Below the pieces are notes generated by a model that saw only the letters and a program-made list of their open reading frames with translations, was not told the DNA's origin and did not search any database. The translations under genes and the position numbers were made by a program. Positions 1 to 64,000 of a DNA stretch of 64,000 bases are shown here, piece after piece. How positions within the stretch are numbered: position 1 is the stretch's first letter; each line of letters starts with the position of its first letter. The DNA lies in contig CAJXSL010000015.1 in NCBI GenBank assembly GCA_913060875.1, forward strand, positions 62,001-126,000, written 5' to 3'. This DNA is from an uncultured Desulfobacteraceae bacterium. Its GTDB lineage: Bacteria; Desulfobacterota; Desulfobacteria; Desulfobacterales; UBA5852.

Positions 1-411
1 ATTTACTTCCTGAACAAAGACAACCGTGTCCTCAAACAATTGACCGTATCCGGGGACATGCTGGCCCGCATCGAACATGGCGAAACGCCGCGTGCCGATA
101 CCCTGGGAAACCTGCCGCAGTTTGCCAACCGCATCTATCCTGCGGATCGCTTTTTCAGAGCCCTGGAAGCCGTTTCGGAAGACGTCCGTCGCCAGGGCGT
201 TCCCTGGCCGGAAAATCTTTTGAAATCCCCGGGGCGGGTGGCGCGCGTGGCCATATCCGATGAGGTTCTATCAGGATATATCGAAATGGGGTTTGAAATC
301 CAGGAAGCCGGCCGCACCCGGGTCATTCTTTTCCAGGGACGTGATTGGGCGGTGGCCCGCATACGCTCGGTTTTGGAAGGGGAAACCTTTGAAAAGCAGA
401 TTACGTTTTGA
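1..411 (+). CDS. C-terminal part of an unrecognised protein (truncated by window edge)
   Basis: The reading frame is open from the first base and ends with TGA at 409-411, so only the last 136 residues are visible and the true start lies outside the window. No motif is recognised. The visible part has no membrane segment and no signal peptide; it ends in a short region of alternating hydrophobic residues (VILFQGRDWAVARIRSVL). It lies 36 bases before the penicillin-binding protein gene on the same strand, so the two may be co-transcribed. The TTG at 40-42 could be read as a start, but the upstream codons continue in frame without a stop, so a longer gene is more likely. Confidence 0.6.
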   Translation: MYFLNKDNRVLKQLTVSGDMLARIEHGETPRADTLGNLPQFANRIYPADRFFRALEAVSEDVRRQGVPWPENLLKSPGRVARVAISDEVLSGYIEMGFEIQEAGRTRVILFQGRDWAVARIRSVLEGETFEKQITF

Positions 412-447
412 TGATATGAGCAGCCTTAACCTGGTGGTGATAACGGC

Positions 448-2535
448 ATGATCCGCTTTTTACGAACCTTTTTCTATACGGTGCTGATTGCCGGCGGCCT
501 GACCGTCCTGGGCGTCATGGCCTTCCTCTTCGTTGTGGTGCAGGATCTCCCCCGTGTTCCCGATCCGCTGAGTCGCATCATCGAAACACCGCCCACGGAA
601 ATATTTGCCGCCACGGGCGAACGCCTCATGGTGATCGGCGGCCGGGAGGCCATTCCCATCAGCCGAATCTCCAAAGACTTCATCAACGCGGTTGTCGCCA
701 CGGAAGACCACCGGTTCTGGGGCCACCACGGTGTCGATAAACTGCGCACACTGAAAGCCTTGTGGATCACGCTTTTTGAACCCGGCAGAATTCAGGGAGC
801 ATCCACGATTACCCAGCAGCTGGCCAAGAATCTCTTCTTTTCCTTCGAACGCAGCTACCTGCGCAAATTTCGCGAAATGCTGGTGGCCCTCCAGATTGAA
901 TCCCGCTACGACAAAGAAGATATTCTGGAGGCCTACCTCAACCAGATTGCCTTCGGCCCACGGGCCCACGGCATCGAACAGGCAGCCCGGTCTTTTTTCG
1001 CCAAAACCGCATCGGAACTTAATCTAGCCGAAGCCGCCATGCTGGCCGGCCTGCCCAAATCGCCGACGCGCTACAACCCTTACCGGCATATGGACCGCGC
1101 CCAAAAACGTCAACGCATCGTCCTGTCACGCATGGTGGCTACAGGATACATCACCCGCAGCCAGGCCGAGGACGCTTTTCAGACACCCCTCCACCTGGCA
1201 TCCTCATCGCGCAAGTCACGCACCGGCAGTTATTTTCTGGACATGGTCATCCGACACCTGGAAGATCAGTATGGCCCGGATGTAGTTCATCACGGCGGCC
1301 TCAAGGTGGCGACCACCATTGATCCCCACCTGCAAACTCTGGCCGAAGAGGCCATGACCGACGGTCTTGACAACCTCGCGGAAATAACCGGAACCGTCCC
1401 TGCGCCTGGTAATGAGGAAACCCCGCGTCCCCAGGGGGCCCTGGTGGCGGTGGCAACCCAGTCCGGCGCCGTCAAAGCGCTGGTGGGCGGGTATCGTTAT
1501 GCGGAAACCGCTTACAATCGCGCCATCCAGAACCATCGCCAGGCCGGTTCGGGATTCAAGCCGTTTACCTACTACACGGCCCTCGAAACCCTCGGTTTTT
1601 CCCCGGCCACGGTCCTGGTGGACCGCCCCCTGACCATTGCGGTCCGCGGCGCCGCTGACTGGCAGCCCCGCAATTTCAGCCGGACCTTCCTCGGCCCCAT
1701 CATTCTAAAAAAAGCGCTGATGCAATCCGTCAACACCATCGCCGCCCAATTGATTGAACGCAGCGGGCCGGCGGCCGTCGTGCAAACGGCCCACCGCTGC
1801 GGCATCGAAAGTTCTCTGCAACCGGTCTACTCCCTGGCGCTGGGGACATCTGGAGTCAGTCCTCTGGAAATGGCCAGTGCGTTTGCGACCTTTGCCACCG
1901 AAGGCATCCGCCACAGACCTTTCTGGATTGAAAGGATCGAGGATGCCCAGGGCCGCATCCTCGAAGAGCATCTGGTCAGCGGCGAGCGGGTCCTCAACCC
2001 GGAATGGAGCTACCAGGTCGTCGATATGATGCGGGGCGTTGTGGATCACGGCTCCGGTGCCGCCGTTCGCCGGCTGGGGTTCTCCTTGCCCGCGGCCGGC
2101 AAGACCGGCACCACCAACAGCTACAAGGACGCGTGGTTCACGGGGTTCACACCGACCCTGTCCACCTCCGTCTGGGTGGGCTTTGACAAGGAACGGCCCT
2201 TGCGGGACCGGAACGGGGTGGGCATTACCGGCGGACGCGGCGCCGCCCCCGTCTGGGCAAATTTCATGAAGAAAGCCATGGAAGGCGAACCCGCACGCGA
2301 ATTTAAAGTGCCTGAAGATATTCGCCTGGAGATCGTCGACCCCCAGACAGGACGCCCCCCGGACGACCTGTCACGCGAAACAATCACCGTGGCCTTGACC
2401 GCAAGCCAGACGGCCAGCGGAACGGTTATCGAAAACCATTCCGGCGAACCCCTTGCGGGATCCGGCCCTGTGCAACCGTTTCAGCCACCACCCGCACATG
2501 GAGCCGGTGAAATTATCGAAGAAGACCTTCCGTAG
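448..2535 (+). CDS. mrcA: Class A penicillin-binding protein (PBP1A family)
   Basis: Bifunctional peptidoglycan synthase: an N-terminal glycosyltransferase polymerises lipid II and a C-terminal transpeptidase cross-links stem peptides at the outer face of the inner membrane. The 695-residue product starts with a short cytoplasmic tail and one membrane anchor (about residues 8-32). The glycosyltransferase carries EDHRFWGHHG (about 86-95, catalytic Glu) and the STITQQLAKN block. The transpeptidase has all three penicillin-binding motifs: SGFK with Ser368 and Lys371, SVN at 427-429, and KTG at 552-554. Length is slightly shorter than E. coli PBP1A, with only a short tail after the transpeptidase. 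The next gene encodes a SPOR-domain protein, in line with a cell-wall role. The ribosome site is weak (GGTGGTGAT). Family assignment is secure; the choice between PBP1A and another class A subtype is not. Confidence 0.95.
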   Translation: MIRFLRTFFYTVLIAGGLTVLGVMAFLFVVVQDLPRVPDPLSRIIETPPTEIFAATGERLMVIGGREAIPISRISKDFINAVVATEDHRFWGHHGVDKLRTLKALWITLFEPGRIQGASTITQQLAKNLFFSFERSYLRKFREMLVALQIESRYDKEDILEAYLNQIAFGPRAHGIEQAARSFFAKTASELNLAEAAMLAGLPKSPTRYNPYRHMDRAQKRQRIVLSRMVATGYITRSQAEDAFQTPLHLASSSRKSRTGSYFLDMVIRHLEDQYGPDVVHHGGLKVATTIDPHLQTLAEEAMTDGLDNLAEITGTVPAPGNEETPRPQGALVAVATQSGAVKALVGGYRYAETAYNRAIQNHRQAGSGFKPFTYYTALETLGFSPATVLVDRPLTIAVRGAADWQPRNFSRTFLGPIILKKALMQSVNTIAAQLIERSGPAAVVQTAHRCGIESSLQPVYSLALGTSGVSPLEMASAFATFATEGIRHRPFWIERIEDAQGRILEEHLVSGERVLNPEWSYQVVDMMRGVVDHGSGAAVRRLGFSLPAAGKTGTTNSYKDAWFTGFTPTLSTSVWVGFDKERPLRDRNGVGITGGRGAAPVWANFMKKAMEGEPAREFKVPEDIRLEIVDPQTGRPPDDLSRETITVALTASQTASGTVIENHSGEPLAGSGPVQPFQPPPAHGAGEIIEEDLP

Positions 2536-2591
2536 ATTGGCAGTGCCTTTAGGGAAAAGAAGCAAAACAAGGAAACGTTGAAAGAAAGATC

Positions 2592-4064
2592 GTGGCAATT
2601 CATGCGTTGAAACATATGGCCTTCCGGATCTGGACGGCAACAGCCCTGTCCGTACCCCTCAGCCTGCTGCTCTTGTCGTTTCTGGGAACGACCGGCGGCG
2701 TGGGAACCCCCTTGGTGGTGTTGCTGGTGTTTTTCGGGTTGTTCTTTGTCGGAAGCGGGTGGCTGGCCTCCCAGGTCGTCTTGCGCCTAATGCCATCGGT
2801 GCTGCAAGAAGCCGGCATCTGGGAACGCAACGGTGACACGACGAAAGCGGAAAAAGCCTACCGGAAAGCGATGTCACTCTATAACAGCTTCCTGATATCG
2901 CCGGGCGACCGTCGTCGCGGCATGCCGGCCCTGGTCTCCCGGGTGGCCCGCATGTATGCCGCCCAGACAGACATTCAGCCTGCCGCCGGTGAGTTTATGG
3001 AGGGATACCTCCATACCTATCCGACGGATGGCGAAATCGCCGAGAACTGGCTGCAAACACAAGAATACAAGGGCGGCCTTGAGCCCCGCCAGCAGGATCT
3101 TGCCGCCCGCATCGGCGATGCCCATCGCGACCGGACCGACATCCAGCTGATCCTGGCCCGGCTCTATCTTATGGCCCAACGCACCGATTTCCCGGCCCTT
3201 CAGACCTACCGCCGCGCCATGAACTCGCCGCGGGCCCAATCATCGGCCATGGCCACAAGCATCTCGGGGGTATTTATTCAGGAAGGCCGCTGCGATGAAT
3301 GGGCTCTCCCCGTCTATCTTCAGGCCGCCGAACAGCAGTCTCCTTCGGAAGCATTGCGTTGCGGCCTGGCCGCGTGCCTTCGCTGGATTCTTCCGTCAGG
3401 GCGCAATGCCGACCTGTTGCATCGAACCCGAACCATACTCGGCCCCATCGACGAAGACACACTGGCACGCATGTCTTCCGGTTTTGTGCCGCCCACCGGC
3501 AGCTATTCCCAACACGAAAACATGGAGACGCTTGGAGGCACTGCCGGCCGCCCCCTCCTGGCAGTCGTCACCAATGGTATGAGAAAGACGGGAGCCGCGC
3601 TGGGCCGGATCGGGCACGATCTTCGAACGATGGTTGCTGAAAGCCTGCAGCGTTCACCGGGGCTGCGCCGCACCTTGATCTGGGGCCTGATTGCCGGTTT
3701 GGGTATGCTCGCCCTGGTTTCCCTGGTCAACACTGTCAGCTATCTGACCCCAACGCCGGCACCGGAGGCCCCGCCCGTCAACCCGCCCCCGCTGGTGGAG
3801 ACAACCCCGCCGGTAAAACCCATGCCCTATACCTTGCAGGTCGCGGCTTATCTCAAGCCCGAGCATGCGGAACATTATCTGGGAAACCTTCGCCAGCAAT
3901 CCCTCGACGCCCACATCGTCCAGGCGTACGGCAACGAAAAAACCTGGTACCAAGTGCGTATCGGCCATTTTCCCGACAAACAGGCTGCCCGGGAATATGG
4001 CGCCGGTCTCAAAGCAAAGGGCCTTATCGAGGATTTCTACGTCGCCAAACGGCCGTCTCCGTGA
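2592..4064 (+). CDS. Membrane protein with TPR-like region and C-terminal SPOR domain
   Basis: The 490-residue product has two membrane segments at the N terminus (about 13-30 and 36-58), an alpha-helical TPR-like middle (about 75-270, with a recognisable EKAYRKAMSLYNSF repeat), a third membrane segment (about 355-380), a proline-rich linker and a C-terminal SPOR domain (about 405-488, starting PYTLQVAAYLKPEHAEHYL). SPOR domains bind denuded glycan strands of septal peptidoglycan, so a role at division or cell-wall sites is likely. The start used is GTG at 2592, preceded by GAAAGAAAG; an ATG at 2616 is a possible alternative. It follows the PBP gene by 56 bases on the same strand and probably shares its transcript. 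The exact function is unknown. Confidence 0.8.
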   Translation: MAIHALKHMAFRIWTATALSVPLSLLLLSFLGTTGGVGTPLVVLLVFFGLFFVGSGWLASQVVLRLMPSVLQEAGIWERNGDTTKAEKAYRKAMSLYNSFLISPGDRRRGMPALVSRVARMYAAQTDIQPAAGEFMEGYLHTYPTDGEIAENWLQTQEYKGGLEPRQQDLAARIGDAHRDRTDIQLILARLYLMAQRTDFPALQTYRRAMNSPRAQSSAMATSISGVFIQEGRCDEWALPVYLQAAEQQSPSEALRCGLAACLRWILPSGRNADLLHRTRTILGPIDEDTLARMSSGFVPPTGSYSQHENMETLGGTAGRPLLAVVTNGMRKTGAALGRIGHDLRTMVAESLQRSPGLRRTLIWGLIAGLGMLALVSLVNTVSYLTPTPAPEAPPVNPPPLVETTPPVKPMPYTLQVAAYLKPEHAEHYLGNLRQQSLDAHIVQAYGNEKTWYQVRIGHFPDKQAAREYGAGLKAKGLIEDFYVAKRPSP

Positions 4065-4085
4065 CAGGCCGCCTCCCCTCTTTAA

Positions 4086-4113
4086 TTGACAAATCGAAAA
4101 AGATATCTATTTT
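4086..4113 (+). promoter_or_regulatory. Sigma70-type promoter candidate
   Basis: TTGACA at 4086-4091 and TATTTT at 4108-4113 are separated by 16 bases in an AT-rich stretch that differs from the surrounding coding DNA. It lies about 85 bases before the coiled-coil gene at 4199 and would drive that gene. Position and consensus match are seen; activity is inferred. Confidence 0.5.
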
Positions 4114-4198
4114 ATTAGATTAACCTTTATTTCAAATGCAGCCGTTTGGCGCTCACGACGCGAAACATCCGGGTGAGTGAAAGGAGTTCTGCCGTCCC

Positions 4199-4498
4199 AT
4201 GGCCAAAACAAAAAAAGTGATTACCGATCTGCAAAAACAAATCTTGAACATCCGTTGTGAAACCGAGGAAATATACGCGGAAAAGGCCGCCACCGAAGAA
4301 AAAATCAACCGACTGAGTTTTACCTTGGCCCTTTTCCAGGCGGAAAAAACCATGGATGAAAGCATTCAGGAAAAAATTGACGGTTTAAAGGAGCAGATCG
4401 CCGCATTGGAAAGCCAGGTACGCCAGATGCCGCGGGCCATCCGCAAGCTGGAAGCCAAACATCGCCAGTTGCGGGCGTCCGAACGCGCCTCCCAATAA
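4199..4498 (+). CDS. Small coiled-coil protein of unknown function
   Basis: A 99-residue, highly charged protein, predicted to be almost entirely helical. Leucine, isoleucine and alanine fall at heptad spacing from about residue 8 to 90 (for example LQKQILNIRCETEEIYAEK and IDGLKEQIAALESQVRQM), so it should form a coiled coil. There is no signal peptide or membrane segment. The start is supported by AAAGGAGT ending about 10 bases upstream. It has its own promoter candidate and is followed by a clear terminator, so it is probably a single-gene transcript. No family was recognised. Confidence 0.75.
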   Translation: MAKTKKVITDLQKQILNIRCETEEIYAEKAATEEKINRLSFTLALFQAEKTMDESIQEKIDGLKEQIAALESQVRQMPRAIRKLEAKHRQLRASERASQ

Positions 4499-4520
4499 AA
4501 TGGCCGGCCCATAAAATTTT

Positions 4521-4560
4521 AAAAGCGGAGTGCCTCTTGCGAGGCCACTCCGCTTTTTTT
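4521..4560. terminator. Bidirectional rho-independent terminator
   Basis: The arms AAAAGCGGAGTG (4521-4532) and CACTCCGCTTTT (4546-4557) form a 12-bp perfect stem with a GC-rich core, and the arm pair is followed by a T run to 4560. The A run on the left gives a T run on the other strand, so it can stop both the coiled-coil gene (+) and the convergent PEP-CTERM gene (-). Confidence 0.9.
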
Positions 4561-4575
4561 GTCGCGTGCGGGGAG

Positions 4576-5226
4576 TTATTTGAGCCGTCGGCGGCCGACA
4601 ACCCCCAGCCCCAGAAGACCGATCCCCATGAGGAGCATGGTGGCGGGTTCGGGCACCGGCGCGGCGACCAGCTGGTCCTGTCGTTCAATATTGAGGGCCG
4701 CAAGGAACATGCCCTCGAGACCATCAGTGGTGGCATTCGTGAGTTCGTCAGTCATGGCGACAAACAGCCCATTGATGTCATCACCGTTGTTACCAATACC
4801 GAAACCGTCGACCACAGTGCTCCAGACGGCAAGCTGCAAGGCGGCCACGACATCCCCCAGATCACCGGAAAGCTTGTTGCGACCAAAATAGGGATCGAAA
4901 TTGTACACCAGCCAAGCGGCTTGGGCAAAATTTGCTTCGGCGGGTGCGAGATCGGCTGCAAAGGGCGTATTCCAATAAAAAACCTGTCCCGGATCGATGC
5001 AGTAAGAATAGGTATCGATGGTCTTGCCATCACGGGTAAGATAGGTATGGAACCGGCCGGAACTGGCAGTGTAGTCAGTTCCGTCGACCTCATAGTACAA
5101 TTTCTGCCAGAGGGATCCTTCCTGTACAATTTGGATATCCCCCTCCGGTAAAACGGTCAGGGCCTGCACCGGCCCAGAGCTCATTACCAATAAAAACACC
5201 GCCATCAAACCAATCCATTTTCGCAT
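4576..5226 (-). CDS. PEP-CTERM sorting-domain secreted protein
   Basis: The 216-residue product starts with a signal peptide (MRKWIGLMAVFLLVMSSG, cleavage near VQA-LT) and ends in a textbook PEP-CTERM signal: VPEPAT, a hydrophobic stretch and a basic GRRRLK end. Such proteins are exported and then processed by exosortase/EpsH, usually in exopolysaccharide-producing Gram-negative bacteria. The body has no recognised catalytic domain. The ATG at 5224-5226 was chosen over an upstream in-frame start because GGAGGAAG lies just before it and the signal peptide starts there. No exosortase is visible in this window, so the processing enzyme must be elsewhere. Confidence 0.9.
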   Translation of the reverse strand: MRKWIGLMAVFLLVMSSGPVQALTVLPEGDIQIVQEGSLWQKLYYEVDGTDYTASSGRFHTYLTRDGKTIDTYSYCIDPGQVFYWNTPFAADLAPAEANFAQAAWLVYNFDPYFGRNKLSGDLGDVVAALQLAVWSTVVDGFGIGNNGDDINGLFVAMTDELTNATTDGLEGMFLAALNIERQDQLVAAPVPEPATMLLMGIGLLGLGVVGRRRLK

Positions 5227-5390
5227 GCTGATCTTCCTCCGGTTGAGTGAGAAATGAACGTTCAATATGAGCTCCCCATGCCTTAGCAATCAGCATGCCA
5301 TGGCTTTCAAAATATTTTATTAAGTTATTTCAAATAAATACCAGCCTTTTAAAAAATACTAGCGTATGGGTAGGTAAGTATTTCGGATGA

Positions 5391-5412
5391 ATTGGGGAAT
5401 TGATTTCCCAAT
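5391..5412. repeat. Short inverted repeat upstream of the PEP-CTERM gene
   Basis: ATTGGGGAATTGATTTCCCAAT is an almost perfect 22-bp palindrome about 165 bases upstream of the PEP-CTERM start, in an AT-rich intergenic region. It could be an operator for that gene, or the end of the Smr transcript could pass through it. No regulator was identified. Confidence 0.35.
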
Positions 5413-5481
5413 ACGGATAGCGTTTTGGGGCAGTGCTTCGGGAGATCGGGTGCGTGCAGATAAAACCGCATCAAGTCTGCT

Positions 5482-6552
5482 TTAAAAGGCTGGTTCCAGG
5501 TAGACGATGACCGCCCCGCTCTTGCGCTTGACGCCCTTTTCCCAGCGGTAGGCCAGCACCAGTCCGTCCCGCTTCAATTGGATAAGCTGGTCTTCCACCA
5601 CATCCGGCAGCACCGCCCCGGATTCGGAGTGCAGGCCTTTGCCCACGATAATGCGCAGGGTAAAAAGGCCGTCCGCATGGGCGGTGCGGACGTAGGCGTC
5701 CGTGCGCTGTTGCGCCTTGATGGCGGTTGCGCCGTGTAGATCCAGCTGTCCCTGGACTCGGGGATAGCGTTTCAGCCGTTCTTGGAGGGTCAGTTTGCGG
5801 GTGGGGTAAATCCCGCCGGTTTTGCGCTTCATGAGGGTGCGGGCATCATGGGCAAGGGACGCCTTGAGGTCCTGGGACCATTCCTCCGCGGGTGCCTCAG
5901 CTTCCCCGGACGCGGCCATGAGGCGCCCCAGATCCCGGCAGTGATCCAATACCGGAATGCCGTTTTTGTCTCTTTGGGTGCAATCGTCAGGCTGCGGGGG
6001 CTTGTTCGTGGCCCATCGATCTGCCGGTAAATCGGTTTCCCCGGGCTCCTCGAAATGACGCTCCAGGTCGTCCCGCTCCGAGAGCAGCGGCAACCCGTGC
6101 CGATTGGTTCGCGGCTTTTTCCGGAGCCTGGCGCCCCCGGCCCGGGCACTGCGTTTACGGCCCGCAGGGGGCGGTTTCGGTGACAGTACCTTTTCGGAAG
6201 CGGGTAAGCCATCGTCGGCAGCAGCGGCGTCGTTACCCTGCATGAGATGCCCCGGGTCATCGTTGGGTCTCAAAACAGGGATGCCATGGCGATTCACGGG
6301 CATGCCCCCGGTCCCGCGAGACGGCCCTGGTGGGGAAGATGGTGGTGCGGAGGCTGCGGTTTGGTGGCCCGGCGACCGGTCGGACGGCCCGGGTTGGACG
6401 GGTGTCTGCTTGGGAATGCTTTCCGGATTCTGCCCAAGGCGGGATGCCGGGGTATTGTCCGGAATTTGACAGGGGTCGCCCGGGTTCTCCTTATCCGTTT
6501 CAGGACGGCTGCTTTTCAACCAGCGCAGCAATTGTTTCCAGTCGGGTGCCAT
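5482..6552 (-). CDS. Smr-domain protein with three internal short repeats
   Basis: The 356-residue protein has a long, proline-rich and charged N-terminal part and a C-terminal Smr domain (about 268-352) with the LDLHG motif and the GKGLHS motif typical of Smr nucleases, which nick or bind DNA or RNA; the family includes MutS2 tails and ribosome-rescue endonucleases. Upstream of Smr there are three copies of a 22-residue unit with pattern G-I/L-P-V/L-L-x4-D-D/L-x3-M/F (starting near 87, 150 and 195). There is no signal peptide, so it is probably cytoplasmic. The ATG at 6550-6552 is preceded by a poor ribosome site; a leader ORF with a strong site ends 14 bases upstream. The substrate is unknown. 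Confidence 0.85.
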   Translation of the reverse strand: MAPDWKQLLRWLKSSRPETDKENPGDPCQIPDNTPASRLGQNPESIPKQTPVQPGPSDRSPGHQTAASAPPSSPPGPSRGTGGMPVNRHGIPVLRPNDDPGHLMQGNDAAAADDGLPASEKVLSPKPPPAGRKRSARAGGARLRKKPRTNRHGLPLLSERDDLERHFEEPGETDLPADRWATNKPPQPDDCTQRDKNGIPVLDHCRDLGRLMAASGEAEAPAEEWSQDLKASLAHDARTLMKRKTGGIYPTRKLTLQERLKRYPRVQGQLDLHGATAIKAQQRTDAYVRTAHADGLFTLRIIVGKGLHSESGAVLPDVVEDQLIQLKRDGLVLAYRWEKGVKRKSGAVIVYLEPAF

Positions 6553-6566
6553 CAATCAAACACCGT

Positions 6567-6623
6567 TCAAAGAAAGAAATCCGGCAGCAAAATGGGAAGG
6601 GCTTTATCCTTGAATGTTGCCAT
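6567..6623 (-). CDS. 18-codon leader ORF upstream of the Smr gene
   Basis: An ATG at 6621-6623 follows AGGAGG with ideal spacing and opens an 18-codon frame (MATFKDKALPILLPDFFL) that stops 14 bases before the Smr start. The Smr start itself lacks a good ribosome site, so re-initiation or coupling after this leader is plausible. The alternative is that a single-base deletion or insertion has split an original N terminus, since the two frames differ. No attenuator-like run of a single amino acid is present. Confidence 0.5.
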   Translation of the reverse strand: MATFKDKALPILLPDFFL

Positions 6624-6858
6624 AACGCCTCCTGCGGATTAAAATCGCCACCAATAGGCCGGCCGCGGCAATTCCCCATTGTCGAGGGGTTGCGCGTATT
6701 CTACAGCCTTGACGAACCTTGTCAACGTCTGCGGCCGGCAGATACAGAACCGGTGCGGTCGTTTCCATTAAACACGAAATATGGTATCCGTAGACAATAA
6801 GATCAGGTTTGCCGAATGATACCGCCCATAGTTGGCCCCGTTAGCGGAGACCCGTACC
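6624..6858. other. Divergent intergenic region between leader/Smr and the secreted protein gene
   Basis: The region holds the minus-strand promoter listed separately. On the plus side only a GGAG ribosome site at about 6846 is evident; no convincing plus-strand promoter was seen. Confidence 0.5.
6698..6725 (-). promoter_or_regulatory. Sigma70-type promoter for leader ORF and Smr gene
   Basis: On the minus strand, TTGACA (complement of 6720-6725) and TAGAAT (complement of 6698-6703) are 16 bases apart. That is a perfect -35 and a five-of-six -10. Transcription would begin near 6690, about 65 bases before the leader ORF and 140 before the Smr gene. Confidence 0.65.
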
Positions 6859-7452
6859 ATGCCCGATTGGATTCGAATCTGGATCATCTTCTTTCTCTTG
6901 GCCCTGGCATCCCCCGTTGATGCTCAGGAATGGATCTACTGTCCGGCAGCTCCGGAAAAACTTGAACAGCAATGCCGCCAAGCCGAAAATGCCATCCGCG
7001 TCAATCAGGCTCGCGTCGACAAGGTAGGCGATCAGATGACCGATCCCAACGTTATGCTGGTTCAGGTTCACCGCAAACCAGACGAATCCGTACGCCTTTA
7101 CCAAAAACGCGTCAAACTGCAACAGGGTGTGGCCACGCCGGCAACCAACCAATGGATTCCCGTGCGCGGGCGCTACTATGATCCGGATCGTCAAGTCATG
7201 TATGTCGCTTTGGACCGCCAGGCCTATTGGCAGTATGTCTGGGAAATCCTGGCCCCCGACGAAGCGCTCGCCCGCCGGACCTTCGACAGACACGAACGCC
7301 TCAGCCGTCAATTCAAACAGGACCGCTACACCGGTCCCGGCGGCAAGCTGATACTGTGGCAACAGGCCGTTGACAACGCCCAACGCTTTCACCGGCAATG
7401 CTGCCAAGCCGGCTCCACGGGAGCATCCATCTCCAACAATACGGATCGTTGA
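6859..7452 (+). CDS. Exported protein of unknown function
   Basis: The 197-residue product begins MPDWIRIWIIFFLLALASPVDAQ, a clear signal peptide with cleavage after VDA, so it is periplasmic or secreted. The mature part is soluble and polar, with a helical segment containing several Cys (for example CPAAPEKLEQQCRQAENAI and a C-terminal QCCQ) that could form disulphides in the periplasm. The start was moved to 6859 because GGAG lies about 10 bases upstream and the signal peptide begins there. No family is recognised. It lies ahead of two further exported-protein genes on the same strand, possibly in one transcript. Confidence 0.7.
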   Translation: MPDWIRIWIIFFLLALASPVDAQEWIYCPAAPEKLEQQCRQAENAIRVNQARVDKVGDQMTDPNVMLVQVHRKPDESVRLYQKRVKLQQGVATPATNQWIPVRGRYYDPDRQVMYVALDRQAYWQYVWEILAPDEALARRTFDRHERLSRQFKQDRYTGPGGKLILWQQAVDNAQRFHRQCCQAGSTGASISNNTDR

Positions 7453-7572
7453 CCCGGCGTGAATCGGTATTAAGTTCTTCCAACACCCAACGGCTATCGT
7501 TTCCAACCCCCAAGGCCCATGCGAATCCGCCCCTTTGGACACATTTCAGGGGCAACGGACAAGAGGCCTGAT

Positions 7573-8121
7573 ATGATACGACACCTTAAGCTAAATGCGT
7601 ATGCGTCATCGCGCGCCCTGCTGTACGGCGGCGTTGTTATGTTGCTGTATGTTCTTGCCGCCTGCGCCGGCGGCGGCATGGCATCTTACACCGGACACCT
7701 TGCCAAGCCTGAAAGTATCGTGATGGTTTCCGAAGGAGGGCCCCACGAACTCCAATGGCAGACCAATGACCTCACCATTGATACCCTGTACGTCCTCGAG
7801 AACGGCGCATTGGATCTGGCAGGAACGGTCAGCTTGCAAAACAGACTGCGCCATTACCCCATTGTGGCCTATCTGCGCATCAGCGCCCACGCCCTGGATG
7901 CCGACGGCATCATCCTGGGTTCCTATCCCCTGTGGGCCGCCGGACAAAATAACGAACACTTTTTCATCAACTGGACTTTTCAACGACGGTTTCCGGTTCC
8001 CGCAAACACCCGGGCGGTAACCTTCAGTTATCGAGGCCGCACGCGTGACGGCGGTGGATGGGGCCCTGCACGGAGCCGGCAGGGCGATAGTGTCAGCTGG
8101 GATTTCTGGCACACCCCTTGA
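7573..8121 (+). CDS. Putative lipoprotein of unknown function
   Basis: The 182-residue product has an N-terminal basic and hydrophobic signal ending in a lipobox (LAAC followed by AGGG), so it should be lipidated. The mature part is beta-rich, with a repeated pattern of hydrophobic strands and aromatic residues (for example HFFINWTFQRRFPVP). No conserved family was identified. The ATG at 7573 is used because AAGAGG precedes it; an in-frame start 54 bases upstream has no such site. It lies between two other exported-protein genes. Confidence 0.65.
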   Translation: MIRHLKLNAYASSRALLYGGVVMLLYVLAACAGGGMASYTGHLAKPESIVMVSEGGPHELQWQTNDLTIDTLYVLENGALDLAGTVSLQNRLRHYPIVAYLRISAHALDADGIILGSYPLWAAGQNNEHFFINWTFQRRFPVPANTRAVTFSYRGRTRDGGGWGPARSRQGDSVSWDFWHTP

Positions 8122-8150
8122 GGTGACAACCTGCTGCAGGGAGAAACAGG

Positions 8151-8708
8151 ATGGTGCGAATGCCAACGACAGCCGGAACATTCATCATTCTGCTGTTGCT
8201 GTTGAATGGGAATCCGGTTGCGGCCGATCTGTATCACTGGACGGATGACAACGGCGTTCAGCATTATTCCAACACCCCGCCGCCCCAAGGCGTGGAGAGC
8301 TCCATTTTACAGAAAGAGATTCCTTATGACCCTGAAATCGACAATCAGCGCCGCGCGCGTGAAGACGCCCTTCTGCAGGAGCGCGAATCCGCCGAAACAC
8401 GCCGACGGATAGAAGAGGCGGAGCGCAAGGCGGAAGAGGCCGAACGCGACGCCAAAGAAGCCAAGCGCAAAGCCGATCAGCTGGAAAAGGAATTGGAGGA
8501 ACGGGAGAACGACCGTTCCTACGGCGTATACTATTATCCCCGGCGCCGTCCGGGCCATCGCCCGCCGGGTCAGCGCCCGCCGGGCCACAGACCGCCCGGG
8601 TGGCGACCTAAACCCGAGCCCTACGAAACCAAGCCATCGCAGCCCCCCCAGAAACGGCCGAGGCCGCAACCGAAAGGCGACAGAAGCGTTCAGGGCCGCC
8701 AGCAATAA
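8151..8708 (+). CDS. DUF4124-domain exported protein with coiled coil and proline-rich tail
   Basis: The 185-residue product has a signal peptide (about 1-25) followed by a DUF4124 motif (LYHWTDDNGVQHYSNTPPP, about 27-45), a domain found at the N termini of many small proteobacterial periplasmic proteins. Residues 62-120 are almost all charged and form a long helix or coiled coil (EAERKAEEAERDAKEAKRK). The tail (about 125-185) is rich in Arg, Pro and Gly with HRPPGQRPPGHRPPG repeats, probably unstructured and positively charged. AGGGAGAAACAGG precedes the ATG. The function of DUF4124 proteins is not established. Confidence 0.8.
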   Translation: MVRMPTTAGTFIILLLLLNGNPVAADLYHWTDDNGVQHYSNTPPPQGVESSILQKEIPYDPEIDNQRRAREDALLQERESAETRRRIEEAERKAEEAERDAKEAKRKADQLEKELEERENDRSYGVYYYPRRRPGHRPPGQRPPGHRPPGWRPKPEPYETKPSQPPQKRPRPQPKGDRSVQGRQQ

Positions 8709-8801
8709 ACGCCTTCGAAATAGTGCCGAAAATTCAACCGGGACAGGAATGGGCTCAGCAACAGCACATTACCTTCGCGGCCCACCTCCGTCCAGAAAGG
8801 G

Positions 8802-9374
8802 CTAATCGAACTCAAAATGGGCCCGGCGGTTCTTCGCCCAGGCCGCTTCATCGTCTCCCAAAGCCAGCGGCTTTTCTTCACCGAAACTGATGGTGCGGGC
8901 ACGCCGGTCGGGGACCCCCAGATCCAGCAGGAACCGCTTCACCCCCTCGGCACGCCGCTCGCCCAAGGCCAGATTGTACTCGGTGGTTCCCCGGTTGTCG
9001 CAATGCCCTTCGATGATAATGTTCAAATGGGGGTTGCGCGTCATCCACTCGGCCTTGGCCTTCAAAATCGCCTGGGCCTCGGCACTGAGAACGGAACTGT
9101 CAAATTCGAAAAAGATATCCTGATTGATAAACCGCTCCCGGTTCATGACCGTCCCGTCAGCCATCACGATTTCGTCCACGGGGCTTTCATCTACCGAGGC
9201 CTGTCCGGCAAGATCCTCCTCGCGCAGGTCGCTGCCGGCGACCGTGTCGCCTTCGGCACCCGCGGGCGGGCGCGTGGCCGCTCCGGTATCGAGAACCGTT
9301 TTCTGGCAGCCACCGGCCGTCAGGATTAAACCGATGCAAATGACCAAGCTGAAAAATACCCATCGTCTGTACAT
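8802..9374 (-). CDS. pal: Pal-like OmpA-family peptidoglycan-associated lipoprotein
   Basis: The 190-residue product carries a lipoprotein signal (ILTAGGC, Cys about 23), a flexible linker and a C-terminal OmpA/Pal domain (about 85-190). The domain starts FFEFDSSVLS and contains the Pal signature EGHCDNRGTTEYNLALGERRAEGV, which binds meso-diaminopimelate in peptidoglycan. It should anchor the outer membrane to the cell wall as in the Tol-Pal system, but no tol genes are seen nearby. An Ala/Asp/Glu-rich linker follows the lipid anchor. GAGGT lies upstream of the start. It is convergent with the DUF4124 gene and divergent from the small membrane protein gene. Confidence 0.9.
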   Translation of the reverse strand: MYRRWVFFSLVICIGLILTAGGCQKTVLDTGAATRPPAGAEGDTVAGSDLREEDLAGQASVDESPVDEIVMADGTVMNRERFINQDIFFEFDSSVLSAEAQAILKAKAEWMTRNPHLNIIIEGHCDNRGTTEYNLALGERRAEGVKRFLLDLGVPDRRARTISFGEEKPLALGDDEAAWAKNRRAHFEFD

Positions 9375-9748
9375 AACGTCTACCTCGTTTGTCGGTTAGG
9401 GTTAGGTCAGCGGCGTCACGTCTGCCACCGGGATAGAATGTCATTGTCGTCATCAGGAAGGCCGGCCTTCATTTGCGTCAATCGGCCGCGCATTTAGGGT
9501 GCAACGAAAAGAGACGGAAAGAATGGAGGAACGCCGCCTCCCCCGCGTATCGGGAACCCATCATAAGGCAGTCAAACCGTTTGATCAAGAGCGATCGACA
9601 GAAGCGGACCAAAGGTCCCACCGTCGGCCCTCTAACCCGAAAATTTCATGAATTGTTCGGGCTGACTGCCATTTGGGGATCAAAGCTTATGATGATGTCG
9701 GTAGATGGTTATCGGCAGGCGATAGCAAGCTTTTCCAGGGAGGGTAAC
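9375..9748. other. Intergenic region upstream of pal and of the small membrane protein
   Basis: This 374-base stretch has no strong gene. A 42-codon ORF at 9523-9651 (+) begins MEERRLPRV but has a weak ribosome site and lacks support. An in-frame extension of the downstream small gene also runs through here but has an amino-acid composition unlike a real protein. No terminator or clear promoter was found. Confidence 0.4.
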
Positions 9749-9964
9749 ATGGTTGACCATCTCATTTCCATCTTGGCGGGTGTCTTTGCTTTCCTGATGT
9801 TCATCATCATCTTTGCGCGACGCGATCATCAAGGCAAACGTGGAAGCCGCCTGGCCGCCTGTTCTCACCCCACCGCGCCAACTGCAGGCTGTCGTTGCCA
9901 AGCCCTCCGGAAAACCACGGCACTTTCGCACCGGCGGGAACAAGATGAACCTTCCGGGCGCTAA
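9749..9964 (+). CDS. Small single-pass membrane protein
   Basis: The 71-residue product starts MVDHLISILAGVFAFLMFIIIFARRD, a membrane segment followed at once by basic residues, so the C terminus should be cytoplasmic. The remainder is polar and Arg/Pro-rich with three cysteines. AGGGAGG lies seven bases before the ATG, which is the main support for choosing this start over a longer in-frame ORF. No family recognised. The C-terminal part has low-complexity composition and may be less reliable than the membrane segment. Confidence 0.45.
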   Translation: MVDHLISILAGVFAFLMFIIIFARRDHQGKRGSRLAACSHPTAPTAGCRCQALRKTTALSHRREQDEPSGR

Positions 9965-10018
9965 AAGGTTTTTTGGGGGCCATTCACCCTTTCCTTCAGC
10001 AGGCGGCTGACGTCCGGC

Positions 10019-10621
10019 TTACAGTTCGTGATCAAAAATACTCTTGAAATCTTCCGGGACCAGGCAGAGATAATCTAAAGTCTGGCGGCGGGTGGCATGG
10101 TGAAAATAGGTGCTCAACCGGGAAAGATCCGTACCGAAGGTGGCAAATTGATGATACCCCCATGTTTTGCGAAGCGAATTGGCGCCGTAGTTGCCTTCCA
10201 GCCCCACCGCTTTGCACCAGGACTTGACCAGGCGATGAACCGAAGAAGCCAGCAACACGTCACCGCGGCGGCTTGAGAATAAATAGGGGGATGCGGGAGA
10301 ATGAGGAGAGCAGCACTGCTGTGCCGATCTGAGATCGGCAATGGCCTCGCAGCAAACGCGGTTGAGGCCGATCTTGAGCTTGCGGCCGGTGCGCTTTTCG
10401 CGAATCGTCAGCAATTCACCCGGATTTACATCGAGAAGCTGGTCGAATGTCAAGCGAAGCAGGTCGGAGACCCGAAGGGGCGTATTGATCCCCAGAGTAA
10501 ACAAGGCCATATCCCGGGGGCGATTCGCGAGGAGGTTTTTGATACGTTTGATTTCCGCTAAAAAACGAATGGGCTCGACTTTAATGTGAGCCCCTCTGCG
10601 CGGATGGTTGTCACAGATCAT
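10019..10621 (-). CDS. Single-domain tyrosine recombinase (integrase family)
   Basis: The 200-residue protein covers only the catalytic domain; the usual N-terminal core-binding and arm-binding domains are absent. Catalytic features in order: Arg in TPLRVSDLLRL, a beta-hairpin Lys region (RTGRKLKI), box II as NSLRKTWGYHQF (Asn in place of the usual His, Arg kept), HHATRRQTLDYLCL with the downstream His and the Tyr nucleophile. It should cut and rejoin DNA through a 3-prime phosphotyrosine if it has a partner DNA-binding module. The start ATG overlaps the stop of the small upstream gene (ATGA), so the two are translationally coupled. No att sites were recognised next to it. Confidence 0.8.
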   Translation of the reverse strand: MICDNHPRRGAHIKVEPIRFLAEIKRIKNLLANRPRDMALFTLGINTPLRVSDLLRLTFDQLLDVNPGELLTIREKRTGRKLKIGLNRVCCEAIADLRSAQQCCSPHSPASPYLFSSRRGDVLLASSVHRLVKSWCKAVGLEGNYGANSLRKTWGYHQFATFGTDLSRLSTYFHHATRRQTLDYLCLVPEDFKSIFDHEL

Positions 10622-10791
10622 ATACGGGTGACGTCACGGCGTTTGACATGGAAAACTTTGTTGGGACGCTCGACTTTGACGGCGACTTTGCCGTTCTTGA
10701 ATTCCTTGACGACGGTCCCCTCCACCGCCCCAATCCAAAAGTCGCTGACCGTGAACTTAACACGTTTTCCAAGGTGCGATTGTGTAGGCAT
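10618..10791 (-). CDS. Small basic beta-strand protein coupled to the recombinase
   Basis: The 57-residue product (MPTQSHLGKRVKFTVSDFWIG onward) is basic, with alternating hydrophobic strands and a G-A-V-E-G-T-V turn, resembling a KOW/SH3-like or Tudor-like small beta barrel. ATG at 10789-10791 follows AAAGGA. Its TGA overlaps the ATG of the recombinase, so both are made from one transcript, and it could supply the DNA-binding module that the recombinase lacks. This role is inference; no family match is claimed. Confidence 0.65.
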   Translation of the reverse strand: MPTQSHLGKRVKFTVSDFWIGAVEGTVVKEFKNGKVAVKVERPNKVFHVKRRDVTRI

Positions 10792-10828
10792 CGGCTGTCC
10801 TTTCGATTGAATTGCCAAGTTATATTAA

Positions 10829-10856
10829 AAAATAAGAAATAGTTGGCCAAAGTCAA
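10829..10856 (-). promoter_or_regulatory. Promoter of the small protein / recombinase pair
   Basis: On the minus strand TTGACT (complement of 10851-10856) and TATTTT (complement of 10829-10834) are 16 bases apart, in AT-rich DNA. Transcription would start near 10822, about 30 bases before the small gene. Confidence 0.55.
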
Positions 10857-11110
10857 GCCGTATAAGCCAAAATAGTGTTAATAAACCATAAATACTTGGC
10901 AAAAAAAGCCATCCCCCTACCATGCCATTTGCTCCTCTGAACCGTTACGCCCGCAAAAAAATGGGTTTGATTGACGAAGCTGCCCCCGATTGACATTTTT
11001 TTAACCGCCAATTAGGTTGAATAGACAATAAATCACCGATGACAGTTTGCCGTCGGACTGCGCTCTCCCGGCATAGGTTAAGTGGGACGCAACATGAGCG
11101 GGACCTCATC
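10857..11110. other. Divergent intergenic region between the recombinase pair and ercA
   Basis: AT-rich in its left half and holding regulatory DNA only. A plus-strand TTGACA at 10990-10995 lies 17 bases before a poor -10 (TAGGTT, 11013-11018) and may drive ercA. No ORF, repeat or terminator was found. Confidence 0.4.
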
Positions 11111-12262
11111 ATGGAAGCCATCCGGAAATTTGTAGCCCCTGAAATCGTCGTAGGTGCCGGAGCGCTGACACTTGCCGGACGATACGCCCGCAATCTTGGC
11201 GCCAACAAGGTCTTGTTGGTATCCGATCCGGGTGTCGCCGCCGCCGGTTGGACTGAGGCCGTCATCCGCAGCCTGGCATCAGCTTCCCTGAAATACGCCC
11301 TCTTTACAGACGTCAGCCCCAATCCCCGGGCCGAAGAAGTCATGGCAGGCGCGGACTACCTTGCCCGCAAGGCTTGCGATATGATTGTCGCGGTAGGCGG
11401 CGGCAGCCCGATGGACTGTGCGAAAGCCATTGGAATTGTCCATGCCAACGGCCGCCATGTGTTGGAGTTCGAGGGGGTGGATCGCGTCGACATCCCCGGC
11501 CCGCCAATGATTTGTATCCCCACCACCGCCGGAACCGCTTCCGACGTTTCCCAGTTTGTCATCATCAGCAATCGCTTCGAGAAGCGCAAAATCGCCATCC
11601 TCAGCAAAGGAGTGGTACCCGATGTGGCCCTGATCGACCCGGAAACGACCACCACGCTGGATGCCTATCTGACCGCCTGCACGGGTATGGATGCCATGGT
11701 GCACGCCCTCGAGGCGCTGGTTTCAACCGCCGGCTCCGATCTGACCGACATGCATGCGCGCGAAGCGATCCGCCGGCTATACCGCTATCTGCCCGAAGCC
11801 ATTGCCAGACCGGGAGACATTGCTGTGCGGCAGGAGGTCATGTTCGGCAGCCTGGCGGCCGGTCTGGCCTTTTCCAACGCCAGCCTGGGAGCGGTGCACG
11901 CCATGGCCCACAGCATCGGCGGTATCTTTGATTGGCCCCACGGGGAATGCAACAGCCTGCTGGTGGACCACGTTATGCGTTTCAACTGGCCCAAGGCTGG
12001 CGATCGTTATCGGGACCTGGCCGCTATTTTCAAGGTCCCGCTCGGGGGGTTGACTTCAAGCGAGGCCTGCGATGCGATCACGCAGGCCGTGGCCCGGTTC
12101 AAGACCCGCATCGGCATCAGCGGAAACCTTGCCGAACGGGGCTTGAAAACGGCAGACATTCCGCGGCTGGCCCGCATGGCTGTCGATGATCCCTGCATGG
12201 CCACCAATCCTGTGCCACCAACGGTTAACGACATCGAGACGGTCTATGCCCAAGCCCTTTAA
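11111..12262 (+). CDS. ercA: Iron-containing alcohol dehydrogenase, ErcA-like
   Basis: The 383-residue protein belongs to the group III iron-dependent alcohol dehydrogenases. The N-terminal half has the NAD-binding GGGSPMDCAKAI motif (about residues 96-107). The predicted iron ligands Asp194, His198 (GMDAMVHALEAL), His263 and His277 (DWPHGE) are all present. Its opening (IRKFVAPEIVVGAGA and KVLLVSDPGVAAAGW) resembles ErcA, an alcohol-dehydrogenase-like protein that in Pseudomonas is linked to regulation of ethanol oxidation together with a sensor kinase. Here it overlaps a hybrid histidine kinase gene by 17 bases, which supports the ErcA identification. It may be a sensor or enzyme; the substrate is not shown. 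ATG at 11111 was preferred over a start 72 bases upstream, which would add an unusual N terminus. Confidence 0.85.
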   Translation: MEAIRKFVAPEIVVGAGALTLAGRYARNLGANKVLLVSDPGVAAAGWTEAVIRSLASASLKYALFTDVSPNPRAEEVMAGADYLARKACDMIVAVGGGSPMDCAKAIGIVHANGRHVLEFEGVDRVDIPGPPMICIPTTAGTASDVSQFVIISNRFEKRKIAILSKGVVPDVALIDPETTTTLDAYLTACTGMDAMVHALEALVSTAGSDLTDMHAREAIRRLYRYLPEAIARPGDIAVRQEVMFGSLAAGLAFSNASLGAVHAMAHSIGGIFDWPHGECNSLLVDHVMRFNWPKAGDRYRDLAAIFKVPLGGLTSSEACDAITQAVARFKTRIGISGNLAERGLKTADIPRLARMAVDDPCMATNPVPPTVNDIETVYAQAL

Positions 12263-14000
12263 ACCCGGATACAACTACCAGATCACCCGGCAGCGAATCA
12301 TCGGTTTGGGGGAACGCACGGTCCGTAAAAGCTACTACCCCCAACTGCGTCAGCGCCTTGAAGAGCTCAAACGCAGCGAACTCCGTTATCGGGCCCTGTT
12401 TGAAGACTCCCCCATCTCTCTCTGGGAAGAGGATTTCAGCCGTTTGAAGCGCCATTTCGACAGCCTCAAAAACAACGGTGTCCATCATTTCGACCGCTAT
12501 TTCACCGACCACCCCAAAGAAATCTCGCGCTGTGTCCGGATGATTCGCATCATCGATGTCAACCGCTCGACCCTGGCGCTTTACGAAGCCGACAGTAAAA
12601 AGGAACTGCTGGCCAATATACGTCACATCCTGCCGCAAACCGCTCAGCACGTCCTCAGGCAGGAGCTCGTATCCATGGCCGAAGAGGGCCGGTTTGAAAT
12701 CGAATGCGTCAATCGCACCCTCAAGGGCAACGAACGCCATCTGTTGATCAAATCGTCCATTCCGCCCGGATATGAAGACAGCTGGGAACGTATTTACATA
12801 TCGGTTTATGATCTGACCGAGCGCATCGAAGCCGAAAAGGAAAGAAAAGCTTTGGGCCGGCAACTGCGCCAGGCCCAGAAAATGGAGGCCGTCGGCAGCC
12901 TGGCCGGGGGCATCGCCCACGATTTCAATAATATTCTTTCCGCGGTCATCGGTTTCACCGAGATGGCCATGGAAGATGCGCCCCCGGACTCTTTTCTCAG
13001 CCACAATATGGAGCAGGTGCTTCAGGCCGGCCTGCGCGCCAAACACCTGGTGCAGCAAATCCTGGCGTTCAGCCGCCAGAGCGAGCACGAGATGCGCCCG
13101 GTCCAACTGGGCCGTATCATCAAAGAGGCCTGCGAGTTGCTGAGGGCCTCTCTGCCCGCCACCATCGACATCCGCACGGACATCCGCACCGAGGCCTTCA
13201 CCCTGGGGGATCCCACCCAGATGCACCAGGTGTTGATGAACCTGTGCACCAACGCCGGGCATGCCATGCGTGACCATGGCGGACGTCTGACCATCACCCT
13301 GGAAGAAGCATCCCCGGCGGAAATCCAGGGAAAAAGGCTCCCGGGAATGGATGCCGAAGCCTATCTCCGGTTGGTGGTCCGGGACACGGGCCACGGCATC
13401 CCCCCCAACATCATGGACCGCATATTCGACCCCTTTTTTACCACCAAAGAGCACACCGAGGGCACCGGTATGGGCCTTTCGGTCGCCCATGGCATCGTTA
13501 AGAGTCACCAGGGAACCATCGATGTTGAAAGCCGGCCCGGCCAGGGAACCACCTTTCGCATCTACCTCCCCCAAATTCTCCCCCACGAAAAAGATGCCGC
13601 CCAGGACACGCCGCCCCTGCCATCCGGCAATGAACGCGTCCTGTTTGTGGACGACGAGGCCATGCTGGTGGATATGAGCCGCCAAATCCTGGAGCGCCTG
13701 GGCTATCAGGTTACGGCCTGTACGAGCAGTGTCGAAGCCCTGCAGCACTTCCAGAAGGATGCCGCCGCCTTCGACCTGGTCATTACCGACATGACCATGC
13801 CGCAGATGACCGGCAAGGAACTGGCCACCGAGATATTGAAAATCAACCCCGACGTCCCCATTATATTATGTACCGGTTTCAGTGAAACGATTACGGAGGA
13901 AGCCGCCAAACGCATCGGAATTCAGGCGTTTATCCTCAAGCCGATCGTCATGAGTGATCTGGCCGAGACCATGCGCCTGGTGCTTGACGGCACGCCCTGA
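12246..14000 (+). CDS. PAS-containing hybrid histidine kinase with receiver domain
   Basis: The 584-residue protein has an N-terminal PAS-like sensor region (about 35-190, with no membrane segment, so cytoplasmic), a HisKA dimerisation domain with phosphorylatable His225 ([12 protein letters not shown]), an HATPase domain (N box TNAGHAM, G box GHGIPP and GMGLSV) and a C-terminal receiver domain (about 460-584; VDDEAM acidic pair, phosphoacceptor Asp515 in TDMTMP, Lys in ILKPI). The start is an ATG inside the end of ercA (17-base overlap), with GAGACGG just upstream. With ErcA it forms a likely sensing pair for alcohols or redox state. No DNA-binding output domain is present, so a downstream partner regulator must be encoded elsewhere. 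Confidence 0.9.
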
Positions 14001-14014
14001 AAAGGAGGCGACGG

Positions 14015-15241
14015 ATGAAACGCTTCGACCCTGAAGAGGCTATCACCCAGGTTCAAAGGGAATTCGGCGAACATGGCGGTGTTTGCCCGTCCATTTCACG
14101 CTCGTCCACTTTTACCGTCATGGCCCCCGAAACCATGCCGGAAATCTTCCAGGGCATCCGCAGCCCTGAAAAAGGCGGCTGCTATCTTTACAGCCGTCAT
14201 TTCAATCCGACCGTGGACGTTCTGGCCCGTTATCTCAGCGCCATGGAGGACACCGAATATGCCGTCTGCACGGCCAGCGGTATGGCGGCCATTGCCTGCA
14301 CCCTGCTGCAACTCTGCCGCCAGGGAGACCACATTGTCGCCAGTCGCACGGTTTACGGCGGCACCCATGCCTTGCTGGCCGACCTGCTCCCCCAATGGGG
14401 CATTACGGTTTCTTTCATAGACCCGACCCAGCCGGAGGCCTTTGACGCAGCGTCCCAAAAGACAACCCGTGTGTGGTATACTGAAAGTGTGGGCAACCCC
14501 ACCCTGCCCATAGCGGACATCCCAATCTTGTCCCGGAAAGCGCATGCCCGGGGCATTACCCTGGTGGTGGACAACACCTTCACCCCCATGCTGATCTCGC
14601 CGGCGGTTCTGGGTGCCGACATCGTGGTCTATTCCATGACCAAATTTATCAACGGCGCCAGTGATCTGCTGGCCGGCGCCATATGCGCCCGACGCGATTT
14701 TGTCCATCAACTCATGGACCTGCATACCGGTCGCGCCATGCTGTTGGGTCCAACCCTCGATCCGCGGGCGGCCTTCGATATCATTCAACGGATCCCCCAT
14801 CTCGCCGCACGTATGCGCGAACACGGCCGGCGGGCCATGATAATGGCGGAGCAACTGCAGGACTGGGGCGTTGCCGTGGCTTATCCCGGCCTGCCGTCCT
14901 TTCCCCAGCACGCAAAACTGAACGCCATCATCAACCCGGGCTATGGCTTTGGCGGTATGCTGACCATTGACTGCGGTACGCAAAAAAGGGCCGAGGCCCT
15001 GATGGATCAGCTCCAGAATACCGAGAAATTCGGTTTCATGGCCGTTTCTCTGGGCTATTTCGACACCCTCATGTCCTGTTCCGGCACATCAACCGCGTCG
15101 GAAATCAGCCCGGATGAGCAGTGTGCCATGGGGTTGTCTCCCGGGTTGCTGCGCATGTCGGTCGGTATTACCGGGAACCTGGATAGCCGCATAGAGCAAT
15201 TGAGGCGGGCACTGCAGCAATGTGACATGATTAAAACCTAA
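14015..15241 (+). CDS. PLP-dependent trans-sulfuration / methionine gamma-lyase family enzyme
   Basis: The 408-residue enzyme belongs to the Cys/Met metabolism PLP family (cystathionine gamma-synthase, O-acetylhomoserine sulfhydrylase, methionine gamma-lyase). It shows YSRHFNPT, the TASGMAAI block that binds the phosphate, VVDNTF, and the PLP lysine Lys210 in SMTKFINGASD. C-terminal residues include the SVGITG loop. The specific reaction (gamma-elimination of methionine or sulfhydrylation) cannot be told from sequence. AAAAGGAGGCGACGG gives an excellent ribosome site. It follows the ercA-kinase pair by 14 bases and is co-transcribed. Why a sulphur amino acid enzyme sits here is not clear. Confidence 0.9.
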   Translation: MKRFDPEEAITQVQREFGEHGGVCPSISRSSTFTVMAPETMPEIFQGIRSPEKGGCYLYSRHFNPTVDVLARYLSAMEDTEYAVCTASGMAAIACTLLQLCRQGDHIVASRTVYGGTHALLADLLPQWGITVSFIDPTQPEAFDAASQKTTRVWYTESVGNPTLPIADIPILSRKAHARGITLVVDNTFTPMLISPAVLGADIVVYSMTKFINGASDLLAGAICARRDFVHQLMDLHTGRAMLLGPTLDPRAAFDIIQRIPHLAARMREHGRRAMIMAEQLQDWGVAVAYPGLPSFPQHAKLNAIINPGYGFGGMLTIDCGTQKRAEALMDQLQNTEKFGFMAVSLGYFDTLMSCSGTSTASEISPDEQCAMGLSPGLLRMSVGITGNLDSRIEQLRRALQQCDMIKT

Positions 15242-15261
15242 AAGAACGAACGGGAAGGCGC

Positions 15262-15450
15262 TCAGGAAGAGACCTCCTCTTCGGCGGGCGGCGACAGGAG
15301 ATCCGCAAGAACGTCCCGGGTCAAGGCAAAAGAGGCCGCGGTAGATCCGTAATGAACTGTCTCCACATGACCGGAACGGATGGTGACGGTATCGGGTTCC
15401 TTCATTTCTTCCGCTACGGGTTCGCTATCAAAAAGATCCATCTGATTCAC
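15262..15450 (-). CDS. Small acidic protein of unknown function
   Basis: The 62-residue product is acidic and includes MDLFDSEPVAEEMKEP and HYGSTAASFALTRDVLADLL. GTG at 15448-15450 follows GAGGAG with good spacing; an in-frame ATG three codons later is also possible. It is convergent with the PLP enzyme gene, 20 bases apart. No homologous family was recognised and it may be poorly conserved. Confidence 0.45.
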   Translation of the reverse strand: MNQMDLFDSEPVAEEMKEPDTVTIRSGHVETVHYGSTAASFALTRDVLADLLSPPAEEEVSS

Positions 15451-15883
15451 GACAACGCTCCTCATTACCATTTCCGGATATGGATGCGGTTCCGCCGTGC
15501 CTGGACATCCCGGGCAGGCCATCACAGGGTAGCGCACTATAAGCACCGGGGCAACACGGAACCGTGAGACAGCCCCCCCGGGAAGCCTGCCGGGTGCAAA
15601 CCGGTGCGGTAACCGCTATAAAGCAGGACCGAGCAAGGCACCCCGCCAATGCATTGCCTCTCAGCGCCATTGCCTTACCCCGCCAAACGCTTATATTCAA
15701 TTTGAGCGGGTCGATCATCTTGCTCAGACATCTGACGCGCCGACACCTCTGCCCATCGACAGGTAAGATACGGCATCCACCCCCCCCCTCTGTAAGCCCC
15801 GACGCCTCCGAACGACCAAGCTTTAAACGGCTTTGAACCTTTCACGCACCCCGGATGGCCGTATGGGGTTTCAGGAGGGCCGT
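15451..15883. other. Long 5-prime region upstream of prkA
   Basis: 433 bases without a protein gene. The left half carries the structured RNA candidate described separately. The right half contains pyrimidine runs (CCCCCCCC near 15781) and no convincing sigma70 or sigma54 promoter. Confidence 0.4.
15548..15640 (+). ncRNA. Structured RNA candidate upstream of prkA, cobalamin-riboswitch-like in part
   Basis: A nested hairpin is visible: GGGGC (15548-15552) pairs with GCCCC (15572-15576) and encloses CACGG (15555-15559) pairing with CCGTG (15562-15566). It is followed at once by GGGAAGCC (15580-15587), GGGTGCAAACCGGTGCGGT and then GAGCAAGGCACCCCGCC. These segments resemble, in order, the GGGAA, GGUGnAA..CC and AGCCAGGAGACCnGCC boxes of cobalamin riboswitches, though the CCCGCnACUGU box is degraded (ACCGCTATAAAG) and the peripheral stems are missing. 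It could be a compact variant, a relic, or chance. It ends about 240 bases before prkA. Confidence 0.35.
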
Positions 15884-17944
15884 ATGGCGACACCATCCCA
15901 TGAAACACTGCATCACCACCTTGAAGAATTCAAGTCCGGTCACCGCCGGTTTGAAAATGCCTTCCAGGCCGTGGCCCGCATGATCCTGAGCAACAACATC
16001 CACAAAGTCGTGGTCAACGGCAAAACCACCTATGACTTCGGCATATTCCGTGTCGGTGCCAAACCCGTCATCGGCATGTATGACGAAATCAACAGTTTCG
16101 TCTCTTACGTCAAAGATGCCGCTGAAGGCGGCTCTTCCAAGGAGATGGCCTATGTCCTTGTGGGGGAACCGGGCAACGGCAAAACCTATTTCGTGGAATT
16201 CCTTTGTGAACAGTACCGCCGCTTCCTGAGCCAACCGGAAAACCGCCGCTATACGTTCCATTTTCGCAACCTCGACCGCATCGGGACCTATGGTAAAATA
16301 CGGAGCACCGAGTCTCAGACTTATGAAGATCCCATGGTGCTCGCCATGAACTTGGCGGAAACCCCGGAGGCCAGCCAACGTTACCTCAGCGACCAGATGG
16401 GATTCTCCCCGGCTTTGATCGATGAGATTTACAAAAACTACCGCCCGCTCGGCGCCTGCAGCGAGTATATCTGGAATGATATCCGCAGGGCCACGGACGG
16501 CAATCTGGAACAGATGTTGGATCACATCGAAATTTTCCCCATTCCCATGATGGAAAGTTTAGGAACCCTGACCGGGAAATATCCGGCCAAGGATAAAATT
16601 ACGTCCTCGGCCGTGGACCTGCTGGGCGAGGAATCGATCCAGCGGCTGCTGCACATCAGCGATACCGGCAACCCCTTTCGCTTTGACCTGCGACGGGGGG
16701 CCCTGGCGCGGGTGGCGGGCGGCGGCATTCACTTTTGTGACGAATTGTTCAAGAACAAAAAGGATCTGATCCAGGTCTATCTGGGCGTCATTCAGAACCG
16801 CAACATCGAAATCGACGGCTTCAAATGGCCCATCGACTCCCTGATCATCGCCACCAGCAACAATTCCGAATTCAACCGTTTCCTGGCGGAAAAGGAGGAG
16901 GCGCCCATTGTCGACCGCTGCCGCATTACCTATGTGTCCCACAATACCAATTACAAACTCCAGGATGACCTCACCCGCTATGCCATCGGCAGCGGTGCCC
17001 GCACCACGCTGAACCGGGAAGAACTCCACCAGGACCCCAACTTGAACTACGCCGCATCGGTCGCCGCTGTTTTGTCCCGGCTGCCCAAATCCGAAAAACT
17101 CACGCCGGTGGAAACCCTGAAATTGGCGGCCGGGGAAATCGCCGGTGAAAAAAGCATCAAAACCCTCTCGGAAGTGATCGACACCCTGAATCAGGAGCCC
17201 GACATCACCCGGCGTTTCGGGCAGAAAGGCCTGGGGCAGCGAAACCTGGGACGTGCCATTCAGCTGCTCATCGAAAGCTCGGAAACCAACGAGGGACGCT
17301 GCATGTTCGCCTACGACATCTTCAAAGCACTGGACCGCATCATCCTGGACTATGTTCCCGAGGCCAACGACCGGGGGAAATACCTCGAAGACCTCAAAAT
17401 TGCCCGGGGCTTATACAGAGAGCGAATCATGACGGAAATGTTCAATGCCTACATGGATGAACCCCATGCCATCCGCAAAGATGTCATGAACTACGTCAAC
17501 ATGATCATCGGCATCGATGCCGAAAACCTCGGTCCGGATAAAATGTGGAAATACAAGGATCCCCAGACCGGCGACTTGAAAGCCATGAAAATCGATGAGC
17601 GTTACATCAATAGCGTGGAGGAACGCCTGGGGCTTAAAACGGAAGAACAGCGGGAATCATTCCGCACCTCCATTCGCAAAATCTACGGCCAGAAAATATC
17701 GGTTCAACCGGACTACGATTTTATGGATAACCTGGAATTGGTCAAGGCGGTCACCGATGTACGCCTGAAATCCGATATTGCCGGAGCCGGCAGCCTGGTG
17801 GGCGCGCTGGCCAATCGGACCAATGAGGAAAACCAGAAGCTTTACGACCGCATGATCGATACCATGTTGAACAAGCTCGGTTACTGCCAGACCTGCGCCC
17901 AGAAAACCATCGAATACTTCTGTTCCCAAGAAGACGAGAATTGA
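15884..17944 (+). CDS. prkA: Serine protein kinase PrkA (YeaG family)
   Basis: The 686-residue protein has the PrkA architecture: an AAA-type domain with Walker A GEPGNGKT (residues 94-101) and a Walker B-like FCDELFKNKKD region, and a C-terminal PrkA kinase-like domain. Family members are cytoplasmic and, in E. coli, are induced in starvation with YeaH. The start is ATG 15884, preceded by AGGAGGG; an upstream in-frame start lacks a ribosome site. It opens a same-strand run of yeaH, spoVR and a second prkA-like gene. The substrates are not known here. Confidence 0.92.
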   Translation: MATPSHETLHHHLEEFKSGHRRFENAFQAVARMILSNNIHKVVVNGKTTYDFGIFRVGAKPVIGMYDEINSFVSYVKDAAEGGSSKEMAYVLVGEPGNGKTYFVEFLCEQYRRFLSQPENRRYTFHFRNLDRIGTYGKIRSTESQTYEDPMVLAMNLAETPEASQRYLSDQMGFSPALIDEIYKNYRPLGACSEYIWNDIRRATDGNLEQMLDHIEIFPIPMMESLGTLTGKYPAKDKITSSAVDLLGEESIQRLLHISDTGNPFRFDLRRGALARVAGGGIHFCDELFKNKKDLIQVYLGVIQNRNIEIDGFKWPIDSLIIATSNNSEFNRFLAEKEEAPIVDRCRITYVSHNTNYKLQDDLTRYAIGSGARTTLNREELHQDPNLNYAASVAAVLSRLPKSEKLTPVETLKLAAGEIAGEKSIKTLSEVIDTLNQEPDITRRFGQKGLGQRNLGRAIQLLIESSETNEGRCMFAYDIFKALDRIILDYVPEANDRGKYLEDLKIARGLYRERIMTEMFNAYMDEPHAIRKDVMNYVNMIIGIDAENLGPDKMWKYKDPQTGDLKAMKIDERYINSVEERLGLKTEEQRESFRTSIRKIYGQKISVQPDYDFMDNLELVKAVTDVRLKSDIAGAGSLVGALANRTNEENQKLYDRMIDTMLNKLGYCQTCAQKTIEYFCSQEDEN

Positions 17945-18003
17945 CAGCGGCCGACCGCTAAAGACATTGCCCCGGACAATCAGCCAACGGGAAATAAACC
18001 ACC

Positions 18004-19416
18004 ATGGCGACCAAAGGTGACCATAACCGCGGCACAAAGCCCCCGGATGACGCTTCAAACTCTTTTTCACCGTCGGCATACCGGGAAAAAAATGACAAGC
18101 GGTCTCATACCGTTCCCCCGGCCGGGGAGCCCAAGTCTTCCGCGAATCTGTATCCGGAGCACTTTTACAGTCGTGATGACTTTGCCGCTTTGCAGGATAT
18201 GCGGCCGTCGCCAGGGCCTTACATCACCCGTCTCCAGTCCCTGGACGAACTTTTGGAACGTGACCGCCAGCGCGAAGCGGACGGTTTTCCCCGTAAAATC
18301 CGCGTGGGCCGCATGATAAAACCGGGACTGGTCGGCAAAGACAAGGTGGTGGTCGTTCCCACGACGGTTGAAGAAAAATTGATTCACGACACATCGGACC
18401 ATCCACCGGAAGCCTCGCCGTCCTCAGGGGGGGCCGGCGAAGGGGAACCCGGCGACATCATCGGCGAACAGCCGGTCCGGCCGGCCGGCAGCGGCGCCGG
18501 AACCGGTCCGGGCCAAGGGGAAGGCGGTGGTCACGATGTCGAATCCAGCGCCTACGATCTGGGCCGGGTGCTGACCGAACAGTTCGCCCTGCCCAACCTT
18601 AAACGAAAAGGCAAAAAGCGCTCCCTCACGCGGTATACGTACCAATTAACCGACCGGCACAGCGGCCGGGGGCAGCTGCTCGACAAAAAAGCCACCCTGC
18701 GCAAGATTGTAGAGACCAACATCCATCTGGGCAATATCCCCGATACAACCCGGATCGACCCATCCGCTTTCCTGATTTCACCTCGGGATCGGATTTACCG
18801 GATTCTTTCCCCGGAAAAAGATTTGGAATCCCAGGCCATGGTGTTTTTTTTGCGGGACTATTCCGGCTCCATGGCGGGCAAGGCCACGGAGGTCGTGGTC
18901 ACCCAGCATGTGCTGATCTACAGCTGGCTGCTCTACCAGTATGCCCGCCAGGTGGAATCCCGCTTCATCCTGCACGACACCGAAGCGCGCGAGGTGGAAG
19001 ATTTTTATACCTACTACAATTCCACTGTGGCCGGCGGCACCCAGGTGGCCTCCGCCCTGGAACTGGTGAATACCATCGTGGAAAAAGAAAACCTGGCCCC
19101 GGACTACAACATCTATGTCTTTCACGGGACGGACGGCGATGACTGGGACACCCAGGGTACCCGGAGCATACCGGCGTTGGAAACCATGCTCACCTATGCC
19201 AGCCGGGTAGGCTTTACCGTGGTGGAACGACCGGCATCCGCCGGCGACACGGAGGTCAGCCGCTATCTGAACCACTCCCGCCTGCTCGAAACGCATGCCG
19301 ATCTGCTCAGGATGGACACCCTGTCCGAAGACGCCCCCGAATCCCGTCTGATCGAAGGTATCCGGCACCTGATCTCTGAAAAGGCTCCTGCCAGCCGGTC
19401 AAGCGATTCAGGATAA
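18004..19416 (+). CDS. yeaH: YeaH/DUF444 family protein with VWA domain
   Basis: The 470-residue protein belongs to the DUF444/YeaH/YhbH family that is almost always next to prkA. The N-terminal half is polar with a glycine-rich segment (about 140-180). The C-terminal half is a von Willebrand A-like domain with the MIDAS motif DYSGSM (Asp285 to Met290), which binds a divalent metal and mediates protein contacts. YeaH is thought to act together with the PrkA kinase. It begins 59 bases after prkA and ends 5 bases before spoVR, consistent with co-transcription. Confidence 0.9.
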   Translation: MATKGDHNRGTKPPDDASNSFSPSAYREKNDKRSHTVPPAGEPKSSANLYPEHFYSRDDFAALQDMRPSPGPYITRLQSLDELLERDRQREADGFPRKIRVGRMIKPGLVGKDKVVVVPTTVEEKLIHDTSDHPPEASPSSGGAGEGEPGDIIGEQPVRPAGSGAGTGPGQGEGGGHDVESSAYDLGRVLTEQFALPNLKRKGKKRSLTRYTYQLTDRHSGRGQLLDKKATLRKIVETNIHLGNIPDTTRIDPSAFLISPRDRIYRILSPEKDLESQAMVFFLRDYSGSMAGKATEVVVTQHVLIYSWLLYQYARQVESRFILHDTEAREVEDFYTYYNSTVAGGTQVASALELVNTIVEKENLAPDYNIYVFHGTDGDDWDTQGTRSIPALETMLTYASRVGFTVVERPASAGDTEVSRYLNHSRLLETHADLLRMDTLSEDAPESRLIEGIRHLISEKAPASRSSDSG

Positions 19417-19421
19417 AACGC

Positions 19422-21080
19422 ATGGAACTGATCGACCAACATACCAAAAGCATCATGGAGGGCTGCAAAATCCGCGCCCGGTCAGCCGGACTCCAGTTTG
19501 GAGATGAAACCCTGGAATATATCGTCACCAATCGCGACCTGCTGGAGCTTTCCCCCAAGATGATGATCCCGACGCTCTATGACTACTGGGTGCACGACGT
19601 GGAGGTTTTAAAAGAGAAGGGCAAATACGAGCTCTACCCGGGCAATCCCTACGAAACCGTCATCAACACCCGCCCGGCCATTTCCTATTATAACGACAAC
19701 AATCCGGATTGGCTCAATGTGATGATTTTCTACCATGTGCTGGGCCACATCGATATGTTCCAGAACAACGTTTTCTTTCGGCACACCTGGGATTACGATT
19801 TCAACGGCCGGGCCCTTTCGGACAAACGGGTCATTGCCCGGCTGCGATCGGAAAAGGGCCGCTGGGTCGACTACATTATCGAGTTTACCCGCGGCATCGA
19901 CAACCTGGTGGGATTCCATAAGGCCCTCTCGCGCCTGGACCAACCGTCCGGGCAAGGCTTCCCCTCTAAAATTGATTACTATTTTGATGTTTTTCTCCAG
20001 GCCCAGGACGATTTCAACATCAGCCGCTACGTTGCTGAAATCGACCGCTACAACCGCTGCCGCCGGGAAACCCCATCCCGTTGCGACGATGCCTTTTTTG
20101 CCGAAATCGAATTGAACCACCCGGAATTCCAGGCCCTGTACCAGAAGTATCGCGAAACCCACACGGGCGACCATCAGGATTTGATCGAGTTCATTGCCGC
20201 CCATTCCGAGTTCTTGAACAAAGATGAAAACCTGTGGATGAAAACCGTCATCCAGGTGGTGCGCCAGACGGCCATTTTCTTTCAGCCCCAGATTCGCACA
20301 AAAATCCTGCACGAGGGCTGGGCCAGCTACTGGCATGAAAAGCTCTTCCTGCAGGACGATCGCATCCAGGGCCACGAAGTGGAATATGCGCGTGTCAATG
20401 CCGGGGTTACCTCCCTGCCGCGCGTTGGACTGAATCCTTATGCCCTGGGGATGCGCCTGTTTCAGTACGTGGAGGAAATGGCCGACAAAGGCCGCTATAG
20501 TTTTCGGTTTCAACAACTGAAGGATGCCCGCCAGCGCGAGCGCTATGATACCGCCACAGGGAAAGGATATGCGCATATCTTTGACATCCGACGCAATTAT
20601 TGTGACTTCATGTTCATCAATGAATTCGTGGACCAGGATTTCGTGGACCGCCATCGGTTGTTCGTGGCGGGGAAGCGCCTGAATCGATCGCGCATGACAT
20701 GGGAATATTTTATCCAGAGCCGCGATGCGAACCGATACCGGCAAATGCTGATCGATTCCCTGTACCATCCCCCCCATATCGAGATCGACCGCAAGCGCAC
20801 CGATGAAGGCCCACTGGTGCTGAGGCACCGGTTCGAGGGCAAGCCGCTTGTCACCGAATTTATCGCCAACACGATGCTGGGCATCGAATACCTTTGGGGA
20901 CGGCCGGTCATTCTGGAAACCAATGAACAGGTGCCAACGGTTCCCAAGCCGGAACCTGCGCCATCCGCCGTACCCCTCGGCCGGCCAAGCGAAGAGCCCC
21001 CACCGCCCCCCGAGCAGTGGCAGCGCATCCGTTATACGATGCGAGACCGTAAGCTATCCCGCGAGGTTTTATCGGATTAG
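19422..21080 (+). CDS. spoVR: SpoVR family protein
   Basis: The 552-residue protein shows long SpoVR/YcgB blocks, including FYHVLGHIDMFQNN, ILHEGWASYWHEK and NPYALGMRLFQYVEE. In Bacillus SpoVR affects spore cortex formation; in Enterobacteria YcgB is co-induced with YeaG/YeaH in stationary phase, so a stress or dormancy role is likely while the biochemical activity is unknown. Length is typical. The final 45 residues are Pro-rich. It is separated by only 5 bases from yeaH and 8 bases from the next gene, so it sits in a tight operon. Confidence 0.92.
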   Translation: MELIDQHTKSIMEGCKIRARSAGLQFGDETLEYIVTNRDLLELSPKMMIPTLYDYWVHDVEVLKEKGKYELYPGNPYETVINTRPAISYYNDNNPDWLNVMIFYHVLGHIDMFQNNVFFRHTWDYDFNGRALSDKRVIARLRSEKGRWVDYIIEFTRGIDNLVGFHKALSRLDQPSGQGFPSKIDYYFDVFLQAQDDFNISRYVAEIDRYNRCRRETPSRCDDAFFAEIELNHPEFQALYQKYRETHTGDHQDLIEFIAAHSEFLNKDENLWMKTVIQVVRQTAIFFQPQIRTKILHEGWASYWHEKLFLQDDRIQGHEVEYARVNAGVTSLPRVGLNPYALGMRLFQYVEEMADKGRYSFRFQQLKDARQRERYDTATGKGYAHIFDIRRNYCDFMFINEFVDQDFVDRHRLFVAGKRLNRSRMTWEYFIQSRDANRYRQMLIDSLYHPPHIEIDRKRTDEGPLVLRHRFEGKPLVTEFIANTMLGIEYLWGRPVILETNEQVPTVPKPEPAPSAVPLGRPSEEPPPPPEQWQRIRYTMRDRKLSREVLSD

Positions 21081-21088
21081 AGGTGTTC

Positions 21089-23455
21089 ATGGAAAACGTT
21101 CGCCAAGCCATGCAAAGCCTGGACCGTTCCATCAAGGAACGCGGGCAACCGCCCCCCATACCGTTCGAAGAATTTCTCGGACGCGTGGTCCAAAATCCCG
21201 AAGGGTTGATGCGCAATGTCTTCCAGGTCTTTCACGACATGATCAAAGCCTATGTCTCCGCAGGTCACGACGAATACCCGGAAGACCCCGAGTCCATCCA
21301 CTTTATCTATTACGACTGCAGCCGCTTGTTCGTGGAGGGATCGGACAATCCCTTCTTTGCCGACCGGCTGTTTGCCAACCGCCTGATCAAGCTGGCCGAA
21401 GCCATGAAACGCGGCGCCCAGCAAAACAAAATCTACATTTTCGACGGCCCCCCGGGGTGCGGCAAGAGCACGTTTCTGAACAATCTGCTGATGAAGTTCG
21501 AAGCCTACGGCAACACACCGGAAGGCATGCGGTACGAGGCGGTCTGGCGTATCGACCGCCAGCAGCTGGGTATCGAACCAGGGTCGGAAGCGCTTCCCTT
21601 CTTTGAGAAGATGTTTTCGCTCATGGAGCGCACTTCCCGCGAAAACGAACCGCCCACCAGCGAGGGCGGCTACGGTCACCCCGGCAACCATGCCGGGGCG
21701 CCGTTTTTCGAAAACGACGCCCTACCCCCTGTGGAATCGGATGTGGTCGAAATCCCCTGCCCCAGCCACGATCACCCGATCCTGATGATTCCCAAACATT
21801 ATCGGCGCTTATTTTTCGAAGATCTGTTTTCCAACGACCGCTTCAAATGGACCCTTTTCACCGACAAGGCCTACGACTGGGTCTTTCGGGATGTTCCCTG
21901 CACCATCTGCGCCTCGATTTACCAGGCCCTGCTGAACCGGCTCAAAAGCCCGCTGAGAGTCTTGAGCATGCTGTATGCCCAGCCCTATCGTTTCAAACGC
22001 CGTATCGGCCAGGGCATCAGCGTATTCAACCCGGGGGATCGCACCAGCAAAGAACTCGTGCGCACCAACGCCAACCTGCAAAATCAGATCAATTCAGCCC
22101 TGAGGGAAAGCAGCCAGATCAAATACCTCTTTTCGCGCTACGCCACGACCAACAATGGCATTTACGCCCTGATGGACATTAAATCCCACAATATCGAACG
22201 GTTGATCGAATTGCACAATATCATCAGCGAGGGGGTACACAAGGTCGAAGATATCGAGGAGAATGTCAACTCCCTGCTGCTGGCCCTGATGAACCCGGAG
22301 GACAAAAAAAACATCCAGGATTTCCAATCCTTTTCCGACCGCATCGAGTATATCAATATCCCCTACATTCTCGACTTGAACACCGAGATTGCCATCTACC
22401 GCAACATCTTCGGTCAACAGATCGACGGCAGTTTTCTGCCGCGGGTATTGCATAATTTTGCCCGTATCATTATCTCCTCGCGCCTGAATCTTAAATCCGA
22501 AGCCCTTATCGAATGGATCGGGAATCCGGACAAGTATCGTCGCTTCTGTGACGAAAATCTCCAGCTGTTGAAGATGGAAATCTACACGGGCTATATCCCC
22601 ACCTGGCTCACCGAAAAAGACCGTAAACGTTTTACGGCCAAACGACGGCGCAAGGTCATCGGCGAATCGGAACGGGAAGGCGTGCGCGGATTCTCAGGTC
22701 GGGATTCCATCAAGATCTTCAGTGAATTCTACTCGGCTTTTGCCCGGGAAGACAAACTGATCACCATGGCCGATCTGTGCAAATATTTCACCAAGGTCCG
22801 CAAGGATCTTCTCGACCTCATCCCCGGCGGTTTTTTGGATTCCCTGGTCCGGATGTACGATTACACCGTGCTCCAGGAGGTCAAGGAGTCTCTTTTTTAT
22901 TACAACCGGGAACAGATCAGCCGGGACATTCTGAACTACCTCTTCGCAATCAATTTTGAACCTGGAGCCGTGGCCGTGTCGACCTACACCGGCGACCGGC
23001 TCGAAATTTCCGATGATTTTTTGGCCGACCTGGAAAAACGCCTGCTGGGCGATCGTGTCAGTAAAAACGAACGCGTGGCCTTCCGTGCGGACACCCAAAA
23101 GGCCTATACCACCCGCACCCTGACCCAGGAAATCATGATCGAAGGGCAGGCCGTCACCGAAACCCATCTATTCCAGGCCATTCTCGAGCAGTATGAACAC
23201 AATCTGAAGGAAAAAGCCCTGGACCCCTTCCTGGACAACGAAAACTTCCGGCAGGCCATCAAGGACTACCACGGCCCCTCTTTCAAAACGTTCGACCGTA
23301 AAATACGGGACGACGTCACCTTCCTGATCAACAATCTCGGGGGGAAATACCGCTACTCCGAAAAAGGCGCCCAGGAAGTCTGCATTTATGTCATCGACAA
23401 CGATCTGGCCCGGAAATTTGCGCAAAAGAATATGGGGGATAACAAAGGGGAATAA
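21089..23455 (+). CDS. Second PrkA-like AAA/kinase protein
   Basis: The 788-residue protein carries an AAA P-loop (GPPGCGKS, residues 120-127) and further PrkA-like segments, but it diverges from the first PrkA and is about 100 residues longer. Long inserts lie between the P-loop and the C-terminal part (about 190-240), rich in acidic residues. Such two-PrkA clusters occur in Desulfobacterota and relatives; the second copy may pair with the first. The ATG at 21089 follows GAGG at 21080-21083 and was preferred over a GTG at 21083. It ends 5 bases before the next gene. Confidence 0.85.
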   Translation: MENVRQAMQSLDRSIKERGQPPPIPFEEFLGRVVQNPEGLMRNVFQVFHDMIKAYVSAGHDEYPEDPESIHFIYYDCSRLFVEGSDNPFFADRLFANRLIKLAEAMKRGAQQNKIYIFDGPPGCGKSTFLNNLLMKFEAYGNTPEGMRYEAVWRIDRQQLGIEPGSEALPFFEKMFSLMERTSRENEPPTSEGGYGHPGNHAGAPFFENDALPPVESDVVEIPCPSHDHPILMIPKHYRRLFFEDLFSNDRFKWTLFTDKAYDWVFRDVPCTICASIYQALLNRLKSPLRVLSMLYAQPYRFKRRIGQGISVFNPGDRTSKELVRTNANLQNQINSALRESSQIKYLFSRYATTNNGIYALMDIKSHNIERLIELHNIISEGVHKVEDIEENVNSLLLALMNPEDKKNIQDFQSFSDRIEYINIPYILDLNTEIAIYRNIFGQQIDGSFLPRVLHNFARIIISSRLNLKSEALIEWIGNPDKYRRFCDENLQLLKMEIYTGYIPTWLTEKDRKRFTAKRRRKVIGESEREGVRGFSGRDSIKIFSEFYSAFAREDKLITMADLCKYFTKVRKDLLDLIPGGFLDSLVRMYDYTVLQEVKESLFYYNREQISRDILNYLFAINFEPGAVAVSTYTGDRLEISDDFLADLEKRLLGDRVSKNERVAFRADTQKAYTTRTLTQEIMIEGQAVTETHLFQAILEQYEHNLKEKALDPFLDNENFRQAIKDYHGPSFKTFDRKIRDDVTFLINNLGGKYRYSEKGAQEVCIYVIDNDLARKFAQKNMGDNKGE

Positions 23456-23460
23456 TCAAC

Positions 23461-24252
23461 GTGTGGCTCGTTATGGCAAACGCCGGCCCACATCCGGAAA
23501 AAAGCTTCCGGGCTTTACAGGGATTGGCAATCGGTCTTTCAGCCTTTTGGGCTGTTTTGGCTACCGCCCATGTCTGCCCTCTCCGGGCCCAGGACTGGAC
23601 TGCTCGGCGCCAAGAAATGGTGGCGGCAATCCGCGCCGATGTGATCGCGACCCGCAACTATATCGGCAAAGGATTGCTCCGACCTGACGTGCTTGCGGTT
23701 CTGGAACAGATACCCCGGCATGCCTTTGTGCCTGAGGATGTGCGTCCGGCAGCTTATGAAAACCGGCCCTTGCCCATCGGATTCGGGCAGACCATTTCCC
23801 AGCCCTATATCGTGGCTCTCATGACGGATCTATTGGAACCCGCCGCCACCGACAGGGTTCTTGAGGTGGGCACCGGCTCCGGCTACCAGGCAGCCGTTCT
23901 GGCCGAACTCGTCGCACGCGTTTACTCTATCGAAATCATTCCCGAACTCGCCCGCCGGGCCAAAGAGCGTTTCGGACGCCTCGGGTATACGAAAATCGAA
24001 ACGCGAGAGGGCGACGGCTATTTCGGCTGGTACGATGCCGCGCCCTTCGACGGCATCGTCGTCACCGCGGCGGCCGATCACGTTCCACCGCCGCTGGTGC
24101 GTCAACTCAAGGCCGGTGGCCGCATGGTCATCCCGGTCGGACAGCGCTTCAGTGTCCAGCAGTTGCTGCTCATTACCAAGGCCCAGAATGGCGACCTGAA
24201 AACCCGTCAGATCCTGCCGGTACGCTTCGTTCCCCTGACCGGCGTCCATTGA
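23461..24252 (+). CDS. pcm: Exported protein-L-isoaspartate O-methyltransferase
   Basis: The 263-residue protein has the PCMT fold: a SAM-binding motif VLEVGTGSGYQAAVLAEL, upstream GFGQTISQPYIVALMTDLL and a conserved HAFVPED block. It methylates L-isoaspartyl residues to repair aged proteins. Unusually, residues 16-44 form a hydrophobic signal-like segment ending in RAQDWTARR, suggesting export to the periplasm. The start GTG 23461 follows AAAGGGG. It is directly downstream of the second PrkA gene (5 bases) and upstream of a membrane spermidine-synthase-like gene, consistent with a maintenance or stress operon. Confidence 0.88.
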   Translation: MWLVMANAGPHPEKSFRALQGLAIGLSAFWAVLATAHVCPLRAQDWTARRQEMVAAIRADVIATRNYIGKGLLRPDVLAVLEQIPRHAFVPEDVRPAAYENRPLPIGFGQTISQPYIVALMTDLLEPAATDRVLEVGTGSGYQAAVLAELVARVYSIEIIPELARRAKERFGRLGYTKIETREGDGYFGWYDAAPFDGIVVTAAADHVPPPLVRQLKAGGRMVIPVGQRFSVQQLLLITKAQNGDLKTRQILPVRFVPLTGVH

Positions 24253-24267
24253 ACCGGGACTCATGTT

Positions 24268-26709
24268 ATGTCGGCTGCCCCCGATAACGCCTCACCATTG
24301 CCTCCTATGAGTGCCGTGGGCATGCTGTCGGCCGCCGTTCTCGCTTATGAGCTCCTCCTCATGCGTCTTTTTGCCATCGTTCACTGGCACCATTTCGCCT
24401 TTATGATGATCAGTATCGCCCTGCTGGGATACGGGGCCAGCGGAACATTTATCGCCCTGCTGCCTGCGATGAGGGCAAGCCGCCTGCGTTGGCTGTTTCC
24501 AGTCGGGGCGGCCGGATTCAGTATCGCCTGTGTGATCTGTTTTCTCGCCGCACAGCACCTACCTTTCAATGCTCTCGAGGTTTTCTGGAATCCACGTCAA
24601 TGGGCATACCTGGCCGGTATCTACGGGTTGCTCTTTCTGCCCTTTTTCTTCGCCGCCACCAGTATTGGCACGGCCCTTCGTTTCGGCGGTCCGCGGATAC
24701 CGCAGCTGTACGCTGCTGACCTGTGCGGCGCCTCCGTCGGGGCATGTGGGACCGCCGGCCTCCTTTTCCGCATAACACCGTCGACGGCGCTGGTCATCGT
24801 GTCCAGCATCGGCGCCCTGGCCGCCGCCGCAACGGCCCTTCGCTGGCAGTTGAAGCAACGCGCGCTAGTTGCCATAGCGACCGCCGGCTGGATTACCCTC
24901 TTGGGATTAGGGACGGTGCACTGGCATATCCCCGCCATCAATGCCTATAAACCACTGGCCCAAGCCCTGCGTATTCCGGGCACCCACATGCTTTATCAGC
25001 GGCATCATCCCATGGGGTGGCTAAGCGTGGTTCGAAATGCCACCATCCCCTTTCGCTACGCCCCGGGACTCAGCCTGAACAGCGAGGCCGCCATCCCCGA
25101 TCAGGCCGCGATCTTTATTGACGGGCAGGCCATGAGCGCAGTCGATCGCTATCGCGGCCATTCGGAAGCAATCGTTTATCTTCGCCAAACGACCCTAAGC
25201 ATCGGGTTGCACCTGCGCCCCAATGCAAAACGGATTTTGGTTGTCAACGCCGGCGGCGGTCAGGACATCCTGAGAGCCAACGCCTACGGCGGCCATCAAA
25301 TCGATGCCGTCGACCCCCATCCCGATTATGCGTCTTTGCTGCACAATGAACTGGCCGATTTCTGGAGGGGGCAAATGCCCAGCGGACGCCTCCATTACCA
25401 CACCACCACGGTCCGTGCGTTCCTGCAGCCTCCCCGAAAACCCTACGGTTTGATTCAGCTTCCGCCGGGGAGTAATGGCGGCAGCGGCGCTTCGGCCTTC
25501 GGTGAGAACACGCTGCTGACCATCGAAGGTCTGGCGCAATTGTGGCAGTATCTGGAACCCGGCGGTCTCCTGGTTGTTCCCCTCTGGGCCCGCCTGCCGC
25601 CGCGCGGCAGCCTGAAAGCGTTTCGCATGGCCGTGATCATGCTCGAAGACCAGGGCATCGTCCATCCATCCGATCATCTGGCCATGATCCGGGACTGGCG
25701 CACTGCCGTCATGTTGATCGCTAAGTCTTCCCTTGCAAACGTCGAGCAAAACGCCGTCCGCAACTTCTGCCGCCGCTGGGGGTTCGACCTGGTCTTTCTT
25801 CCCAGCCTCCGCCCGGAGGAAGTCAATCGGCACAATGTCCTTGCGCAACCGTTCTTCGCGAATGCGGCCCGGGCGCTCGTCGGCGAGGGCCGGGAGGCGT
25901 TCTGCCAGCGTTATAAATTCGATCTGCGCCCGGCCACGGACGACCGCCCTTTTTTTGGACATTTCTTCAAATGGCGCGCCCTGCCTGAAATCGCCGCACT
26001 GCGCACAGCCGGTGGCATTGCCCTTCTCGATTGGGGGTACCCCGTTCTCCTGGCGGCGTTGGCCCAGGCCGTGGTGTTCAGCCTGTTTTTCATCGGCCTG
26101 CCGGTTCTCAAAAACAGGCTCGGTAAAAGGGAAAGCCGTATCGGCCGGCGGCAAGACTTGGCGATACTGCTCTACTTCAGTGTCGTTGGCGGCGGATTCC
26201 TCCTTCTGGAAATCGCCTACATGCAACGCCTGACACTCGTCCTGCATCACCCCCTGGTGGCCGCCACCCTCACCCTGACCGGCTTTCTCATGGGAGCCGG
26301 GATCGGCAGCATCTGCGCCTACCAGGCCGTGGCCAAGGGTATGGCGGTCCGGCGCCTCCTGCGAAAAAGCCTGATGGCCGTCTGTTTGATCGGTATGCTG
26401 GAACTGGCGGCCATGCCCTGGTTGATGGCCCGGCTTGGCAGCATGCCGCTCGGGATCGCCGCCGCTGCAGCCGTCGGTCTGATCATGCCACTGGGCGTGG
26501 CCATGGGCATGCCGTTCCCGTTAGGTCTGGCCCTATTGAATCGCCATTGGATGGAAGGGATTCCCTGGGCTTGGGGCATCAATGGCTGCAGCACGGTAAT
26601 TAGTGCGGTTGCGGCACCGTTGATCGCCATTTCGATGGGTTACACCGGGGTTATTACACTGGCCATCCTGCTTTATGGATTCGGCTTGGTCCTGGCAAAA
26701 TGGCTCTGA
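24268..26709 (+). CDS. Membrane spermidine-synthase-like methyltransferase-fold protein
   Basis: The 813-residue protein has an N-terminal membrane domain (about six helices to residue 220), a central soluble methyltransferase/spermidine synthase-like domain (about 300-500; VVNAGGGQDILRANAYG SAM-like loop) and a C-terminal membrane domain (about 590-810). This layout is seen in the fused MFS/spermidine synthase class of proteins of unknown substrate. No canonical polyamine active-site residues were confirmed, so spermidine synthesis is not claimed. It begins 15 bases after the isoaspartyl methyltransferase gene and stops 7 bases before the convergent NfeD-like gene. Confidence 0.75.
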   Translation: MSAAPDNASPLPPMSAVGMLSAAVLAYELLLMRLFAIVHWHHFAFMMISIALLGYGASGTFIALLPAMRASRLRWLFPVGAAGFSIACVICFLAAQHLPFNALEVFWNPRQWAYLAGIYGLLFLPFFFAATSIGTALRFGGPRIPQLYAADLCGASVGACGTAGLLFRITPSTALVIVSSIGALAAAATALRWQLKQRALVAIATAGWITLLGLGTVHWHIPAINAYKPLAQALRIPGTHMLYQRHHPMGWLSVVRNATIPFRYAPGLSLNSEAAIPDQAAIFIDGQAMSAVDRYRGHSEAIVYLRQTTLSIGLHLRPNAKRILVVNAGGGQDILRANAYGGHQIDAVDPHPDYASLLHNELADFWRGQMPSGRLHYHTTTVRAFLQPPRKPYGLIQLPPGSNGGSGASAFGENTLLTIEGLAQLWQYLEPGGLLVVPLWARLPPRGSLKAFRMAVIMLEDQGIVHPSDHLAMIRDWRTAVMLIAKSSLANVEQNAVRNFCRRWGFDLVFLPSLRPEEVNRHNVLAQPFFANAARALVGEGREAFCQRYKFDLRPATDDRPFFGHFFKWRALPEIAALRTAGGIALLDWGYPVLLAALAQAVVFSLFFIGLPVLKNRLGKRESRIGRRQDLAILLYFSVVGGGFLLLEIAYMQRLTLVLHHPLVAATLTLTGFLMGAGIGSICAYQAVAKGMAVRRLLRKSLMAVCLIGMLELAAMPWLMARLGSMPLGIAAAAAVGLIMPLGVAMGMPFPLGLALLNRHWMEGIPWAWGINGCSTVISAVAAPLIAISMGYTGVITLAILLYGFGLVLAKWL

Positions 26710-26716
26710 AAAATGA

Positions 26717-27208
26717 TCACGGGCGGGTTTCCTGGTTTGGCGAACTGGAACAACCCACCGCGTTATGTATTGTCGCGCTGTCCGCGGTCAATTCTTTCTC
26801 AACCCCATCGGGAGTCACGTACAGGGTCAGCCCCTTCATTTGATGGATCCGCACTGGGCTGCCATTCTCGATGGGGGGTCCATCCCCAACTTTTACCGCC
26901 CGCCAGAGTTCACCACGCACTTGCACGTATCCGCTGGGTTGAAGTCGTTGCTTGGCAATGCCCTGGGCGCCAATCATGCCCGGCGCCTTCGTTTTCTCAC
27001 CTCCATCATAAGCGCGCCAGATGAAGGGGAACAGGATTATGTCCTTGGCGATCCAGAACAGGACCAGGCCCCAGAAGAGTCCGTCGGAAAATGTTACCCA
27101 CCGCCGGACAAGGGTTAAGACCAGAACGAAAACAACCAGTTCGGCCCCCCCCAGCAGGGCATAACGGATATAAACAGATCGATTGATTGTTTTCTTACCT
27201 GAAGACAT
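26717..27208 (-). CDS. NfeD-like membrane protein
   Basis: The 163-residue protein has two N-terminal membrane segments (about 13-33 and 41-64, the first preceded by a basic tail) and a C-terminal OB-like domain with GMIGAQGIAKQRLQPSGYVQVRGELWRA, the usual NfeD C-terminal signature (GxxG, GxVxVxGExWxA). NfeD proteins usually accompany stomatin/SPFH proteins in membrane quality control, but no such partner is seen here. It is convergent with and only 7 bases from the preceding gene. Confidence 0.85.
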   Translation of the reverse strand: MSSGKKTINRSVYIRYALLGGAELVVFVLVLTLVRRWVTFSDGLFWGLVLFWIAKDIILFPFIWRAYDGGEKTKAPGMIGAQGIAKQRLQPSGYVQVRGELWRAVKVGDGPPIENGSPVRIHQMKGLTLYVTPDGVEKELTADSATIHNAVGCSSSPNQETRP

Positions 27209-27458
27209 AAATTCATCTTTTCACAAGGGCCGGGTCAACCCGCATCGACTTTGGGCATGGCGTCCGCGGCAATGACTGCATTGCCCGGAAGGCGCCCTTT
27301 GGTGGCTGCCGGCGGGTGGTGAAAGCCCTATCCAAATTATCGCACAGCACAAAGCCAGTACACTATTTACCCAGAGGGGTAAAGAGAAAGGGTGATTGCC
27401 CCCAGCAAACCGTGCTTAGGCCTCCCACCCTTATTCTTGTAAATGGATGGACACTACG
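27209..27458. other. Intergenic region between the NfeD-like gene and the DNA ligase
   Basis: About 250 bases, all non-coding. A short repeat end is listed separately at 27439-27456. A short hairpin (TTACCCagaggGGTAA, near 27367) is present. No promoter was convincing. Confidence 0.4.
27439..27456. repeat. Solo end of the MITE-like element
   Basis: The bases GTAAATGGATGGACACTA match the right end of the 146-bp palindromic element at 47365-47510 in the last 14 positions (ATGGATGGACACTA). It lies immediately downstream of the DNA ligase stop codon. The rest of the element is absent or unrecognisable. Confidence 0.5.
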
Positions 27459-28328
27459 CTAATAATTCTCCCTGACTCTTAAAAAGGACGGAAATCGTGG
27501 TATGCCCGACGCATAAAAACCGTAATATTTGAAGGTAACGAGTGACCCGACAGGAGGCGGATTTTCTCTTTCGGCGTCAGAAAAGCCGGTACCAATCTTG
27601 AATCTGATATTGCGATCCGGCAAAGCCACCAGCAAAGCACCCAATCGGCCCGTGTTCCTACCCTTCCCTGGAAGATGCGCGATCACCACTGCTTCCGTAT
27701 CCGCATAACTTTTTACCTTCAGGATGTCCCGGCTACGTCCAGGGGTATAGGGCGACCCGCGTCTCCTGAGGATGATGCCTTCGCCGCCGAACTTTTCGAT
27801 TCTTTGAAGCTCGCTGTCCAAATACTTCTGACTCACCACCGGCCGGTGTTGGATGATAAATGCATACTCAGACGGGTGTTTGTCAAACCATCCGGCTGCT
27901 TGGCTCAATCGCGCTTCAAATCCGCCAGGAGCCTTGGGAACATCGAATATGGCGAACTGCAATTCCAACCACCCGTCGTGCGGCCCTTGTTGCTTGACGA
28001 TACCGATGGCCTTTTCAAAGGTGTTGCGTCCCCCCCAGATTTCTCCTTCCACTGGAAAATCCGGAAAATTATGCGTAAACGCCAAAGGCGGTTCGAAGGG
28101 CCTTCCGCTCTTGGATAACAGTTGACAGCCGTCCCAATAGCCCCTCACTCCGTCGAGCTTCTCACTCATCAGCCATTCGGAAAAATCGATGTCACCTTCG
28201 TATACAAGCGGCAACATGACCTCCGCAGCCTGGATACGTGATCCTGCAAGACCCGCAAAGATCACCATCAAAAGGACCGCATACTTAAAAATAGAGCCAT
28301 CTCGGCACGCTTTCTCTTTGATGTTCAT
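27459..28328 (-). CDS. Exported ATP-dependent DNA ligase (LigE-like)
   Basis: The 289-residue protein has a signal peptide (hydrophobic stretch about 15-30, cleavage near IQA-AE) and then a minimal ATP-dependent DNA ligase: adenylation motif I EKLDGVRG with Lys57, motif III-like FAIFDVP, motif IV EGIILRR, motif V LKVKSY and a C-terminal OB domain. This is the short two-domain architecture of the LigE group, whose members carry periplasmic targeting signals. It could repair nicks in exported or imported DNA; function here is inferred. The stop lies beside a repeat end. The start ATG overlaps the stop of a transposase remnant (ATGA). Confidence 0.88.
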   Translation of the reverse strand: MNIKEKACRDGSIFKYAVLLMVIFAGLAGSRIQAAEVMLPLVYEGDIDFSEWLMSEKLDGVRGYWDGCQLLSKSGRPFEPPLAFTHNFPDFPVEGEIWGGRNTFEKAIGIVKQQGPHDGWLELQFAIFDVPKAPGGFEARLSQAAGWFDKHPSEYAFIIQHRPVVSQKYLDSELQRIEKFGGEGIILRRRGSPYTPGRSRDILKVKSYADTEAVVIAHLPGKGRNTGRLGALLVALPDRNIRFKIGTGFSDAERENPPPVGSLVTFKYYGFYASGIPRFPSFLRVRENY

Positions 28329-28516
28329 TTCTTAAGGCTTTCTGAAGATAAGGTATCGATATAAACGAGGCACTGGCGCAGGTGCTCACCAGTTTCAACC
28401 GCCGTGGCATGATAACGGTCTTCCCAGAACGCGCCCTTCCTGCCTTTCCGGCGGTTGTATTCCTGGGCCGTCCTGCCGGCCGCCAGCTGGAGCTCACCTA
28501 TCCAGGGGTCAGCAGT
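28325..28516 (-). pseudogene. Truncated REP-associated tyrosine transposase remnant
   Basis: One minus-strand frame reads TADPWIGELQLAAGRTAQEY, then NRRKGRKGAFWEDRYHATAV and LRQCLVYIDTL, which is the C-terminal part of RAYT/IS200-like transposases (FWEDRYHAT block). The frame begins after a stop at 28517-28519 with no start, so the 5-prime part is lost. Its TGA overlaps the ATG of the DNA ligase. It indicates past transposition at this spot. Confidence 0.75.
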
Positions 28517-28549
28517 TCAATGTTTTAATTTCTTCTGCAGTGGCAATGC

Positions 28550-29698
28550 TCAGAACGTATTCCGCGAACCTGTGCCCACTGTGGATTGCACATCTCGCGG
28601 TTCCGATACGGCCCCTAAATCCACGACGGGAGGCGGAGGCAGATGCGTCGCTACTTTGATCCGCACGGGCGCGGGCGGTACTGTATCTTCTGCTGGCGTG
28701 TCCTTCGGGGACAAGATGCTTTCGATATCGACCCGATAGACACGGGCCAAGTGATGGGCCACATCCGTCAAGGGCAGGCCGGCGTCCACGGCGGCCAGAT
28801 AGGCGTCCACAGCCGCGTTGGGTTCGCCCTGGCGCTCCCGGAGTTGCCCCAGGACGACAAACGCCTCCTGTTGGTCCTTTTCCAAAGCCTGGGGCACGGC
28901 GCTTTCCACCAGGGCAGCAGCTTTGGCATCGTCGGTTTCTCCGAAAAACAGCACATATCCCATGAACAGCCGATACCGTGTGGCGCCCTTCAGCGGATCC
29001 GCCTTTTCCGCGATCTTGGCCCGCATCTCGCCCAGCTTGCCCGGCGTTATGCCCATGGAGTCCCGGGCCAGGAGTTGGAGGGGAATGTCCTTTTCCAGCA
29101 GAGCCTCAACCTCGGCCGTGCGATCGGCCATGACCAGGGGGTAGATCTGGGTCAGGGTAACACCGGCCTTTTGCAGGGGTGCGCGCGCCTTGTGGGCCGA
29201 AGCCACCATGATCAGGGGCTGCACCTCGGTCTCCAGTTCCGGATCCGCGGTTAGGGCTGCCTGGTAATGCGTCAAGGCGCCGGGGTAGTCCTCCCGGATC
29301 AGGGCCAGGTTGCCCAGGGCCGCGTGGGCAGGTCCGTAATCCGGATCCAGTGCGATCACATTGTCGAAACCGGATTTGGCGGCCTCGTAATCGCCCTGTT
29401 TGTAGTGCTGGCAGGCCGCTTTGTATCCATGAGCAGTTTCCTCTCGATAGATTTCGCTACGCAAACCACCGCATCCCCACAGGACATAGGAGAGCAAAAT
29501 TAAACCGGCGGCTGAAAAGACAAACGACCCGGTACACCTGCGCAATCTGATCCCGCGGTGCTCTCCCCGTCGATCACCGGGAAGATTCCGACTTCCGCCG
29601 GAATGACGGTGCTGGGGATTACATCGCCGCGCCAATCGCTTCATGACGAGAAGAGTCCAGGCCCGTCTCACTGTTCCTTGTTCCTTTTCAGCGTACAT
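28550..29698 (-). CDS. TPR lipoprotein with a repeat-derived N-terminal insert
   Basis: The 382-residue product has a conspicuous insert near residues 29-42 (HRHSGGSRNLPG), which is the translation of a REP-like element, followed by a hydrophobic segment and lipobox-like LSYVLWGC. The mature part contains TPR repeats (about 90-160, HYKQGDYEAAKSGFDNVIAL and following) and a Pro-rich tail. An ATG at 29698 has GGAAGG upstream, yet the signal peptide fits a TTG at 29545 better, so the true start is uncertain. It ends the three-gene operon that begins at 35915 and could be an outer membrane assembly partner. Confidence 0.7.
   Translation of the reverse strand: MYAEKEQGTVRRAWTLLVMKRLARRCNPQHRHSGGSRNLPGDRRGEHRGIRLRRCTGSFVFSAAGLILLSYVLWGCGGLRSEIYREETAHGYKAACQHYKQGDYEAAKSGFDNVIALDPDYGPAHAALGNLALIREDYPGALTHYQAALTADPELETEVQPLIMVASAHKARAPLQKAGVTLTQIYPLVMADRTAEVEALLEKDIPLQLLARDSMGITPGKLGEMRAKIAEKADPLKGATRYRLFMGYVLFFGETDDAKAAALVESAVPQALEKDQQEAFVVLGQLRERQGEPNAAVDAYLAAVDAGLPLTDVAHHLARVYRVDIESILSPKDTPAEDTVPPAPVRIKVATHLPPPPVVDLGAVSEPRDVQSTVGTGSRNTF
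29578..29614. repeat. REP-like repeat inside the TPR gene
   Basis: The segment contains GATTCCGACTTCCGCCGGAATGAC, close to the common proteobacterial consensus GATTCCnGCTTTCGCnGGAATGAC. It is in the coding frame at the 5-prime end of the TPR gene, giving the peptide HSGGSRN. Such elements often form hairpins and are spread by REP-associated tyrosine transposases, a remnant of which lies about 1 kb away. Confidence 0.6.
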
Positions 29699-29715
29699 TC
29701 GTAATCCCTTCCGGT

Positions 29716-31509
29716 TCAGAATCGCAGTTCCATACCCACTTCCACCTGCTTTTCCGTATCAAAAGCCGACCGGTTGCCAAGCGACGCATAGGTGACCACC
29801 TGATAACGGTGCAGGAATTCCCGGCGGTATTCCACCCGCCCGAACAAGTTGATGCCGTGATCGTCCTCGTTATGACTATAGCGCGCTTGCACTTGCGCCC
29901 CCCAGCGGGTGTTGTCCCAATCCAGGCGCAGGCTGGTCTCCTCATAGGGCGAAAGCGCCGAGGCATCGATGGTGCGCCGGATCCATTCCAGTGCTGCGCG
30001 GGCAGTCTGCTCCTCCCGGCGGTAGGCGGTGTCCAGGGTAAAACGCCAGGTGCCGCTGTCCTCCGCGTCGATGCGGTTGACCTGCAGGCTCGAAGTCCAC
30101 CGGGGATTCCACTGATGCGTGGCGGTTCCCAGGAAGGTGTGAGTGGTGCCGACCGCATTCTCCTGTCCGTACCAATTAAAGAAAAAGGCGTCCTGTTCGC
30201 CGATTCCGAAGCGCAGGGAGGTGTCGATCTCGCGCACCTTTTCATCGTCGCTGTGACGCTTGAGATCGAACAACCGCATGGTCGCGATCGGGGCTTTAAA
30301 ATAGCGCCAGGTGATCGGCGCGGCATAGTCGGCGCTGGCCTCGATGCCCCGGGCATCACTGGTGATGCCGTGCAGGGGATCGGCAAAATCAGCGGCAAAG
30401 TCTTCCCCCAAGTCGATATAGCCGGCGGACAGACGCAAGCGCCCCTGGTCGTAGGCCATCATGGCTGTATAGCCGTTGTCGCTGCTCTTTTCGGTGTCTT
30501 CGGTGTGAACAAACTCCATCAGCAGGCTCATGGGTTCGATGATGGGCACCTTCACGTCGGCCGCCATGGCCTGGTTGCGGTAGCGATCGTCACTGTCGTC
30601 CTGCAAAAGGGCTTCCCGGTGGGTGAACCCCGCCCCCCACTGCCAACGGCCCTCCTGCCCGAATCGCAGGCGGGCCGCGGCTCCGGAGGCTTCGGTAGCC
30701 TCATCGCCTTCCGTGGTGTAGGCCAACCCAGTGGCCTGCCAGTCCCCCAGGCTCTGATCCACACGGAAACCGAACTTTTGGCGCTCGCTTTTGAAGTCGC
30801 TGAAGAGTTTGACGGGGTCGTCAAAACTGCCCAACCCCTCCCGGAAGACCCCCTTTATCTGGCCGCCGTTCCAGCGCTGTTCTACCATCGCCTGGCTGGC
30901 ATCGGTGTTGGTATCGCCGCCGGGATAGGTGTCGATAATGGAAAACAGGGCTTCGGCGCGACGGGCATCGTCCGCGTAGGAAAACCTGGTGCGGGCCCGC
31001 AGCTGGCCCGTGTCCTCGTGGTTTTCGCCGTCATGGCGCCAGAAAGAGGATACCGAACCGCTGATCTTGTAGGCGTGCTTTTCCGGCGGCAGCGGTTCCG
31101 GCGCTGTGGCGCCCGGCGCGGCAGCGATGGTGGCCAGCCGAACCGTCACCAGGCTGCGGCCGAGGCCGCCGTCTTTGAAGCGCACCTCGAACAGCAATTC
31201 GTAATTGCCGTCCGGCAGGTGTTCCCCGTTCTGATCCCGGCCGTCCCACTCAAAGGTGTGGTCGCCGGCCAGAAGCTCGACAAAGCGGTACTGATGGACC
31301 ACCTGCCCCCGGAAGTCACGGATCCCAACCGCCACCTCGTCGGCATCCGTTCGAAGTTCGTAAGCCACCGATAGCGGTCCCTGCCCCGGATCGAAGATGC
31401 CGGCATCGTTCAACGGTATCCGCAGGTCTCCATCCGCCCGCACCGGATGGGACGGATAGAGGAGCAAGCCGCAGAACAGGACGAGGGTAACCCCGCGAAG
31501 CGCCCCCAT
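29716..31509 (-). CDS. Outer membrane beta-barrel protein with N-terminal FlgD-like Ig domain
   Basis: The 597-residue protein has a signal peptide (about 1-25) and an N-terminal FlgD-type Ig domain (about 35-120, including FDPGQGPLSVAYELRTDADE and GDHTFEWDGRDQNGEHLPDG). The rest has alternating strands with aromatic residues at strand ends and terminates in Phe (VEVGMELRF), the classic sign of an outer-membrane beta barrel. The start ATG shares a base with the upstream gene stop (TGATG), so they are translationally coupled. It may anchor or export the giant upstream protein; this is inference from linkage. Confidence 0.75.
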   Translation of the reverse strand: MGALRGVTLVLFCGLLLYPSHPVRADGDLRIPLNDAGIFDPGQGPLSVAYELRTDADEVAVGIRDFRGQVVHQYRFVELLAGDHTFEWDGRDQNGEHLPDGNYELLFEVRFKDGGLGRSLVTVRLATIAAAPGATAPEPLPPEKHAYKISGSVSSFWRHDGENHEDTGQLRARTRFSYADDARRAEALFSIIDTYPGGDTNTDASQAMVEQRWNGGQIKGVFREGLGSFDDPVKLFSDFKSERQKFGFRVDQSLGDWQATGLAYTTEGDEATEASGAAARLRFGQEGRWQWGAGFTHREALLQDDSDDRYRNQAMAADVKVPIIEPMSLLMEFVHTEDTEKSSDNGYTAMMAYDQGRLRLSAGYIDLGEDFAADFADPLHGITSDARGIEASADYAAPITWRYFKAPIATMRLFDLKRHSDDEKVREIDTSLRFGIGEQDAFFFNWYGQENAVGTTHTFLGTATHQWNPRWTSSLQVNRIDAEDSGTWRFTLDTAYRREEQTARAALEWIRRTIDASALSPYEETSLRLDWDNTRWGAQVQARYSHNEDDHGINLFGRVEYRREFLHRYQVVTYASLGNRSAFDTEKQVEVGMELRF

Positions 31510-34500
31510 CAGGTGCAGTCTCCCACCGTAATCGTTATGGTATCGATCGCCTGGACCCCGTCTGTGGTCTCGATGGTGGCCTCGATATCATAGACGCCGC
31601 CCAGGGAAGTGACCGCCCCGCAGTCCACGCTGAAATGGGTCCCGTCGAGGATGGTGACCGGGCAGTTGCCCATCTCCCAGGGAGCGTCGACGCTGATGCT
31701 GCTGAGGGTTCCGCTGCCGGTGGAATAGGTCCCTGTAACGGTCAAGTCGTTGCACTGATAGAAATCGCCGCCGGAAGGGGATGTGATGGTAATGGACGGT
31801 GGCGTAAACGAAACGGTCCGAAAGATGTATCCTGTTGCCGATCCCCGGCGGCCATTGCTGTCCGCCCCGCTCACCTCGATGGTATTGGCGCCATCCGCCA
31901 GGTTGACAAGAGCCTCGAAGCGTCCCCCTTCCCGGCTGAAGGCCACCGGTCCCTGCAGGGTGCCGTTGACCTGTATCTCCATCCAGTCGATGAATTCGGC
32001 CTCGCTTGTGACAGTGCCCTGCACGAGGATGGTGCCTGCCGTGGTGGTGGGCGGCAGCCGATCCAGGGTCAGCATCATGCTCTCATCGATAGGGATGGTG
32101 GGCTGATGGATCGGCAGCGTCAGCGGCAGGGCAAATTCGGTTTCCGGATCGCAGCCAAGAGTGAGGTCGAAATAAGCCTCGTAGGGATCGCTGATGGTCT
32201 TATCCAGGATCTCGCGGTCGATCCGGAGGTCAAAGCCCTTCATGGGCACCACCGTGCTGCCGGGCGCCATAAGGCCGTAGTTCACGCGGTCGGTCTCCAC
32301 CCCGATTTCCAGATCCTCGGAGGAGAGGCGGGCGGAACAGGCCAAATCTTGGTCCGAATCGTTTCGCAAGGTAATAAACAACCGCACCAGTTCACCGGGG
32401 TTGGCCTGCCCGTCGCCATTGTGGTCTTCAAGTTCCATCAGCGTGAGGCTCTCGATGGACAAACCCTGGCCATCGCTCTGATAAGCCGTGGCAATTTCCG
32501 CCGCCCGGGTGAAGTGCAGGCTGTCACTGGCCTGGTTGCCATGGCTGTCCATAGCCGTTATCTCGGCGCGATGAGCCCCCTCGGTTAAATCCAGGGGGCC
32601 ATCAACGGAAAAATATCCGCTGGCCGGATCGAAATAGAAACGATCGGAGTCCACCGGCCGGCCATCGATGGTCAATGACAGGCTGCTGGTATCCAGATCG
32701 CCCCCCATATCGATGATCATGGCCGTCAGGGCCGGCCCGCCGACCTTACGAACGGCATCAGGCATGACTTTGAAATCGTAGATGTAGGGTGCCAGTTTAA
32801 AATCGAAGGCAGTTGTCGCCTCAGCCCAGAGTCCCGTGGCATCCGTGGCCCGAAAACGGGCCTGATGGTGACCTTCCGCCACCCCGGCCGCATAGCTGGC
32901 TTTGTAGTTGAACCGACCGCGCCAGCCGGCTTCGGGGGTGTGAGAATACAGGAAAAAGGGAGGCAGCACCTGCTCATCCAGCCATAAGGTGGTTTTCTCT
33001 GGAATGATCATAGAATCGTCCCGGGCTTCACCTGTCATGAAAGCGGAAGCATTCACCCCGCTGCGGGTCATCGACTTAGAGCTGTTCCGGGTTTCTGCCG
33101 TCAGGCTTACTTCCGGCGGCTCCCTGGGGAGGATAATATCGACATCGACAAAGCTCCGGTTGTCCGCTTTGTCCCTGGCGTCGATACGCAGGGTAAAAAA
33201 TTCTCCCCGGTCAGGAGGAACAAACAGGCTGGTAAGAATTCCGTTTTGAAAGGTAAAGGCCGGACGGCTGCCCGCACTGTACATCCGGTAGCCCCAGTTG
33301 ACGATATTGTTGGCGGAATCGCTTCGGGCCGTCACCGCGAGTTCAAGCTCGGACAAAGGCATGCCGTGGTCATGGATGGCGGCCGTTAAATGTCGTGAAG
33401 AAGGATCGAAAGACGGCTGTATGACCGGGGCCAGGATGTCGCGTTCTTCCGTTCGGCACTGTTGAATTTCTTTCATTTCGAAAAAGAGGCCGAAGCTGGA
33501 AATCGCGCCATTCAGGGGGATCTTGCGCCCACCGTGCCAGGCGGTGGCCACAAAATAAATATCCCGTCCGGTGCTTTGTGCGGATGAACCTCCCGTTGCC
33601 GATACAGAAGAAACACCCCCTTGGCGTGCGGGAATGGGCTCATAAAGGTTCCGTTCATAGCTGGTCCCCATGATCTCAAAATCCAGCGGCAGATGTTCCG
33701 CCAGGGCGCGCCTCAGATCATAACCGTTTCCGGCATGGCGGGGCCGCAACTGGATCAGCCGCATGGCGCTCGGAGAACTGTCGATGGGAACGAAGCGGCC
33801 GTGGCGGTAATAACCCCACTTGAGCGCATCTTCACAGATTTCCACAACGGCGTTACCGTTTCCTTTTGTCCCGAGCACCCTGTCGACGTCATGCAAGTTC
33901 GGGCTGTGGGTATAGGGGCTGCGCGCCGACACCGCTCCGTCTTCCCCGGAGCTTTCCTCGGTCTCTTCGACTTCCCCGAAGACTTGACAGTTCTCCGTCG
34001 TTGTCTGCTCGGCTAAGTCTGTCACGCTCAAGGAGGCGGTCAGAACCGAAATGGGGGTATAAGGCAATTCAGCCGACAGTTTGCCGGTCTCCCCATCGAA
34101 CGTCGCTTCCAGGCGATGCCCCGCAATCCAGAGGCCAATCCTCAGATCTTCCCGGTGCGTTCCCTGGTCGTCGATATCGGCTGTAAGTGTATTGCCCTCC
34201 CGGTCGTAGCGAAAATTTTCGACGACCGGCGGAGCCAGGCAGACGACGATATCGCCTTCCGTCATCATGGTACGGCGGGTGGTGCCGCCCCCCCCTTCAG
34301 GTTGCAGAAATTCGGCTATTTTGTGGGTCGCGCCAATCTTGTAATGCACCGTTCCCTCGTGGGCCGGTCCTTCAGCCACGCAGACATCCCCTTGGCGTTC
34401 GAACCAGTATGTATCGCCCAGGAAAGCGAACCAGGACGCCCCGGTATCCATAAGCTCAATAGGAGAAAATTGAACTTTCGCCACCAACTGATCATCTTCC

Positions 34501-35915
34501 TGCTCCACCGTCAGGCTGAACGGTTCCGCGGCGCTCTCCAGATAGACCGGGATGGCAATGGTCTCGAAGGTATAGATAAAAGCGTCTTCCGGAATATGGT
34601 TATAAATGGTGTCTTCTTCATTGAAGGCGTCGACCTTGTTCTTGGCCTCGCAAAACCCCACCTGCGACGCATCGATCCTAAAATCCACGGGCACCGTGAC
34701 CAGCAGGGTGTCCATCTGGTCGCCCATGGGGAACAGATTCTGCTGGGAGATTCGAAATGAAACCCGACTGTCCTCCAAATCGCTGTCTTCCAACTTAAGG
34801 ATGGCCACTTTGCCTGAAGCGCTGCGGATTTCAATCAGGTCTCCTACGGATTTCTGGAAAAACGGGTTCATCGTAACGATTTCGGATTCGATCTCCTTAT
34901 CGTACCCTTCCTCTCGCCGCATGATCTCGCGCACATTTTCCGGGTAGTGGTAATCCTTGCCAAAACAACCCCGCGTAAAAATATCGAGCTGTCGGTCCTT
35001 TCCTACTCTCAAAGCCATGCCGCTGTAGGCCGGCTCCACCAGAAACGCGCCACCTGTTTGGATGTAGGTATCCCTGTGCTTGCATTTATAGATTATGATA
35101 TTCGGTGATGTGAGACTCTGGGTGGTAAAAGTTTCGGAGGACCGCCCCACATTGCCGGCCCGATCCTGAAGGGACACCGATACAGTGAAGCTGGCATCGT
35201 GCTCGGCAGCACCGCCGGGGAAAGCCACAAATACCGTCAGGTTGAGCTCGTTCGCTTCGAGAGAAATTTTTTTATCTTGAAGCGAAGCGCCGCTAACGGT
35301 GACGTTCAGGGCGCATTCCGCGGGATCGATGGAAACGCCGGAACCGCCTTCCGGATCGGTGACTTTGAATTGGATCGCACCAGCGGTACGGGGAAACAAA
35401 TCCCCTTCCGGAGCCACCCGTTCGATGATCGGCGGCTTGGAATCGACAATAAAAAGGATCTGTGTGTAGTCTTTCTGGCTCCCGTCCGGGGTCAAGGTCT
35501 TTACGGACGCCTTGTGCTTTCCGTCCATCAGGCCCGGGAGATGACCCGATAAACCAAGGTTCCCGTCCGAGCCCGGGGCGAGTTGGAAGGCCGTCATCTT
35601 GCCATTGGTTGTCGTTTCCACCAGGGACGCATCGTTGGGAACCGAACCGGGCGACCTGTCCGGCACCAAATTAGCGATAAAGGGATCGCGGCCGGATTTA
35701 ACATAAGCAATTTGATCCCCGGCCAGATTTTCCGCCCGAAGCACACCAGGTCCTGCCGACATAGCCAGCCCGGCCAGCACACTTCCCCATAGCAATAGGA
35801 GGATGAGCGGTGGCCAAACACCCGCAGACCGGGATTGCCAATACGGTTGGGATAAAGCGGTTGCGAAGGGGGGAAGATCGAAAAGGCGGGTGAATAATCG
35901 GGGACTGATCGGCAT
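31509..35915 (-). CDS. Giant secreted multi-Ig-like protein
   Basis: The 1468-residue protein has a signal peptide (LILLLLWGSVLAGLAMSAG) and a long array of beta-sandwich segments resembling Ig-like or cadherin-like repeats (repeated patterns of GNVGRSSETF, DKADNRSFVDVDI, DLTEGAHRAEITAMDSHGNQ and ENTIEVSGADSNG-type turns). A calcium-loop-like motif, DHNGDGQANPGE, occurs near residue 1155. The C terminus ends TITVGDCT with no PEP-CTERM or LPXTG motif. Repeats such as these are common in surface adhesins, so adhesion or surface coating is likely. It is translationally coupled to the outer membrane gene. No specific family was recognised. Confidence 0.75.
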   Translation of the reverse strand: MPISPRLFTRLFDLPPFATALSQPYWQSRSAGVWPPLILLLLWGSVLAGLAMSAGPGVLRAENLAGDQIAYVKSGRDPFIANLVPDRSPGSVPNDASLVETTTNGKMTAFQLAPGSDGNLGLSGHLPGLMDGKHKASVKTLTPDGSQKDYTQILFIVDSKPPIIERVAPEGDLFPRTAGAIQFKVTDPEGGSGVSIDPAECALNVTVSGASLQDKKISLEANELNLTVFVAFPGGAAEHDASFTVSVSLQDRAGNVGRSSETFTTQSLTSPNIIIYKCKHRDTYIQTGGAFLVEPAYSGMALRVGKDRQLDIFTRGCFGKDYHYPENVREIMRREEGYDKEIESEIVTMNPFFQKSVGDLIEIRSASGKVAILKLEDSDLEDSRVSFRISQQNLFPMGDQMDTLLVTVPVDFRIDASQVGFCEAKNKVDAFNEEDTIYNHIPEDAFIYTFETIAIPVYLESAAEPFSLTVEQEDDQLVAKVQFSPIELMDTGASWFAFLGDTYWFERQGDVCVAEGPAHEGTVHYKIGATHKIAEFLQPEGGGGTTRRTMMTEGDIVVCLAPPVVENFRYDREGNTLTADIDDQGTHREDLRIGLWIAGHRLEATFDGETGKLSAELPYTPISVLTASLSVTDLAEQTTTENCQVFGEVEETEESSGEDGAVSARSPYTHSPNLHDVDRVLGTKGNGNAVVEICEDALKWGYYRHGRFVPIDSSPSAMRLIQLRPRHAGNGYDLRRALAEHLPLDFEIMGTSYERNLYEPIPARQGGVSSVSATGGSSAQSTGRDIYFVATAWHGGRKIPLNGAISSFGLFFEMKEIQQCRTEERDILAPVIQPSFDPSSRHLTAAIHDHGMPLSELELAVTARSDSANNIVNWGYRMYSAGSRPAFTFQNGILTSLFVPPDRGEFFTLRIDARDKADNRSFVDVDIILPREPPEVSLTAETRNSSKSMTRSGVNASAFMTGEARDDSMIIPEKTTLWLDEQVLPPFFLYSHTPEAGWRGRFNYKASYAAGVAEGHHQARFRATDATGLWAEATTAFDFKLAPYIYDFKVMPDAVRKVGGPALTAMIIDMGGDLDTSSLSLTIDGRPVDSDRFYFDPASGYFSVDGPLDLTEGAHRAEITAMDSHGNQASDSLHFTRAAEIATAYQSDGQGLSIESLTLMELEDHNGDGQANPGELVRLFITLRNDSDQDLACSARLSSEDLEIGVETDRVNYGLMAPGSTVVPMKGFDLRIDREILDKTISDPYEAYFDLTLGCDPETEFALPLTLPIHQPTIPIDESMMLTLDRLPPTTTAGTILVQGTVTSEAEFIDWMEIQVNGTLQGPVAFSREGGRFEALVNLADGANTIEVSGADSNGRRGSATGYIFRTVSFTPPSITITSPSGGDFYQCNDLTVTGTYSTGSGTLSSISVDAPWEMGNCPVTILDGTHFSVDCGAVTSLGGVYDIEATIETTDGVQAIDTITITVGDCT

Positions 35916-36404
35916 CGCTCCTCATTTCTTAAAAGGCAACAGTAAATGGAATGCTTTCCCCTATGGCAAAAGGAGTGCCAGATCGTTCCGGAACCAGGGC
36001 ATTTTTGTCGAGAAAAAAAGCCGGTTGAAAAAAAGCACGGAAAAAAACAAAACGCCTCAAGGGAATTCGATATTGAAATTAGATGGATAATGAGGATCAG
36101 CACTTACGCGGCGGGGTAGCCAGCTTTGCGTCGAACACCGGCAAATAAAAGTGCCGACGGTTCATTTTCGAGAAATGATGCCCATTAGAGAAGAGCAGTT
36201 TTCTTAATCCACTGCCCTGTTTAGTGTGCGATATGCACAGGCTGCTGGGCACTGCTTCCGGATCCATTACCCGAAAAGGGAAACGCGTGGTCGTTTTCAG
36301 CATCCCTGAAAATGATTTCAAGGGCGCCCGAAATGTGATAAATGATATTTTATTGGCCGGCAGCCATCATTTACCCCTTGAGCCTAGCGAATCCACGTAC
36401 CCGA
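35916..36404. other. Intergenic region between the divergent giant protein and propeller genes
   Basis: This 489-base stretch contains A-rich segments near 36020-36050, a short hairpin TTTTCAG...CTGAAAA near 36294-36312 and AT-rich DNA before 36360. Promoters for both divergent genes must be here, but none matched consensus well enough to list. A weak 83-codon ORF (36224-36475) lacks a ribosome site. Confidence 0.4.
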
Positions 36405-38051
36405 ATGATCGATTTCCTCAGATGGATGGTATTGTTGACCTGTTTGTTTATTGTGGCGGCCAGCCTGCCAGATGACATCGCCGCCAATCCCTGCGAACCG
36501 CCAGCGCTGTATATCAATCTTGTCGATGTCGGCAATGCCGCCTCGGTACGCAGCCTTTCCGATTCAATATTGACCGCCATCCTTCAGGAAAGCCCTTTCC
36601 CGGAAATTGACATCATCCACCCGGACGATGGCGCCGTTTTCCCTCCCAACATGGCGTCCCCGCATTTTTTCTGGAACGATGCCTTTCTCTTCTCGAACGC
36701 CTGGCTGGTCATCATTGAAACCCGCAGCGGGGCACGCATCTGTTGTTTCACCGCAGAGCCCCGCTGGATACCGGAAAAAGCGACTTGGGAGTGGCTCTGC
36801 CAACACATGGGCGATGATCCGGCCACACTGACGGTGGTAGGATTCAACGCCGCCCGTACGCAGCGGCCGACCACCGTTACACAAAAAACGTTTTCCATCT
36901 CCAGTGATCCTTTCGACGGCGTTCTGTTTTTCAAACAAACGCCATTGCCGTTCCTTGCCGCACGTGAGCATCCGGAACAGTCCCGTTGGCTGCTGGCGGA
37001 TATTGGCGCCTACGACCCGCCCCGGGTGGTGGTGGAGGGCATCCAAAGCTGTGCCCACTGCCATACTTTTTCACGGGATGGCCGCTTTTTCGGCATGGAC
37101 GTGGACCGCAATGGGGATAAGGGCGGATACCTGCTGGCACCGGTGGCGGGGCAGATGACCCTTGATGAGAGGCACTTCATTACCTGGAACGCCTTTCGTC
37201 CGGAAGACGGCCGGACCAGTATGGGCCTGTTTACCAAGATATCGCCCTGCGGGCGCTACCTGGTCAGCACGGTCAGGGAAACCTCTCTGTTTGCCATGCT
37301 GCCGGACCTGGCCTTCTCGCAACTCTTTTTCCCTGTCGAGGGCCACCTGGCCATCTACGATCAGGCCGAACGCCGGTTCCAGACCCTGCCGGGGGGCGAC
37401 CGGGATGATGCGGTGCAGACCTGCCCGGAATGGAGTCCGGACGGCCGGACGGTTGCTTTCGCGCGGTCGCCCGTGGATGCCGCCCTGGTCAACCTGATGC
37501 GGGATAAGAAATTTCTGACACCGGCACCTGGTGAAACGATTGATGATTTGAACCGCCGCTATCGGATACGCTTCGATCTCTACACCCTGCCGTTTAACGG
37601 CGGTGACGGTGGTACACCGGAGCCCCTGGAGGGCGCCAGCCGCAACGGCCGCAGCAATTTCTTCCCGCGTTATTCCCCCGACGGCCGCTGGATTGCTTTC
37701 AACCAAAGCGACACCGGGCTTGTTCTCCAGCCGGACAGCGCCCTTTACCTCGTGCCGGCCACAGGCGGCAAGGCCCGGCGGATGCGCTGCAATACCGGCC
37801 TGATGAATTCCTGGCACGACTGGTCCCCCAATGGCCGCTGGCTGGTGTTCGCCTCCAAGGCGGTCACCCCTTACACGGAGCTACTGATCACCCATGTGGA
37901 CGAAAACGGCAACGACAGTCCACCTGTGGCGCTCAACCGGTTGAATAGGAAAGGCTTTGCGGCCGTACTGCCGGAGGTCATCCCCTTAGGCGGGCAACAC
38001 CCTCGAAACATTCGAATCGGCACCGGCTTTCTCGCAGGAGCCGGCCCTTAG
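36405..38051 (+). CDS. Exported beta-propeller protein with a single c-type heme motif
   Basis: The 548-residue product has a signal peptide (MIDFLRWMVLLTCLFIVAAS) and repeated TolB/PD40-like propeller blades with YSPDGRW and WSPDGRT motifs (near 345 and 425). One CxxCH (CAHCH, near residue 227) implies covalent heme attachment, which requires export and a heme ligation system elsewhere. The combination of propeller and monoheme points to a periplasmic redox or binding protein. The start ATG is at 36405 because the signal peptide begins there, but no good ribosome site is seen, so it is uncertain. It is divergent from the giant protein gene. Confidence 0.7.
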   Translation: MIDFLRWMVLLTCLFIVAASLPDDIAANPCEPPALYINLVDVGNAASVRSLSDSILTAILQESPFPEIDIIHPDDGAVFPPNMASPHFFWNDAFLFSNAWLVIIETRSGARICCFTAEPRWIPEKATWEWLCQHMGDDPATLTVVGFNAARTQRPTTVTQKTFSISSDPFDGVLFFKQTPLPFLAAREHPEQSRWLLADIGAYDPPRVVVEGIQSCAHCHTFSRDGRFFGMDVDRNGDKGGYLLAPVAGQMTLDERHFITWNAFRPEDGRTSMGLFTKISPCGRYLVSTVRETSLFAMLPDLAFSQLFFPVEGHLAIYDQAERRFQTLPGGDRDDAVQTCPEWSPDGRTVAFARSPVDAALVNLMRDKKFLTPAPGETIDDLNRRYRIRFDLYTLPFNGGDGGTPEPLEGASRNGRSNFFPRYSPDGRWIAFNQSDTGLVLQPDSALYLVPATGGKARRMRCNTGLMNSWHDWSPNGRWLVFASKAVTPYTELLITHVDENGNDSPPVALNRLNRKGFAAVLPEVIPLGGQHPRNIRIGTGFLAGAGP

Positions 38052-38114
38052 CTGGCAGTTATTGGTTTCGCAGGCGTTTGGAGAATGCTTCACCCATCAT
38101 CAAGAGGAGGTTGT

Positions 38115-38720
38115 ATGCGTAAAATTGTTTGCAGCACCATAACCATTCTCATGCTGATCACCCTTTTCGCTCTCCCGGCATTTGGATATGGGGGCGGTGG
38201 CGATGGCGACAACTTGGGAAGCAGCGCAACGGACTTGGGTAGCGGCAACCAGCCACCCGCAGGATTTTCATCCATCCCCTTTGATAATACGCTGGTTACG
38301 GAACAGCCCCACGATACCACCAGCACTGACCGAACAGCCATTACCGGGGAACCGGAAACCCTGTCACCGGAAGAACTGCAGCAACTGCAGGCGGCCTTTG
38401 ACTTTATCATGATTACGACCGGCGGCGTCATATTGGGCTATTCCACGGCCGCCGCCGGATGGTCCGTTCTAGGGCAAGCGGCCGCATCGGGAGCTTATGC
38501 CGGGTTGACAACCTACGCGACAAGCGATGATAAGGTTGCCGACAACACCACCAAAGCCGCTCTCCAGGACTTTATAATTGGTTTTATCCCCGTTAGCCCG
38601 ATTGGACAAGCAGCCATCAGCCAAGCCGTTACCAAGCTTAGAGAAGTACTTCCTGAACCAAAATTCAACCGTGAAGGCGCTTCGCTTTCAGAGCTACGGC
38701 GGGCCTACCGAGGTTTTTAG
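38115..38720 (+). CDS. Exported protein with glycine/alanine-rich region
   Basis: The 201-residue product has a signal peptide (MRKIVCSTITILMLITLFALPAFG) and a glycine-rich start of the mature chain. Residues about 105-140 form a small-residue hydrophobic stretch (GGVILGYSTAAAGWSVLGQA) that could be a membrane-inserting glycine zipper. GAGGAGG lies just before ATG 38115. It is followed 30 bases later by the peptidoglycan-binding protein gene and so is probably in an operon. The family was not recognised. Confidence 0.7.
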   Translation: MRKIVCSTITILMLITLFALPAFGYGGGGDGDNLGSSATDLGSGNQPPAGFSSIPFDNTLVTEQPHDTTSTDRTAITGEPETLSPEELQQLQAAFDFIMITTGGVILGYSTAAAGWSVLGQAAASGAYAGLTTYATSDDKVADNTTKAALQDFIIGFIPVSPIGQAAISQAVTKLREVLPEPKFNREGASLSELRRAYRGF

Positions 38721-38750
38721 TGCGCCTACCCCTTTCATAAGGAGAACAGA

Positions 38751-40013
38751 ATGACAATGCAGCGAAACTTACGCCTAAAAATAATCGGCCTGCTGGCTTG
38801 CCTGGCCATGATTTGGGTTGCAGGGCCGGTTGCGGCCGCCGAAGTCGACGACCCCCGCGCCCAGAAAATCGCCCTGGTGATCGGCTATACCTTGAGCCAC
38901 CAGCAGGACCGCATAGCGGCCATTACCGGGGTGGCAAAAACCAAAGCGCTTCCCCCGGGGGAGACATTGGCTGATCCGGATTTCTACCTGGCTGGCGCAT
39001 ACGTGCGCAGTTTCACCTTCTCGAAATCCAAAGGCCGCCTATCCGGTACCGTCTATCACCGGGATGGATTGAGCCGCATGATCCTGACAGGGTTTGAAGC
39101 CACGTTCCGGGAAGACGCCAAACTGGCCATCACGAAAGTGGACCTGACGCCCACATACGCGCCAACGCCCCGCACGTCACTCTATTTCGTTCCGGCCCCA
39201 AAAGTGGCGGCAGCCAAATTCAAAGGTCTCTCTTTCAAAGAAGCCCTGCTAATGGCCAACCGATATGCCATACCAGCGGAAGGGCAGAAGGGCGACACCC
39301 GTCCCAGGGCGTATACCGTGGTCGCCTTCATGATGGACCGGCAGGCACCCGATGTCCAAATGGAAGTGGTCCAGAGCCCGATCTCCGGCAGCGCGTCAGG
39401 GGACCATCGTCAAAAAGGTCAAAACCAGGAGGGATGGTGTTTCACGGTTCTGCCGGCGACATTCACCTTCAACAAGGGCCATGAAAACTTTTTCAACGTT
39501 TTCCTTCATGTGGATCAGAATATCTGGCTGGCCAATACTTACTCCACCCACTCCCTGCTCAAGCGCACCCAGCGGGCCCTGGCCCAACGGGGATACGATC
39601 CGGGTCAGGCCGATGGTCTTATGGGGAAAAAGACACGCCAGGCCATCCAGCGGTTCCAGAAACGGCAGGGTATCCCGGCGGATGGGCAACCATCCCTGGC
39701 CCTGCTTTCGATCCTGAGGGCCACCGAAAGGCCACCCGGGGTCCAGTTCGCCCAGACCGCCCTTAAGCAGTTGGGCTATGACCCGGGGCCGGCCGACGGT
39801 CAAATGGGTCGCAAAACATCGGCGGCCCTTCGTGCCTACCAATCCGATTGCGGCCTGGTGGCGAACGGTGCCCTCAGCGCAGGTCTGCTCTGCCATTTGG
39901 CAGCATCAGCCGGCCCCATGCCGATCGGCGCAGGCACCTCCTCGGCAGTTCCGGGTGCCAATGTCAACCGCTTCGAATCCCGGCAATGGCCCAACCAGTT
40001 GGCACAGCCGTAA
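38751..40013 (+). CDS. Exported protein with two peptidoglycan-binding domains
   Basis: The 420-residue product has a signal peptide (about 1-28) and two PG_binding_1 domains near the C terminus: TQRALAQRGYDPGQADGLMG (starting about 283) and AQTALKQLGYDPGPADGQMG (starting about 340). These three-helix domains bind cell-wall glycan. The N-terminal 250 residues are unlike known catalytic domains. Ribosome site AAGGAGAAC precedes the ATG. It may tether this small operon's products to the cell wall. Confidence 0.8.
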   Translation: MTMQRNLRLKIIGLLACLAMIWVAGPVAAAEVDDPRAQKIALVIGYTLSHQQDRIAAITGVAKTKALPPGETLADPDFYLAGAYVRSFTFSKSKGRLSGTVYHRDGLSRMILTGFEATFREDAKLAITKVDLTPTYAPTPRTSLYFVPAPKVAAAKFKGLSFKEALLMANRYAIPAEGQKGDTRPRAYTVVAFMMDRQAPDVQMEVVQSPISGSASGDHRQKGQNQEGWCFTVLPATFTFNKGHENFFNVFLHVDQNIWLANTYSTHSLLKRTQRALAQRGYDPGQADGLMGKKTRQAIQRFQKRQGIPADGQPSLALLSILRATERPPGVQFAQTALKQLGYDPGPADGQMGRKTSAALRAYQSDCGLVANGALSAGLLCHLAASAGPMPIGAGTSSAVPGANVNRFESRQWPNQLAQP

Positions 40014-40050
40014 TACCGAAACACCCCGAGGAACGAGAGGATAAAGGACG

Positions 40051-40926
40051 ATGATAAAACGATTAGGCCTGTTTGTTACACTCGTGGCACTCTGCACGTT
40101 AATCGGCTGCAGCACGGCGGCACAGAAAATGGGGTTTTCATCTTCGGGCGAACCGGTAGCAGCATCACTCGATGAAATGCCGCCGGATGCCGCCAAGGTG
40201 ACCCGTGCCATCGGCAACCGTCTGGGTGGCTATGCGATGCCGCCCGATGTTCGCCTGGACCGCGCAGTCAATCAAACCCTGGCGTCCCGCAACGTTCTGG
40301 AACCCGGCTTTCAAGTGAAATCCGCCTGCCTGTCAACGTATGCGACCACGGGGTCGGCGTCCCGCCAGGCCGCCGGACGCATGGAGTTGTGCGATGGCCT
40401 GGGCCGCAGTGCAGCCGTGGCTTTCGAAACCGCCTATGCCATCCAAGACGATCACACGGTGATCAACACGGTCACCATCCGCCCTCTTTTCGATACGACA
40501 CCGGCGACAGTCTGTTTCGTGGTGCCGGCCGAATCCGCGGACTTGAAGGCCGCCGGTTCGTCGCCGAATTTCGCGGCCCTCTACAACTATCTGGGGCAGC
40601 GGGCGCTCGACCCACAGACTGTTATTCCCGGCGAACGAAAGAATTATCTGCTGGCGGTCTTTTTCCTGAACCGGATGTCTCCTTCGGCCAAAGCCACAGT
40701 GGCGGTATCGGATTCGCCCTCCGGTATCCAGGGATATTCCAAGGATAGCCGCTACATGGATTATAATGGATGGCGGGTCGGTTTGCTGTCGGGCAATATG
40801 GCCCTTAAAAATCCAAAAACGGAAAGCAGTGTCTACCTCAAAGCCGTTTACACCCCTGGCAAGGAAGCTGGATTCTTACGAATGGCCAAACTGGCAGGTG
40901 TTTACGCCATGTCCCAAAAAGAGTAG
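40051..40926 (+). CDS. Putative lipoprotein of unknown function
   Basis: The 291-residue product has a lipoprotein signal (LIGC followed by STAAQ, Cys about 20). The mature protein is soluble and polar with no known domain. It starts 37 bases after the peptidoglycan-binding gene, completing an operon of three exported proteins. It is convergent with the lipoprotein gene at 41041. Confidence 0.7.
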   Translation: MIKRLGLFVTLVALCTLIGCSTAAQKMGFSSSGEPVAASLDEMPPDAAKVTRAIGNRLGGYAMPPDVRLDRAVNQTLASRNVLEPGFQVKSACLSTYATTGSASRQAAGRMELCDGLGRSAAVAFETAYAIQDDHTVINTVTIRPLFDTTPATVCFVVPAESADLKAAGSSPNFAALYNYLGQRALDPQTVIPGERKNYLLAVFFLNRMSPSAKATVAVSDSPSGIQGYSKDSRYMDYNGWRVGLLSGNMALKNPKTESSVYLKAVYTPGKEAGFLRMAKLAGVYAMSQKE

Positions 40927-41040
40927 CGCCTAACTCAAAATAAATTGTGAGATAAGCGCTAGTTGACCATAACATCGCCTACCTGCGGCAGGTTGCCCCC
41001 TTATACGACACCAGAGGGCGTGACCGCCGCAGGCCGACAA

Positions 41041-41733
41041 TCAATCCGCCTTGGGCAAGGAGTCGACCTGAATGCATCGATCGCACAGATCGCCTACGCG
41101 TTTAACAAATTTTTTCTGACGATCCGAGAGGTACTCCCTCCTGGTCCAATCCCTGAATTTAGTCCTGCCTTTGCCAAAACCGTCGAGAGCCTCAACATAC
41201 ATAATCAGAAAGCTGTAATTATCATCACTGCCTTCACGCCGACTGAAGGCTTTGGCCACAAAGATATCGCCGAGAATGTAGCCGCGGTCAAAAATGAAAT
41301 TTTCTTCAAAATCGAAAAAGGGTCTTTTAGAAGGAAACACCGCATACTGATAATTTTGACCGCCGAAAGATGTTATCCCCGAGTCCAGGCGGTGCTTAAC
41401 CTTGTCGAATAAATCCGGAAGAATATACCCCTCACTTAATTTTTTAGTCCGTATGATCACCCCACGCTGCAGCCGGGCGTTGGACCCTTTCAGAGCAAAC
41501 AGAAAAGATTCGTAATGACTGGTAGAGCCGCCGGGTGAATTTTTATAGCGCTGATATTTCGAGTGCTTAACGCTCCCGATGTAGGTCAAATCCGAATCGA
41601 CGGAAACGGTCACCGCCGGATAGCGGGTCGACGTAAACGTGTTTTGCACATCCACACTTCGCTGGGGGGTCCAATGCTGACAGCCGGCAAACACGAGCAG
41701 CAGCCCAATTACTTGTAAAGTATAGCGTCCCAT
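41041..41733 (-). CDS. Putative lipoprotein downstream of the caspase gene
   Basis: The 230-residue product begins MGRYTLQVIGLLLVFAGC, a lipoprotein signal with Cys about 18, and has a polar, beta-rich mature part. AAAGGAGGGAGAGGCC precedes the ATG. It follows the caspase-WD40 gene by 55 bases in the same direction and is likely co-transcribed, so its product may be a partner. No family recognised. Confidence 0.7.
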   Translation of the reverse strand: MGRYTLQVIGLLLVFAGCQHWTPQRSVDVQNTFTSTRYPAVTVSVDSDLTYIGSVKHSKYQRYKNSPGGSTSHYESFLFALKGSNARLQRGVIIRTKKLSEGYILPDLFDKVKHRLDSGITSFGGQNYQYAVFPSKRPFFDFEENFIFDRGYILGDIFVAKAFSRREGSDDNYSFLIMYVEALDGFGKGRTKFRDWTRREYLSDRQKKFVKRVGDLCDRCIQVDSLPKAD

Positions 41734-41788
41734 GGCCTCTCCCTCCTTTTGGAATGCTTTCCATGAAAGGATGACTTAGAAACGATCG

Positions 41789-44700
41789 CTATTTGGCAGT
41801 GATTCCCAGGGCCATCTCCAGCAGTTCGTCCGGAGATTCCATCTGGGGGGTCTGCGTGCCTAGCACGACGTTATGATGCCGGGAAACGAAATCAACGGTG
41901 TATCGATACAACTCGGACAACACGATCTGCCGGTCCCTGTCCCGGTCGCCTTCTCCCGCAAGCCCCTTCAATAAGGCATAGGTGAAGAGCCCATGCTTGA
42001 TCGCCGGGAATTCCTGCGACGCCTCGTTATCTTTCGATGCGGTCATCAGCGCAAAGGAAGACGATGCCGATCGTTTGGCAAGGGCATACATGTCAAAATT
42101 GCCTGCAATCGCCTGCGAATGACACGTGTCGACCATGAGCAGTCTTTTGCCGGGGATGGCACGTAAAATATCGAAAAAGACCCGCCAGCCGATGAGAGAA
42201 TCGACCTCGCCGACCGGCACGACGCCTCGGCTCCGGGGCTTGACGATGCGGCGAATATCAGCAAACGTGCCGTCACAGGGAACCATGTAGTAGTTGCCGG
42301 CACTGTCACTGAAACCATGGGAAGCCAGAAAAAGAATTGCCGTGTCGTAGGGTCCGGCCGCTTTGAAAAATGATAACTGATCCATGATCGCCCTTTTGGT
42401 GGGTTTGATCGGACTGTTATCCGTTATGGTTCGCACGTGAACGCGGCGGAAGGTCCGGCCGGCCTCTGCCTTGAATCTTTCGGCGAGCTTTTGGGCATCG
42501 TTGACAGCAAAAGACAGACTGCTGGTGGGCATGCGTGAAAAGTGGTTGATACCGATGGCCAGCAGGTAAAGATCACCTTTAACCACCGGCTGCGTCTTAG
42601 ACGTGTAAAAATGGGTTTCGGCAATACCCATGGAGTGACCACCGGTCGATTCGATCCGCAGAAAGTTCTCCGTTTGGTGCAACGGCAGATCGATTTCGTG
42701 GTCGAAACGGTCTCCGGCGCCGATGATGGCCCTCTCGCGGGCAGGCGTCAGCGGAATGTTGTTGAGATAAATTGTATAATTCTTCATTGACCGTCCTGTC
42801 CGATCGATACGAAATTTCATACGAAGGGTTTCGGAGTGGGTCCTGAATCCCGGCTCAGGGTGAACAATGGTGATGCGCGGCGGTAGTATCTGCGTCAGTT
42901 GATGTATGGAAAACTGCAAGTTTTTGTCTTCACGGATCATACTTTGGCGATCGCCCAGGCGTTTGAAACTTGTTTTGATATAATTGGGCATATAGAGCAA
43001 TCGCTCGAACTGGATGGCGGTATAAAAATCGGCCGCGCTGTCCTTCCCGTTGTTGAGGTGCCACCCGATAAGATCGTCGCCGTGCGGGGAACACATGTAA
43101 TAGCCATCGGGCGTCCAGGCAATCCAGCGTTCGCCGTCGGGATGCGGATAAAAGGCCAGGAATTCCTTGCCGTCCTGCATACGGTACCAACGGATTGTTC
43201 CATCACCGATATGACCGACGGCAATTTTGCCGTTTTCGGAAATATTGACGGCCCGGGTCACCGAAGGCACCGGTACCCGCCATAAAATGTCACCGTTCGG
43301 GTTGAAGCAGTAAATATGATGGTTAGTGCCGAGAATGAATCGTGATCCTTCAGCTTCGATCGCCAAACAGCGGGAAATTTCGCCTTTGTGATAGAATAGG
43401 GGTTTACCGTCAAGCCTTGGATAGCGCTTATGTTTCCAGCGTCGGATGTCCAGTCGCGGATGGTTCACCCGGGGATAAATAAAGGGGGCCTTGCCCGCAA
43501 TATCCATCCAGGAAACAACCCTGCCTTTCCGGATGTCAAAGACGAAGCCGCTGTTTGGGTAGGGGTCGGACTGGTAAAATACTTTGCTGGCATCCGGCGA
43601 CATACGGCATCGCTTTCTCAGTTTGCGGAAATGCAGGATGCTCGGGGGGTGGCTGAACGCCTTCTCGTGCTCGGGGTTAAGAATCCCCCAGGCACCATCA
43701 TACAAGCCATAGACAATACGGCCGTCCTTCAGGGCGCAGAGTGTATTGATGCCAATCTGGCCGATGGGAAGGGCCCTCCGCTCGCCTTTGCCCCTGCGTC
43801 CCCAGCAAAAAATGGGGAATAACTTCTCCCGTTTACCTTCCGGGGCCATGTATTCTTCATGCACGCCACCGGCATATAGCGACCGGCCGTCGCTGGACCA
43901 GACCGCCGATATCAGAAATCTTTCGATGCCGGCACAAATGGGGGAATAAAGATACCGTAGCGTATCGGCGGAATAGACATCGATATCCTTGGTATCCCTG
44001 AATGTCACAGCGAGGTTTTGGCTATCCGGGGAATATCTGATGGATATGGGGTTCCGTCCCGATCTTGTCGATTCGGTTGCTTTATGCACGATGCGGCCAC
44101 CTTCGATGCGGTAGACCAGCAAATGGCCATCGAAAGTGGCCAGGGCCAATTCGTTTTTGGTGTTGATATCCGCGCGGGTCACCCACCGATAGGGAATCCC
44201 GACCTGATCGACCAAGTCCCATCCCGGGTAGGTGTATACCCGCAGGCCGTCTCCATAGAAGACCACCAAAAATTGCCGGTCCTGGGAAAACGCCAAATCC
44301 TGAATCGAATGCGGAAAGCCTTTAAGCGTTTTAATTAGTACGCCCCTGGCTCTGTCGAAAATATAGACGACATGGGACATGTGCCAGCTCTTCCCGGTTT
44401 GACCGCCGCAGGCGATGACCTTGGCATCCGTTGATATCGCAACCGTCCGGATCCTGCCTTCCGCGCCGTCTCCGATGGGCGGTCGCAACACACGCAGCAG
44501 CCGGTAGCGGTTGAGATCCCACAAACGGACTGTTTTATCGTTGGATGCGGTAACCAGGTATTGATTATTCTGATCTGTCTCGATCTCATTCAGGCAGGCA
44601 TGGTGATTGGTCGTGTTGAGCCTGAAAATCGGCCGGCGTAATGGCACTCTTGGGCGGTAGCCTGCGGAAGCGGCCACTTGGAACTGGCCGGAAACCAATT

Positions 44701-45172
44701 GCCGGTTGCTGGCCGAGAGCACCACCGTGTAGCGGCCGGGTAGCCACCCCGTATCTGTCCAGGGCCGCCAGGCGGCACTGATGCGTGCTTCATGGCTGCT
44801 TTTTTCCAGTTTCAAAAAAACGGTCTGGACGTTGAGCAGTTCCGTATCGTTGAATCGCCAGACAGCACGTATTTCAATAGTGGTTTCTTTCTTCGACGGG
44901 GGGCCTCGCAGGGTCAATTCCCAGGCGATGGCTTCCGTTTGATCCTGGGGATAGGTGTTCGTGTAGGATCGTTTGCCAAGCGGCTTACCCGGTCCGTCCG
45001 TGGGGTAAAAACGCAATTCCCGACCAATGGATCCGATTGTAAATGCACGCCCCTTACGATCAAGGTAAGGATGGTCTATCCGGTAGCTGCAGGCCCACAT
45101 ACTGCCCAAGCCAGCCAAACCGATGGCCAGAATGTTGATAATTATCCGTCGGCGAGTCCATAACCGTTGCAT
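41789..45172 (-). CDS. WD40-repeat protein with C-terminal caspase-like peptidase domain
   Basis: The 1127-residue protein starts with a membrane anchor or lipoprotein-like signal (IIINILAIGLAGLGSMWAC). WD40-type repeats cover roughly 190-740 (for example YLVTASNDKTVRLWDLNRYR). A C-terminal caspase-like peptidase C14 domain (about 860-1127) has catalytic His952 in LASHGFSD and catalytic Cys1017 in MVDTCHSQA, with the downstream HGLFTYALLKGLAG segment of this family. Such fusions occur in bacteria and are thought to act in regulated proteolysis. The export signal puts it at the periplasmic face or outside, which is unusual for a caspase-like enzyme. The ATG follows GGGGAAAAA. The lipoprotein gene follows 55 bases later. 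Confidence 0.9.
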   Translation of the reverse strand: MQRLWTRRRIIINILAIGLAGLGSMWACSYRIDHPYLDRKGRAFTIGSIGRELRFYPTDGPGKPLGKRSYTNTYPQDQTEAIAWELTLRGPPSKKETTIEIRAVWRFNDTELLNVQTVFLKLEKSSHEARISAAWRPWTDTGWLPGRYTVVLSASNRQLVSGQFQVAASAGYRPRVPLRRPIFRLNTTNHHACLNEIETDQNNQYLVTASNDKTVRLWDLNRYRLLRVLRPPIGDGAEGRIRTVAISTDAKVIACGGQTGKSWHMSHVVYIFDRARGVLIKTLKGFPHSIQDLAFSQDRQFLVVFYGDGLRVYTYPGWDLVDQVGIPYRWVTRADINTKNELALATFDGHLLVYRIEGGRIVHKATESTRSGRNPISIRYSPDSQNLAVTFRDTKDIDVYSADTLRYLYSPICAGIERFLISAVWSSDGRSLYAGGVHEEYMAPEGKREKLFPIFCWGRRGKGERRALPIGQIGINTLCALKDGRIVYGLYDGAWGILNPEHEKAFSHPPSILHFRKLRKRCRMSPDASKVFYQSDPYPNSGFVFDIRKGRVVSWMDIAGKAPFIYPRVNHPRLDIRRWKHKRYPRLDGKPLFYHKGEISRCLAIEAEGSRFILGTNHHIYCFNPNGDILWRVPVPSVTRAVNISENGKIAVGHIGDGTIRWYRMQDGKEFLAFYPHPDGERWIAWTPDGYYMCSPHGDDLIGWHLNNGKDSAADFYTAIQFERLLYMPNYIKTSFKRLGDRQSMIREDKNLQFSIHQLTQILPPRITIVHPEPGFRTHSETLRMKFRIDRTGRSMKNYTIYLNNIPLTPARERAIIGAGDRFDHEIDLPLHQTENFLRIESTGGHSMGIAETHFYTSKTQPVVKGDLYLLAIGINHFSRMPTSSLSFAVNDAQKLAERFKAEAGRTFRRVHVRTITDNSPIKPTKRAIMDQLSFFKAAGPYDTAILFLASHGFSDSAGNYYMVPCDGTFADIRRIVKPRSRGVVPVGEVDSLIGWRVFFDILRAIPGKRLLMVDTCHSQAIAGNFDMYALAKRSASSSFALMTASKDNEASQEFPAIKHGLFTYALLKGLAGEGDRDRDRQIVLSELYRYTVDFVSRHHNVVLGTQTPQMESPDELLEMALGITAK

Positions 45173-45624
45173 TTTTTCCCCGATATATCTGGCGGTCTGA
45201 AATAAAACGCGAACGATCGCATCAGCAATTCGAAGAAATCAAACGGATGGGATTTATAAGTAGGGCAATAGGTTCTAGAGAGAGGGATAGAAAGGAATCA
45301 GATTTGAGGGCCAACCATCTGGTCCGATGGTCCTGCCCTCATTTGGTACACAGTTCCTGCATTCGGCCAGCTAATGACAACACCCCAAGGTGTTGCCATC
45401 ATTCCAAGTAGCAATACCCAGCGCTTTAGTTATCTATTTTGAAAAATAATAAACGCATTTACATTGTCAATCATTTCATCCTTATTCGTCTCCCCTATTA
45501 TGCGAATTTAGGATAAACACCTATGAAACAATATAGCTTCGAAACCGTCAACAGAATGGCCGGCGTCTGCGACGATAATGCTTGCCATGATGCTCATTTC
45601 ATAAACCAATGATCATGACGATCA
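45173..45624. other. Intergenic region between the caspase gene and the acyl-CoA block
   Basis: About 450 bases, AT-rich, with no gene. A 7-bp stem hairpin (CAACACC ccaa GGTGTTG, 45378-45395) is the only structure seen; it has no following T run, so it is not a clear terminator. It may hold the caspase promoter. Confidence 0.45.
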
Positions 45625-47295
45625 TCAGGTTTGATCTAAAGCCATCTTGCGAACATCCTTCCGCATAATTTTGCCCACCGCCGTCTTGGGCAGTTCCTGG
45701 ATCACGACGATCTCTTGGGGAACTTTATAGGCGGCCAGTACTTCGCGGCAATAGCCCCTGATCTCGGCTTCGGTCGGTTCCAGCCCCGGAACGGGAACCA
45801 CATAAGCCTTGACGGTTTCCCCCCTGTAAGGATCGGGCACACCGACCGTGCACGCTTCCAAAACCTTTTCGTGCCCCATCAGGACCTCATCGACCTCCTT
45901 GGGATAAATATTGTATCCGCCTGCTACGATCATATCTTTTTTGCGGTCCACGATGGATAGATAGCCATCCGCGTCCATCCGCCCCACATCGCCTAAGTAG
46001 AGCCAGCCGTCTTTGAGCACTTCGGCCGTCTCATCGGGCTTGTTGTAGTACCCTTTCATGACCTGGGGCCCCCGGATACAGATCTCCCCTTCCCGATCAG
46101 GTTCCGTTATGTCTTCACCGGTTTCCAGATCGACAAGTTTCATATCCGTGTTGGGCAGAGGAATGCCCACCGTCCCGATTTTCACCTGACCGTGCCAGGG
46201 CGTGCAGGTCGCAAAAGCCGTATTTTCCGTGGCCCCGTAAACATCGTGAATGATGGCGCCGTAGAGATCCTGCAATTGATTCAAGGTGTCCTCGGCCAGG
46301 GGGGCGGCACCCCCGAAATAGCCCTTCACATGGGAAAGATCCAATTTACGGAAGGGTTCGTGCGCCAGTAAGCCCACATAAATCGTGGGGACCCCGGGGA
46401 GGAAGGTCGGTTTGAATTTCTTCAGCATCTTGGTGATCACGGCCGGTTCCGGACGCGGTATCATGACACCGGTCCAGCCGTTCCAGATGAGGAGGTTCTG
46501 GCTGACGGAATAACCGGCCGAGTGGAAAATCGGATAGATGCCCAACAGCCGCTCGGGAGCGCCGTAGGGCAGATCAGGAAACCAGGCGCTGAACTGCTGG
46601 ACCACCGAAGAGATATTGGCGTGCGTCAATTCGGCCCCCTTACTGACCCCGGTGGTTCCCCCGGTATAGAGCAATGCCGCGGTTTCATCCCAGACCGCCT
46701 TGCTCGCTACCGGGGTGTCCGGATAGCGGGCCATCAGTTGCATGAAGGGAAGCACCCCTTCGTGGGGAGCATCTTTGCGGTACATGGCCTTTTTCACAAG
46801 GGGAAAAAGCTGTTTGACCGGAAACGGCAGATAGTCGTTGATATGGCAGGTGATAACAGTTTTGATGCGTGTCTGGGCTTTGATTTTCAGGACCCGGGGA
46901 AGTAGCAGATCCAGAGTCACCAGAGTTGTTGTTTCCGAATCTTTGAGTTGATGCAACAACTCGCGCTCGGTATAAAGCGGATTGTTCATGACCGTGACGG
47001 CACCGAGTTTGTAAACGGCACAGTTGGCGATCACCAGCTGGGGAATATTGGGCAGCAGCATCCCCACCTTGTCTCCCTTGGTCACCCCCAGGCCTTGCAG
47101 GGCATTGGCGAAAATGTTCACCAGACGGTTGAACTGCCGGTAGGTAATCTTGGTGCCCATGTAAATAAAAGCAATATTATCGGGGAAGTCCCGGGCAGTC
47201 CGTTCCAATACTTCCGGCATGGTCACCGATTCGATAGCCACTTCCGGGGGCGTGCCTTGAGGGTACCATTGGTGCCAAACACGATCAAATCCCAT
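45625..47295 (-). CDS. fadD: Long-chain fatty acid-CoA ligase (AMP-forming)
   Basis: The 556-residue enzyme activates a carboxylic acid to its CoA thioester via an acyl-AMP. It has the P-loop LLYTGGTTGVSKGAELTH, the adenylate-binding block GDVGRMDADGYLSIVDRKKDMI and the C-terminal catalytic lysine region KTAVGKIMRKDVR. There is no membrane segment. AAGGAGGAGG precedes the ATG. It is the last gene of the minus-strand acyl-CoA block and is separated from its upstream neighbour by the MITE-like element, which could interrupt or modulate read-through. The acyl substrate is not fixed by sequence. Confidence 0.9.
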   Translation of the reverse strand: MGFDRVWHQWYPQGTPPEVAIESVTMPEVLERTARDFPDNIAFIYMGTKITYRQFNRLVNIFANALQGLGVTKGDKVGMLLPNIPQLVIANCAVYKLGAVTVMNNPLYTERELLHQLKDSETTTLVTLDLLLPRVLKIKAQTRIKTVITCHINDYLPFPVKQLFPLVKKAMYRKDAPHEGVLPFMQLMARYPDTPVASKAVWDETAALLYTGGTTGVSKGAELTHANISSVVQQFSAWFPDLPYGAPERLLGIYPIFHSAGYSVSQNLLIWNGWTGVMIPRPEPAVITKMLKKFKPTFLPGVPTIYVGLLAHEPFRKLDLSHVKGYFGGAAPLAEDTLNQLQDLYGAIIHDVYGATENTAFATCTPWHGQVKIGTVGIPLPNTDMKLVDLETGEDITEPDREGEICIRGPQVMKGYYNKPDETAEVLKDGWLYLGDVGRMDADGYLSIVDRKKDMIVAGGYNIYPKEVDEVLMGHEKVLEACTVGVPDPYRGETVKAYVVPVPGLEPTEAEIRGYCREVLAAYKVPQEIVVIQELPKTAVGKIMRKDVRKMALDQT

Positions 47296-47364
47296 AACCT
47301 CCTCCTTTGGCGTATAATGTAACCTTTCTGGTCAGGTTCGGTTTCAGGCGTCTGCCGGCTACTA

Positions 47365-47510
47365 TAGTGTCCGTCCATAAATGGTAGATTTTGTTTCCTG
47401 GCAAGGCCCGAGCGCGTTTTCAACCGGAGGAATAGTCGGCTATTGCGAGGATTGAAAACGAGCGAGAACGCCGCCAGGGGCCGAAAGATGTCATTTATGG
47501 ATGGACACTA
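47365..47510. mobile_element. MITE-like 146-bp palindromic element
   Basis: The element is an almost perfect inverted repeat: TAGTGTCCGTCCATAAATGG on the left and its near complement CATTTATGGATGGACACTA on the right, with an inner inverted segment around CGTTTTCAA and GGAATAGTCGGCTATT. It carries no ORF. Outer TA dinucleotides could be a target duplication, as in IS630/Tc1-like transposition. The right end supplies the TAG stop codon of the adjacent enoyl-CoA hydratase gene. Solo or diverged ends occur at 27439 and 48530. Confidence 0.75.
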
Positions 47511-48263
47511 CCCTAACAGTTTTCCGATGGCCTTCCGGTGGCCATCCGACAACAGCATGAGCGGCTGCATGTGGGCCTCGATATCCAGGACTGTCTGCAA
47601 ATCCAATCGGCGTGCCCGATTCAGATTCCGTTTGGTCAGCGCCAGGGCCTTGGGCGGGGCCTTGGCGATCCGGGCGGCCAGAGCCATCACCTCGTCATCG
47701 ATCTTCTCCCGGGGCACCACCCGGTTGACCAGGCCCATCGCCAGCGCCTGGTTGGCATCGAGGATATCGCCGGTCAGGGCAAATTCGCGGGCCCGGGCCA
47801 GTCCGACACGCTCGGTGAGAAAATAGGTCACCCCCATGTCCGGCACCGCGCCAAGGCGGATAAACCCGCAGCAGAATTTGGCCTGGTCCGTGGCGATGGT
47901 GATATCCGAGGCCAGGGCCAGGCCCAGGCCGCCTCCGACAGCGTAACCGTCCACCGCCGTGATCACCACCTTCGGCCCCTGGTGTAGATCGAAAAGCAGC
48001 CCATTGATGCGATTCATCAGATCGCAAAGGCCGGCCGGATCCAGGTTGTCGCCCAGCATCGCCAGATCGGCGCCTGTGCAGAAGTGTTCCCCTTCGGCGC
48101 GCAGGACGATAACCGAAATCTGCGGGTCATCCATGAGGCGCTGGATGGTTTCCACCATGGGCTGCCCCGTTGTCAGACTGAGGGCATTCATTTTCTCCGG
48201 GCAATTCATACTGCAACGTGCCACCGCGCCGACCCGCTGCATATCAAAAATATCATCTGTCAT
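47508..48263 (-). CDS. Enoyl-CoA hydratase/isomerase, PaaG-like
   Basis: The 251-residue crotonase-fold enzyme carries the two oxyanion-hole blocks (GEHFCTGADLAML and AVDGYAVGGGLGLALASD). At the catalytic region it reads GAVPDMGVTYFL (Asp142), the PaaG pattern, rather than the paired Glu of classical hydratases, suggesting a double-bond isomerase or unusual hydratase. The stop codon lies inside the right end of the MITE-like element. It belongs to the minus-strand acyl-CoA block and would remodel double bonds during beta-oxidation. Confidence 0.85.
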   Translation of the reverse strand: MTDDIFDMQRVGAVARCSMNCPEKMNALSLTTGQPMVETIQRLMDDPQISVIVLRAEGEHFCTGADLAMLGDNLDPAGLCDLMNRINGLLFDLHQGPKVVITAVDGYAVGGGLGLALASDITIATDQAKFCCGFIRLGAVPDMGVTYFLTERVGLARAREFALTGDILDANQALAMGLVNRVVPREKIDDEVMALAARIAKAPPKALALTKRNLNRARRLDLQTVLDIEAHMQPLMLLSDGHRKAIGKLLG

Positions 48264-48529
48264 TGGGCTGCTCCCTTACCGTAACAAAGCATTTTCCAAA
48301 AAACGGCACCGTTCGCACATACGCTTCCCCGGCCGAACACATGCTACCGCTCCCGGTCTTCGACCCGATGGAGAGCGTCCAAACCACAGCCAATCTCCAC
48401 CCACCCGCTGTTTTGTACTATAAATTTTGAATATGATTCATTCCAACCAAAAACAATTGTCTGAGGGAACGGCATCGCCATGCCCAAATTCAACCCAAAA
48501 GGACTTATTTATGTCGGTATTAAATGGTT

Positions 48530-48557
48530 AAAAGATGCCATTTGCGGATGGGCACTA
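48530..48557. repeat. Diverged MITE-like end at the stop of the CoA-racemase gene
   Basis: AAAAGATGCCATTTGCGGATGGGCACTA matches the right end of the 146-bp element (47483-47510) at 23 of 28 bases. Again its last TAG (minus strand) is the gene's stop codon. The rest of the element is not visible, so it is a solo remnant. Confidence 0.5.
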
Positions 48558-49706
48558 AATAATCTCCATCGCATCGAATGCTGCCATTTCCTCCGGGCTA
48601 TACCCAAGCTCTTGAAGAATCGCGGCAGTATCCTGCCCGAAAGCCACCGACGCATTGCGAACCCGTCCGGGCGTATGACTGAGTTTCACCGGCACACCGA
48701 TGGTGGTCTCCGTCTCGCCGGAGGCACCCGGAGCTTCGACAAACATCTCCCGTTCCCGGAACAATGGAAAATCAATGGCTTCGTCGGCCGTCTGGATACC
48801 GCTGATACACAGGTCCAGGTCGGCGAGCGCAGCCTCCCACTGGGCCAATGTTTTTTTTCGGAAAATTTCCCGGAAAGCCGCGATGATTTCCTTGCGTCGG
48901 CTGTCGTCATATTGAAAACCGGCATACTTTTCCAGACCCAACCGCTCGCAGATGGCTTTCCAGAATTTGCTTTCCACCGCCCCCATGGCCAAATGACGGC
49001 CGTCGGCGGTTTCATAAGTGTTGTAGCAGGCATAACGATGGGAAAGCATGTTGTCGCCCCGGCGCGGTGTTCCGCCGGTCAGGGCCTTCCAGTACATGGC
49101 CACGGGCAGCAACCCCACCATGCCGTCGGTCATGGAAATATCCACGTATTGGCCTTGGCCGGTTTTCTCCCGGCTAAACAGCGCCAGCAGGATGCCGATG
49201 GCCGCATTCAGGCCGCCGCCGGCCATATCGGCAATTTGAGGGCCCGGGATGGAGGGTGGGCGGTCGGCCTCGCCGATCATATCGAGGATTCCGGAATAGC
49301 CCAGGTAGTTGATGTCGTGCCCCACGCGATCCCGAAAAGATCCTGTCTGCCCGTAACCGGTCACGGAGCAGTATACGATGTCGGGCTTGACCTCCCGCAC
49401 CTTCTCATAATCAACGCCGAGCCGTTCGACCACCCCGGGACGGAACCCCTCCAGGATCACGTCGGCCCGCGCCGCCAATCTGAAGAATATATCTTTGCCC
49501 GCTTCCGATTTCAGATCGAGGGCCATGTGCTGTTTGTTGCGGCAGACATTGGGCAGGAACAGGCCGTCGGCCGCGTACTGTTTACGGTCCTCGATGGCGA
49601 TGACCCGAGCGCCATGGTCCGCCAGGATCATCGAACAAAACGGGCCGGGCAGCAATCGCGAAAGATCGAGAACCGTTACCCCGGACAGAGCCCCTTGTGT
49701 CGTCAT
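48555..49706 (-). CDS. Alpha-methylacyl-CoA racemase (CaiB/BaiF family)
   Basis: The 383-residue enzyme matches alpha-methylacyl-CoA racemase rather than a CoA transferase: GHDINYLGYSGI with His130, ADMAGGGLNAAIGILLAL with Asp160, and GAVESKFW with Glu245. These correspond to the His126/Asp156/Glu241 catalytic set of the mycobacterial enzyme, shifted by four. It interconverts (R)- and (S)-2-methylacyl-CoA so that a stereospecific dehydrogenase can act. It belongs to the acyl-CoA block, where it implies methyl-branched substrates. AGAGGAAATCACG precedes the ATG. Confidence 0.92.
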   Translation of the reverse strand: MTTQGALSGVTVLDLSRLLPGPFCSMILADHGARVIAIEDRKQYAADGLFLPNVCRNKQHMALDLKSEAGKDIFFRLAARADVILEGFRPGVVERLGVDYEKVREVKPDIVYCSVTGYGQTGSFRDRVGHDINYLGYSGILDMIGEADRPPSIPGPQIADMAGGGLNAAIGILLALFSREKTGQGQYVDISMTDGMVGLLPVAMYWKALTGGTPRRGDNMLSHRYACYNTYETADGRHLAMGAVESKFWKAICERLGLEKYAGFQYDDSRRKEIIAAFREIFRKKTLAQWEAALADLDLCISGIQTADEAIDFPLFREREMFVEAPGASGETETTIGVPVKLSHTPGRVRNASVAFGQDTAAILQELGYSPEEMAAFDAMEII

Positions 49707-49792
49707 CGTGATTTCCTCTTATGAATTTTGGTCATCGCCCCAACACCGAGATTAACACTTGGCTCAAGCCATTCCCGTAAGGACCGGGCGGC

Positions 49793-50752
49793 CTAATGAA
49801 TTTTGTCCAGAGCCTCCTCGGCCTCTACCATCATCCGGTCCAGCAGATCTTTAACCGAGGGGATGTCTTGCACCATCCCGATGCCCTGACCGCAGGCCAC
49901 GATCCCGGCCTCGAGTTGGCCCTGGTCAAACATCTTCTTGGCATTGTCGCCCGAGACCACCGGATAAATCTCCTCGAACCCGGCGCAGGCATCTTCAAGT
50001 TCGGCGCAGCGGTTGGCAGCCGCGTTGTTCCAGACGCGGTGGGTGGCATTCAGTGAGCGCATGATCAACATGGTATCCAGTTCACAGGCCCCCACCAGGG
50101 CATTTTTGAGGTTGTCGTGAATCGGGCATTCCCGGGTGGGCAGCAGACGGGTGCCGATAATGACCGCCTCCCCCCCCAAGGCGAGGACCGCCGCAACCCC
50201 CCGGCCGTCGGATACCCCACCGCCGCCGATGACTGGTAGATCGACGGCATCCGCCACTGTCGGCACCAGAACCATGGTGCCGATATCGAGTTTACCCGTG
50301 GCCCCGCCGTTTTCGTAGCCGACCACCGTAATGACATCGGCCCCCAGGGACTGGGCCTTGCGGGCGTAGCGGACCCCGACGCATTTGTGAATCCATGTCA
50401 TACCGGCGTCCTTGAACCGGACGCTGAGTTCCTCGGGGGCGGCGTGGCCCGATGTTTCCACAATGCCAACGCCTTTTTCAATGAGGATGTCGAGATAGTC
50501 GTTGTTGTCGATGGGCCGCATGGCGGGGAACAGGTTCAGGTTCACGGCAAAGGGCTGGTCGGTCAGTTCCTGGATGCGGTCGATGGCCGCGGCAAATTCT
50601 TCCCGGGAAGCATAAATCGCCGAAGCCAGGACACCCAGGCCGCCGCCATTGGAAACGGCGGCAACGAAATCGGCATTTGATATCCACATCATCGTACCCC
50701 CGACAATGGGATAGCGGATCCCCAGCATTTCCGTAATGCGTGTGCGAATCAT
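49793..50752 (-). CDS. FMN-binding nitronate monooxygenase/FabK-like protein
   Basis: The 319-residue TIM-barrel protein has the FMN phosphate motif GGGVSDGRGVAAVLALGG and the TGH-like GHAAPEEL block. In place of the usual EAGGHxG it reads ENGGATGKLD, so the catalytic His of nitronate monooxygenases is missing; a reductase or another FMN role is possible. It sits between the racemase and two acyl-CoA dehydrogenases, so a step on unsaturated or branched acyl-CoA is plausible. Annotation as nitronate monooxygenase should be treated with caution. Confidence 0.8.
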   Translation of the reverse strand: MIRTRITEMLGIRYPIVGGTMMWISNADFVAAVSNGGGLGVLASAIYASREEFAAAIDRIQELTDQPFAVNLNLFPAMRPIDNNDYLDILIEKGVGIVETSGHAAPEELSVRFKDAGMTWIHKCVGVRYARKAQSLGADVITVVGYENGGATGKLDIGTMVLVPTVADAVDLPVIGGGGVSDGRGVAAVLALGGEAVIIGTRLLPTRECPIHDNLKNALVGACELDTMLIMRSLNATHRVWNNAAANRCAELEDACAGFEEIYPVVSGDNAKKMFDQGQLEAGIVACGQGIGMVQDIPSVKDLLDRMMVEAEEALDKIH

Positions 50753-50818
50753 CAGAATCTCCCTATCTTATAGTGAGTCAATTACCTCGGCTAACGGAAA
50801 AAGATAACATCATCCATA

Positions 50819-51961
50819 CTAAAGCCCCATGAACTTGGCGGCGATCCCCTTCATGATTTCATTGGTTCCGGCGAAAATGGACATGACCCGGGCATCCCGC
50901 AGGCCGCGCACCAGCGGACAGGCCTCGGTGCTGCCGGACTCACCGACGATATCCAGGCAGCGATTCGCAACCCGGCTGCCCAACTCGGTGCACCAGTATT
51001 TGGCCATGGACGTTTCGACGATGACATTGCGGCCTTCCACGTGATCGGCCACCAGCTTGTCAACGAAAGTCCGTCCCAGGTTGACGTCGGTGGCCATTTC
51101 CACCAGGGCAAACTGCACGGCCTGGGACCGGCTCAGAGGCCTTCCGCCCGAGGAGATTTCCTTGCAGTAAGTCGTGGTCCAGTCGAGCATGAATTCGGCC
51201 CCGGCCACACCCATGATCGCGCAAACAAGCCGCTCCTGCTGCAGTTTATCCATGAGCATGAGAAATCCCATGCCTTTGTCCCCCAAACGGTTGGCCCGGG
51301 GAATGCGGCAGTCCGAGAAAAACAATTCGGCCGTATCCTGGCTGTAGAGCCCCATCTTGTCGAGCTGGTTGCCCTTCTTGAACCCGGGAGTGCCGTCTTC
51401 CACCAGGTAGAGGGAAATGGCCTGGTGGGGATTGGCCTCGGCCGGATCTTTGGCCGCAACAATCACCAGGTCGCAGAGAATCCCGTTGGAAATAAAGGTT
51501 TTAGCGCCGTTGAGCACCACCTGATCGCCGTCTTCCTCGGCGGTGGCCACCATGCTGCTCAAGTCGCTGCCGGCCCCCGGTTCGGTCATGGCCACGGCGG
51601 TGACGATATCGCCTGAGGCACAGCCGGGAAGGTATTTTTCTTTCTGGGATGCATTGCCGTAAGAGGCGATGTAGGGCACGACAATGTCGCTGTGCAGCGG
51701 TGCGGCCAGCCCGCCGTGGTTGGTCCGGGATATCTCTTCGATACCGATAACGCCGTACCGGAAATCACCACCCAAACCACCATAGGATTCAGGCAGGGAC
51801 GTGCAGAGAAATCCCTCCCGGCCCATTTTCCGCCAGACGTCCCGGGAAACCTTATGATCGGCCTCCCATTGATCGATATGGGGCACGACTTCCCGGTCCA
51901 TGAAGGATCGCAGGCGCATGCGAAAGTCCGTGTGTGCATCCGTATACTGGAGAATTTCCAT
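50819..51961 (-). CDS. Acyl-CoA dehydrogenase
   Basis: The 380-residue FAD enzyme has the family blocks TEPGAGSDLS and NGAKTFISNG. The usual C-terminal loop Glu (YEGTNEIQ) is Ala here (IFAGTNEIMK), while Glu268 (YCKEISS) lies where isovaleryl- and long-chain-type enzymes place the base, so it resembles those. It would make 2,3-enoyl-CoA; an ETF partner is not in the window. AGAGGGTAGCCTG precedes the ATG. It is one of two adjacent dehydrogenases, 12 bases apart. Confidence 0.88.
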   Translation of the reverse strand: MEILQYTDAHTDFRMRLRSFMDREVVPHIDQWEADHKVSRDVWRKMGREGFLCTSLPESYGGLGGDFRYGVIGIEEISRTNHGGLAAPLHSDIVVPYIASYGNASQKEKYLPGCASGDIVTAVAMTEPGAGSDLSSMVATAEEDGDQVVLNGAKTFISNGILCDLVIVAAKDPAEANPHQAISLYLVEDGTPGFKKGNQLDKMGLYSQDTAELFFSDCRIPRANRLGDKGMGFLMLMDKLQQERLVCAIMGVAGAEFMLDWTTTYCKEISSGGRPLSRSQAVQFALVEMATDVNLGRTFVDKLVADHVEGRNVIVETSMAKYWCTELGSRVANRCLDIVGESGSTEACPLVRGLRDARVMSIFAGTNEIMKGIAAKFMGL

Positions 51962-51973
51962 CAGGCTACCCTC

Positions 51974-53122
51974 TTATTTGATCTTGCCGATAACACGGCC
52001 GGCAATTTTGTTCTTCAGATGAATCGTTCCACCCAGGGTCAGGTCGGCGACCTTGGCATCGCGATAAAAGCGCTCCACCTCGGACTCTTTCATGTAGCCA
52101 TAGCCACCGAAAAGCTGAATGGCTTCGTCGGCCACGGCCACGGCCGCCTTGGCGGCGGTGATGCGGGCCATGACGCCCAGGCGGTCCAGCCCTTTGCCCG
52201 CATCGCCGCAACGTGCCGCGCCATAGGTCATCAGACGGGCCTGCTCGACCTGCAGCGCCATGCCGGCAATCTTCTGCCGGGTAACCTCGAAAGCCGCCAG
52301 CTTGCGCTGGAACTGCTCGCGCTCCCTGACGTAGGCCAGGGCCCGGTCCAGAGCCCCGGCCGCCGTTCCCAGGCATTGCCCTGCGATCAGAATACCGGTT
52401 TCCTCGATAATAGTCTCGGCCTGGGGAAGCCCCCGGCCTTCTTTTCCCAGCAGATTGGCAGCCGGAAGATGTACATCGGTGAAAACCAGATCGGCACATG
52501 CCACCATGTTGCCCCCGAGTCTTCTTTCGGCATCCCGAATCGTGAGGCCTTCCTGATCGGCATCCACCAGGAAAAGACTCAACCCTTTTCCCGGTGATGC
52601 TTCCGGGTCGGTGCGGCCTAAGATCAGGTAGACGCCGGCGGCACCACCGTTCCAGACATGGGATTTGGTACCGTTGATTACCCAGTGACCGTCTTTCTTT
52701 TCCGCTACGGTAGCAACGCCTGCCAGATCACCGCCGCATTCGGATTCGAAAAACCCAAACCCGCATTGCATTTCCCCCTCGGCGATGCGCGGCAAGTAGG
52801 CTTTCTTTTGATCGGCATCGCCGTAACGCACCAGGCCTTCGGCCCCGCTGGTCGCCATGGCCAGGGCCATGCCGATGCTCGAATCCTTGCGGCAGAAGGC
52901 CTCGGCGATCAGGCAGGCCTCCAGCATTCCCAAACCACCGCCGGAAAATTCCTCTGGTAAATGGACGCCCACAAACCCTAAATCGGCCGCTTTTTTCCAG
53001 ATATCATGGGGGAAGGCATTGGCGTTTTCCAACGCCAGCGCCTGATCCTTGTCGAACTCTCCTTTGGCGAATTCCGACGCCGCCTTCAGGATTTCCTTCT
53101 GCGATTTATCCAGTGTCACCAT
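51974..53122 (-). CDS. Acyl-CoA dehydrogenase, second copy
   Basis: The 382-residue FAD enzyme includes GFGFFESECGGDLAG and NGTKSHVWNGG. The C-terminal loop is GGTIHLKNKIAG (no Glu) and the likely base is Glu267 in YVREREQF, the IVD/LCAD-type position. It differs substantially from the neighbouring copy, so the two may differ in chain length or branching preference. AAGGAGTGGAGCT precedes the ATG. Confidence 0.88.
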   Translation of the reverse strand: MVTLDKSQKEILKAASEFAKGEFDKDQALALENANAFPHDIWKKAADLGFVGVHLPEEFSGGGLGMLEACLIAEAFCRKDSSIGMALAMATSGAEGLVRYGDADQKKAYLPRIAEGEMQCGFGFFESECGGDLAGVATVAEKKDGHWVINGTKSHVWNGGAAGVYLILGRTDPEASPGKGLSLFLVDADQEGLTIRDAERRLGGNMVACADLVFTDVHLPAANLLGKEGRGLPQAETIIEETGILIAGQCLGTAAGALDRALAYVREREQFQRKLAAFEVTRQKIAGMALQVEQARLMTYGAARCGDAGKGLDRLGVMARITAAKAAVAVADEAIQLFGGYGYMKESEVERFYRDAKVADLTLGGTIHLKNKIAGRVIGKIK

Positions 53123-53299
53123 AGCTCCACTCCTTGTCAGGCCTGGTCGGCAGCAATGTCAGCCGCCAAAAGCTTTCGGGCCAACCCATGACGTTCAAAT
53201 CCAGACACGACGAACCGCTTTTCCCCATCGGCAGATCATGTACTGTTTCAGCACGCGATCATGACCCGTTACATTCCTCTGGCATGGGCCGTCACGGGA

Positions 53300-54835
53300 T
53301 CAATGCGCCTCACCCCCGGCAAATTGCTCCCGCAGCCTGAACTTGAGAACTTTCCCGGAAACATTGCGCGGCAACTCCGTCGTAATTTCCAACAGTCTCG
53401 GAATCTTGTAATCGGCAATTTTGGGTTTCAGAAATTCACGCAGGCTCTCGACATCAAGCGCCTGCCCCTCTTTGAGCACAGCAACGGCCATGACCGTCTC
53501 GCCCCATTCGGGATGGGGTTTGCCGATAATCACCGCATCGGCGATGGCGGGATGTTCGTAGATGGCGTCCTCCACCTCCTTGCTGTAGACGTTTTCCCCT
53601 CCGGTAATGATCATGTCTTTGCTGCGATCCACCAGGGTGATGTATCCTTCCTCATCCATGACACCCAAATCGCCGGACCACACCCATCCGTCACGGATGG
53701 TCGCCCGGGTGGCCTCCGGGTTCTTGTAGTATTCCTTCATCGTGGTCTCGCCCTTGATGAGCAGTTCCCCCACCACCCCCGGCGCGGTTATGGTGTTGCC
53801 TTCGGGATCCGCCAGCCGCGTTTCCATGTTGACGATATACTTCCCGCCGGCCCCGGCCTTGCGGATCTGATCCTCGGGAAAAAGGGCGATGCCGCCGGGG
53901 CCCCCCTCGGTAAGACCGCATAGACAGAAAAATTGACCCGTGCCGAATTTCTGGATCATTTGACGCACCGATTCAGCCGCCATGGGGGCGGCGCCATACC
54001 CGAAGTAACGCATGGAAGAAAGATCGTAACGGTCGAAATCGGGAACCATCATCATAAACGAATACATGATGGGGGCCCCGAAAAATTGGGTGACACGCTC
54101 CTTCTCGATGAGCGCCAGGACACGATCAGGGAGAAAATCCTTCACCACCACGTGGGTGCAGCCCAAATAGGTGCCGGGGTTGACGTAGAGGTTGAGCTCG
54201 GCGGAGTGAAACATGGGTGCGGCGTGCAGGATAATATCGCTGGGGCGCATGGAAACCAGTGAAGCGACGGTGGTGGTCAGCACCATCTGATTGTGGTGCA
54301 CGAACACCGCGCCCTTGGGCTTTCCGGTGGTACCGGACGTGTAGATGATTTCGCTTAAATCGTATTCATCCACCATTACCCCGGGGTCCCCGACGTTTCC
54401 GGCGTCAATCGTCTTCGTCAGGGATGCAACCCCTTCGAATTCATCTTCTCCAGCTGAAAAATAATGCTGCGCGGCCTTCAGCCGTGGCTGCATTTCTCGA
54501 ATGGCGGGCGCGAAGACATCGTCAAAAACAAGCGCCACCGCGTCGCAGTTGTCGAAAATATATTCGGCCTCCCGAGGGGCCAGCCGAAAGTTGACCGGTA
54601 CAGCCACCCCGCCCGCCTTGACCACGCCGTAAAAGGCCAGCAGAAAAAGATCGGAATTGAACATCCACAGGGCGACCTTGTCCCCCTTCTGCACCCCTCT
54701 GTCGATCAGCGCGTTGGCGATGGTGTTGACCTGATCATTGACTTCCTTCCAGGTATACCGGCGGTCTTCGTAAATAATCCCCAGTTTGTCAGGAACGGTT
54801 CGCGCATTACGGGCAACAAGTTCTCCAAGATGCAT
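53300..54835 (-). CDS. AMP-dependent acyl-CoA ligase, second copy
   Basis: The 511-residue enzyme has the P-loop IIYTSGTTGKPKGAVFVHHN, GDLGVMDEEGYITLVDRSKDMI and a C-terminal LPRNVSGKVLKFRLR with the catalytic lysine. The start was set at the ATG of MHLGELVARNAR, which follows AAAGGAAT; an upstream in-frame start would add a long atypical tail. It is distinct from the ligase at 45625, so the block can activate two kinds of acids. Confidence 0.88.
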   Translation of the reverse strand: MHLGELVARNARTVPDKLGIIYEDRRYTWKEVNDQVNTIANALIDRGVQKGDKVALWMFNSDLFLLAFYGVVKAGGVAVPVNFRLAPREAEYIFDNCDAVALVFDDVFAPAIREMQPRLKAAQHYFSAGEDEFEGVASLTKTIDAGNVGDPGVMVDEYDLSEIIYTSGTTGKPKGAVFVHHNQMVLTTTVASLVSMRPSDIILHAAPMFHSAELNLYVNPGTYLGCTHVVVKDFLPDRVLALIEKERVTQFFGAPIMYSFMMMVPDFDRYDLSSMRYFGYGAAPMAAESVRQMIQKFGTGQFFCLCGLTEGGPGGIALFPEDQIRKAGAGGKYIVNMETRLADPEGNTITAPGVVGELLIKGETTMKEYYKNPEATRATIRDGWVWSGDLGVMDEEGYITLVDRSKDMIITGGENVYSKEVEDAIYEHPAIADAVIIGKPHPEWGETVMAVAVLKEGQALDVESLREFLKPKIADYKIPRLLEITTELPRNVSGKVLKFRLREQFAGGEAH

Positions 54836-55012
54836 GGCATATTCCTTTCTGAGACCGGTTAGTCGATGGTAACAGTCAATGCCCGATTGGCGATGGCCGG
54901 CACCCCTCTGTTTGAAGGCAAGAGATGCCGAACTATCGCAATCCTTTTCCAACTTGCGTTACCGATTCCGCAGCCTCCTTCAGCCCTGCTGTTGCATCAC
55001 CCCGGTTAACGT

Positions 55013-56224
55013 CTATCCGTCATATTTGCCGACGATGGAGATGCTGCACACGTTCATGGACGGGAAACCGCCCAAGTTGTGGGTAAGGCCGTAAGTTGGA
55101 TTTTCCAGTTGCCGATCTCCGGCCCGCCCCAGAAGCTGGAGGTACATCTCGTAAATCATGCGCAGACCGGATGCCCCGATGGGGTGGCCGAAACACTTGA
55201 GACCGCCGTCCACCTGGCAGGGAACCTTGCCGTCGATATCGTAGACACCGTCCAGCACGTCCCGCCAGGCCTGTCCCCTTTCAGAGATATACAGGTCTTC
55301 CATGGTCACCAGTTCGGTGATGGAAAAGCAATCATGCACCTCCATCATGCTGATTTCTTTACGGGGTTCGGTGATACCCGCTTCCTTGTAGGCCATGGTG
55401 CTGGCCTTGGAGGTGGTCATGAAGTGATCCCCGTCCCAGTCATTGTAGGACATTTCTTCTCCGCTGCTCAATGCAAGCTGCAGCGCCTTGACCGAAACAA
55501 GATCATTCTTGCCCATCTTTTTAGCGATCTCGGGCGTGGTGACAATGGCGCAGGCCGCGCCGTCGCTCACCCCGCAGCAGTCGAAAAGCCCCAGAGGATG
55601 GGCAATGATGGGGGCCGCCATGATCTGTTCTTTGGAAACCGCCTTGCGCAGATGAGCTTTGGGATTTTTCAACCCGTTGGCATGGCTTTTGGCCGATACG
55701 TGGGCCATAGCCTCTTTAATGTCTTTGTCAGACACGTTGTACTTGGCCCCATAGGCCGACGCCAGTTGGGCAAATGAGCCGGGGGCGGTAATGTTGGGAA
55801 ACCACTGCCAGGTCAACGTACCGGAGTCGGACCCGACAAAACTGGGCAGTCCGCCGTAACCGGTGTCCTTGAGCTTTTCCACCCCCAATGCCAGGCAGAT
55901 ATCGTAGGCCCCCGAAGCCACGGCGTAGACCGCTCCCCGAAACGCCTCGGTCCCTGTGGCGCAGAAGTTTTCGACACGGGTCACCGGGATAAACGGCAAC
56001 CGCAGGGTCGTCGACAGCGGACACGCGCTCCGGCCCACGTTGATGCTTTCGAAACAGGTACCGAGCCAGGCCGCCTCGATATCCTTTTTCTCGACGCCGG
56101 CATCGGCGATACACTCCTCGAAGGCCTCCACCATCAACTCCTCGGCCCCCATGTCCCAGCGTTCTCCAAAGCGGGAACAACCCATTCCGATAATCGCGAC
56201 TTTATCTTTTATGCCCGTAGCCAT
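55013..56224 (-). CDS. SCPx-type thiolase (acetyl-CoA acyltransferase family)
   Basis: The 403-residue thiolase-fold protein carries the nucleophile Cys88 (VENFCATGTEAF), a His in MMEVHDCFSITE and GHPIGASGLRM near the C terminus. It resembles the SCPx/lipid-transfer-protein thiolases, but without a fused SCP2 domain, which is instead on neighbouring proteins. It should cleave 3-ketoacyl-CoA. It is immediately downstream of the four-domain fusion containing a DUF35-type OB domain; such domains often partner with thiolases. AGGGAGGACACCGT precedes the ATG. Confidence 0.85.
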   Translation of the reverse strand: MATGIKDKVAIIGMGCSRFGERWDMGAEELMVEAFEECIADAGVEKKDIEAAWLGTCFESINVGRSACPLSTTLRLPFIPVTRVENFCATGTEAFRGAVYAVASGAYDICLALGVEKLKDTGYGGLPSFVGSDSGTLTWQWFPNITAPGSFAQLASAYGAKYNVSDKDIKEAMAHVSAKSHANGLKNPKAHLRKAVSKEQIMAAPIIAHPLGLFDCCGVSDGAACAIVTTPEIAKKMGKNDLVSVKALQLALSSGEEMSYNDWDGDHFMTTSKASTMAYKEAGITEPRKEISMMEVHDCFSITELVTMEDLYISERGQAWRDVLDGVYDIDGKVPCQVDGGLKCFGHPIGASGLRMIYEMYLQLLGRAGDRQLENPTYGLTHNLGGFPSMNVCSISIVGKYDG

Positions 56225-56300
56225 ACGGTGTCCTCCCTGGAATCATTTTAATTTTTATGAAAGCGGCCAGCCGCTCGTCCTTCAAATTTGCGCCGCAGGT

Positions 56301-59030
56301 CTATATTTGGAACAGTTTTTCGAGCAACTGGGACTTCATGATATCCCCTTCGATCACCAGCTTACCGGCCGTAAAGGCCTGCATGGGAGGCAGTTTGCCG
56401 CTCATCATGGCGGCAAAATCCGTATCCTCCATTTTCAGGGTGCAAACGGGTTTGGCATGCTGCCCGGCGGCAATGGTGCAGGCGCTGTCTTTGATGACCG
56501 CATGCCAGTCCCCGCCGGCGCCGCCGGAGATGTTGAACTGGAAGATCACCTCCACTCCGGCCGCCGCCTCGGTTTTGAACGTCGTCGCCAAATTGTCAAA
56601 AATTGCCTGCACATCGATGCCGCTGTCTCCACCCTCGCTTGAGGTGTCTTCGGTTTCAGGCGGTGCCGGTGGGGTCATGAGATCCATCAGTGCCGCATTG
56701 GCATCGCTCAACTCCTTGGCGCCTTCCAGCGCATTGATGGCATCGAAGTTGTCGGCAACCATTTCGACGGTCGGCAATTCTTCGGTGGCCAACTGGATGC
56801 CGGGCCCGGTCATGACGGCCGCCCGGTTGTAGTACCCCATCCCGGCGTTGAAGATTTCACCGGTCGGCTGGCACGTCTCGCTGCAGAGATACATCGCCAT
56901 GGGGGTCACGAACTCGGGTTTCATCTGCGCGAACAGGTCCGGGGGCAGGATATCCTCGGTCAGCCGTGATGCCGCAATGGGCGCAATGGTGTTGCATTTG
57001 ACGTTGTATTTCCGGCCTTCCAGTTTGAGGGTGTTCATGAGGCCCACCAGGCCCAGCTTGGCCGCCGAATAGTTTGTCTGGCCGAAGTTGCCGTAAAGGC
57101 CGGCGGCCGAAGTCGTCATGACGATGCGGCCATAGCCTTTAGCCTTCATGATCTTGAAGGCCGGCCGGGTGACATTATAAGCGCCGTTGAGGTGAACATC
57201 GACCACCGCATTCCAGTTTTCCGGCGTCATCTTGGTAAAGCTCTTGTCCCGGAGAATGCCGGCGTTGTTGATCACGATATCCACAGTGCCGAAAGCATCC
57301 AGGGCGGTTTTAACGATGGACTCGCCACCCTCCACCGTGGCCACGTTGTCGAAATTCGGTACAGCTTCCCCGCCCAGTTCCTCGATCTCGGCGACCACTT
57401 TTTCAGCCGGCGAGCGCGAGCCGTCTCCGGCGCCGTCACGGGCGCCGCCCAGGTCATTGACCACGATCTTGGCGCCCCGTTTGGCCAGCTCCAGGGCATA
57501 GGTTCGTCCCAAACCCGCCCCGGCGCCGGTGATGATGGCCACCCGACCGTCAAAGCGAACCTTTTTCATTTCTTCCACCGCACCGGGCGCCGGAACCGCT
57601 TTCCAGAAGTAGTTCACAAACCCGCGCTGAGCGTCTTCAACCTTGCGTTTCAGCGCCATCTGCACCCGCAGCCCGACCTTCACTTCGTCCAGCTCACAAT
57701 CGGTAAAATCCGCCATTATCCGGCCCCCGTCGTCGAACTGGACCATACCGTAAATGGCCGGCGGATCGACGGAGATGGCCAGCATATCCCCCGTAAACGT
57801 CTTGACCTTGGCCGGGGCATCGGCAAATTCGTAATCGTCCTGGCTGTTCAGGGCGCCGCAAGAGGGGTTGACGCAATAGTCCATTTTCGGGAACTGGGGT
57901 GTGCCGCATTTCCGACATTTACCGCCCACCAGGCCAAGGAGCATTTTGTTCTTCCGCCACAGAACGGTGGTCGCCGTCTGGGTGGGGGCTTCGGCCCGAA
58001 TACCCATCTCGGTTTGGATCAAATCACGGAATTTGAGCCACTTCGCATAGTTGTCGATCACTTTTTTGTTGGCCAGGGAACCGGACACGCCATTTCGCCC
58101 CGCCAACGCTTTTATCTGGTCGGTGACCTTGAAGTAGAGGGCATTGGCGCCCTGCCCGAATCCTACCAGCAGGATCCGTTCACCCGGCTGGGCCTTCTCA
58201 AGGGCGGCAATGAACATCATAAAAGCGTGGGCCGCACCGGTCTCGCCACAAACCTCATGCATATTGTCCACCAATTTTTCGGGGGTGGCCCCCAGCTTTT
58301 TGGCGATTTTCTTGTGATCCCCCTTGAAAAAGCAGGGATAGACCAGCTTATCCACATCATCCATGGTGATGCCGAGCTTGTCGAACAGACCGTTGACCGC
58401 CTTGGGAATGATTTCGCCGTAGCCGATGTCCCGGGTCCAGCGTTCCTCCCAGACATAATCGTACTTTTGGAACGCGCCCCGGTAGTGATCCACGAAATCG
58501 CAGGACAAAGAATAAGATCCCAAAAACTCGGCAATGACGTTCTCATTGCCCACCGAAAGGGCGGCCGCACCGTCGCCGAACCACATTTCATAGAAATAGG
58601 CGGTTTTGGTCTCGCGTTTGTCCGCCGCGGTCACCAGGATTTGCTTCCGGTTGCCGCTCTGAACCGACTCCAGCGCCGTGATCAGTGCGGTGGTGGCCAC
58701 TTTTTGTGACGCGGTATAATCGGCGGTGATGATCTCATCGGAAAGATTCAGGGCGGCCGAGACAATACCGGCGTTCTGGCGGTCGGCAAACGGCAGGGTG
58801 GTGGAGGCCAGGTAAAGGGCATCGAGTGCTGACTTGTCTCCGCCCGCCAGGCAGTCGCGGGCGGCGGCCACCGCCATGGTTATGGAATCTTCGTCATAGT
58901 TGCACATGGACCGTTCCCCCTGGGAAACCGCCATGATGGCCGGGGCGAACCACCCCATATGCTGAACGATGGATGACCGGCTCAGTCGCAGGTGCGGGAT
59001 ATAGGCACCGAAAGAAGTAATTCCTATCAT
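56301..59030 (-). CDS. Four-domain fusion: HMGS-like / DUF35 OB-fold / SDR / SCP2
   Basis: The 909-residue protein contains an HMG-CoA-synthase-like thiolase-fold domain (about 1-310), a zinc-ribbon plus OB DUF35 domain (about 360-480; Cys372, 375, 386 and 391), a short-chain dehydrogenase (about 490-760; TGAGAGLG 501-508, catalytic Ser641, Tyr654, Lys658) and a C-terminal SCP2 sterol-carrier domain (about 800-909). The HMGS-like domain has no Cys at the nucleophile region (DYTASQKVATTAL, Ser108), so Claisen-type condensation is unlikely. The SDR would oxidise a 3-hydroxyacyl-CoA and SCP2 could bind the acyl or sterol substrate. AAGGAGACAAACA precedes the ATG. The gene lies between the thiolase and another SDR/SCP2 enzyme. 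Confidence 0.85.
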   Translation of the reverse strand: MIGITSFGAYIPHLRLSRSSIVQHMGWFAPAIMAVSQGERSMCNYDEDSITMAVAAARDCLAGGDKSALDALYLASTTLPFADRQNAGIVSAALNLSDEIITADYTASQKVATTALITALESVQSGNRKQILVTAADKRETKTAYFYEMWFGDGAAALSVGNENVIAEFLGSYSLSCDFVDHYRGAFQKYDYVWEERWTRDIGYGEIIPKAVNGLFDKLGITMDDVDKLVYPCFFKGDHKKIAKKLGATPEKLVDNMHEVCGETGAAHAFMMFIAALEKAQPGERILLVGFGQGANALYFKVTDQIKALAGRNGVSGSLANKKVIDNYAKWLKFRDLIQTEMGIRAEAPTQTATTVLWRKNKMLLGLVGGKCRKCGTPQFPKMDYCVNPSCGALNSQDDYEFADAPAKVKTFTGDMLAISVDPPAIYGMVQFDDGGRIMADFTDCELDEVKVGLRVQMALKRKVEDAQRGFVNYFWKAVPAPGAVEEMKKVRFDGRVAIITGAGAGLGRTYALELAKRGAKIVVNDLGGARDGAGDGSRSPAEKVVAEIEELGGEAVPNFDNVATVEGGESIVKTALDAFGTVDIVINNAGILRDKSFTKMTPENWNAVVDVHLNGAYNVTRPAFKIMKAKGYGRIVMTTSAAGLYGNFGQTNYSAAKLGLVGLMNTLKLEGRKYNVKCNTIAPIAASRLTEDILPPDLFAQMKPEFVTPMAMYLCSETCQPTGEIFNAGMGYYNRAAVMTGPGIQLATEELPTVEMVADNFDAINALEGAKELSDANAALMDLMTPPAPPETEDTSSEGGDSGIDVQAIFDNLATTFKTEAAAGVEVIFQFNISGGAGGDWHAVIKDSACTIAAGQHAKPVCTLKMEDTDFAAMMSGKLPPMQAFTAGKLVIEGDIMKSQLLEKLFQI

Positions 59031-59115
59031 TGTTTGTCTCCTTGCTTGAATGAACTTGCTTGCTCGAAAAAGGGCCTTGCCGGCCCTCAGCTGTCGCCTA
59101 TTTCAATTGGCGCGT

Positions 59116-61227
59116 TTAGAGTTTGAACAGCTTTTCGATCAGCTGGGACTTCATGATGTCGCCTTCGATGACCAGTTTGCCGGAGGAAAAGGCCTGCATG
59201 GCCGGCAGTTTTCCCGTCATCATGGCAACGAAATCCTCCGCATCCATTTTCAATGTGCAGGTCGGTTTGTCATGGCATCCGGCTTCCACGGCACAGCTTT
59301 GATCTTTTATAGCCGTGTACCAGTCGCCGCCGCCGGCACCGGCAATAATATACTGGAAGACCACATCGACGCCGGCCGCCGCTTCCGGTTGAAAATGATT
59401 CCCCAGGTCCGCGAAGATGTCACCGACCGAGATGCCAGTCGGATCGTCTTCACCGGCCGCCGCTTCCGATTTAGGCGTAAATGCCGCCATGAGATCGCCG
59501 ATCTGCTCGTTGAGATCGACGTACTCCTTGGCCCCTTTAAGGGAAGCGATTTTGTCCAGGTTGTCGACAATGTCTTCGAGTTCCGGAAACCCCTCCCCTT
59601 TGGCGACCACAGCACCGGGACCGGTAACGACGGCGGCCCGATTGCAAAATCCCATGCCCACGTTGTAGATGTTGCCGCTCACCGGGCAGTCTTCCGAACA
59701 GAGGAAAAGGGTCATGGGGGTGACGAACTCCGGTTTGAGTTTCTCGAACAGATCCGGGGGAAGGATATCTTCGGTAAGCCGTGAGGCTGCCACCGGCGCT
59801 ACCGTATTGATCCGTATGTTGTATTTCTTCCCCTCGAGTTTCAGGGTGTTCATGAGGCCTACCAGGGCAAGTTTGGCCGCGGTGTAGTTGGTCTGGCCGA
59901 AATTTCCGTAAAGCCCCGCCGCCGACGTGGTCATGACGATGCGCCCGTAGCCCTTGGCCTTCATCACGGCAAAGGCCGGGCGGGAAACATGGTAGGCCCC
60001 TTTGAGATGGACGTCGAGCACCGCATGCCAGTTTTCCGGTTCCATCTTGACAAAACTCTTGTCCCGCAGGATTCCGGCATTGTTGATGAGGATATCGACA
60101 GTTCCGAAGGTGTCGAGAGCGGTCTTGACGATGGCTTCGCCCCCCTCCACCGTGGCCACGTTGTCGTAGTTGGCCACGGCTTCGCCACCAGCCGACGTAA
60201 TTTCGGTCACCACCTGATCGGCCGGAGCCGCCGAACCGCTGCCCGAACCATCCCGGGCCCCGCCCAGATCGTTGACGACAACCTTGGCGCCCCGCCGGGC
60301 CAGTTCCAGAGCGTAGGCCCTTCCCAGGCCGGCGCCGGCACCGGTAACAATGGCCACCTTGCCGTCATAGCGAATCTCACGTTTGGGGATATCGCCGTAC
60401 TCGAAGATACCGTTGTCGATAACGATTTCTTCGTTTTCCATATTGATCACCCGCCACAGGGCCTTGCCCTCGTCGGTTTTCCAGATCAGGGTTTTGATGG
60501 GGATCCCCGGGTATAGGGTCTTGGAAAAACGGCAGGCCATCCGGCGGGCTTTCTCGGGTTCTCCCGGGATCAGGCAGTCCATCAGGGCCCGGCAGGCAAA
60601 CCCGTGGGTGCACAGGCCGTGCATGATGGGTTTTTCGAAACCTGACATTTTGGCAAATTCCGGATCCACGTGCAGACTGAACACGTCCCCGGAAAGACGG
60701 TAGATCAGGGGCTGATCAGGGGAAGGGGTCGCCTCGATACTGAAATCCGGATCCCGGTCGGGGAAAACCACTTCGTTTTTGGGGGCGTCCTGCCCGCCGA
60801 ACCCACCGTCGAGACGGCCGAAGATCGTACAGATGCTGGTGAAGAGCTTTTGCCCATTGGAGTGAAAGGTGTCGCTCTCACCGATCACCAGGGCGCCCCG
60901 GCCTTCGCCCTTGTCGTAGATGTGGCTGATCTTGCCCTTGGTGGTCATGGTGCCTTCCACCGGGATGGGATTGTGGAAGATCAATTCCTGTTCACCGTGG
61001 AGCACGCCGGCCAGGTTGATGTTGGACTCCAGCCCGATCTGCATCAGGATCTTGAAAATGGATGCAATGGAAAAACTGGGAATGACTTTCAGGTCTTTTT
61101 CATAGCAGTAGTCCAGCTCGGGAAACCCGGCGCCGACCCCAAGGGCATACAAAACAACATCTTTCCAGTCGTAATCCTTGGTCAGGGGGGCAAACGGTTT
61201 GCCCACCGCGTCAAGATTCAATGCCAT
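59116..61227 (-). CDS. Multifunctional enzyme: hydratase-2 (MaoC) / SDR / SCP2
   Basis: The 703-residue protein has a MaoC/hydratase-2 double hot-dog domain (about 1-285; motif LSGDVFSLHVDPEFAK with Asp181 and His186), an SDR domain (about 290-560; TGAGAGLG 295-302, Ser435, Tyr448, Lys452) and an SCP2 domain (about 590-703). This mirrors the peroxisomal D-bifunctional protein MFE-2, with hydratase and dehydrogenase in reversed order. It hydrates trans-2-enoyl-CoA to (R)-3-hydroxyacyl-CoA and oxidises it. The hydratase motif lacks the Asn of the D-x-N-P-x-H signature (Phe183). AAGGAGG lies before ATG 61227. It is the first gene of the block after the palindromic operator. Confidence 0.88.
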   Translation of the reverse strand: MALNLDAVGKPFAPLTKDYDWKDVVLYALGVGAGFPELDYCYEKDLKVIPSFSIASIFKILMQIGLESNINLAGVLHGEQELIFHNPIPVEGTMTTKGKISHIYDKGEGRGALVIGESDTFHSNGQKLFTSICTIFGRLDGGFGGQDAPKNEVVFPDRDPDFSIEATPSPDQPLIYRLSGDVFSLHVDPEFAKMSGFEKPIMHGLCTHGFACRALMDCLIPGEPEKARRMACRFSKTLYPGIPIKTLIWKTDEGKALWRVINMENEEIVIDNGIFEYGDIPKREIRYDGKVAIVTGAGAGLGRAYALELARRGAKVVVNDLGGARDGSGSGSAAPADQVVTEITSAGGEAVANYDNVATVEGGEAIVKTALDTFGTVDILINNAGILRDKSFVKMEPENWHAVLDVHLKGAYHVSRPAFAVMKAKGYGRIVMTTSAAGLYGNFGQTNYTAAKLALVGLMNTLKLEGKKYNIRINTVAPVAASRLTEDILPPDLFEKLKPEFVTPMTLFLCSEDCPVSGNIYNVGMGFCNRAAVVTGPGAVVAKGEGFPELEDIVDNLDKIASLKGAKEYVDLNEQIGDLMAAFTPKSEAAAGEDDPTGISVGDIFADLGNHFQPEAAAGVDVVFQYIIAGAGGGDWYTAIKDQSCAVEAGCHDKPTCTLKMDAEDFVAMMTGKLPAMQAFSSGKLVIEGDIMKSQLIEKLFKL

Positions 61228-61274
61228 GGTGTCCTCCTTCATACCAAAAGATTAACGGATTTCCATCAATCAAT

Positions 61275-61290
61275 TCCATCATTTGATGGA
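61275..61290. promoter_or_regulatory. Candidate TetR operator before the acyl-CoA block
   Basis: TCCATCATTTGATGGA is a perfect 16-bp palindrome apart from its two central bases, 48 bases upstream of the multifunctional enzyme start. It matches 15 of 16 bases of the site before the tetR gene. A second TTCCATCA half-site occurs at 61261. This is the expected position for repression of the block. Confidence 0.65.
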
Positions 61291-61382
61291 TCCAAAATTG
61301 TAAAAACCGATATCCCCTTACGTTCACGCCAACGCCAGCCGGTGGCCCCAAAAAAAACAGGCGCATCGGCATCAATGCCGCA

Positions 61383-62012
61383 TCATGAATCCTTCCGGGT
61401 AAAGGCCGGGATCAGGATAAATTTCAGTGTTTCTTTGACAACCTCCAGGTAGGCATCCCGGTCCAGGCTCAGCATGGGCCGGAAATAGTTTTCCCCGGAG
61501 GCAAAATTAATAATGGAGTTCCACACGGCGAGCACCCGGGCATTGGCCTGGGGCGGCACGTGGGTTTTGTCCAGGGCCAGCCCCATGGCCACAGCGATAT
61601 TGGCCAGGTGCTCGGTCATACGGGTGTCCAGGTCCGAACGGGTCCGCGTTTTAACAAAATAGCTGAAGAGCATCAGATTGGAGGCTTCGGGATTGTGAAA
61701 CAGATAGTCGCTCATGACGTCGATAGCCACTTCCAGGCGCACATCGAGGGGCTTGCCGTGAACCAGTTTTTCGATTTCCCTGAGCTTCAGGCGAATATCT
61801 TCGTTAAGGTCGGTGAGAACCGCTTCGTAAAGATCCTGTTTTTCCCCCCAGTGGTAGTAAAGGGTGGATATGTCGATGCCGACCGCCTTGGCGATCATGC
61901 GTGTCGTGACCCCGTGAAACCCGTATTCACCAAACAGCTTGCGGGCCGCAGAAAGAATACGCCCTTTCATGGAATCAGGCGCCTGGCGGGCTTTTTCAAG
62001 GGGAGACGGCAT
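61383..62012 (-). CDS. TetR-family transcriptional regulator
   Basis: The 209-residue protein has an N-terminal TetR helix-turn-helix (about 14-60; ILSAARKLFGEYGFHGVTTRMIAKAVGIDISTLY split across its turn) and a helical ligand-binding C-terminal part. The ATG of MPSPLEKAR follows AAAGGAAT and was preferred over an in-frame start 120 bases upstream. It is on the same strand as and upstream of the acyl-CoA block. Given the neighbours, an acyl-CoA ligand is likely. Confidence 0.9.
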   Translation of the reverse strand: MPSPLEKARQAPDSMKGRILSAARKLFGEYGFHGVTTRMIAKAVGIDISTLYYHWGEKQDLYEAVLTDLNEDIRLKLREIEKLVHGKPLDVRLEVAIDVMSDYLFHNPEASNLMLFSYFVKTRTRSDLDTRMTEHLANIAVAMGLALDKTHVPPQANARVLAVWNSIINFASGENYFRPMLSLDRDAYLEVVKETLKFILIPAFTRKDS

Positions 62013-62122
62013 GGAAGCGACATTCCTTTCAATGGCAACGGCCGTGCGCTTATCCCAGCGAATCGCACTGGGTTCGGTCCATCTATGGGAGGGACCAGCA
62101 GGGCCGCTATCATTCCAGCGAC

Positions 62123-62128
62123 TATATA
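62123..62128 (-). promoter_or_regulatory. Extended -10 candidate of tetR
   Basis: On the minus strand TGGTATATA reads as an extended -10 (TGn followed by TATATA). The operator candidate at 62141-62156 lies just upstream of it, about where a -35 would be, a position suited to repression. Confidence 0.45.
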
Positions 62129-62140
62129 CCAAGACTTGTT

Positions 62141-62156
62141 TCCAACATTTGATGGA
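62141..62156. promoter_or_regulatory. Candidate TetR operator in the tetR promoter
   Basis: TCCAACATTTGATGGA is a near palindrome and differs from the operator at 61275-61290 by one base. It lies 129 bases upstream of the tetR start. This would give autoregulation. Confidence 0.6.
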
Positions 62157-62272
62157 GAACCATACCCAATCACTAATCGGATGTCAACGGGTAATTTACA
62201 TTCATTTAATTCCGACCAGCCCGAATATTGTGCGCGTTCGAAACCTTCTTGGGCAAGGCTTCAGGGGCACCG

Positions 62273-63238
62273 CTATGGGCCCGGAAACAGGCGGATATCG
62301 ACCCGTTGTTGAAGATGGGCATCAACCGTTTTTCCGATTGCGGGCATTTCCTGGGTCCGGTCGGCGATGCGTTCGGCCGCGACCCCCTTCCCCACGAGAT
62401 AAAACTTAACCGCCATGACCCGTGTTTCGGAAACCAGCCCGTGTTGGCCTTCACTTTCATCCCTTCCGGCATAGCCGCTGAGGGATATGGTCCAGGATGG
62501 ATTCGCCATGACCCGGTCAGCGATCTGATCCAGTTTGGCCATTTGGTCCGGACCGGGAAGGTTTGAATTTTTTTGGAAATATACCGTGTAGTCAGGCTTC
62601 GGCAAACGGGCAGGGATAGATTTTTCCGGAAATTGGGCAGGACCTGCCGACTCAGGCCGGGAGGCCATTGATGGGGAGACCGGCGCTACAATGGCTTTGT
62701 TGGGAATAAATCCGCTCTCGGAATACGGCGTTGCCGCCTGGCCAACCGCCGGATCCCGTTCGTTTGTCGGCACATCCTGGGAATCGTCCGCCACCATCGG
62801 CCGGGTGGGGGAACCCGGTTCACGGTCTGGTGGCGCCGCTACAGCGCTTTTCAACCTTTCTTTAAGCCGGGCATGCACGTGAAAAGAGAATTCATGGTCC
62901 CGGTACCCGGTTGTGCCGGTTCGAACACCCACGCTTGTGCGGCCGCCAACTTCCGGCCTGAAACGCAACCTCAGCGTTGAACCGGCCGGGGCCGCCGCCA
63001 GGACAATGGTTTCCCAGGGCCCCCCGCGTTTGGAGCGCACCGGTAAATCCAATGCCGCGAGGGTGTCGATACCGGCATTAACCACCGTTTCATAATTGTG
63101 TCCGTACGTATGGCGCACCTCCCCGTTGAAATCGAGGTAAGTCCCATCGACCGTGCGATGGTCCAATGGCATGGCACAACTGGAAATGGCCATCCATAGG
63201 GAGAAGAGAAGCCAGGTTTTGGGGCGCCTGTCCATCAT
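62273..63238 (-). CDS. OmpA-family lipoprotein with N-terminal DUF3568-like domain
   Basis: The 321-residue protein has a lipoprotein signal (AISSC, Cys about 21), an N-terminal beta-rich region resembling DUF3568 (about 35-130), a proline-rich linker and a C-terminal OmpA-like peptidoglycan-binding domain (about 220-321). The C-terminal part includes LSGYAGRDESEGQHGLVSE, resembling an OmpA loop. GGGG sits upstream of ATG 63238. Likely it tethers the outer membrane to peptidoglycan. It is upstream of neither a tol operon nor a porin in this window. Confidence 0.8.
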   Translation of the reverse strand: MMDRRPKTWLLFSLWMAISSCAMPLDHRTVDGTYLDFNGEVRHTYGHNYETVVNAGIDTLAALDLPVRSKRGGPWETIVLAAAPAGSTLRLRFRPEVGGRTSVGVRTGTTGYRDHEFSFHVHARLKERLKSAVAAPPDREPGSPTRPMVADDSQDVPTNERDPAVGQAATPYSESGFIPNKAIVAPVSPSMASRPESAGPAQFPEKSIPARLPKPDYTVYFQKNSNLPGPDQMAKLDQIADRVMANPSWTISLSGYAGRDESEGQHGLVSETRVMAVKFYLVGKGVAAERIADRTQEMPAIGKTVDAHLQQRVDIRLFPGP

Positions 63239-63302
63239 TGCAATCCCCAAGCGATAGGTTTATCCCGGCTGGCCGGATTGAAAACAGTGCGAGCGTGAAA
63301 TG

Positions 63303-63800
63303 CTAATCAGGATAAGTCCGCGGTCCATAAGGCACGGGGCGCGTCCCATCTTCCGGGAAGTCGTCATCGGGCGGTGCAGCGGTTTGCGTGGCCGGCCTTG
63401 GGGCCGATGCAGGTGTCTTGCCGTGCTTGCGGGCATAGCTGTGGGTAAGCGGAACATTGTGCCGGAAAAGCTCACGGGGAATGAAAACCACATCGCCCTT
63501 ACGTAAATCGTTTGCTCTGAGATTGGGGGTGACCCGGGCCAGAATACGGGCGTTCTGCTCTTTTCCGGTGTACCAGCGCGCGATCACGGCCAGGGTCTCC
63601 TCGGGCCAGCGCACATTGTGCAGGTAGCAAAAAACACCCTGGTAATTCACACTCGGCAGCACCACCTTGCGGGGAGGGGCTTTGCTTTGGCCGCCGACGG
63701 GGTCCAGCTTCGGTTTCAACGCCGAACAGGCCGTCAAACAGCCGGCCACCAGAACCAGCAGCAGCCACCCCCTGAATCGTCGCCCTTGGTTTCGTCTCAT
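63303..63800 (-). CDS. LysM-domain lipoprotein
   Basis: The 165-residue protein has a lipoprotein signal (LTAC, Cys about 25) and a LysM-like domain (about 58-110; ETLAVIARWYTGKEQNARIL, then PNLRANDLRKGDVVFIP), which binds peptidoglycan glycans. A proline-rich tail follows. Its start ATG overlaps the stop of the upstream TPR gene (ATGA), so they are coupled. Confidence 0.85.
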   Translation of the reverse strand: MRRNQGRRFRGWLLLVLVAGCLTACSALKPKLDPVGGQSKAPPRKVVLPSVNYQGVFCYLHNVRWPEETLAVIARWYTGKEQNARILARVTPNLRANDLRKGDVVFIPRELFRHNVPLTHSYARKHGKTPASAPRPATQTAAPPDDDFPEDGTRPVPYGPRTYPD

Positions 63801-64000
63801 GGTGGTGAAGAGAACCGCCTTTCCATCCGCGCCAGGTAGCTGATCGCCCTGACATTGTGGGGGTTGTACCGCAGCGCCCCCTTGAGGCTGCGGACCGCCG
63901 CCTGCCGATCGCCCTGGATGTCCTGAACAATGGCCAAATTGAAAAGCACCTCATCCTGATAGGGCGGGGCCTCGGCCGCCACCTTTTCGTAATGCCGGGT
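63797..64000 (-). CDS. TPR-containing protein, cut by the window edge
   Basis: The frame is open to the last base of the window, so the N terminus is missing. The visible 67 residues contain a TPR unit (LFNLAIVQDIQGDRQAAVRSLKGALRYNP split across helices). The stop overlaps the ATG of the LysM gene, implying co-translation. Function is unknown; a role in assembling the lipoprotein set is possible. Confidence 0.65.
   Translation of the reverse strand, partial: TRHYEKVAAEAPPYQDEVLFNLAIVQDIQGDRQAAVRSLKGALRYNPHNVRAISYLARMERRFSSPP

Follow-up and report, generated by a model that had tools for sequence, protein, structure and literature searches.

FadR of Bacillus, an acyl-CoA-responsive repressor of beta-oxidation, shares the TetR fold with the regulator described here, but with a TM of about 0.57-0.60 at 13-16% identity. 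The archaeal FadRSa of Sulfolobus acidocaldarius is likewise a TetR-type protein with a beta-oxidation-type gene cluster, few genomic sites and a semi-palindromic operator; it is a repressor released by acyl-CoA, and a second dimer is found at some of its operators (PMC6449355). This likeness is one of description, between an archaeal protein and a bacterial one. In Proteobacteria, PsrA and FadP are TetR family regulators that control fatty-acid degradation, as is proposed here; FadP was reported to be confined to betaproteobacteria, and just five of the regulators in that study had orthologues in deltaproteobacteria (PMC5343134). PsrA, FadP and LiuQ are other TetR regulators than the present one, which reaches 38.5 bits on the PsrA model NF053516, where the cut-off is 300. 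Within its own bacterial group, Desulfococcus multivorans carries FadR2, a TetR-type regulator proposed for fatty-acid (myristinate) genes, which stands with fadD5, acdA9, etfAB and fadF and not with a multifunctional enzyme (MFE) block (PMC5109826). A further TetR of Desulfobacteraceae, from a SulP cluster, is described as a repressor with a 16-bp palindromic upstream operator, much as is predicted for the present one, but is set apart by its sulfate transport neighbourhood (PMC11887813). FadR2 and the SulP-cluster TetR were the only candidates for TetR fatty-acid regulators of this group in the open-licence literature, where the motif retrieved only unrelated papers and a description of the present regulator was not found, although one may exist elsewhere, e.g. 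in RegPrecise. Complete-oxidising sulfate reducers have numerous sets of acyl-CoA genes, for most of which the regulators are unknown.

The window, i.e. the whole stretch of 64,000 nucleotides analysed here, comes from a sulfate-reducer-like bacterium and contains such a gene set behind a tetR gene (Table 1). While the longest tetR reading frame encodes 249 aa and begins at TTG 62132, homology begins at residue 38-40, so that ATG 62012 is the most likely start. The protein belongs to the TetR/AcrR family: PF00440 matches with 61.7 bits (cut-off 24, E 5.8e-17), placing a helix-turn-helix domain at the N-terminus, and the AlphaFold2 model is all-helical, including the ligand domain (mean pLDDT 86). 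As in other members of the family, a predicted inverted-repeat operator overlaps the promoter of its own gene. Profile matches were confined to the general TetR_N domain, and scores against every NCBIfam regulator model, the KstR, FasR, AcrR, RutR and CecR equivalogs included, lay far below cut-off. In fold comparison, the model matched other TetR proteins only generically (TM about 0.6-0.7), and the ligands of the regulators matched differ. Since FasR, RutR, CecR and FadR are matched about equally well, the structure does not decide the ligand, and no single ligand class stood out in PDB sequence and fold searches.

Table 1 Predicted features of the tetR locus and the enzyme block behind it (window positions).
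Feature	Position	Strand	Details
tetR promoter, sigma-70-type	62159..62187	-	TTGACA 62187-62182, N17, TATGGT 62164-62159
Predicted operator O1	62127..62156	-	core 62141-62156; third half-site TGG 62131-62129; between tetR promoter and tetR
tetR, TetR/AcrR family regulator	61383..62012	-	209 aa; PF00440, alignment, tree
Possible -10 of a weak O2 promoter	61297..61302	-	TACAAT; putative, read from the sequence
Predicted operator O2	61261..61290	-	core 61275-61290; third half-site again offset by 13 bp; zero mismatches to extended pattern
MFE708	59116..61242	-	708 aa; hydratase-2 / MaoC / SDR / SCP2; directly after tetR in 51/80 orthologue loci
MFE909	56301..59030	-	909 aa; HMG-CoA-synthase-like / Zn-ribbon OB / SDR / SCP2
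Thiolase	55013..56224	-	403 aa; NF004810, above cut-off
AMP-binding acyl-CoA ligase	53300..54952	-	550 aa
Two acyl-CoA dehydrogenases	51974-53122 and 50819-51961	-	382 and 380 aa

Two enzymes of this block stand out in their domain arrangement. The order hydratase-2, SDR, SCP2 in MFE708 is unlike that of peroxisomal MFE-2, in which the dehydrogenase comes first and is followed by hydratase-2 and SCP2. MFE909 is an unusual fusion of an HMG-CoA-synthase-like domain, a Zn-ribbon OB domain, an SDR and SCP2; it stands beside the thiolase in relatives as well, and its SDR-SCP2 half resembles that of MFE708. A counterpart of the acyl-CoA ligase at the same place was absent from the relatives checked.

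Before the MFE708 gene, the initial annotation had placed a 16-bp palindrome, with a one-mismatch copy at the tetR promoter and no other copy. The exact site, TCCATCA-TT-TGATGGA, is indeed found within O2, although this core, TCCATCATTTGATGGA, falls short of a perfect palindrome: its two inverted 7-bp arms (TCCATCA / TGATGGA) are separated by a 2-bp centre that is not palindromic. The one-mismatch copy, TCCAACATTTGATGGA, lies within O1 as described, and the whole window holds no third copy with one mismatch or none. If as many as three mismatches are allowed, the core matches seven times in the window where 0.9 would be expected, and none of 100 shuffles reached seven. In pattern searches of the 5.88-Mb genome, the symmetric pattern TCCAWCANNTGWTGGA occurs without mismatch at the same two places only, both inside the window. 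With one mismatch it is found at 84068 on contig 13, 71 bp before the gene of a TetR paralogue of 57% identity, while its other occurrences at one mismatch fall within long open reading frames and fit the extended operator described below more poorly. Beyond the window, the genome has one further convincing site, the one before the tetR paralogue. Abundance of the motif at non-promoter positions, which had been named as an argument against an operator, was not observed in this genome-wide search.

Alignment of 53 promoters on the core revealed that both sites, though correctly recognised, are each part of a longer, oriented element of 30 bp with the consensus TCCATCAwwTGATGGAAaCAwwTGnTGGaA. 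T, G and G at offsets 25-27 are conserved in 52, 41 and 51 of the 53 promoters, and the stretch GGAAACAwwTGnTGGA repeats most of the core with a shift of 13 bp. Because of this offset repeat, the operator can be read as a pair of overlapping palindromes, the centre of one 13 bp from that of the other. Such an arrangement might admit two dimers, as QacR-type operators do; in the sequences it is seen as a second, overlapping set of half-sites that is conserved at a 13-bp step. In one related genome (G213, locus L255), the operator about 37 bp before tetR has a further half-site at another 13-bp step, which suggests a longer array. O1 shows zero mismatches to TCCAWCANNTGWTGGAA-N8-TKG and a PWM score of 37.2; O2, 32 bp before the MFE708 gene and facing that gene in the way that O1 faces tetR, has the best score in the window (41.2), the training median being 42. 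Genome-wide, the extended pattern occurs with zero mismatches only at O1 and O2 and with one mismatch at the paralogue promoter, after which matches fall to background level. An 18-bp pattern with fixed outer T/A had mixed real sites with chance matches; the extended pattern separated them better.

In a first comparison of 58 genomes, a TetR orthologue (E below 1e-60) was present in 19, the present genome included. Fourteen relatives have one site with no more than one mismatch at 40-155 bp before tetR, as a rule the sole copy in the surrounding 8-20 kb, and the promoters of non-orthologous TetR control genes were free of the motif. The extended operator without mismatch is found in 13 of the 19 genomes with the orthologue and in 1 of the 39 without (p 1e-7), and with up to one mismatch in 18/19 and 4/39, respectively (p 3e-10), p-values that overstate independence because the genomes are related. 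In G008, which is among the 13, the copy at tetR has one mismatch and the perfect copy lies elsewhere. A wider set comprised 80 orthologous tetR loci, mostly from Desulfobacterales (Desulfobacterota). In 54 of these loci the 350 bp upstream of tetR contain the core with no more than one mismatch, where shuffles would lead one to expect 0.01, and site density is 2.0 per kb upstream of tetR and 0.027 per kb elsewhere; several of these other sites precede the enzyme gene where it is present as a divergent copy. As this set includes some of the genomes in which the motif was first examined, 16 more matches from a phylum-wide sample were inspected, of which 11 were new to the set and 6 of these 11 carried the operator. 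MFE708 follows tetR in tandem on the same strand in 51 of the 80 loci; the PWM score exceeds 12 in 50/50 tandem loci with upstream sequence (L133 is cut by a contig end), the PWM having been trained on most of these sites. Near the tetR orthologue of some loci (L085, L092, L093, L172, L186), no operator was found.

Enzyme genes distant from tetR can retain the site. In G029 it precedes MFE708, and in G018 sites precede both MFE909-thiolase and a thiolase-ligase pair, away from tetR. A perfect extended operator is also seen in G044 (L101 at 1612, L102 at 3356), in L101 before an acyl-CoA dehydrogenase gene; a TetR orthologue was not found in this assembly, which is about 90% complete. Another arrangement is present in L154, L158, L164, L169 and L185, where MFE708 is divergent and two opposite-facing operators, ~120-210 bp apart and 1.2-1.6 kb before tetR, point one towards MFE708 and the other towards another gene.

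Sequence comparison has established the two sites and how they are conserved, the layout of the promoter, the order of the genes and the joint occurrence of site and regulator. Together these point to O1 and O2 as operators of the TetR encoded between them, which would repress tetR and the enzyme block until released by an acyl-CoA-type ligand; we give this reading a probability of about 85%. Its outline, with autoregulation and control of the block, had been predicted in the initial annotation. Phylogenetic footprinting (54/80 loci for the core, 50/50 tandem loci by PWM) and the pairing of orthologue and operator across 58 genomes bear it out, and autorepression and block control are well supported by comparison. 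Ligand-free TetR would bind each 30-bp operator, probably as two dimers on the overlapping palindromes. On O1 it would cover the region just downstream of the -10 and block RNA polymerase sterically, and this repression could extend from tetR to the co-directional enzyme genes by read-through; the terminator-like hairpin that follows tetR scores at chance level (folding z 0.24), which lends no support to a terminator before MFE708. TetR on O2 would add a block directly before MFE708. The operators precede genes that are of beta-oxidation type by sequence (MFE708, MFE909-thiolase, thiolase-ligase and acyl-CoA dehydrogenase). As these targets are CoA-thioester enzymes, the ligand is presumably an acyl-CoA or related thioester, and TetR would most likely be released by a CoA thioester that the block produces or consumes. 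Regulator, operator and likely targets can be read directly from the sequences of dozens of species, which offers a defined DNA probe, a short target list and a way to approach the substrate of the MFE / HMGCS-like / thiolase block.

The control of the block differs in one respect from what had been proposed. The block of relatives (MFE708, MFE909, thiolase, acyl-CoA dehydrogenases) usually opens with tetR, and one site can therefore control all of it. Since this single tetR-proximal site serves the block in most relatives, O2 is an extra, probably an addition in the present genome. Of the 51 tandem loci, only that of Desulfosarcina alkanivorans PL12 (L135) shares with the window an operator between tetR and MFE708, about 30 bp before MFE708 in both cases, and alignment of the two intergenic regions is ambiguous on a common ancestry of O2. 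Perhaps O2 is a non-functional copy, arisen by chance or left as a relic, and O1 by itself controls the block, as 50 of the 51 tandem loci of relatives, including the closest two (L116 and L117), lack O2, and as it has no clear promoter, with no recognisable -35 and nothing reported by the promoter scan. We regard this as unlikely, however, because O2 fits the extended operator better than O1, has the right orientation and the third half-site, and has its similarly placed counterpart before the same gene in D. alkanivorans.

At tetR, the promoter ends with its -10 only 2 nt before O1, and about 42 of 53 promoters of relatives have TTGAC at a distance of 29-34 nt upstream of the operator. Transcription usually begins about 7 nt after the -10, and the predicted tetR start consequently falls inside O1. 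An extended -10, TGGTATATAG (minus strand 62131-62122), had been named earlier as the element next to the site; a promoter does adjoin the site, but TGGTATATAG is unconserved, lies on the downstream side of the operator and shares bases with its third half-site, and was rejected as main promoter in favour of the conserved upstream one. Alternatively, TetR could activate instead of repress, or at O2 merely road-block elongation, which the position of O2 so close to the start codon and the lack of a clear -35 would suit. The position of O1 over the predicted start, behind a good TTGACA-N17 promoter, is the layout of a repressor and makes this alternative improbable.

The genome has about 20 TetR-like matches, among them the 57%-identical paralogue, whose operon contains a thioesterase-like gene and two acyl-CoA dehydrogenases. 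As its operator is near-identical, this paralogue may bind the same sites too, and it is conceivable that another regulator binds them and that tetR is merely one of its targets. This is very improbable given that the motif tracks the present orthologue group across genomes and is missing from the promoters of other TetR genes, and that TetR-type regulators of this sort usually autoregulate. That the palindromes work as RNA hairpins or terminator parts has next to no chance: a transcript might fold at an inverted repeat that closely precedes a start codon, but the letters themselves are conserved beyond mere pairing, the partnerless third half-site included, and the element keeps a fixed distance from -35 and -10, with transcription expected to start inside it.

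Returning to the TetR encoded between O1 and O2, a broader reading, to which we would give even odds, is that it represents a so far undescribed regulator which governs CoA-thioester breakdown throughout the lineage of complete-oxidising Desulfobacterota, that its asymmetric operator consists of two overlapping palindromes (13 bp apart) over the transcription start, and that the paralogue, by sharing this operator, may couple two acyl-CoA operons.

Elsewhere in the window, a 414-aa reading frame (48480-49724, plus strand) has no Pfam or NCBIfam match, is antisense to a 383-aa reading frame and may not be a gene. On the minus strand, positions 41789-45172 encode a protein of 1127 aa that combines WD40-type repeats with a caspase-like Peptidase_C14 domain.
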